DNA from: Devosia sp.
Lineage (GTDB): Bacteria > Pseudomonadota > Alphaproteobacteria > Rhizobiales > Devosiaceae
NCBI RefSeq assembly: GCF_028290645.1
Contig: NZ_JAQGJL010000069.1
Coordinates: 1-32,295, forward strand
Direction: 5' to 3'
Length of the DNA stretch: 32,295 nt
Positions within the stretch are counted from its first letter, which is position 1. Each line of letters opens with the position of its first letter. Below are positions 1 to 32,295 of the stretch, piece after piece. The notes under the pieces are model-generated. The model was not told the origin of the DNA and did not search any database. It was given only the letters and a program-made list of their open reading frames with translations. The position numbers were made by a program, and so were the translations under genes.

Positions 1-339
1 GAGCACGCGGGCAAGTTCTACCTGTTCGTGTCGTTCGACCAGTGCTGCAAGGGCATCGCCAGCACCTACAACATGCGGGTCGGCCGCGCCGATGCGGTGA
101 CCGGGCCATACCTCGATCGCGACGGCAAGCCGATGCTCGAAGGCGGCGGCTCGCTGCTGCTCGGCTCCACCGGCCGTTTCATCGGCCCCGGGGGGCAGGA
201 AGCAATCGTCACCTCGAAGGGCGAAATGCTCGCCTATCACTACTATGACGGCGACGACCTGGGCGTCTCTAAACTCCAGCTCTCACCCCTGCATTGGACC
301 TCAGATGGCTGGCCCGAACTCGATGCCCTCCCCAACTAG
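1..339 (+). CDS. GH43-family arabinanase / arabinosidase-like protein, C-terminal fragment (5' truncated by window)
   Basis: Frame open from base 1: [56 protein letters not shown]...[10 protein letters not shown], typical of GH43 endo-arabinanases; stop at 337-339. Confidence 0.85.
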
Positions 340-1348
340 CCGCGCTGCCGATCTCGACCTGATGAAGACAGTGCTGGTCGTGGGCATGATCGGCGCCCAT
401 GTGGTCCAGCTCATCACCTTCCGGGCCAAGCCCGAAGCCGCGATGTTCGCCGAGTACGCCAATCTCGTGAGCTTTTCGGGGTTTCTCTTCACCTTCGGCA
501 TCGGGCTCGGGCTGCCCAAGCCGGAGGGGCGGACGCGCAGCGTGGTGGCGCGGGTCAGGCCGTCGCTGCTGTTGCTGCTCGCGGTCTACGCCTCCTCGTT
601 CGGCTTCGCGCTGCTGGTCGATCGCAAGCCGCTCAATGCCGAGCTGATGCTCGATGTCCTCACCATGCGCCGGCTGTTCGGCTGGAGCGAATTCCTCGCG
701 ACGTTCTTCGTCCTGTCGGTGGTGACGCTGGTGGCGCGCCCTGCCCTCCTGACGGTCGGGCGCAACCCTTGGCTGCTGGTTGCCGCCACGCTGCTTTGCC
801 TCGCCACCACATTCTACACAACCGGCGCGATCTTCCCGCTGCTGCCGACGCTGGTAGGCCATACCGGGTTCGCAAACTTCCCGCTTCTCGCCTACCTGCC
901 GTGGTTCCTGGTGGGCATCTGGTACGGCAGCCATCCGGTGCGGGCCTGGCACTTCGTACCGGCAACTGCGATCACTGCCGGCCTCTACTGGGTGACGATC
1001 GAGACCGGCCAGTTCCAGCAGCGCTTTCCGCCGACCATATTGTGGATCGTCGGGCCGGCGGCGATCCTGCTCGCCTATCTCGCGGTCTGCCGCTTCCTGG
1101 CCGCCCGGGTCCGGCTTCCGGCAGTCTGGCTGACCCCGGGCCGCCACGTGCTGAGTTTCCTCGTGCTCTCGAACCTCGGCTTCTTCCTCACCCGGTACCT
1201 GATGGGCAAGCCCGTGCGTACGACGCTTGCGGCCGGGTTGGTGACCCTCGCGATCGTCGCGGCGCTGACGGCCGGCTGGTATCTGTGGGAGACGCTGCGG
1301 AAGCGCGCGGCTACTCGGCCGCAACCCGAGCCGGCACCGGCCCGATAG
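305..1348 (+). CDS. Polytopic membrane protein, acyltransferase-like (about 10 hydrophobic segments)
   Basis: Continuous hydrophobic ORF; internal ATG at 305 ([26 protein letters not shown]) or 323 overlaps the GH43 3' end; function call is weak. Confidence 0.6.
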   Translation: MAGPNSMPSPTSRAADLDLMKTVLVVGMIGAHVVQLITFRAKPEAAMFAEYANLVSFSGFLFTFGIGLGLPKPEGRTRSVVARVRPSLLLLLAVYASSFGFALLVDRKPLNAELMLDVLTMRRLFGWSEFLATFFVLSVVTLVARPALLTVGRNPWLLVAATLLCLATTFYTTGAIFPLLPTLVGHTGFANFPLLAYLPWFLVGIWYGSHPVRAWHFVPATAITAGLYWVTIETGQFQQRFPPTILWIVGPAAILLAYLAVCRFLAARVRLPAVWLTPGRHVLSFLVLSNLGFFLTRYLMGKPVRTTLAAGLVTLAIVAALTAGWYLWETLRKRAATRPQPEPAPAR

Positions 1349-2360
1349 AGGCGCGGCTGATCAGCGGGCACTCTATCTTCACCCGGCGGGGCGAGACGGC
1401 GGGCAACTGCTCGTCGAGCAGCGTGCCAACGGCCCAGCGGGCCATCTCGTCGTGCGGCAGCAGGATGGTCGAGAGCGGCGGCTGCATGTGCGCGCTGATG
1501 TCCTCGTCGTCGAAGCCGACGATCGAGATGTCGTCGGGGATGCTGAGGCCGTGGGCCCGCAGCGCATCGCAGGCCCCCATCGCCATGCGGTCGTTGAAGG
1601 CGAAGATGGCGGTCGGGGGGATGGGCATGTCGAGCAGCTTGGCGGTGAGCTCGCGCCCCCCGCTCACCGTCCAGCCGCCGCGCATGATGAGGCTCTCGTC
1701 GACGGGCACGTCCCATGACGCGAGAGCCTGCCGGTAGCCGCGCTCGCGATCGTCGGCCGCCTCGATCCAGTTCTCGCCCGCGAGATGGGCGATGCGACGG
1801 TGGCCGGCCTTGAGCAGGGCCTCGGTGGCCGCGTAGCCGCCGGTTACGTCAGCCGGGACCACCGACGGATAGTAGCGGTTCTTGTCGTAGCAGTTGAGCA
1901 GCACCGTCGGCACCTCGCGCAGCCGCTCCGGCACTTCGACCGGCCGGGTCACGAGGCTCGCATAGACCACGCCGATGATCTGGTTGCTCAGCAGCATGTC
2001 GAGCGCGAGGCTCTCGAGCTTGGGATCGCCCCTGGTGGAGAAAGTCGCGACGACCACATCCTGCAGCGCCGCCTCCTCGCGTGCGCCCTCGATGAAGGGG
2101 GTCGCGAAGGGCGTGGTGGTGACCTCGTCGATCAGCAGGCCGATGACCCGGGTCCTGTTCTCGGGAACGTGGTGCTGCGGGCCCTTGCGATAGCCCATGG
2201 CTTCGGCGACCTCGAGCACGCGGACCCGCGTCGCCTCCGCCACGCGGGCGTTCGGAACCCGGTTCAGAACCAGCGATACGGTCGCCTGCGAGACGCCCGC
2301 ACGCTCCCCGATCTCGATCATGGTCGGCCGCTTCGCCACGGGTTCCTCCAATGCATTCAA
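1311..2360 (-). CDS. LacI/GalR-family transcriptional regulator
   Basis: N-terminal HTH 'TMIEIGERAGVSQATVSLVLNRVPNARVAEATRVRVLEVAEAMGY' plus periplasmic-binding-like domain with 'AIFAFNDRMAMGACDALRAHGLSIPDDISIVGFDD'. Confidence 0.97.
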   Translation of the reverse strand: MNALEEPVAKRPTMIEIGERAGVSQATVSLVLNRVPNARVAEATRVRVLEVAEAMGYRKGPQHHVPENRTRVIGLLIDEVTTTPFATPFIEGAREEAALQDVVVATFSTRGDPKLESLALDMLLSNQIIGVVYASLVTRPVEVPERLREVPTVLLNCYDKNRYYPSVVPADVTGGYAATEALLKAGHRRIAHLAGENWIEAADDRERGYRQALASWDVPVDESLIMRGGWTVSGGRELTAKLLDMPIPPTAIFAFNDRMAMGACDALRAHGLSIPDDISIVGFDDEDISAHMQPPLSTILLPHDEMARWAVGTLLDEQLPAVSPRRVKIECPLISRASIGPVPARVAAE

Positions 2361-2403
2361 GGCGCAGCATTATCAGCCTGCGCCTCCCGTGTGCAACTCG
2401 ATT

Positions 2404-2418
2404 GCTAAACTCATTAGC
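2404..2418. promoter_or_regulatory. Inverted repeat GCTAA-ACTCA-TTAGC (candidate operator)
   Basis: 5-bp arms, 5-nt spacer, between divergent lacI-type gene and GH2 gene. Confidence 0.4.
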
Positions 2419-2449
2419 GCCCCGAACGCTTGCCATCCCCCGGAAAAAT

Positions 2450-2463
2450 CGCTAGCCATAGCG
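2450..2463. promoter_or_regulatory. Inverted repeat CGCTA-GCCA-TAGCG (candidate operator)
   Basis: 5-bp arms, 4-nt spacer, same intergenic region. Confidence 0.35.
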
Positions 2464-2468
2464 AAACT

Positions 2469-2484
2469 GCTAATAAATATTAGC
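2469..2484. promoter_or_regulatory. Inverted repeat GCTAATA-AA-TATTAGC (best candidate LacI-family operator)
   Basis: 7-bp perfect arms, 2-nt spacer, just upstream of the GGAGG-like RBS and ATG at 2501. Confidence 0.55.
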
Positions 2485-2500
2485 TATACGGGAGGACTGG

Positions 2501-5242
2501 ATGATCGGTGAGGCCCCGGCCGCCAAGGCAGGCGCAAGCGCTCGCGCGGAGATTTCGCTCGATGGCACGTGGCGCTTTCGTCTCGAAGGCCAGGGGAACT
2601 GGCGGGAAGCTTTTGTCCCCGGCCCGTGGCAGGCCGAGTTCGCCGATCTGCGCCATTCGACCGGCAAGGCCATCTACGCCCGCCAGGTGTCTATTCCAGC
2701 CGAGTGGCGGGGCCGCGAGATCGCGGTGCGGTTCGGCGCGGTGAACTACTTTTCCGAGGTGCGCCTGAACGGCCGTGTGTTGGGCACCCATGAGGGCGGC
2801 TACCTGCCGTTCGAGTTCGTCATTCCCGCCGACACCCCCGCCGAAAGCGAGATGGAGGTGCACGTAACGCTGCCGAGCGGCGACGCCGAGGCCTATCCGG
2901 ACTACCCGTTCGGCGAGATCCCGCATGGCAAGCAGAGCTGGTACGGACCCCTAGGCGGCATTTGGCAGTCCGTAAAGCTGCTCGCCCGTGACGAACGGCA
3001 CGTCTCGCAGGTTGCGATCAGCGCCGATCCCGACACCGGCGAAGTCACTCTCGACCTCACCCTCTCGCCGGCAGCCGCGGGCGCCACGGTGCGTGCCAGC
3101 ATCGGGGGAGTCTCGGCGGAAACCACCGGCACGACGCTGAAGTTGCAGGTCGCTGCACCGGCGCTCTGGTCGCCCGAGGCGCCGAACCTGCATTCGCTGA
3201 AGCTCGAACTGGTTGCCGGTGGCGCCGTGGTCGACATCACCACCCAGCGCTTCGGCTTTCGCAAGATCGAGACCCGGGACGGCAAGTTCTTCCTCAATGG
3301 CCAGCCGCTCTACCTGCGCGGCGCGCTCGATCAGGACTATTACCCGCAAGGCATCTGCACCCCGCCCTCGGTCGAATTCCTCGAGGACCAGCTCAAGAAG
3401 GCCAAGCATCTCGGCCTCAACCTGCTACGCGTCCACATCAAGGTGCCGGACCCGCGCTACTACGAGGTCGCCGACCGCCTTGGCGTGCTGATCTGGACCG
3501 AAATTCCGAACGTGCAGTACTTCACCGCCGCCGCGGCGCAGCGCATGCGCGACACCATGAGCGGCATCATCGAGCGCGACGGCAACCATCCCTCGATCAT
3601 CGCCTGGACCATCATCAACGAGGACTGGGGCACCCGGCTGGTCGAGAATGCCGACCACCGCCAGTGGCTCAAGGACACCTATGACTGGCTGAAAGCCAAG
3701 GACCCGCGCCGCCTCGTCGTCGACAACTCGGCCTGCATCCCCAACTTCCACGTCAAGACCGACATCAACGACTACCACTACTACAAGTCGGTGCCGGAGC
3801 GCCGGGACGAATGGGAGAGGCTGACCGAGGAATTCGCCGGCGCCGCCGACTGGACCTGGACGCCCCATGGCGACGGCGAGCGGCGCGGCGACGAGCCGCT
3901 GGTGGTCTCCGAGTTCGGCGTCTGGGGCCTGCCCCACCCCGACCACGTCAAGACCCCGGCGGGCGAGGAACCCTGGTGGGCCGAGACCGGCGGCAACTGG
4001 GGCGATGGCGCAGCCTACCCGCACGGTATCCAGAATCGCTTCGCGACCTATCACCTTGACAAGGTGTTCGGCAGCTTTGACGCCTTCATCGACGAGGTGC
4101 AGTGGTACCAGTTCGCCAATCTCAAGTACGAGATCGAGTCGATGCGCGCCCACGCGCCGATCCAGGGCTACGTCATCACCGAGATGACCGATGTGCACTG
4201 GGAGGCCAACGGCCTGCTCGATATCAACCGCAACCCGCGCATCTTCCACGACCGCTTCGCCGAGGTAAATTCCGACACCGTGATCGTGCCGCAGATCGCG
4301 CGCCACGCGGTCTATTCGGGCGAGGCAGCGCCGCTCCACCTGAAGGTCGCGACCGGCGGCAAGGCGGTACCAGCGGGCGCCACCCTCACGTGGTCGGTGG
4401 ATGGCGCCAGTGGCAAGCTCGACGTTCCGGCGACCGGGGCGCTTGCCGTGGCCGATCTCGGCACCACTCCGATCACGCTCTCCGGCGAGACGCGGGTCGC
4501 GACCATCGCATTGACGCTCGAAGCGGGCGGCAAGTTGCTGGCGAGGAACCAGATCCTGGTCTCGGTCTACGCCAGGCGGAGCGCGGGCCCGGCGAGGATC
4601 GCGGCGGCAGACCCCCAGCTCGCAGCCTTCGCCGGGGGTCTCGGCTACACCGTTTCCGAGGCCGCTTCGGCCGACCTGATCCTCTCGCACGGGCTTGGCG
4701 AGGCCGATATCGAGGCGATGCGCCATGGTGCGCGCTATCTCGTGCTCGCCGACGGCTCGGCTCCGACGCATCGCAACCTGCGGCTCGACCCTCCGGGTAC
4801 CGAGCCGCCGACCATGCGGGCGGGCACGGAACGCGCCCGCCACCTCGGCGCCGAGTCGCAGCTTCCCAATATCGGGCTGGTGCTGCGCGATGGCACGCTG
4901 TGGCGCGGCGACTGGATTGCCAACTTCTCCTGGATCAAGCGCTCGGGAGCATTCGCGACCCTGCCCGGCGGCCCGCTGCTCGATGTCTCCTTCGATCGCG
5001 TGGTCCCCCATCACGTGCTGACCGGCTTCCGCTCATGGGAATATGACGGGCTGGTCGACGCCGGTGTGGTGATCGGCTGGATCAACAAGCCGGCCGCCAC
5101 GATCGCCCGCCGCCGCGTTGGCAAGGGCGGCCTCGTCGCCACCACATTCCGCCTGACCAATGACGCACCGGGCATCGACCCGGTGGCCGCTGCACTGTTC
5201 GATGGCCTCGTGACGACAACGGCAAACCTGGAGGTCGACTGA
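2501..5242 (+). CDS. Glycoside hydrolase family 2 protein (beta-galactosidase/beta-glucuronidase type)
   Basis: GH2 sugar-binding N-terminus (ISLDGTWRFRLEGQ...EAFVPGPWQ), TIM-barrel motifs 'YLRGALDQDYYPQG', 'IIAWTIINEDWG' (acid/base NE), 'GYVITEMTDVHWEANGLLD' (candidate nucleophile E). Confidence 0.95.
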   Translation: MIGEAPAAKAGASARAEISLDGTWRFRLEGQGNWREAFVPGPWQAEFADLRHSTGKAIYARQVSIPAEWRGREIAVRFGAVNYFSEVRLNGRVLGTHEGGYLPFEFVIPADTPAESEMEVHVTLPSGDAEAYPDYPFGEIPHGKQSWYGPLGGIWQSVKLLARDERHVSQVAISADPDTGEVTLDLTLSPAAAGATVRASIGGVSAETTGTTLKLQVAAPALWSPEAPNLHSLKLELVAGGAVVDITTQRFGFRKIETRDGKFFLNGQPLYLRGALDQDYYPQGICTPPSVEFLEDQLKKAKHLGLNLLRVHIKVPDPRYYEVADRLGVLIWTEIPNVQYFTAAAAQRMRDTMSGIIERDGNHPSIIAWTIINEDWGTRLVENADHRQWLKDTYDWLKAKDPRRLVVDNSACIPNFHVKTDINDYHYYKSVPERRDEWERLTEEFAGAADWTWTPHGDGERRGDEPLVVSEFGVWGLPHPDHVKTPAGEEPWWAETGGNWGDGAAYPHGIQNRFATYHLDKVFGSFDAFIDEVQWYQFANLKYEIESMRAHAPIQGYVITEMTDVHWEANGLLDINRNPRIFHDRFAEVNSDTVIVPQIARHAVYSGEAAPLHLKVATGGKAVPAGATLTWSVDGASGKLDVPATGALAVADLGTTPITLSGETRVATIALTLEAGGKLLARNQILVSVYARRSAGPARIAAADPQLAAFAGGLGYTVSEAASADLILSHGLGEADIEAMRHGARYLVLADGSAPTHRNLRLDPPGTEPPTMRAGTERARHLGAESQLPNIGLVLRDGTLWRGDWIANFSWIKRSGAFATLPGGPLLDVSFDRVVPHHVLTGFRSWEYDGLVDAGVVIGWINKPAATIARRRVGKGGLVATTFRLTNDAPGIDPVAAALFDGLVTTTANLEVD

Positions 5243-5290
5243 CCAAGAGTGCATCAGCTTTTCTGGATAAGAAGGTCGCAAATGGGGCCA

Positions 5291-5310
5291 AGGCGGATGC
5301 AGTTCCGCCT
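5291..5310 (+). terminator. Hairpin AGGCGGA-TGCAGT-TCCGCCT downstream of GH2 gene
   Basis: Perfect 7-bp arms; no clear U tract, so attenuator/processing role possible. Confidence 0.4.
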
Positions 5311-5356
5311 AACTCACTGAAACTACATATGAAATTATGTGGTTCGTTTGATACAG

Positions 5357-5386
5357 GATTGACAATATTGTCAGTCGAAATAGCAT
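5357..5386 (+). promoter_or_regulatory. Sigma70-like promoter TTGACA-N16-TAGCAT with palindrome TGACAATATTGTCA overlapping the -35
   Basis: TTGACA at 5359-5364, TAGCAT at 5381-5386; 14-bp perfect palindrome 5360-5373 inside GATTGACAATATTGTCAGTC (5357-5376). Confidence 0.6.
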
Positions 5387-5450
5387 CAGCGCCGGTTCGC
5401 GAGATCCTCAAGGGACGCGCGGGCGGGAGACGACCCGGGAGGAGCACGAC

Positions 5451-6536
5451 TTGGCCGACATCAGGCTCGTAAACGTCAGCAAGCAGTTCGGCACGGTGCG
5501 CGTCATCGAGAACGTGTCGATGACCATCGAGTCGGGCGAGTTCATGGTCTTTCTGGGTCCCTCGGGCTGCGGCAAGTCCACGCTTCTGCGCATGATCGCC
5601 GGCCTCGAGGACATCGATGGCGGCGAAATCCACATCGGGAACCGGCGGGTCGACGAGCTGCCGCCGTCCGAGCGCGGCGTCGCCATGGTGTTCCAGAACT
5701 ACGCGCTCTATCCGCACATGTCGGTGCGCGACAACATGTCGTTCGGCCTGCAGAATATCCGCATGCCTAGGGAGGAGATCGCCAAGCGCGTCGCCGCCGC
5801 GGCCAAGACCCTCGAGCTCGAGCATCTGATCGACAGGAAGCCTGGCCAGCTCTCCGGCGGCCAGCGCCAGCGCGTCGCCATCGGCCGCGCCATCGTCCGC
5901 GATCCCAAGGCTTTTCTGTTCGACGAGCCGCTGTCGAACCTCGACGCCGGCCTGCGCGCCCGCACCCGTATCGAATTCGCCCAGCTGCACCAGCGCATGA
6001 AGACCACCATGGTCTTCGTGACCCACGACCAGATCGAGGCCATGACGCTGGCTGACCGCATCGTGGTGATGAACAATCGCAAGATCGAGCAGATCGGCAC
6101 GCCGATGGACATCTACACGCGGCCGGCCTCGCGCTTCGTCGCGGCGTTCGTGGGCTCCCCCGCAATGAATTTCCTGCCGGTGCAGCAGATCTCCGACCGC
6201 GACGGGATGGCGCTGGTGAAGCTGCCGGACAACTCCGAGATCCAGACTAATATCGCCACCGCCCACTTGCCCAATGACGGCCAGCTGACTCTCGGCATCC
6301 GCCCCGAGTCGGTCCGTGTGGACTCCGATGGAACGGTATCGGGCAAGTCCGATGTGATCGAGCGGCTGGGTGAAAGAACCCTCGCCTACGTGCGGTTGGC
6401 CGACAATTCGGTGGTGATCGCCGAGGACGAGGGGATGTCGCGGCTGAATGTCGGCGACCAGGTGAAGCTCAGCTTCGACGGCGGTTCGGCGCATCTGTTC
6501 GACGCGCGCGACGTCGCCTACAGCGCGGCCGGCTAA
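5451..6536 (+). CDS. Sugar ABC transporter ATP-binding protein (MalK/UgpC-like)
   Basis: TTG start with GGGAGGAG RBS; Walker A GPSGCGKSTLLRMIAG, signature LSGGQRQRVAIGRAIVRDPKAFLFDEPLSNLDA, C-terminal TOBE-like regulatory domain. Confidence 0.97.
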   Translation: MADIRLVNVSKQFGTVRVIENVSMTIESGEFMVFLGPSGCGKSTLLRMIAGLEDIDGGEIHIGNRRVDELPPSERGVAMVFQNYALYPHMSVRDNMSFGLQNIRMPREEIAKRVAAAAKTLELEHLIDRKPGQLSGGQRQRVAIGRAIVRDPKAFLFDEPLSNLDAGLRARTRIEFAQLHQRMKTTMVFVTHDQIEAMTLADRIVVMNNRKIEQIGTPMDIYTRPASRFVAAFVGSPAMNFLPVQQISDRDGMALVKLPDNSEIQTNIATAHLPNDGQLTLGIRPESVRVDSDGTVSGKSDVIERLGERTLAYVRLADNSVVIAEDEGMSRLNVGDQVKLSFDGGSAHLFDARDVAYSAAG

Positions 6537-6665
6537 GGAGCATACCGGCAGGAGGAGAAGCCACGCCCTTATGCATCAGAATTCCTGATCCATATCAAGG
6601 ATAGGTCAGCAATAATGTCCCGTATGGCCGCCCACTGCTCAATGCGTATGGCGTGCGGGACAGGA

Positions 6666-6680
6666 ACGGTTCGCAACCGT
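6666..6680. promoter_or_regulatory. Inverted repeat ACGGTT-CGC-AACCGT upstream of SBP gene (candidate operator)
   Basis: Perfect 6-bp arms with 3-nt spacer, about 50 nt 5' of the SBP start. Confidence 0.4.
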
Positions 6681-6730
6681 CCACACCTGAAGCATGCGCA
6701 TAGAGCTAACCAGATGGGAGGAACGAAGTT

Positions 6731-8008
6731 ATGAAGTCGTTTTTGAAAATGGCGCTGCTGTCGACAGCTCTGCTGTTGCCAGGCCTCGCGCAAGCCCAGG
6801 AAGTCGTCACGTGGTGGGACTTCCTAGGCGGCGGCGACGGCGTCCGGATGAAGGCGCTGATCGAGAAGTTCAACGCCGAGAACGCCGGGAAGATCGAGAT
6901 TCAGGCGACCACCCTCGAATGGGGCACGCCGTTCTATACGAAGGTCCAGACCTCGGCCGCCATCGGCGAAGGTCCCGACGTGATGACCTATCACCTGTCG
7001 CGCCTGCCGCTCGGCGTGTCCTCGGGTGCGCTCAGCGAAATCACCCCTGACGAGATCGCCGCCGCCGGCCTGTCGAGCGCCGACTATGCGGATTCAAACT
7101 GGAAGGCCGCCCAGGTCGACGGCAAGCAGTACGCCATCCCGTTCGATATCCACTCGATCGTTCTGTACTACAACAAGGACATGCTGAAGGCCGCCGGCCT
7201 GCTCGGCGATAACGGCCTGCCCATCGGGCTCGACGGCGTCGACAACTTCAAGGCCGCGCTGCAGAAGCTCAAGGACGGCGGCGCCGAATACGGCGTGTCG
7301 ATCCACTCGGCCGCCGGCGACAGCCAGTGGCGCATCTTCTACTCGCTGCTCGGCCAGCAGGACGGCAAGTTCCTTGACGAAAACGGCAAGTTCCTCGACG
7401 GCGACAACCTCGACAAGGCCGTGAAGGCCGTCAACGTGGTGGCCGACTGGGTGAAGGACGGTCTCGCTCCGGCCTCGACCGAATACCCTGCCTCGATCGC
7501 GCTGTTCACCGGCGGCAAGGCGGCCATGCACATCAATGGCGTGTGGGAAATCCCGACAATGACGGACCTCGCGGCCAAGGGTGAGCTGTTCGACTGGGGT
7601 GCGATCGCCCTCCCGACCTTCTTCGACCATCCCGCCACCTGGGCCGACTCCCACGCCTTCGCGATCCCGAACCGTGTCGGCAAGGAAGTCTCGCCCGAGA
7701 AGCGGGCCGCGGTCATGCAGGTCATCGCCTGGATGAACAAGAACTCGCTCGCCTGGGCCGACGCCGGCCATATCCCGGCCTACGCGCCAGTCCGCAACAG
7801 CGAGGAGTTCAAGACCAAGCAGCCGAACGCGACCTACTCGGTCCTGGCCGACACCGCAGTGTTCGACCCCTCGTCGGTCCTCGCCGGCGTGGCTTCGCCG
7901 GTCTACGACGCCGCCGGCAACTACCTGATGCCCGCCGTCAACGGCGAGATCGATGCGCAGTCCGCCATGGAGCAGATGCGCGACGACCTGCAGGCGCAGG
8001 TGGAGTAA
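6731..8008 (+). CDS. Extracellular sugar-binding protein of ABC transporter (CUT1, family 1 SBP)
   Basis: Signal peptide MKSFLKMALLSTALLLPGLAQAQ; 'WWDFLGGGDGVRMKALIEKFNAEN...GPDVMTYH...YAIPFDIHSIVLYYNKDML'; RBS GGGAGGAA. Confidence 0.96.
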   Translation: MKSFLKMALLSTALLLPGLAQAQEVVTWWDFLGGGDGVRMKALIEKFNAENAGKIEIQATTLEWGTPFYTKVQTSAAIGEGPDVMTYHLSRLPLGVSSGALSEITPDEIAAAGLSSADYADSNWKAAQVDGKQYAIPFDIHSIVLYYNKDMLKAAGLLGDNGLPIGLDGVDNFKAALQKLKDGGAEYGVSIHSAAGDSQWRIFYSLLGQQDGKFLDENGKFLDGDNLDKAVKAVNVVADWVKDGLAPASTEYPASIALFTGGKAAMHINGVWEIPTMTDLAAKGELFDWGAIALPTFFDHPATWADSHAFAIPNRVGKEVSPEKRAAVMQVIAWMNKNSLAWADAGHIPAYAPVRNSEEFKTKQPNATYSVLADTAVFDPSSVLAGVASPVYDAAGNYLMPAVNGEIDAQSAMEQMRDDLQAQVE

Positions 8009-8020
8009 ACTCCAAACCTG

Positions 8021-8046
8021 CGGCCGGCGCCTTCGGGCGCCGGCCG
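8021..8046 (+). other. Perfect 11-bp hairpin with TTCG tetraloop between SBP and permease genes
   Basis: CGGCCGGCGCC-TTCG-GGCGCCGGCCG; no U tract afterwards. Confidence 0.85.
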
Positions 8047-8076
8047 ACATGGGACTGGAAGGGGAGGTCCGAACCA

Positions 8077-9000
8077 ATGTCAGCAGCCGATACCGCCACC
8101 GACGTGCCAGCGCCGGCACGCAAGAAACGCTTCAACCGCACCGAAGTGCTGGCGGCGCTGATCTTCGTTCTGCCCTTTGTCGTCGTCTATGCCGTGATGT
8201 TCATCTACCCGACGCTGCAGATGATCTGGCTCAGCTTCCAGAAGGCCCCGCTCATCGGGGCGGGCACCTTCATCGGTTTCGACAACTACGAGAAGCTGTT
8301 CAAGGACCGCCTGTTCGGCGTGGCGTTCTGGAACACGGTCTATTTCGTGGTCCTGACCGTGGTGCCCTCGACCATGCTGGCTCTCGCCATTGCAGTCGGG
8401 ATCAACCGGCTGAAGGGCTGGACGCAGTCGGTGATCCTCGCCTGCTTCTTCATCCCCTACATCCTGCCGGTGTCGGTGGTGTTCCGTGTGTGGGGCTGGA
8501 TGTTCGACAGCCAGTTCGGCATCCTGCAGCCGCTGATCGCACTGTTCGTCGGCGAAAACGTGCCGGTGTTCCGCACCCTGCCCCTGTTCATGCCGGCGGT
8601 GGCCTTCATCACCATCTGGTGGACCATCGGCTTCAACATTCTGTTGTTCATTGCCGGGCTGAGGAACATTTCGCCCGAGATTTACGAGGCGGCTGCGCTC
8701 GACGGTACATCGCGGTGGCGCCAGTTCACCCGCATCACCTGGCCGCTGATCTGGCCGGTAACGGTGCTTGTGCTAACCATCCAGTTGATCGCGCAGTTCA
8801 AGATTTTCGACCAGATCTATCTGTTCGGGAACGGCGGCCGCTCCGATGCAACGATGGGCCTGGTGCAGCTGATCTATCGCAGCGCCTTCCAGAAGAACAA
8901 TGGCGGCTATGGCGCCACGGTGGCGGTCGTCCTGTTCGCGGTGATTGTCATCTTCTCCGTGCTGCAGTTCCAGATGCTTCGCGCCCGAGGTGAAAAATGA
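8077..9000 (+). CDS. Sugar ABC transporter permease (MalF-like)
   Basis: Hydrophobic; EAA-type motif 'EIYEAAALDGTSRWRQFTRITWPLIWP'. Confidence 0.96.
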   Translation: MSAADTATDVPAPARKKRFNRTEVLAALIFVLPFVVVYAVMFIYPTLQMIWLSFQKAPLIGAGTFIGFDNYEKLFKDRLFGVAFWNTVYFVVLTVVPSTMLALAIAVGINRLKGWTQSVILACFFIPYILPVSVVFRVWGWMFDSQFGILQPLIALFVGENVPVFRTLPLFMPAVAFITIWWTIGFNILLFIAGLRNISPEIYEAAALDGTSRWRQFTRITWPLIWPVTVLVLTIQLIAQFKIFDQIYLFGNGGRSDATMGLVQLIYRSAFQKNNGGYGATVAVVLFAVIVIFSVLQFQMLRARGEK

Positions 9001-9896
9001 GCTCAGTCGCCACCACCCCGGCCGCCGGCGAAGTCGTCGGCATGAGCCCGCGCAAGCGCAGGATCATCAAGGCGCTGGATATCGCGGGGCTGATTGCCAC
9101 CATCGTCACCTTCCTCGGTGCGATCTTCTGGGCCTTCCCGCTGTACTGGGCCCTGGTCACGACGCTGAAGGTCGAGAACGACATCGTCCAGCCCGGCATC
9201 GCGCTGTGGCCGCAACGCTTCACCCTCGATGCCTATACCCACGTGCTGTTCAACACCAAGATCGGCACCTGGTACATCAACTCGCTGGTGACCGCCGGCT
9301 CGGTGACGGTGTGCGTCGTGCTGATGTCGGCGCTAGCAGGCTATGCCATCAGCCAGCTGAAGTTCCCGGGCCGCCGCATCCTGTGGTGGGTAATCCTCGC
9401 GAGCTTCATGATCCCCATCCCCGCCCTGATCGTGAATCACTTCGTCCTGATCAGCCAGTTCAAGCTGTTCAACAGCTGGCTCGGCGTGATCCTGCCGCAG
9501 CTGGTCTACGGGCCGGTGACCGTGATCATCTACAAGCAGTTCTTCGACTCGGTGCCCAAGGAGCTGCGCGAGGCGGCCAAGATCGACAACGCCAACGAGT
9601 TCCAGATGTTCTTCCGCCTCTACCTGCCGATGAACTGGGGCATCACCACTGCGCTCGCGATCATCACCTTCATCGGCGCCTGGAACCAGTTCCTGTGGCC
9701 GTTCCTCGCCGTCACCGACGAGAAGATGATGAATGTGACGGTCGGCATCACCCAAGTGACCGATGCGTTCGGCGTCAAGTACGCCCGCGACCTCGGCAGC
9801 GCCATCCTGGCCGGCCTGCCGGTGGCGATCGTCTATCTGATCTTCCAGCGCAAGGTGACCGAGGCGATCATGCTGTCGGCGGGCATCAAGGGCTGA
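8997..9896 (+). CDS. Sugar ABC transporter permease (MalG-like)
   Basis: ATGA overlap with previous gene; EAA-type motif 'ELREAAKIDNANEFQMFFRLYLPMNWGI'. Confidence 0.96.
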   Translation: MSSVATTPAAGEVVGMSPRKRRIIKALDIAGLIATIVTFLGAIFWAFPLYWALVTTLKVENDIVQPGIALWPQRFTLDAYTHVLFNTKIGTWYINSLVTAGSVTVCVVLMSALAGYAISQLKFPGRRILWWVILASFMIPIPALIVNHFVLISQFKLFNSWLGVILPQLVYGPVTVIIYKQFFDSVPKELREAAKIDNANEFQMFFRLYLPMNWGITTALAIITFIGAWNQFLWPFLAVTDEKMMNVTVGITQVTDAFGVKYARDLGSAILAGLPVAIVYLIFQRKVTEAIMLSAGIKG

Positions 9897-10047
9897 TCGA
9901 GGCACCAGCAAGCGCCGCCCGCGCCTTCGGACCAGTGCCCGGGACGGTTACATCACCGGGTTGACACCGGGTACCTCAATCGTGGAGCCGGACATTGGCT
10001 CGCTTCGTCGCACCGGAGCCCCGGTATTGGACCGGAAGCCGAATGGT

Positions 10048-10077
10048 GAAACGGCCGACCCTGGGGCCGGCCATTTC
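10048..10077. terminator. Bidirectional terminator-like hairpin between convergent genes
   Basis: GAAAcGGCCGacc...ggcCGGCCatTTC: nested inverted repeat between the + ABC operon and a - small gene. Confidence 0.5.
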
Positions 10078-10083
10078 GGTTCG

Positions 10084-10281
10084 TCAGTAGATGTTGAACG
10101 GGTTGCCCTTGCCGGGGTTGTCAAGGCCCCCGGCAGCATGGGGGTTACCGGACTTTATGAACCCCTGGGGCTCAGCGTGCTGGACGGCAGAGATCTTGCC
10201 GGCGAGCGCAGGCGCTGCAGACAGGCCGAGGGATAGGCCCGCTGCAAGCGACACGATCGTCATCAATTCGCGTCTCTTCAT
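10084..10281 (-). CDS. Small secreted protein of unknown function (65 aa)
   Basis: MKRRELMTIVSLAAGLSLGLSAAPALA|GKISAVQHAEPQGFIKSGNPHAAGGLDNPGKGNPFNIY: clear signal peptide; AGGAG upstream. Confidence 0.7.
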   Translation of the reverse strand: MKRRELMTIVSLAAGLSLGLSAAPALAGKISAVQHAEPQGFIKSGNPHAAGGLDNPGKGNPFNIY

Positions 10282-10389
10282 GTCATGTCTCCTATTTGAT
10301 GACCCCCTCTGATAAGCAAGAGGTGCGAGCATAGGGTGAATAGAGCAGCTAAGATTGGAGGCAAATCAGCAACCGCTTCTTGCTTTGGG

Positions 10390-11079
10390 TCAGCCCGCGG
10401 TGAAGCGCTCAACGGGCATGAACAGAAAGGTCGGCGTGAAGTTGAACCGCTTCCAGCAGAGATAGCCCCGCTCGCGCAGATGCGTCTCCACCTCGGCAAA
10501 TTTCGGTTCCATGATCTCGATGTAGAGCAACGGCCGGTGACGCCTCAGGCTCCGCTCGGCGCCGCGCAGCACCTCGAGTTCCCAGCCCTCGACGTCGATC
10601 TTGATGACGTCGATCGCCGCCTCCTCGAGGATCTCATCATCGAGGGTCACCATCACCACCGCTCCCGCCGGATCGGTTTCCACAGTCGCCATGCCGCTGT
10701 TGCCTTCGGTACTCGAGACGGTGCGAACATGGCCGTTTGCGGCCCCCACGGCAGCGTTGCGCACACGGCACAACCCTTCCAGTCCGTTGTCCCGGACATT
10801 GGCCTCGAGGTGCACGCAATTGACCGGATTGGGCTCGAACGCGATCGTCCGGATGCCCAGAACATGCGCGAAATAGACCGAATGATTGCCCACATGGGCA
10901 CCCACATCCACCGCGCACGCCGGAAAGAACAGGCGGGAACGCAGGTCGCTCAGGAGTTCGGCCTCGTAGAACGTTCCGGTGCGGCGGATCACGCGGGCGA
11001 TGTGGTCTTCCTCGCTGGGAAAGCTCAGCGTCAGGTGCTTGCCGGCCGCTTCGAGCGTAACGGTGTGGTTCTGCGTCAT
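10390..11079 (-). CDS. FkbM-family SAM-dependent methyltransferase
   Basis: 'CAVDVGAHVGNHSVYFA...IAFEPNPVNCVHLEANVRDNGLEG...IDVIKIDVEGWELEVLRGAERSL'; start MTQNHTV at 11079. Confidence 0.93.
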   Translation of the reverse strand: MTQNHTVTLEAAGKHLTLSFPSEEDHIARVIRRTGTFYEAELLSDLRSRLFFPACAVDVGAHVGNHSVYFAHVLGIRTIAFEPNPVNCVHLEANVRDNGLEGLCRVRNAAVGAANGHVRTVSSTEGNSGMATVETDPAGAVVMVTLDDEILEEAAIDVIKIDVEGWELEVLRGAERSLRRHRPLLYIEIMEPKFAEVETHLRERGYLCWKRFNFTPTFLFMPVERFTAG

Positions 11080-11795
11080 GCGCGTTCGACCGCGAGAGCC
11101 AGCCTGGCGTTGAGCTTGCCGAAGCCCGCGAACGCCAGGATTTCGTCGAGCTGCTCGCGATGGTGGGCGCGGGTATAGGTTTCGAAGATCGACTCCTCGG
11201 GCTCCTGGTCCTTGATCCACCCATCCGGCCGGGCCGTGCACAGCATGCCGATGCCGTTCTCGTGGCAGTACCGGGCAAACCGCACGTCGACGAAGCGTTG
11301 CGCACTCTTCATGACGTCGAATGGAGGCATCAGGTCGCCCCTAAGCATGAGGCAGCCGGTCCCGAGCTGGTTGACCAGCAATTGCCGCTGCAGCGCCTTG
11401 TCGAACTTGGCGACGAACCTCGATGTCGCTGCCCCCTCGAACAAATCCGAATAGATCACGCCGTGGAGGCCCACCGCGATCCGCTGCGTCGGCAGGTCTT
11501 CATGGCAGGCGATCAGCGTGGCCACATAGTCGGCCGGAAAAACCAGGTCGTCGTCCATGAGGAAGACATACTCGTCGGCCGCCGCCTGCCGCACGAACTT
11601 GCCGGTGTCCTTGAGATCGTCATCGGGGATCAGGTAGTGCACGTTCGGATATTGCGGCAGGGCGCGTTGCTGGCGCTTGCTGTACTGGTTGAGTGCGACG
11701 TGGATCTCGTCGAACTGCGCGACCACACTTTCCAGCATGACCGGAAGGTTGGCACTGCGGCCGGGATAGGTCGCGACCTGTCCGATGCACTTCAT
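11076..11795 (-). CDS. Glycosyltransferase (GT2/GT-A-like)
   Basis: MKCIGQVATYPGRSANLPVMLESVVAQFDEIHVALNQY...EYVFLMDDDLVFPADYVATLI: GT-A fold with DDD motif; ATGA overlaps at both ends. Confidence 0.85.
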   Translation of the reverse strand: MKCIGQVATYPGRSANLPVMLESVVAQFDEIHVALNQYSKRQQRALPQYPNVHYLIPDDDLKDTGKFVRQAAADEYVFLMDDDLVFPADYVATLIACHEDLPTQRIAVGLHGVIYSDLFEGAATSRFVAKFDKALQRQLLVNQLGTGCLMLRGDLMPPFDVMKSAQRFVDVRFARYCHENGIGMLCTARPDGWIKDQEPEESIFETYTRAHHREQLDEILAFAGFGKLNARLALAVERA

Positions 11796-13879
11796 CGCCG
11801 CGTCTCCAGTTCTTCCACTCCCGCATGGCTCATCAGGATGCCGTTGGCGGCGAGGATCTCGTCGATCGGCGCCGTCCCGGCGTGGTTGCCGCCCATGTGG
11901 CGGCGCTTCGCCGCGGCTGCCGCATAGGCCCGGCGTGCCGGGGCACGGAAGCCGTCCTCGGTGGCCTCGATGCCGGGCGACCGCGTTAACGAATTTGCCG
12001 AGGCCAGACCCAGAATTAGCGGCGTCGTCATTAGCCTTACCGCTTCGACGCCAAGGCTCATCCGGAGCCTCTCGTAGAATTCGGTGTCGGCGGCGACCCT
12101 GGCCGTGCGGTATGGTCCGAAGCGCTCGAACACGCCCCTGTGCGCAAACAGGCTGACCACCGCAAGGCGTGCTACGGCATGATCGGACGAAAATACGAAC
12201 TCCCCCTCGCCGGTCACCCGGAACCATTGGCCGACGACCGCGGCAGCACCGTGCTCCCTGAGAAAGCGCAGCTGGCGTTCGATGCGGTCCGGGAAGGCGA
12301 AGTCGTCGGAGTCGTGGAAGGTCACGTAGCTGCCGCGTGCCTCGGCGATGAGGCTGTTGCGGATGCCGTAGGTGCCTTGCTGGGCCTTGGATTGGAACAG
12401 CCTGACCCGCGGATCGCTGCGCAGCTTCTCGAGCTCCCGGCTCGTTCCGTCCGAACTGCAGTCGTCGCAGATCAGGAGCTCGATGTTTCCGTAGCTCTGC
12501 TTGAGGATGGAACGGGCCGCATAGCCGATGGTCTCCGCCGCTTCGTAGGAGGACATGATCACCGAGACCAGCTCATGCTGGTCGCGGGCCGGCGGGCGGT
12601 TCTCGAAGCTCAGGCGCTCCAGCAGGTTCCCCTGGTCGAAGCTGACCTTGGAAAGCAGCGAGTCCCCATGCTTGCCGAGGGCCCGGTTGACGAACATCTT
12701 GTAGAGCGCTGCGTCACGCCGAATGGCAAAATAGTTGGCGAGCAGGAGGTTGCCGTTGGCCGTCGCGCCATCTCCTGCCGCGAGGAGGTTCGGGACGACC
12801 TGGTCCCCGGCCACGGCCATGCGCTTGCTGAGGTAATAGACGTTGATCTTGCGACTCGGCAGCAGCGCGAATTCGGCGAGGAACTCGGTGTTCCCGGTGC
12901 AATAGGTCGAGAACCAGGTGAACAGGCTGTCGTCCTTCTTGACCTGTGCGATGTTCTTGAACAGAAACGCGCGCAGCTTTTCGAGCTCTCCGAAGGCGAT
13001 GAACTTGCGGCAGATGACCCGGGCGGCCGGAATCTGGTGAGCGCCCTCGAGCCTGTCGAAGAACGTCAGCAGGTAGTTCGCCAATCCTTCCGCGGCGTCG
13101 AACCGCTCGCCCGAAAGAGCGATCCTCAATGTCTCGATGATCCAGCCGAACCGGTCGTGATGGCACGCCCGCGACATGTCGGTGTTGTGGTTCAGCAGCG
13201 CGGCAAGCGGCGGATAGGCGCGGTTCGCGGCCCGGGCATCGTCGTGATTGACGATCCGCGACAGCCCCCATTTGGTGGTGAGCACGCCGCGTCGCGTCTC
13301 CCGCCCCTCTTCGGCCCTGGGGGCGAGGTAGTCCCGGAAGGTTGAAAGGTACTCGAACGAGTACCCGCGCGACACGAAGGGCAGGAAGTCCGGCTGGTCG
13401 GTGAGGAATACCGGCTTGAAGTCCTTGCTCTTGCGCTGCTCGGCCGCCACCCCGCCGACCACCCGGTCGAGGTCAACTCCCCTCAGCCCCATCACCGATA
13501 CCCCGACGGTATCGCCGATCGTGTCGGCGAGACTGAAGCAGTCGTGACCGGCATGCGCAGCCAATGGGGCGGACGGCATCACCGGCGCTGCCGGCCACCA
13601 GGCATCGGTGGCCGGTTCCGGCCGGCGCTCCGGGTGCTGCGACTGCGTCGCGCCCGCAAGCCGCGGGCGCAGCTCCACATGGGCGGCCTCCCCCTTGGGG
13701 CCGGCGAGCTTGTGGACGAGACCCGTCAGGGTCCGGTTCGTCCGGTAGTGCCGCTCGATCGCCTCGCGCAGCTTGCGCACCTCGGAGAGATGCGTCGTCG
13801 CGGGGACTGCCTCGGCTTGCGGAAGTTCCGATACCGGGGGCTCGACGCGTCTTGCGCGAACTGTGCTGCGCGCGCTCAC
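11792..13879 (-). CDS. GT2 glycosyltransferase with long N-terminal helical extension
   Basis: C-terminal GT2: 'LVSVIMSSYEAAETIGYAARSILKQSYGNIELLICDDCSSDGTSRELEKL...GSYVTFHDSDDFAFPDRIERQ'; GTG start at 13879 inferred from 4-bp overlap with upstream gene. Confidence 0.9.
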   Translation of the reverse strand: MSARSTVRARRVEPPVSELPQAEAVPATTHLSEVRKLREAIERHYRTNRTLTGLVHKLAGPKGEAAHVELRPRLAGATQSQHPERRPEPATDAWWPAAPVMPSAPLAAHAGHDCFSLADTIGDTVGVSVMGLRGVDLDRVVGGVAAEQRKSKDFKPVFLTDQPDFLPFVSRGYSFEYLSTFRDYLAPRAEEGRETRRGVLTTKWGLSRIVNHDDARAANRAYPPLAALLNHNTDMSRACHHDRFGWIIETLRIALSGERFDAAEGLANYLLTFFDRLEGAHQIPAARVICRKFIAFGELEKLRAFLFKNIAQVKKDDSLFTWFSTYCTGNTEFLAEFALLPSRKINVYYLSKRMAVAGDQVVPNLLAAGDGATANGNLLLANYFAIRRDAALYKMFVNRALGKHGDSLLSKVSFDQGNLLERLSFENRPPARDQHELVSVIMSSYEAAETIGYAARSILKQSYGNIELLICDDCSSDGTSRELEKLRSDPRVRLFQSKAQQGTYGIRNSLIAEARGSYVTFHDSDDFAFPDRIERQLRFLREHGAAAVVGQWFRVTGEGEFVFSSDHAVARLAVVSLFAHRGVFERFGPYRTARVAADTEFYERLRMSLGVEAVRLMTTPLILGLASANSLTRSPGIEATEDGFRAPARRAYAAAAAKRRHMGGNHAGTAPIDEILAANGILMSHAGVEELETRR

Positions 13880-15930
13880 CGGACGGCCTCCAGCATTTCG
13901 GTGAGGGCGTGCGCCGCTTGCGCTGCGCCGTTTGGGCCACACAGGCGCCGACTGTTGTCGGCAAGAAAGGCTCGTGCCTTGGGGTCCATCAGCAAGGTCA
14001 CGAGCTCCGGCAGGTCGGCCAGATCCGCCTCGTCGAGCTCGAACGCGGCGTGAAGGTTCTGGGCATGCAGGGCACGGCCTGCCTGGTCGTCCATCGAGGG
14101 ATGCCGGTTGGGGATGAAGATCGTCGGCAGACCGAAGCTCATCGTCTCATGGAAGGTGTTGTAGCCGGCCGCAGCGATCGAGAAATCGAAGGCGTTGAAA
14201 TACTGGCTGAGGGGATACCCCCGCAGGTACTTGACGTCCGGCCAGTGGGTCAGCGACTGGGCGCCGTTGACCCACTCGGCGACGCTCACCTGCAGTTGCG
14301 GAACCTGCTGCAGCACTTCCACCAGATGGTCGATGAGCGAGACGATGTCGCGGTTGTATCCGGCGCCAAGCTGGATCAGGGCGGAGGGCCGCGCCGGATC
14401 GAGACCGACCGCCTTGGCAGCCTCCCCGCGTGACAGCAGTTCCGTATCGTCAAGCAAGCGGATCGGCGGCACCGGCACGGCTTCATCCCGGCGCTGCGCC
14501 GTCATGCCCTCGTCGGGCTGCCCCTCCAGTTCGCCCGGTTCGACGATGAGATCGAACCAGCGCGCGTTATCAATGAACGGACTGGTCAGGTTCCCCCAAA
14601 GGCCCCGCCGCACCCAGGCCAGCCGGCAGTCGGCACGCGAGGCGACGGCGCGCACCAGGCCGGGCGACGGGTTGTTGCCGTCATAGACGACGAGTGCCGG
14701 ATCGTAGGCGTCGATCAGGCTCTCGAGTTCGAATTGAAACCAGCTGTCCCAGGCCTCGAGGTCGCCACCGACATAGCTCGCCGAAGGGATATATTCCGCC
14801 AGATAGCCGAGCCGCTCGATGGCGCTCACGGCCTGGGCCTGGGTCACGAACATCACGGGTTGTCGCGGATCCATCCGGCGCGCGATCGCCAGCAATCGGC
14901 TGACATGGCCGATGCCGACGCCGTTGGAGGCGAGGAACATGACCGGGCGGGGCCGGGAGCCTTGCTGCGGCCGGGTGTGATCAGCACCGGCTGCGCCGGA
15001 CACGTCCGCCGCCGGCTTGCCGAGTTCGCTGGCAATGGCACGAGTGGTGCGTTTTCGTCTGGCGCGGGTCAGCACCTGCCCGGGCTCGCAGTAGACGGGA
15101 CCCACACCGTAGTGGGGCTTCAGCCAGCGGGGGAGAGCGACCGTCGCCCCGGCATCCAAGGCCGACAGGATGAGCGCATCGGGCAGCGCCGTCGCGCCGG
15201 GCTCGGGAAAGTAGGCGAGGCAGTCGAGCCTGCTGAGCCGATCGAGAGATGGGCAGGGTGCATGCATGGCCGGCGATGCCCGGGAACCATCCAGGTCGAG
15301 GCACACCAGGTCGACATCTGCCGGCACGGCCTCGGGTGGGGGAGCCGAATGGTGTGAAACGACCCAGCCGAGCCGGCTCCGTTGCCGCCGGAGCTTCGGG
15401 GCCGGGATGTCGGTGGACTTGACCGGCGGCTGCCAGTCGTCCGGCGAGAGCGTCAGCGCCGCCGGCGCGGCCTGTCGCAGCCACGGGTTGGTTGGCGCCC
15501 AGACCAGTTCCCCACTGCCTCGCAGCCGCTGCTTGATCTCAGGTACGGAGAAATCTTCGGTGTGATGACACACGAGGATGGTCCGCTCCGATACTATGCC
15601 GGCGAGCGGCCTTGCCTCCCAGTCCAGTTCGGACGGTGCATGGATGACCAGCAGGTCGGTTGCCGGATGAGCCGCCGGATCCACCACGAGTGCCAGGCCC
15701 CGCCGGACGCAGGTCTGTATCTCCGGTGCGACCCGCTGACCCTCCATCGGCCTCGCGGCCTGGATCATCCCGACCCGCGCACCGCTGCCGGCATGGTTGC
15801 GAATTTCTAGCGCGATCCGAAAACTCCAATCGCCGAGGCGAGTCATGTCGCCCGCGATGAGCACGTCGAACCTCGCCGCTCCGTCGTCGGCGGGACGCTT
15901 GGCTCGACGTTTGACAGTTTTGCGGGTCAC
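13876..15930 (-). CDS. Two-domain glycosyltransferase: N-terminal GT-B-like domain fused to MurG/GT28-like C-terminal domain
   Basis: C-term 'VMFLASNGVGIGHVSRLLAIARRM...ALIQLGAGYNRD...FDFSIAAAGYNTFHETMSFGLPTIFIPNRHPSMDDQAGRA'; N-term 'CLAYFPEPGATALPDALILSALDAGATVALPRWLKPHYG'; GTG at 15930 preceded by GGGGGAGG (ATG at 15954 alternative). Confidence 0.85.
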   Translation of the reverse strand: MTRKTVKRRAKRPADDGAARFDVLIAGDMTRLGDWSFRIALEIRNHAGSGARVGMIQAARPMEGQRVAPEIQTCVRRGLALVVDPAAHPATDLLVIHAPSELDWEARPLAGIVSERTILVCHHTEDFSVPEIKQRLRGSGELVWAPTNPWLRQAAPAALTLSPDDWQPPVKSTDIPAPKLRRQRSRLGWVVSHHSAPPPEAVPADVDLVCLDLDGSRASPAMHAPCPSLDRLSRLDCLAYFPEPGATALPDALILSALDAGATVALPRWLKPHYGVGPVYCEPGQVLTRARRKRTTRAIASELGKPAADVSGAAGADHTRPQQGSRPRPVMFLASNGVGIGHVSRLLAIARRMDPRQPVMFVTQAQAVSAIERLGYLAEYIPSASYVGGDLEAWDSWFQFELESLIDAYDPALVVYDGNNPSPGLVRAVASRADCRLAWVRRGLWGNLTSPFIDNARWFDLIVEPGELEGQPDEGMTAQRRDEAVPVPPIRLLDDTELLSRGEAAKAVGLDPARPSALIQLGAGYNRDIVSLIDHLVEVLQQVPQLQVSVAEWVNGAQSLTHWPDVKYLRGYPLSQYFNAFDFSIAAAGYNTFHETMSFGLPTIFIPNRHPSMDDQAGRALHAQNLHAAFELDEADLADLPELVTLLMDPKARAFLADNSRRLCGPNGAAQAAHALTEMLEAVR

Positions 15931-16289
15931 TGGCGCCTCCCCCGCGGGACGCAAACGCGGGAAGGCCGCCGGCGGAGCGCCGGCATGGGAAGATAGAGCT
16001 TGGGCATTGTCGGAGTCGGTTCCTCGGCCTTCCGGGTCATCTCAGGTCGAGGCAACCCAGCATTCTTATGGCTTGTTTGCGCGAGGACGTTCTGTTCACG
16101 ACGGGGTTAAGCACGGCCAAGTCCGTGGCCGCTCTGATCCTGGAATCGATACGAGTCCAAGACCTTAGTTCCCGATTGCGCTCACGGATGGTCACACTTC
16201 GGCCCTTGCTTAAACCCTTATCACTACTTCGCAATTTTACGTATCGACCTTGGTCCCCATGGCGTAGCCGGTGCCAGGAACGCGGGAGG

Positions 16290-16307
16290 GGCGGGGCCCC
16301 TGCCCCG
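16290..16307 (-). terminator. GC-rich hairpin GCGGGGC-CCCT-GCCCCGC downstream of amidase gene
   Basis: Perfect 7-bp arms within about 50 nt of amidase stop; no U tract. Confidence 0.4.
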
Positions 16308-16359
16308 CGACCCAACGCACATGGGCGACGGGCGGCAACCTGCCATTGCTGCAGTGTGA

Positions 16360-17628
16360 CTAGCTGATGGCTGCCGCGAGCCACGCTGCGATGGCGAGCG
16401 TGTCCCGGTCACGGTCGACCGGTCCTACCACCTGGACGCCAAGCGGCAGGCCGAGCGGGCCCGTGCCGGCGGGGATGCTGACACAGGGGCCATGGAGCGC
16501 GGTCCAGAGCTGGTTGAAGCTCGGATCGCCCGTGAAGGCGAGACCCAGCGGCGCTTCGCCGGGCGCGCTGGGGGTGAGAATGGCGTCAATCCCGTCGAAT
16601 ACCGCCGTCATCGCCGCGCGGGCCGCGGCAAATGCCCTGCGGCCGAGCCTGACCGCCTCCGGACCACGCTCAGCTGCATTGTCGAGCATCCGGCAGAGCG
16701 CCTCCGCCAGCCGGTCGCCGTGCTCGCGGCGCTCCCACGCGAGGGCCTGTAGGCTCTCGCCGTACATGACGTCGACATGCCGCCCGAATGCCTCGTCCGT
16801 CTCCTGCGGCAGCGCGATCTCGACGATCTCGGCGCCCGCCCGGGCGGCGGCGGCAATGACTTCGTCCAGCCGCTGCCTCATCGCCGGCGTTGCCAGCTCC
16901 GCCGCAGGGCCAAGGGTGACCCCGAGGCGTGGCGCCCGATCCAGCTTCCGCGCCGGATCGCCCAGATCACGGCCGCTTATCGCACTGATGAACAACGCGC
17001 AGTCGCCGACTTCGCGCGCGAACACGCCGATGGTGTCGAGGCTCTCGCTCATCACCTTCATGCCGGCGCGATGGATGGTCCCGAAGGTCGGCTTGTAGGC
17101 GACGACACCGCAGAACGCCGCCGGCCGGATCAGGCTGCCCGCGGTCTGCGTCCCGAGCGCCAGCGGCACCGCACCATAGGCGACCGCGGCTGCCGAACCC
17201 GACGACGAGCCTCCCGGGGTATGAGCATGATTGTGGGGATTGGTCGTCGGGCCCGGTGTCATCGTCGCAAACGCCGTCGTCACCGTCTTGCCGAAGACAA
17301 CGGCACCGGCGGCCCGCGAAAGGCTGACCACGGCGGCATCCGCGACCGGCCGGTAACCGGCCCAGATCGGAGAGCCGTACTCGGTGACGAGGTCGGCAGT
17401 ATCGATCACGTCCTTGACGGCAATGGGCAATCCTGCGAGCGGCCGGTCGGAAGCGGCTGTTGCATCGGCCTGCCAGCGGTCCCGATCGGCGAGCCGGACG
17501 AATGCGCGGGTCGCCGGTTCGCGCTCCGCGCATCGCTCGAGGCAGGATTCGATCAGCTCGACCGATGAAAGCTTCCCCGCCCTGATCAACGAAAGCGCCT
17601 CACCGGCCGAAAGCTTCCAGGGCAGCAT
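16360..17628 (-). CDS. Amidase (amidase-signature family)
   Basis: 'PLAGLPIAVKDVIDTADLVTEYGSPIWAG...GPTTNPHNHAHTPGGSSSGSAAAVAYGAVPLALGTQTAGSLIRPAAFCGVVAYKP': Ser-cisSer-Lys signature. Confidence 0.96.
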   Translation of the reverse strand: MLPWKLSAGEALSLIRAGKLSSVELIESCLERCAEREPATRAFVRLADRDRWQADATAASDRPLAGLPIAVKDVIDTADLVTEYGSPIWAGYRPVADAAVVSLSRAAGAVVFGKTVTTAFATMTPGPTTNPHNHAHTPGGSSSGSAAAVAYGAVPLALGTQTAGSLIRPAAFCGVVAYKPTFGTIHRAGMKVMSESLDTIGVFAREVGDCALFISAISGRDLGDPARKLDRAPRLGVTLGPAAELATPAMRQRLDEVIAAAARAGAEIVEIALPQETDEAFGRHVDVMYGESLQALAWERREHGDRLAEALCRMLDNAAERGPEAVRLGRRAFAAARAAMTAVFDGIDAILTPSAPGEAPLGLAFTGDPSFNQLWTALHGPCVSIPAGTGPLGLPLGVQVVGPVDRDRDTLAIAAWLAAAIS

Positions 17629-17767
17629 GCGGAACCTCGCCTCCAGCGGTTCTCAGTTCGGTAGCAAAACACCGTCTCCGCGGCAATCCGGCACCAGACG
17701 GGGCGCCGGTCCGGTGCTGGATGTTGCTGGGCCGGCCACAGGTCAAGCCGCGTTCCTGCCCGTTGGC

Positions 17768-18763
17768 TCAGCGCTCGATGACGCCCGGAAAGTCCTTCTG
17801 CGCCTGCTGCAGCAGCGCCGCGATGTAGCCGAAGCAGAAGGCGAAGGCGACGCCGTCCGGGTCGGGGCCGCTGATGTGCGGCACATGGTCTGGCATCAGC
17901 ATGTATTTGTAGCCGACCTCGGCATAGATCCTGACCGACTCGACCATGTCCATGTCGCCCTCGTCCGGGAAGGTCTCCATGAACGAGAGCTTGCCGCCCC
18001 GGATATTGCGGAAGTGGACGTTGAACAGTTTCCCGCGCGTCCCGAACCAGCGGATGATGTCGCCGATCTCATCGCGCGGGTTGTCGAGCATCTCGCCGAC
18101 CGTGCCCTGGCAGAAATTGAGCCCGTGATACGGGCTCTCGCGCATCTGGACGAACTTCTTCAACCCCTCGACGGTGCCCAGCACCCGCGTCACGCCGCGA
18201 TAGCCCGGCGGCGTATGGGGATCGTGCGGATGGCAGGCGAGCCGGACCTTGGCCGATTCCGCCACCGGCACGACGCGCTCGAGGAAGTAGTCGATGCGCT
18301 CCCAGTTCTCGTCCTCGGAGACGACGCCGGCCAGCGTCGGCGCGGCGTTCTGATCCATCTTGTCCCAGCGGAAGCTCGAGTTCCTCGAGCCACCGCGGCC
18401 GGTCTCCGGTTCCGAGCGCGGGATGCCGATGATGTTGAGGTTGTATTTGACCGACGGAATCCCGGCCGCGCCGACATTCTCGATCAGCCGGCAGATCGAG
18501 TCGATCTGGCGGTCCCGGTTGGGACCCTTGGAAAGGATGTCCTGGCTGTCCTGCTTCTCGATGACCTTCGAGTTCATCGGCAGCTGCACCATGTCGAGGA
18601 TCAGCCCGAGCGACTCCACGCGCTCGCGATGCGCCTTCAGCGTATCGAGCGTCCAGTCATGCGGATTGCCGTCGGGGTCGGCGCAGATGTGGCGTACGCC
18701 CAGCTGTGCAAACTGGCGGTAGTGATCGTCGTCACGCGCCGCGTTTTGAGTTCCCAGATACAA
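17768..18763 (-). CDS. uxuA: Mannonate dehydratase (UxuA-like)
   Basis: 'LGLILDMVQLPMNSK...VKYNLNIIGIPRSE...RLACHPHDPHTPPGYRGVTRVLGTVEGLKKFV...GLNFCQGTVGEM...KLFNVHFRNIRGGKLSFMETFPDEGDMDMVE'. Confidence 0.9.
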   Translation of the reverse strand: MYLGTQNAARDDDHYRQFAQLGVRHICADPDGNPHDWTLDTLKAHRERVESLGLILDMVQLPMNSKVIEKQDSQDILSKGPNRDRQIDSICRLIENVGAAGIPSVKYNLNIIGIPRSEPETGRGGSRNSSFRWDKMDQNAAPTLAGVVSEDENWERIDYFLERVVPVAESAKVRLACHPHDPHTPPGYRGVTRVLGTVEGLKKFVQMRESPYHGLNFCQGTVGEMLDNPRDEIGDIIRWFGTRGKLFNVHFRNIRGGKLSFMETFPDEGDMDMVESVRIYAEVGYKYMLMPDHVPHISGPDPDGVAFAFCFGYIAALLQQAQKDFPGVIER

Positions 18764-18814
18764 GTCGTCCTCCCGATAGCCCTGGATTGTCTTTGTGATT
18801 GAAGGCGCCCGCGG

Positions 18815-19744
18815 TCATTTCGCCGCCGGTGCCCCGAGGTTCTTCAGCCCGTCGATCAGCGCCTTGAGCTTTTCGTCTTCTTCGACCGTGAGGTCGGTGA
18901 AGGGCGGCCGCACCGGCCCTGCCGGACGCCCCGTCACCCGCATCCCCGCCTTGACGATGCTCACGGCATAGCCGCGCCGGCGGTTGCGGATGCCGATATA
19001 GGGGAGGACGAACCCGGCCAGCGCCCGCTCCACCCATTGGAGGTCGCGCGAGCGCACCGCTGCATAGAACTGCATCGAGAATTCCGGGATGAAGTTGAAC
19101 ACTGCCGACGAATAGGTGGTGACACCCATCTCCTGGTACGGCAGCGCGAACGTCTCCGCCGTCGGCAGCCCGCCGACATAATGCAGCCGGTCGCCCAACC
19201 GCACCCGGATGCGCGTCATCAGCTCGATGTCGCCGACCCCGTCCTTGAACCCTACGAGGTTCGGGCACTCGTCGCAGAGCCGCGCCAGCGTCGCGTCGTC
19301 GACAATGGCGTTGTCGCGGTTATAGACGATCACGCCGAGGCTGGTGGATTTGCACACCGCCTTGATGTGTTCGAAGAGCCCCTCCTGGTCGGCCTGCACG
19401 AGATAGGGCGGCAGGAGCAGCAGCCCGTCGGCCCCGGCCTCTTCCATCGCCCCGGCATATTCGATCGCCATCATCGTGCCGTAGCCGCAGCCGGCGACCA
19501 GCGGCATCGAGCGGTTGATCTCCTCGACCGCCGCCCGCACCACCCGGGCGCATTCGGCCGGCGCCAGCGAGAAGAACTCGCCCGTGCCGCCCGCCGCGAA
19601 CAACCCGGCTGGCTTGTGGTCGCACATCCAGCCGATATGGCTGCGATACCCCGCCTCGTCGAACGTCAGGTCGGCATTGAAATGCGTGACCGGGAAGGAC
19701 AGCAGTCCAGACGCCACCACATCCATCATTGCTTTGGGCGACAT
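18815..19744 (-). CDS. kdgD: 5-dehydro-4-deoxyglucarate dehydratase (KdgD-like, DHDPS superfamily)
   Basis: '[52 protein letters not shown]...[10 protein letters not shown]...[15 protein letters not shown]'; ATG at 19744 (TTG at 19762 alternative). Confidence 0.92.
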
Positions 19745-19906
19745 TTGAGATCGATTGGGCAAAGCTTGTCCCTCTGGCTGCGCTGCAGCCGGTTGTTCGG
19801 ATCACCGCAGCGATCCAGCGCGCTTCCACTGGACCACCAAGCCCCAGGGTATCCGGATGCTACCCTCGGCGCCTCGGTGGCGACAACGAGATAGTTCGAG
19901 TTGCAT

Positions 19907-19931
19907 GGAACCCTAAGCACGCAGCGGCGTT
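19907..19931 (+). promoter_or_regulatory. EcfG-type (general stress sigma factor) promoter GGAAC-N16-CGTT
   Basis: GGAAC 19907-19911, CGTT 19928-19931, 31 nt before the histidine-kinase start. Confidence 0.75.
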
Positions 19932-19961
19932 TACGGCCTCGGGCTAGGGGGTCTTGGGCTG

Positions 19962-21464
19962 ATGGACTTGGTGATGGAAATACCGTCGCGGGCCGAAACG
20001 GGTGATACCGCTGCGCTGCTTCGACTGACGGATCGGCTTTATCGCGTCGATAGTCTCGATGATGTATTCGGCGCCGCACTTGACGCCATCACCGAGTTGC
20101 TCGGATGCGAACGCGCCTCGATCCTGCTCTTCGATGATCTCGGAGTCATGCGGTTCGTCGCCTGGCGGAAGCTTTCGGATGCCTATCGGCAAAAGGTGGA
20201 CGGGCACACGCCCTGGAAGCCGGGCGAGAGAGACGTGGCGCCGATCTTCGTCTCCGACATCGCAACGACCGCGGAGCCTGATTGGCTGAAGCAGACGCTG
20301 TCCAATGAAGGCATCACCGGCCTCGGCTTCGTTCCCCTCATGGCGAAGGGTGAGGTGGTCGGAAAGTTCATGACCTATTTCCCCGAGGTGCACGAGTTCA
20401 CCTCGCACGAGCGCGAGCTCGCCGTCGCGATTGCACGCCAGGTCGGCTTCAGTCTCGAGCGCTACCGGGCGGACTCGGCGCGCACGGCGACCGAGCGGCG
20501 GCTGCGCGAAAGCGAGGATCGCTTCCGCCGGATGTCGGAAGACGCTCCGATAATGATCTGGATATCCGACAGCGCCGGCCACTGCCTTCACCTCAACCAG
20601 ATGCTGAGAACGTTCTGGGGCGTGACCGAACTGGAGGGCTTCGACTGGGCCTCGACGATCCACCCCGACGATCAGCAGGCCATTGGGGCGGCGATGGCGG
20701 AGGCGATCCGAACCCGCAGCAGCGCCCGCGTCAAGGGACGCTACTGCCGGCACGACGGCGTCTATCGGATCCTCGAAACCGTGGCGCGACCCAACTATGC
20801 CGATGATGGCCGCTTCGACGGCATGATCGGCGTGAACGTCGACGTCACGGAGCGTGAAGAGGCCGACCAGCACAAGCAATTGCTGATCAACGAGCTGAAC
20901 CACCGGGTGAAGAACACGCTTGCAGTCGTCCAGTCGGTGGCGCGCCAGTCGTTCAAGGGCGATGCTTCGATCGACGCAAAGGTCAAATCGTTCGAGGGAC
21001 GGCTGTCGGCTCTGGCACAGACCCACAATCTCCTTGCGGCCGAAAGCTGGCAGAGCGCCTCGCTGGAAGAGGTCGTCCGGCAGTCGGTGAACGGTGACGC
21101 CGATGTCCGAATTCGGATCGCCGGTCCCAGGGTCCAGCTCGAACCCAAGCAGGCGGTGACCACGGCGATGGCGCTCCACGAGCTCTATACCAACGCGGTG
21201 AAGCACGGGGCGCTGCGATCCACCGATGGAACAATCGATTTTACCTGGCAGACCACGGATGAGCCCGGGCAGTGGCTGACGATGCGATGGCAGGAGACCT
21301 GTCGCGAGCCGATACAGAAGCCCACCCGCCGCGGCTTCGGTTCGACCATGATCGAGAAGGCCCTGGGCGCCGAGTTCAATGCGGAGGTCGAGATGAACTA
21401 CCTGCCCGAAGGCCTGGTCTGCACCGTGGTAGCGCGCAAGCCCGCGAGCCTCGAGACCCGATGA
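19962..21464 (+). CDS. GAF-PAS sensor histidine kinase of HWE/HisKA_2 type
   Basis: GAF-like N-term, PAS/PAC ('RFRRMSEDAPIMIWISDSAGHCLHLNQ...GRYCRHDGVYRILETVARPNYADDGRFDGMIGVNVDVTEREEA'), phosphoacceptor 'LLINELNHRVKNTLAVVQSVARQSF'. Confidence 0.94.
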   Translation: MDLVMEIPSRAETGDTAALLRLTDRLYRVDSLDDVFGAALDAITELLGCERASILLFDDLGVMRFVAWRKLSDAYRQKVDGHTPWKPGERDVAPIFVSDIATTAEPDWLKQTLSNEGITGLGFVPLMAKGEVVGKFMTYFPEVHEFTSHERELAVAIARQVGFSLERYRADSARTATERRLRESEDRFRRMSEDAPIMIWISDSAGHCLHLNQMLRTFWGVTELEGFDWASTIHPDDQQAIGAAMAEAIRTRSSARVKGRYCRHDGVYRILETVARPNYADDGRFDGMIGVNVDVTEREEADQHKQLLINELNHRVKNTLAVVQSVARQSFKGDASIDAKVKSFEGRLSALAQTHNLLAAESWQSASLEEVVRQSVNGDADVRIRIAGPRVQLEPKQAVTTAMALHELYTNAVKHGALRSTDGTIDFTWQTTDEPGQWLTMRWQETCREPIQKPTRRGFGSTMIEKALGAEFNAEVEMNYLPEGLVCTVVARKPASLETR

Positions 21465-21835
21465 GCACTGTGGCGGGAAAGCGCGTACTGGTTCTCGAAG
21501 ACGAGTTCCTGCTTGCCATGGAAGCCGCGGAAACGCTGGAGGACCTTGGCGTGGTGGTCGTCGGGCCGGCTTACCGGATCGATGCGGCAATGGCGCTGCT
21601 TGCGACCGAGCAGGTGGATGCCGCCCTGCTCGACGTCAATATCGGCGGAATGCCCAGTTCGGTTGTCGCGGACCATCTCATTGCCCGGGGTGTGCCGGTC
21701 GTCTTCGCCACCGGCTACGGGGCGCGGGCGGATGTCGTCTCCGGCCATGTGATTCTCGACAAGCCCTACACCCGTGAACAGATGCGGGCCGCCCTGCTTC
21801 AAGTGCTGGGCTACGAGAAGGAGCCTTCGCGCTGA
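21461..21835 (+). CDS. Single-domain response regulator (receiver only)
   Basis: 'RVLVLEDEFLLAMEAAETLEDLG...DAALLDVNIGG...GVPVVFATGYG...ILDKPYTREQM'; ATGA overlap with kinase gene. Confidence 0.93.
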   Translation: MSTVAGKRVLVLEDEFLLAMEAAETLEDLGVVVVGPAYRIDAAMALLATEQVDAALLDVNIGGMPSSVVADHLIARGVPVVFATGYGARADVVSGHVILDKPYTREQMRAALLQVLGYEKEPSR

Positions 21836-21862
21836 AATCGATGGGAGGCCCGGCACGAGGAG

Positions 21863-21877
21863 GCGTTGCGGCAACGC
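21863..21877. terminator. Small hairpin GCGTTG-CGG-CAACGC between convergent genes
   Basis: Perfect 6-bp arms between response regulator stop and MFS stop. Confidence 0.3.
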
Positions 21878-23091
21878 TATCCCGTGAGTTTGTCGACCCT
21901 GCGCAGGGCGGGAAACAGCCGGGCCCAGATGAGCACGATGGCTATGGTCCCTATTCCTCCGAACGCCACGGCGGCAACAGGACCGATGAGGCCGGCGACG
22001 ATGCCCGATTCGAACTCCCCCAGCTGGTTCGAAGTGCCGATGAACAGCGAGTTCACCGCATTGACCCGGCCGCGCATGTGATCCGGCGTCAGTAGCTGTA
22101 CGAGCGAGCTGCGAACCACCACGCTGACCGTGTCCGAGGCCCCGAGGATCACCAGCATGAGCACCGAAAGCGCGATGTTGGTGGAATAGGCAAAGACGAT
22201 GGTGGCGGCCCCGAAGATGCCGACCGCCCAGAGCATCTTCATGCCGACGCGATGCTGCAGCGGGTAGCGCGCGAGAACCAGCGACATCGCCACCGCCCCC
22301 ACCGCCGGCGCCATCCGCAGAAATCCCAGTCCCCACGGTCCGGCGTTGAGGATATCGCGGGCATAGACCGGCAGCAGCGCGGTAGCCCCGCCCAGCAGCA
22401 CGGCGAACAGATCGAGCGAGATGGTCCCCAGCATGACCGGCTTGCTCTTGATGAACGCCACCCCGGCAAACACCGACTCGAAGGTGATCGGGGTTCGCGC
22501 GGGAAGCGTCGCGGGCCGCTCGATCGCCAGCACGTTGTAGCTCGCCACAAGGAACAGCAGGCCCGATACGAGGAACGGCGCGACCGGACCCAGGCCGTAA
22601 AGCACCCCGCCAATTGCGGGACCGATGATCAGCGCCGTCTGCATCACCGAGGTCGAGGTGGCGACCGCGCTCTGCAACTGGGCCGCGGGAACGATGCCGG
22701 GCAGCAGCGCCGCCATGGTCGGACGTTCGAAGGCCTGCGCCGCCCCGAGGACCGCCACGGCGACGAAAATCCCCCAGGTGGGGAGCCAGCCCTGCCACAC
22801 GCCGAGGGCGATGAAGCCCATCACCGCGGCTTCGACCACCTGGCACACCAGCCCGATCCGGCGCCGGTCGAACTGGTCGGCCATCTGCCCGGCAACGAAT
22901 GTCAGGATCAGCATCGGCAGGAACTGGAACAGCCCGACAAGGCCCAGGTCGAACGGGTTGCGGGTGCGATCGTAGATCAGCCAGCCGATGGCAACCGCCG
23001 ATCCCTGGAACGCCACGGACGAGAGCGCACGCGACGACAGGAAATGCAGGAAGGACGGGAGCCGAAGGACGTGCGGGGAGTCTGGGGTCAT
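21877..23091 (-). CDS. MFS transporter (EntS/MFS_3-like)
   Basis: 12-TM-like sequence; 'FQGSAVAIGWLIYDRTRNPFDLGLVGLFQFLPMLILTFVAGQMADQFDRRRIG'; likely start MTPDSPHVLRLPSF at 23091. Confidence 0.9.
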   Translation of the reverse strand: MTPDSPHVLRLPSFLHFLSSRALSSVAFQGSAVAIGWLIYDRTRNPFDLGLVGLFQFLPMLILTFVAGQMADQFDRRRIGLVCQVVEAAVMGFIALGVWQGWLPTWGIFVAVAVLGAAQAFERPTMAALLPGIVPAAQLQSAVATSTSVMQTALIIGPAIGGVLYGLGPVAPFLVSGLLFLVASYNVLAIERPATLPARTPITFESVFAGVAFIKSKPVMLGTISLDLFAVLLGGATALLPVYARDILNAGPWGLGFLRMAPAVGAVAMSLVLARYPLQHRVGMKMLWAVGIFGAATIVFAYSTNIALSVLMLVILGASDTVSVVVRSSLVQLLTPDHMRGRVNAVNSLFIGTSNQLGEFESGIVAGLIGPVAAVAFGGIGTIAIVLIWARLFPALRRVDKLTG

Positions 23092-23196
23092 AACCGGACA
23101 ATGCGGAGGGGGGATCGCCACAGAGCCATATCCGGCCGACCGGCTCAACCGAAACCTTGGTCGCGGACCTTCCGTCGCATGGCTTCCGAACGCATG

Positions 23197-23220
23197 AAAA
23201 AACCCGCCTGTGGGCGGGTT
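23197..23220 (-). terminator. Rho-independent terminator for rpsU
   Basis: On minus strand AACCCGCC-CACA-GGCGGGTT followed by TTTT; within 50 nt of rpsU stop. Confidence 0.9.
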
Positions 23221-23245
23221 CTTACGACGTCTGGTATGTAGGCCT

Positions 23246-23515
23246 TCAGCCGCCGCGAACGACGGACGGGGCGCGGGGGCTCGGCGGGGGGCCTTTTCGC
23301 GCGGGGGCTGCGATCAGTCCCTCGCGGATCGCGATCTTTCGCGCCGCCTTGCGGCCACGACGAACAGCCTCAGCGGCCTCGCGGACCCGCTTCTCGGACG
23401 GCTTCTCGTAGTAGCTGCGAAGCTTCATTTCCCGGAACACGCCCTCGCGCTGAAGGCGCTTCTTGAGGACCCGGAGAGCTTGGTCGACATTGTTGTCGCG
23501 AACTAGAACCTGCAA
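23246..23515 (-). CDS. rpsU: 30S ribosomal protein S21 (bS21)
   Basis: [60 protein letters not shown]. Confidence 0.98.
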
Positions 23516-23841
23516 ACATTATCCTAACTTGAGATCCGGCCCACCTTGGGCGACCGGCGGGAACGCCGACGGCGCTCCAACGCTCTTTGTATCACACCCC
23601 GGCTCAAAGCGCACCCCTTGTTCGCGGCGCGTTCAGAGGCGGCTGAAAGTTGCCCGGATGTCGCAACTCTGCCGCGCCTGGATCGCAAGGGCGGGGCATT
23701 GCTCGGCCTTTTGCGTCCTGCGCTCGGGCGGCCGATCCGGACGGGGAGAGAAAACACCAACAGCAATTATGACGAAAATCAATGCGGAAGGCTGCTTGCT
23801 GATCTTCCGTCTGACGGAGCATTCAGCTCCGGAGAAGGAAC

Positions 23842-24282
23842 ATGTGGAACCGCACCCTTAGCACGGCGCTATTCTTTGGCCTTTGCCTGGGCGTCGCGCC
23901 GGCAATGGCTCAGACAACCGCAACGACCCCGCCCATCGATTTGTCGCAGGCCGGGACAACACCAGCGGAAAATCAGGCCTTCGTGGCGGCCATGACGCCT
24001 GAAGATCAGGCGAACGTAATCACGGCCTGCGTGCCGGTCATCATCGCGCCGGACGCTAACACGCCTCCAACCGTGGTGTCGTTCTGCAATGCGGTGTCGG
24101 AAGCCGGCGTCCCTGCGGCCGGCACTACGCCCGAGGAAAACATGGCCTTCTTCAATTCCCTGCCGGCGGCACAGCAGGAAAACGTCAAGGCGGCATGCAC
24201 GCCAGCTGCTTCGGCCACGCCGACGGGTAGCACCAACCCGGCAATGTTGTTGAACTTCTGCCAGTCCGTTGCATCGCCGTGA
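23842..24282 (+). CDS. Secreted two-repeat cysteine-containing small protein, unknown function
   Basis: Signal peptide MWNRTLSTALFFGLCLGVAPAMAQ; two ~50-aa repeats beginning AGTTPAENQAF / AGTTPEENMAF; GGAGAAGGA RBS. Confidence 0.8.
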   Translation: MWNRTLSTALFFGLCLGVAPAMAQTTATTPPIDLSQAGTTPAENQAFVAAMTPEDQANVITACVPVIIAPDANTPPTVVSFCNAVSEAGVPAAGTTPEENMAFFNSLPAAQQENVKAACTPAASATPTGSTNPAMLLNFCQSVASP

Positions 24283-24330
24283 TGGAAGCCGCTGCGGCGC
24301 CAGGAGCCGCCGCGAGGCACCCCTTCAGAC

Positions 24331-24356
24331 ATCGGGCGGCCTCCGGGCCGCCCGAT
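24331..24356 (+). terminator. Strong hairpin ATCGGGCGGCC-TCCG-GGCCGCCCGAT
   Basis: Perfect 11-bp arms between convergent genes. Confidence 0.7.
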
Positions 24357-24399
24357 CTTACGGGCAACAGCGAACGGGTAGCCGTGAAGGTGCGAGCTT

Positions 24400-24645
24400 C
24401 TAGTGCGGCTGCTCACCGGCACGATACCCGCCTTCCCGCCGCGCCGTAACATTCTCGTAGATCTCGATGGCCTCGGGACCGTCCAGCACATCGATGATCT
24501 GCTGCAGCGTCGCGGCCGGGGTCTGGCCGGTGTCGGGGGCAAGGTAGCTGCCGAGGATTTCGTGCATGCGCACGATGATCTCCTCGGCCGACGTCGGACG
24601 GAACTGAGTGCCGGGCGTCTCGGTAGCGTTGCGAACGTGAGCCAT
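24400..24645 (-). CDS. Small hypothetical protein (about 81 aa)
   Basis: MAHVRNATETPGTQFRPTSAEEIIVRMHEILGSYLAPDTGQTPAATLQQIIDVLDGPEAIEIYENV...; AGGAG upstream of ATG at 24645. Confidence 0.75.
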   Translation of the reverse strand: MAHVRNATETPGTQFRPTSAEEIIVRMHEILGSYLAPDTGQTPAATLQQIIDVLDGPEAIEIYENVTARREGGYRAGEQPH

Positions 24646-24666
24646 GGCGCATCTCCTTTCCGTTCC

Positions 24667-24691
24667 AACCTCCCGCGCCCTTCCTCGTTCC
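24667..24691 (-). promoter_or_regulatory. EcfG-like promoter GGAAC-N16-GGTT (minus strand)
   Basis: GGAAC = complement of 24687-24691; GGTT = complement of 24667-24670; precedes 24400-24645 gene. Confidence 0.5.
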
Positions 24692-24765
24692 ATCAATCGA
24701 CCGGTGACCGGCGCGGGACGGTGGCGGCCTCCCTCTTCGCCCCCCGCAACGTGAGGTGCGCGCGG

Positions 24766-24790
24766 GAAACCTCGGCCGCGCCGGTGCGTT
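24766..24790 (+). promoter_or_regulatory. EcfG-like promoter GAAAC-N16-CGTT
   Basis: GAAAC 24766-24770 (1 mismatch to GGAAC), CGTT 24787-24790, 30 nt before DUF3606 gene. Confidence 0.45.
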
Positions 24791-24820
24791 GATTCCCGTC
24801 AACGCAAGGGAGAGCCCGAA

Positions 24821-25006
24821 ATGGCAGACCACAAGACCAACCAGGGACAGCAGGACCGTTCACGCGTTGCCGGCGACCAGCCGTACGAGGCCAGCTATTT
24901 CGCCGACAAGCACGGCATCACGCTCGACCAGGCCCGCGCGATCATCAAGAAAGCCGGTCCAAGCCGCGCCGATGCCGACGCTGCGGCGCAGCGGCTGAAA
25001 AACTGA
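24821..25006 (+). CDS. DUF3606 domain protein
   Basis: MADHKTNQGQQDRSRVAGDQPYEASYFADKHGITLDQARAIIKKAGPSRADADAAAQRLKN matches DUF3606 pattern (DRxR..., YE..Y, A...G.SR). Confidence 0.85.
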   Translation: MADHKTNQGQQDRSRVAGDQPYEASYFADKHGITLDQARAIIKKAGPSRADADAAAQRLKN

Positions 25007-25176
25007 GGCAAGTCGGGCGAAATTTGGCACCACCGCGCAGTTCACCGGCTCAGCGTTTCGTTGTGGATAAGCACCGGGTGCTCTCCGACGATTGCCAATT
25101 GTCAATGCGGGCACGACGTGGCGACCTATTTTCGGCGTGCCTGTGTGGCGTTCCCCCCAAACTGCCCCTTGGCGAC

Positions 25177-25227
25177 GCGACCACGCTGCTGCCGCCCACC
25201 GCACGGCAGGCGTGGTCGCTTTTCTTT
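25177..25227 (+). terminator. Intrinsic terminator, long hairpin plus TTTTCTTT
   Basis: GCGACCACGC-tg-CTGCCG-cccaccgca-CGGCAG-GCGTGGTCGC-TTTTCTTT. Confidence 0.8.
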
Positions 25228-25410
25228 GACGGGTGGCCCCGGCTTTCCCGTCAGCGGCGGCCGGCGCAAGCGGCTGTCGGTGTGCCGGAAGGTGCCTGTG
25301 ACCGGCAGATGACTTCACCGCATCGGCGTCGTCGCGCCATGTTCTCGTTGCAGCGTGCAATGGTGGGGAGAGATGTCCGTCGTCCAGTCCCGCCTTCGAG
25401 AGGTTTGACC

Positions 25411-26091
25411 ATGTCGCCGCGCTCCAGCTTCATCGTTGCCGTTGGGGCGACTCTGTTGAGCCTCGGCGTTCTCGCAGCCGCGCCCGGCGTTTACGCAGCG
25501 GACAACGTCACGGTGATCATGGTCGCCCTCGACTATGGCGCCGCGCCGACGATTGCCGAGGGCAAGATCAGGGGGCACGGTTCCATCGACTACACCTTCT
25601 CGGGCAAGGCCGAGCAGGTGCTCGACGCCTCGCTGACGCCGGAGACGGTGTATTTCGACGTGCTGCAGCAGGGCGCGGAGGAGGCGATGTATGTCGGGTC
25701 GGCGCAAGGCAACAGCTTGTCGGCCGCCCTCCCCGCCGACGGCACCTATGTCGTGCGCGTCTACCAGACGGGCGCTGCAGCGGACCGCAACGACACAAGC
25801 AAGTTCGAACTCACCCTGTCGCTGTCCGACGCGGGGGATGGGAACGCCGGCGTGCCGGAGTTCCTGGCGGTGACCGGGCTGAAGGCCGGCGCCATGCTCA
25901 ACGTGCGGTCCGAGCCCTCGACCAGAGGCTCGGTTGTGGCTCACATTCCAAACGAAACCCTGCTGCGCAACTTGGGGTGCGAAGGGTCCGGGCAGACCCG
26001 GTGGTGCCAGGTCCGCGGTGTGGAAGGAGCAGAAATCGAGGGTTGGGTGACGGGACGATTTCTGCGCGAGACTGGACCGGACGGGAAATGA
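25411..26091 (+). CDS. Secreted SH3b-domain protein
   Basis: Signal peptide MSPRSSFIVAVGATLLSLGVLAAAPGVYAAD; C-term 'LNVRSEPSTRGSVVAHIPNETLLRNLGCEGSGQTRWCQVRGVEGAEIEGWVTGRFL' bacterial SH3. Confidence 0.85.
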   Translation: MSPRSSFIVAVGATLLSLGVLAAAPGVYAADNVTVIMVALDYGAAPTIAEGKIRGHGSIDYTFSGKAEQVLDASLTPETVYFDVLQQGAEEAMYVGSAQGNSLSAALPADGTYVVRVYQTGAAADRNDTSKFELTLSLSDAGDGNAGVPEFLAVTGLKAGAMLNVRSEPSTRGSVVAHIPNETLLRNLGCEGSGQTRWCQVRGVEGAEIEGWVTGRFLRETGPDGK

Positions 26092-26223
26092 CCCCGTCAG
26101 GCATCCCTGCAGCCCGGTGCCCCAGCCCGCCCCCGACATCGTTCCACGAACCCCGACCTAAAGTCGTAGCCGCCACCCGGTTGACTCGCCGGCGGTGGAA
26201 GCGCTCACTCTTGGAACGCTGCA

Positions 26224-26237
26224 TTCCACCTGTGGAA
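26224..26237. promoter_or_regulatory. Palindrome TTCCAC-CT-GTGGAA upstream of IclR gene (candidate operator)
   Basis: Perfect 6-bp arms; overlapping TGGAA-N7-TTCCA at 26212-26228. Confidence 0.5.
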
Positions 26238-26440
26238 CACAAAACAGGGAGCAGCCGTAGAGGATGGGGAGGACGGAAGTGCGGGAAACCGTGCGTTTCG
26301 GGTATGGTTGCGGCTTCGGCACGCGCTCCGCCGACGCTTGGCATCTCGACTTTCCGGCGTTGTGCGCGTTTTGACCACCAGAGATTTCGGCATCGGCTCG
26401 ACGCCCCGCACCAGCCTCGGTTGGGGCGCGTAGCGCCACG

Positions 26441-27235
26441 ATGTCCAGCATCAAGCGCACCATCCAGGTTCTCGACCTGCTGGCCCGCAAGGGCGCGCTG
26501 AGCGCGCGCGGCGTGGCGCAGCAGTTGAGCCTGCCCGTCGGCTCGGTGCACCGGCTGCTGATCGACCTCAGCGACGAGAACGTGGTCGAGCGCAACGCCG
26601 AGGGCGCCTGGCAGCTCTCCTACCGGCTGCTCGCCATCACCGACCTGCAGCTCGACGGCGTCGCGTTTCCGCGGCTCGCGCGGCCGTTCTGCGAGGCGAT
26701 CGCCGAAAGGACCCGCGAGACCGTGAACGTCAACGCGCTGAGCGGCGAAGGCTGTGTCTGCATCGACAAGGTGCGCGGCAACGAGGGCATGCAGCTCGAC
26801 TGGCGCATCGGCTCGCGCGGCCCCCTCCATTGCGGCGGCAGCGCCAAGGCGATCCTCGCCATCCTCGGCGAAGCCGATCAGCAGCGGGTGCTGGCCCAGC
26901 CCATGGCCTCCCTCACCCGCTACACCATTACCGACCCTGCGGAACTGAGGGCCGAACTCGCCCGCACCCGCAAGCGCGGCTACGCCATCGACAACCAGGA
27001 AGTGGTGGTTGGCGTGTTCTGCGTGGGGGTACCCATCGTCGATCGGCTCGGCCGGCCGGTCGGTGCCCTCAGCATCTCCGGCCCCTCCCCCAAGGCGCCG
27101 GGAGCGGCCGTCCAGCCGCTGGTCGATCTGTTGAGCGACGCGGCGAGCACCGTCAGCAGACGGCTCGGCTACACCGGGCAATGGCCGCCGCAGCAGGCCG
27201 GCGAGCGGGCGCTCGCAACCGTAACCACACATTGA
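26441..27235 (+). CDS. IclR-family transcriptional regulator
   Basis: wHTH 'SIKRTIQVLDLLARKGALSARGVAQQLSLPVGSVHRLLIDLSDENVVER' and effector domain '...IGSRGPLHCGGSAKAILAIL...RKRGYAIDNQEVVVGVFCVGVPIVD'. Confidence 0.96.
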   Translation: MSSIKRTIQVLDLLARKGALSARGVAQQLSLPVGSVHRLLIDLSDENVVERNAEGAWQLSYRLLAITDLQLDGVAFPRLARPFCEAIAERTRETVNVNALSGEGCVCIDKVRGNEGMQLDWRIGSRGPLHCGGSAKAILAILGEADQQRVLAQPMASLTRYTITDPAELRAELARTRKRGYAIDNQEVVVGVFCVGVPIVDRLGRPVGALSISGPSPKAPGAAVQPLVDLLSDAASTVSRRLGYTGQWPPQQAGERALATVTTH

Positions 27236-27245
27236 GGACTAAGAC

Positions 27246-27551
27246 ATGCGTTCCGCCTGGGTGATGAAGCTGAAGCCCGGCCAAGAGGCCGAATACAAGC
27301 GCAAGCACGACGAGATCTGGCCCGAGATGGTGGCGCTGCTGAAAAGCCAGGGCGTCTACAACTACTCTATCTACCGCCACGGCCTCTTGCTGTTCGCCTA
27401 TCTCGAAAAGCCCGACGACGCGCCGTCGCAGACCGAGGGTGTCGATCCGGTGATCCAGCGCTGGTGGGAGTGGATGGCGCCGCACATGGAGACCCATCCC
27501 GACAACCGGCCGATCGCCGAGCCGGTCGAAGAAATGTTCCGGCTGGATTGA
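27246..27551 (+). CDS. rhaM: L-rhamnose mutarotase
   Basis: MRSAWVMKLKPGQEAEYKRKHDEIWPEMVALLKSQGVYNYSIYRHGLLLFAYLE...WWEWMAPHMETHPDNRP. Confidence 0.93.
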   Translation: MRSAWVMKLKPGQEAEYKRKHDEIWPEMVALLKSQGVYNYSIYRHGLLLFAYLEKPDDAPSQTEGVDPVIQRWWEWMAPHMETHPDNRPIAEPVEEMFRLD

Positions 27552-27560
27552 GGACGAACG

Positions 27561-28442
27561 ATGCTGCAAGTCGTCGATCCGCACATCCACCTGTGGGACC
27601 TCTGGACCCGCATCTACCCGCATTTCGAAAAGCCGGGCAAAGGCGGCGCCAATGCCGCGATCTCGCGCAGCTACCTACTCGAGGAATATCTCGAGGAGGG
27701 CGGTGACGAGGTCGAGGTGGTCGGCGCGGTGCATGTCGAGGCCTTCCCCACCGATCCGGTGAAGGAAAGCGAGACCCTGCAGGCGGTGGCCGATCGCAGC
27801 CCCGTGCCGATCGTGCTCGTCGCCCATGGCGACCTTGCGGCGCCCGATTTCCCCGCCCTGCTCGACCGCCACGCGCAGTTCCCGATCTTCCGCGGCATCC
27901 GGCAGGTGGTGAACCGGCATGCGGACCCCAGGCTCAACTACATCACGCGCGACCTGATGTACGAGCCGACCTGGATCGACGGTCTCAAGGAACTCGGCCG
28001 CCGCGGCCTGTCGTTCGACCTGCAGCTCTATCCGCACCAGATGGAGAAGGCGGCGGAGCTCGCCGCCGCGGCGTCCGATACGCAGATCATCCTCAACCAC
28101 GCCGGCATGTGGGCGGATCGCGATCTGGCCGGCTGGAAGGCCTGGAAGGCCGGGATGCGGGCACTTGCGGCAGAGCCGAACATCGCGGTGAAGATCAGCG
28201 GGCTCGGCATGCTGGACAAGGCCTGGACGGTGGAGAGCTTCCGGCCGCTGGTGCTTGAGACCATCGAAATCTTCGGCACGGATCGGGCGATGTTCGCCTC
28301 GAACTTCCCCGTCGACAAGCTGACCAGCGATTTTCCGACGCTGTGGAAGGCGTTCGCGAGGATCACCGAGGGCGCGTCGGAGACTGAAAAAGCGGGATTG
28401 TTCCGCGACAATTCGAGAAAGTTCTACCGCATTTCCAACTGA
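27561..28442 (+). CDS. Amidohydrolase-superfamily sugar lactonase (L-rhamnono-/L-fucono-lactonase-like, COG3618 type)
   Basis: 'VVDPHIHLWDL...FPIFRGIRQVVN...GLSFDLQLYPHQM...IILNHAGMW...VKISGLGMLDK...MFASNFPVDKL'. Confidence 0.88.
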   Translation: MLQVVDPHIHLWDLWTRIYPHFEKPGKGGANAAISRSYLLEEYLEEGGDEVEVVGAVHVEAFPTDPVKESETLQAVADRSPVPIVLVAHGDLAAPDFPALLDRHAQFPIFRGIRQVVNRHADPRLNYITRDLMYEPTWIDGLKELGRRGLSFDLQLYPHQMEKAAELAAAASDTQIILNHAGMWADRDLAGWKAWKAGMRALAAEPNIAVKISGLGMLDKAWTVESFRPLVLETIEIFGTDRAMFASNFPVDKLTSDFPTLWKAFARITEGASETEKAGLFRDNSRKFYRISN

Positions 28443-28498
28443 ATTCCGGCTCCCGACGTGGCGCCGGCACGACATATGACGACCGAGGAGTCTGTTAC

Positions 28499-29683
28499 GT
28501 GAAGATCAAGTCCATCGAAGCCTTTGCCATCACCAATCCGATTGCCGGCGGCACCTACGAAGAGGCCAAGCAGAAGGGCACGGCGCGCCGTCCGCCCTGG
28601 ACCAAGGATGCCGAGGTCGCCAACCCGATGTCGCGCTATCCGCGCTACAAGGCGCTGCGCGCGTCGTGGAATGCCGCCTTCCCGGCGGTCGGCGTGCTGG
28701 TCACTGCCGATGATGGTTCGTGGGGCTTCGGCACCACCGGCTACGGCCAGCCCTCGATCAGCCTGATCAACGACCATATCGGCCCGCTGCTGGTGGGCGA
28801 GAACGCGCTGGCCACCGAAAAGCTCTACGACATGATGATGCGCATCACGTCGCCCTACTCTCCGTCGGGCCTCGCCTCCTATGCCATCAGCGGCATCGAC
28901 CTGGCGCTGTGGGACCTGAAGGGCAAGGTGCTGAACCTGCCGGTCTACGAGCTCGCCGGGGGCGCCGCCCGCGACAAGCAGTTCGTCTACGCCACCGGCA
29001 ACGACACCGACTGGCACATGGAACTGGGCTTCAAGGCCACCAAGCTCGCCTGCCCCTACGGCACCGCCGACGGTCTCGAGGCGCTTGACAAGAACGAGGA
29101 GTTCGTCGGCAAGGCGCGCGAGCTGATCGGGCCGCATGTCGAGCTGATGCTCGACTGCTGGATGGCCTTCGACGTCGAGTTCGCGGTGCGCCTGGCGCAC
29201 CGGCTGAAGCCGTTCAATTTGAAGTGGATGGAAGACTGCCTGATCCCCGAGGATCACACCTCGCACAAGGCGCTGCGTGAGCGCCTGCCGTGGCAGACGC
29301 TGTCGACCGGCGAGCACTGGTACACGCCCTACACCTTCTTCGAGGCGGCCAAGGATCGCGTCGTCGACATCTTCCAGCCCGACATCCACTGGGTCGGCGG
29401 CTTCACCGCGGTGCAGAAGATCACCGCCATCGCCGATGCAGCGGGCCTCGAGGTGATCTGCCACGCGGGCATGAACACGCCCTACGGGCAGCACTTCAAT
29501 TACTCCTCGCCCAATTCCCGGTGGGGCGAGTTCTTCGTCGGCGGCGCGCCGGGCGTGCCGCTCAAGGAAACCAACAACTACCCCGGCATGGCCGTGCCCA
29601 AGGACGGCTACGTGGTGGTCAGCGACGAGCCCGGCTTCGGCCACGGCCTGTCGAAAGAGGCCATCGAGGGGATGGCTCTCTGA
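28499..29683 (+). CDS. Enolase-superfamily sugar acid dehydratase, L-rhamnonate dehydratase-like
   Basis: GTG start; 'GFKATKLACPYGTADGLEALDKN...VELMLDCWMAFDVEFAVRLAHRLKPFNLKWMEDCLIPEDHTSHKAL...DIFQPDIHWVGGFTAVQKI...VICHAGMNT'. Confidence 0.88.
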   Translation: MKIKSIEAFAITNPIAGGTYEEAKQKGTARRPPWTKDAEVANPMSRYPRYKALRASWNAAFPAVGVLVTADDGSWGFGTTGYGQPSISLINDHIGPLLVGENALATEKLYDMMMRITSPYSPSGLASYAISGIDLALWDLKGKVLNLPVYELAGGAARDKQFVYATGNDTDWHMELGFKATKLACPYGTADGLEALDKNEEFVGKARELIGPHVELMLDCWMAFDVEFAVRLAHRLKPFNLKWMEDCLIPEDHTSHKALRERLPWQTLSTGEHWYTPYTFFEAAKDRVVDIFQPDIHWVGGFTAVQKITAIADAAGLEVICHAGMNTPYGQHFNYSSPNSRWGEFFVGGAPGVPLKETNNYPGMAVPKDGYVVVSDEPGFGHGLSKEAIEGMAL

Positions 29684-29711
29684 GTTCTGTCAACGGTCGA
29701 TCAACGACCAG

Positions 29712-31508
29712 ATGAGGAGGATCCGAATGATACGTGCATCTTTGAGAAAGCATCTGTTCGGCAGCGCCATGGCGCTGCTGGCAGTGCCGCTGCTGGCATC
29801 CACCGCCTTCGCGCAGGTGGCCGACGTGCCGCGCAACGAAACGCTGGTGCTGACGCCATGGGGCGACCAGCCGGCCCAGTTCGCCAACACCGAGAACTGG
29901 CACCCGTACCTGACCTCGATCACGCACCAGCGCGACGTGATGCAGTTCACCGTCAACGAGGCGCTGTTCTACACCAACCTCAACGACGGCAAGCTGATCC
30001 CGTGGCAGGCCGAGAGCTTCGAATATGCTCCCGACTTCCTCAGCGCCAAGATCAAGCTGCGCGACGGGGTCGAATGGTCGGACGGCCAGAAGTTCACTGC
30101 CGACGACGTGAAGTTCACGCTCGAAGCCATCCGCGATGCCCCGCCCGAAGTCGGTGGCTCGGCCGCCTACAAGGAGTGGATCAAGGACGTCACGGTCGAT
30201 GACCCGCTGAACGTCACCATCAACTTCACCAAGCCTGCGCCGCGCTTCGTCCGCGACTTCCTCGCGCTCGGACACGAGAACCACTACCCGATCCTGCCCA
30301 AGCACATCTGGGAAGGCCAGGATATCGCGACCTTCACCAATTTCGACCTCGCCAAGGGCTGGCCGGTCGGCACCGGCGCCTACAAGCTGGTCTCGACCAC
30401 CAACCAGCAGGAGATCTTCGATCGCCGCGACGACTGGTGGGGCGCCAAGGTCGGCTTCCAGGACCTGCCGGCGCCCAAGCGCATCACCCTCGTCCCCGTC
30501 TCCAGCGACGACGCGATGGGCCAGCTGCATATCGCCAACCAGGTCGACGGCGGCCGCCAGCTGCTGATCGGCACGTTCGAGGCGGCGCGCGCCCAGAACG
30601 ACAAGCTCGCCTCGTGGAACGCCGAAGGCCCGAACTGGGGCGCTCCGGACGGCTGCGACTACTCGCTGGTGTTCAACCAGATGCGGGAACCGTGGAACGA
30701 CGTGAACGTCCGCTACGCGATGAACTACGCCATCGACCGCGCCGCCATCAACGACATCGGCTACGAAGGCGGCCAGAAGCCGGTGACCTTCGCCTTCTCC
30801 AACTACATGGCCGGCACCTGGCTCGGCGAGGGCAGCCCGCTCAAGGCCGTGCTCGACAAGTACAACCTCGACAACCCGGATCCGGCCAAGGTCGAGGAGT
30901 ACATGACCAAGGCCGGCTACGCCAAGGACGCCAACGGCCTCTGGGCCAAGGACGGCAAGCCGCTCACGGTTACTGTGCGCACCCCGGCCTTCATCCAGCC
31001 GACGCTTGCTCCCTTGACCCAGCAGCTCAAGAACGCGGGCTTCGATGCCGTGCAGGCTCCGGTGGATGACACCTGGCTGCCCGACATCCAGAGCGGCAAC
31101 TTCGACACGATGATCTTCGTGCACTGCGGCAGCCTTTCGGAGCCGCTCGAGACGCTGCAGCACTACCACAGCAAGTTCGCTCGCCCGCTCGGCGAGAACA
31201 TCCCGAACGCCGTTGCTGCGTCGCGCTATATGAACCCGGAATACGACAAGCTGATCGACGCCATGGACGCGGTACCGGCCAGCACCGATCCGAACTCCGA
31301 CTACATGAAGAACGCCGTCGCCGCCCTCGACATCGCCCTGCGTGACCTGCCGCAGATCGACCTGCTCGAGGAATATCACGTGGTCACCTTCAACAACACG
31401 TACTGGACCGGCTGGCCGTCGGCCGCCGACCCGTACGTGGCGCCGTATACCCCGTGGGAGGCGTTCAACGTCGTCATCCACAACCTGAAGCCGACCGGCG
31501 CTCAGTAA
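29712..31508 (+). CDS. ABC transporter substrate-binding protein, family 5 (oligopeptide/oligosaccharide type)
   Basis: Signal peptide then 'FSAKIKLRDGVEWSDGQKFTADDVKFTLEAI...FVRDFLALGHENHYPILPKHIWEG...' typical SBP_bac_5. Confidence 0.93.
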   Translation: MRRIRMIRASLRKHLFGSAMALLAVPLLASTAFAQVADVPRNETLVLTPWGDQPAQFANTENWHPYLTSITHQRDVMQFTVNEALFYTNLNDGKLIPWQAESFEYAPDFLSAKIKLRDGVEWSDGQKFTADDVKFTLEAIRDAPPEVGGSAAYKEWIKDVTVDDPLNVTINFTKPAPRFVRDFLALGHENHYPILPKHIWEGQDIATFTNFDLAKGWPVGTGAYKLVSTTNQQEIFDRRDDWWGAKVGFQDLPAPKRITLVPVSSDDAMGQLHIANQVDGGRQLLIGTFEAARAQNDKLASWNAEGPNWGAPDGCDYSLVFNQMREPWNDVNVRYAMNYAIDRAAINDIGYEGGQKPVTFAFSNYMAGTWLGEGSPLKAVLDKYNLDNPDPAKVEEYMTKAGYAKDANGLWAKDGKPLTVTVRTPAFIQPTLAPLTQQLKNAGFDAVQAPVDDTWLPDIQSGNFDTMIFVHCGSLSEPLETLQHYHSKFARPLGENIPNAVAASRYMNPEYDKLIDAMDAVPASTDPNSDYMKNAVAALDIALRDLPQIDLLEEYHVVTFNNTYWTGWPSAADPYVAPYTPWEAFNVVIHNLKPTGAQ

Positions 31509-31509
31509 A

Positions 31510-31526
31510 ACGGTCCTCCCGACCGT
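31510..31526 (+). other. Hairpin ACGGTC-CTCCC-GACCGT immediately after SBP stop
   Basis: Perfect 6-bp arms. Confidence 0.6.
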
Positions 31527-31527
31527 A

Positions 31528-31556
31528 GCGGGCGGCGGCAGTTCTCCGCCGCCCGC
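31528..31556 (+). other. Perfect 11-bp hairpin GCGGGCGGCGG-CAGTTCT-CCGCCGCCCGC between SBP and permease
   Basis: 11-bp arms, 7-nt loop, directly adjacent to the preceding hairpin; no U tract. Confidence 0.8.
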
Positions 31557-31608
31557 ACCCCGTGACCGTTCGATGCCAATTGGAGACGGACCCGTGCAAC
31601 ACCCACCG

Positions 31609-31690
31609 ATGCCATCCCTGCCAAAGCGGGGATCCAACTATCAGCTGGCGCCAACGGAGGCCTGGGTCCCTGCTTTCGCAGCGATGACAC
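31609..31690. repeat. Imperfect palindromic intergenic element (REP-like), two 30-bp arms around a 22-nt centre
   Basis: Left ATGCCATCCCTGCCAAAGCGGGGATCCAAC (31609-31638) against reverse complement of right CCTGGGTCCCTGCTTTCGCAGCGATGACAC (31661-31690), about 8 mismatches of 30. Confidence 0.6.
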
Positions 31691-31736
31691 ACGGGGTGTG
31701 CCGAGCTCACGGGCAGTCGGCAGGATTGGTTTGCCG

Positions 31737-32295
31737 ATGAGCAAGGAACTCCTGCGCTACCTCGCGACGCGGTTCGGCCAGCTGCTGCTGATCGTCTTCG
31801 TGGCGGTGAGCGTCAACTTCATCATCCCGCGGCTCCTGCCCGGCGATCCGGTGCAGACGGCGCTGGCGCGGCTGCAGACCAGCGGCGGCGCGCAGAATGT
31901 CGATATCCAGGCGGTGTCGGCCGCCTATCGGGCCCGCTACGGCCTCGATGCGCCGATCTGGCAGCAATACATCAACTACTGGCGCGACCTGCTGACGCTC
32001 GATCTCGGCGTATCGTTCGCCAACTTCCCCGAGAAAGTGTCGACCATGATCGGCAACGCGCTGCCCTGGTCGGTGGCGCTGCTGACGGTCGCGACGCTGA
32101 TTGCCTTCCTGGTGGGCTCGATCCTCGGGGCGCGGCTCGCCTGGCCGAGGGCCGGACGCGGGATCCGGTCGCTCGTGCCGATGCTGATGATCCTCACCTC
32201 GATCCCGTTCTACCTGCTCGCCATCATCCTCATCTATTTCTTCGCCGTGGTGCTGAAATGGTTGCCGCCCGCGGGCGGCGTCGACACCACGCGCA
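31737..32295 (+). CDS. ABC transporter permease (DppB/OppB-like), 3' truncated by window
   Basis: MSKELLRYLATRFGQLLLIVFVAVSVNFIIPRLLPGDPVQTAL...YGLDAPIWQQYINYWRDLLTLDLGVSFANFPEKVSTMI; open to window end. Confidence 0.92.
   Translation, partial: MSKELLRYLATRFGQLLLIVFVAVSVNFIIPRLLPGDPVQTALARLQTSGGAQNVDIQAVSAAYRARYGLDAPIWQQYINYWRDLLTLDLGVSFANFPEKVSTMIGNALPWSVALLTVATLIAFLVGSILGARLAWPRAGRGIRSLVPMLMILTSIPFYLLAIILIYFFAVVLKWLPPAGGVDTTR

Follow-up and report, generated by a model that had tools for sequence, protein, structure and literature searches.

The window, a stretch of 32,295 nt that makes up contig C232 of a Devosia sp. genome (family Devosiaceae; 4.36 Mb in 423 contigs, 91% complete), carries adjacent genes for a sensor histidine kinase and a response regulator behind an EcfG-type promoter, with the following features.

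19907..19931, + strand: EcfG-type promoter, an exact match with GGAAC (-35) at 19907-19911, a 16-nt spacer and CGTT (-10) at 19928-19931
19932..19961, + strand: 5′ leader region of 30 nt, read from the sequence
19949-19953, + strand: G-rich ribosome-binding stretch, read from the sequence
19962..21464, + strand: GAF-PAS-HWE sensor histidine kinase of 500 aa, predicted soluble (Pfam, motifs, structure alignments)
21461..21464, + strand: ATGA overlap of the receiver start with the kinase stop, suggesting translational coupling
21461..21835, + strand: receiver-only (single-domain) response regulator of 124 aa, FATGUY type (Pfam, PDB neighbours, motif positions)

An earlier note on this DNA had placed GGAAC at 19907 and, exactly 16 nt further on, CGTT at 19928, which the exact match bears out, but its distance of 31 nt between promoter and kinase has to be corrected to 30 nt, with the kinase ATG at 19962. 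Judging from the promoter type, transcription would start at about 19937-19942. The promoter sits in a 199-nt gap between this ATG and a divergent DHDPS-family gene (18815-19762, minus strand), and the receiver gene is followed by a minus-strand MFS transporter gene. Amidase-like, mannonate-dehydratase-like and DHDPS-family genes (16360-19762, minus strand) adjoin the pair, a context absent at both orthologous loci described below.

The kinase comprises the Pfam domains GAF_2 (residues 31-166), PAS_3 (221-292) and HWE_HK (311-389); the description in the earlier note of a GAF-PAS-HWE kinase overlapping a receiver-only regulator by ATGA holds for the domains as well as for the sequence at 21461-21464. 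Membership of the HWE family is indicated by an HWE_HK score of 90.2 bits against a cut-off of 22.8, an HRxxN box (HRVKN) with the phospho-acceptor His314, an N box (HELYTN, from residue 406) with its histidine H406, and the W-x-E motif (W443-x-E445), with GFG following at 458. The protein was aligned to the Brucella LOV-HK (6ph4) and to the GAF structure 3hcy. Identification as a LOV photosensor was rejected with the NCBIfam blue-light kinase model at 159.9 bits, below its cut-off of 450, and the LOV cysteine motif GxNCRFL is absent from the kinase. Likewise, the kinase was not accepted as PhyK, the NCBIfam PhyK model scoring 24.4 bits against a cut-off of 750.

In the receiver, Response_reg is the only Pfam domain (36.0 bits against a cut-off of 30.2), and the protein has no output domain. 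The acidic pocket is kept, with E13-D14-E15, D58, N60 (D+2), T84, Y86 (T+2) and K101, and the FATGUY motif reads PVVFATGY against the consensus PFxFATG(G/Y), Val replacing the first Phe, which places the protein among the FATGUY receivers. Such receivers are thought to hand phosphate on from one kinase to another and not to work through an output domain (PMC9981736), and in MrrA the combination of Asn at D+2 and Tyr at T+2 has been tied to a stable phosphoryl group (PMC5964349). The closest solved relatives of the receiver are Sma0114 (2lpm, 72.5 bits) and then SdrG (5ieb, 53.2 bits).

The earlier note made its stress-response proposal depend on the presence of ecfG, phyR and nepR in the genome, and all three are found on contig C417, giving a complete PhyR-NepR-EcfG locus. 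It comprises phyR (two PhyR sigma-like domains plus a receiver), nepR (50 bits against a cut-off of 25.7) and an ECF sigma gene adjoining nepR; a CHASE3-HisKA_2 kinase is also encoded on this contig. Directly beside the ecfG gene lies a receiver-only protein without the FATGUY motif (L017:8969-9337). Seven HWE-type kinases were detected in the genome. A second of these, on contig C131 (L019:2158-3879, minus strand; 573 aa), is preceded by GGAAC-N16-CGTT at a distance of 55 nt from its ATG, lies downstream of a truB-like gene and gives a weak dCache match below the Pfam cut-off. On contig C322 (L089:1465-1860, minus strand) another receiver-only regulator has SdrG as its best solved relative (76 bits) and is the candidate phosphorylation hub of the genome, although it reads PYFFASAS where FATGUY receivers have PFxFATG(G/Y). 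The window receiver was not taken as the SdrG/MrrA hub of the genome, since the C322 receiver is nearer to SdrG.

Whether the promoter is more than a chance match cannot be read from counts. The exact form GGAAC-N16-CGTT occurs 41 times genome-wide against 44 times for the reversed control, so that the bare 9-base motif is not significant and a judgement by genome counts alone is uninformative; within the window the N15-18 form was seen twice against 0.97 expected, the second, loose match (27989-28015, N18) lying inside a predicted amidohydrolase gene and being set aside. That exact matches are no commoner than those of the control is what would favour a chance occurrence, with the kinase gene expressed from another promoter. 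The position of the motif argues strongly the other way. With one crude coding filter applied to both sets, a site being counted if no gene-like frame covered it and one began shortly after it, 17 of the 41 motif sites were upstream of gene-like starts, compared with 2 of the 32 control matches listed (Fisher P = 5e-4), the control set representing 30 loci among the matches listed. Motif sites occur before phyR, csbD, DUF1328-like and Ku-like genes, all names except phyR being read from translations. The phyR, csbD and Ku-like genes are typical EcfG targets, and further genes of this kind also have motif sites before them. When the 200 nt preceding the kinase gene were shuffled with dinucleotides preserved, 18 of 20,000 shuffles contained the motif, and the same test on the two Devosia orthologues gave 22 and 27.

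These orthologues, from Devosia sp. Root413D1 (75%) and a Devosia MAG (68%), were identified in a search of genome contigs, and no others were found among the 136 family genomes searched. Both carry GGAAC-N16-CGTT, whose first base lies at -56 or -51 relative to the ATG (-55 in the window), even though only 2-6 of the 16 spacer positions agree and 11-23 of the 60 positions upstream, figures that are near chance. It is therefore by its position, through the enrichment at gene starts, the shuffles and the conservation in both orthologues, that the motif is significant. The motif also recurs before homologous kinases of other families and before exsG of Sinorhizobium meliloti, whose published promoter (SMb20933, PMC6180224) is found verbatim on pSymB (L139:2616). 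With the motif enriched at gene starts, kept in place between diverged flanks and shared with these homologues, a chance match is highly improbable and the promoter was judged to be real. The EcfG-type promoter call of the earlier note is likewise upheld by the orthologues, the gene-start enrichment and homology to the RpoE2-dependent exsG promoter, and on these sequence grounds control of the pair by EcfG is well supported.

The distribution of the pair is sporadic. It is present in 3 of the 136 genomes of the family and hence cannot belong to the core of the pathway, and the neighbouring genes differ between the window and both orthologous loci. In both orthologues, as in S. meliloti exsG-exsF, the kinase and receiver genes lie side by side and either abut or overlap. 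Across the Hyphomicrobiales, the GAF part as query retrieved ten strong homologues in other families, and at 10 of the 16 homologous loci examined the motif (N16-17) adjoins the kinase start, compared with about 0.08 expected from the remaining matches (18 matches in 252 kb, both strands), the loci coming from about six families and not being independent. The proximal motif is missing at the other 6 of these 16 loci, and the one strong homologue found outside the Hyphomicrobiales lacks it too. At three loci from one genus (L132, L134 and L135) homologous kinases without the proximal motif have GGAAC-N16-GGTT about 20 nt past the kinase stop, ahead of whichever gene comes next. The motif also precedes 3 of 10 other HWE/HisKA2 kinases with readable upstream DNA; such promoters are thus common before these kinases and not private to this clade. 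It may tentatively be proposed, with somewhat less than even confidence, that the kinases with this GAF domain, in most cases with a receiver as partner, make up a portable cassette that passes between Hyphomicrobiales genomes and inserts at unrelated sites together with its own EcfG promoter. Were this the case, each recipient genome would acquire a feedback branch that is already wired up and has a new sensor.

By analogy with LovK-LovR, the pair is probably an EcfG-controlled accessory module of HWE kinase and FATGUY receiver that feeds back on PhyR phosphorylation. Phosphorylated PhyR would sequester NepR and so free EcfG, upon which the kinase and receiver genes would be transcribed as one operon from 19907-19931, a predicted step that is well supported. 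The soluble kinase would then autophosphorylate on His314 and exchange phosphate with Asp58 of the co-translated receiver, which is likely from the residues and the homology of both proteins. Since the FATGUY receivers and HWE/HisKA2 kinases of the pathway exchange phosphate promiscuously, the pair would feed back on the relay through which PhyR receives phosphate, and it would depend on the signal perceived by the GAF and PAS domains whether the kinase supplies phosphate or withdraws it. That the pair is linked to PhyR, and with which sign, we infer by analogy; dampening appears more likely, the pair acting, like LovK-LovR, as a phosphate sink made only once the response is on. The receiver residues and EcfG control together fit a feedback branch. 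Against a feedback module count the rarity of the pair (3 of 136), the weak PhyK match (24 bits) and a receiver nearer to Sma0114 than to SdrG, as do the 6 of 16 homologous loci and the one strong homologue identified beyond the order that are without the proximal motif.

The pair had been called an input module in the earlier note, a plausible reading, for which the nearest precedent, LovK-LovR, nevertheless points to dampening. An activating input, in which a kinase sensing through GAF and PAS phosphorylates PhyR directly or via an SdrG/MrrA-like hub receiver to give positive feedback, would be in keeping with the FATGUY receivers SdrG, MrrA and Mext_0407, which promote the response, and with the finding that most HWE/HisKA2 kinases of Sphingomonas melonis phosphorylate PhyR and SdrG (PMC5964349); moreover, apart from the window receiver, no receiver found in the genome has the FATG(G/Y) motif in exact form. 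It is nonetheless rather unlikely, as the C322 receiver (76 bits to SdrG) is the better hub candidate, the pair is accessory, and a hub is required before EcfG is active while the window pair would be made afterwards. The window pair could instead be an output of the stress response, raised by EcfG to act on some other process, for instance motility, storage polymer or carbon catabolite repression, as has been proposed for SMa0113/Sma0114 of S. meliloti. That S. meliloti pair depends on RpoE2 and has an effect on succinate-mediated catabolite repression (PMC6180224, PMC5964349). While Sma0114 is the closest solved receiver and sugar-acid and sugar-uptake genes surround the window pair, the neighbourhood differs at the two orthologous loci, making the metabolic context probably incidental, and SMa0113 has no match to the GAF domain of the window kinase, so that such an output is unlikely here.

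The feedback branch favoured here looks like an already-known type of stress-response module, of which this copy is new. It extends the examples of kinase/receiver pairs under stress-sigma control by a testable one that is not photosensory; sporadically distributed yet keeping its promoter, it shows how the general stress response of Alphaproteobacteria can gain accessory sensors. The literature searched yielded no study of this pathway in Devosia.

Among known systems, the ExsG-ExsF pair of S. meliloti (SMb20933/SMb20934) resembles the window pair in its GAF family (that of ExsG being 3hcy), its HWE core and a receiver directly downstream, and GGAAC-N16-CGTT ends 31 nt before the exsG ATG compared with 30 nt in the window. 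ExsG, at 907 aa, differs in carrying two additional PAS domains at its N-terminus and a further one ahead of the HWE core, and ExsF is 38% identical to the window receiver with LLTGYT in place of FATGYG. In other rhizobia the name ExsG denotes a receiver-HWE protein of the bacteriophytochrome cluster with a different architecture (PMC3899027). The exsG-exsF and SMa0113/Sma0114 pairs are direct RpoE2 targets (PMC6180224), and the transcription starts of exsFG and SMa0113/114 have RpoE2 motifs (PMC3616915). SMa0113-Sma0114 is likewise an RpoE2-dependent HWE kinase with a FATGUY receiver, Sma0114, known for succinate-mediated catabolite repression (PMC5964349), being 42% identical to the window receiver, but SMa0113 matches the C-terminal part of the window kinase, the PAS domain weakly and the GAF domain not at all. 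SdrG of Sphingomonas and MrrA of Caulobacter are also FATGUY partners of HWE/HisKA2 kinases, and MrrA shares Asn at D+2 and Tyr at T+2 with the window receiver; both are hub receivers of the core pathway, whereas in the window genome a different receiver (C322) is nearer to SdrG. In Caulobacter, SigT controls lovKR and the LovK-LovR pair dampens the stress response by draining phosphate from MrrA (PMC5964349). Like the window pair, it combines an HWE-family kinase and a single-domain receiver in one operon under EcfG-type (SigT) control, but LovK is a LOV photosensor where the window kinase has GAF-PAS, LovR is not termed FATGUY in that source as the window receiver is here, and the phosphate-sink activity, demonstrated biochemically for LovK-LovR, is for the window pair a predicted one.
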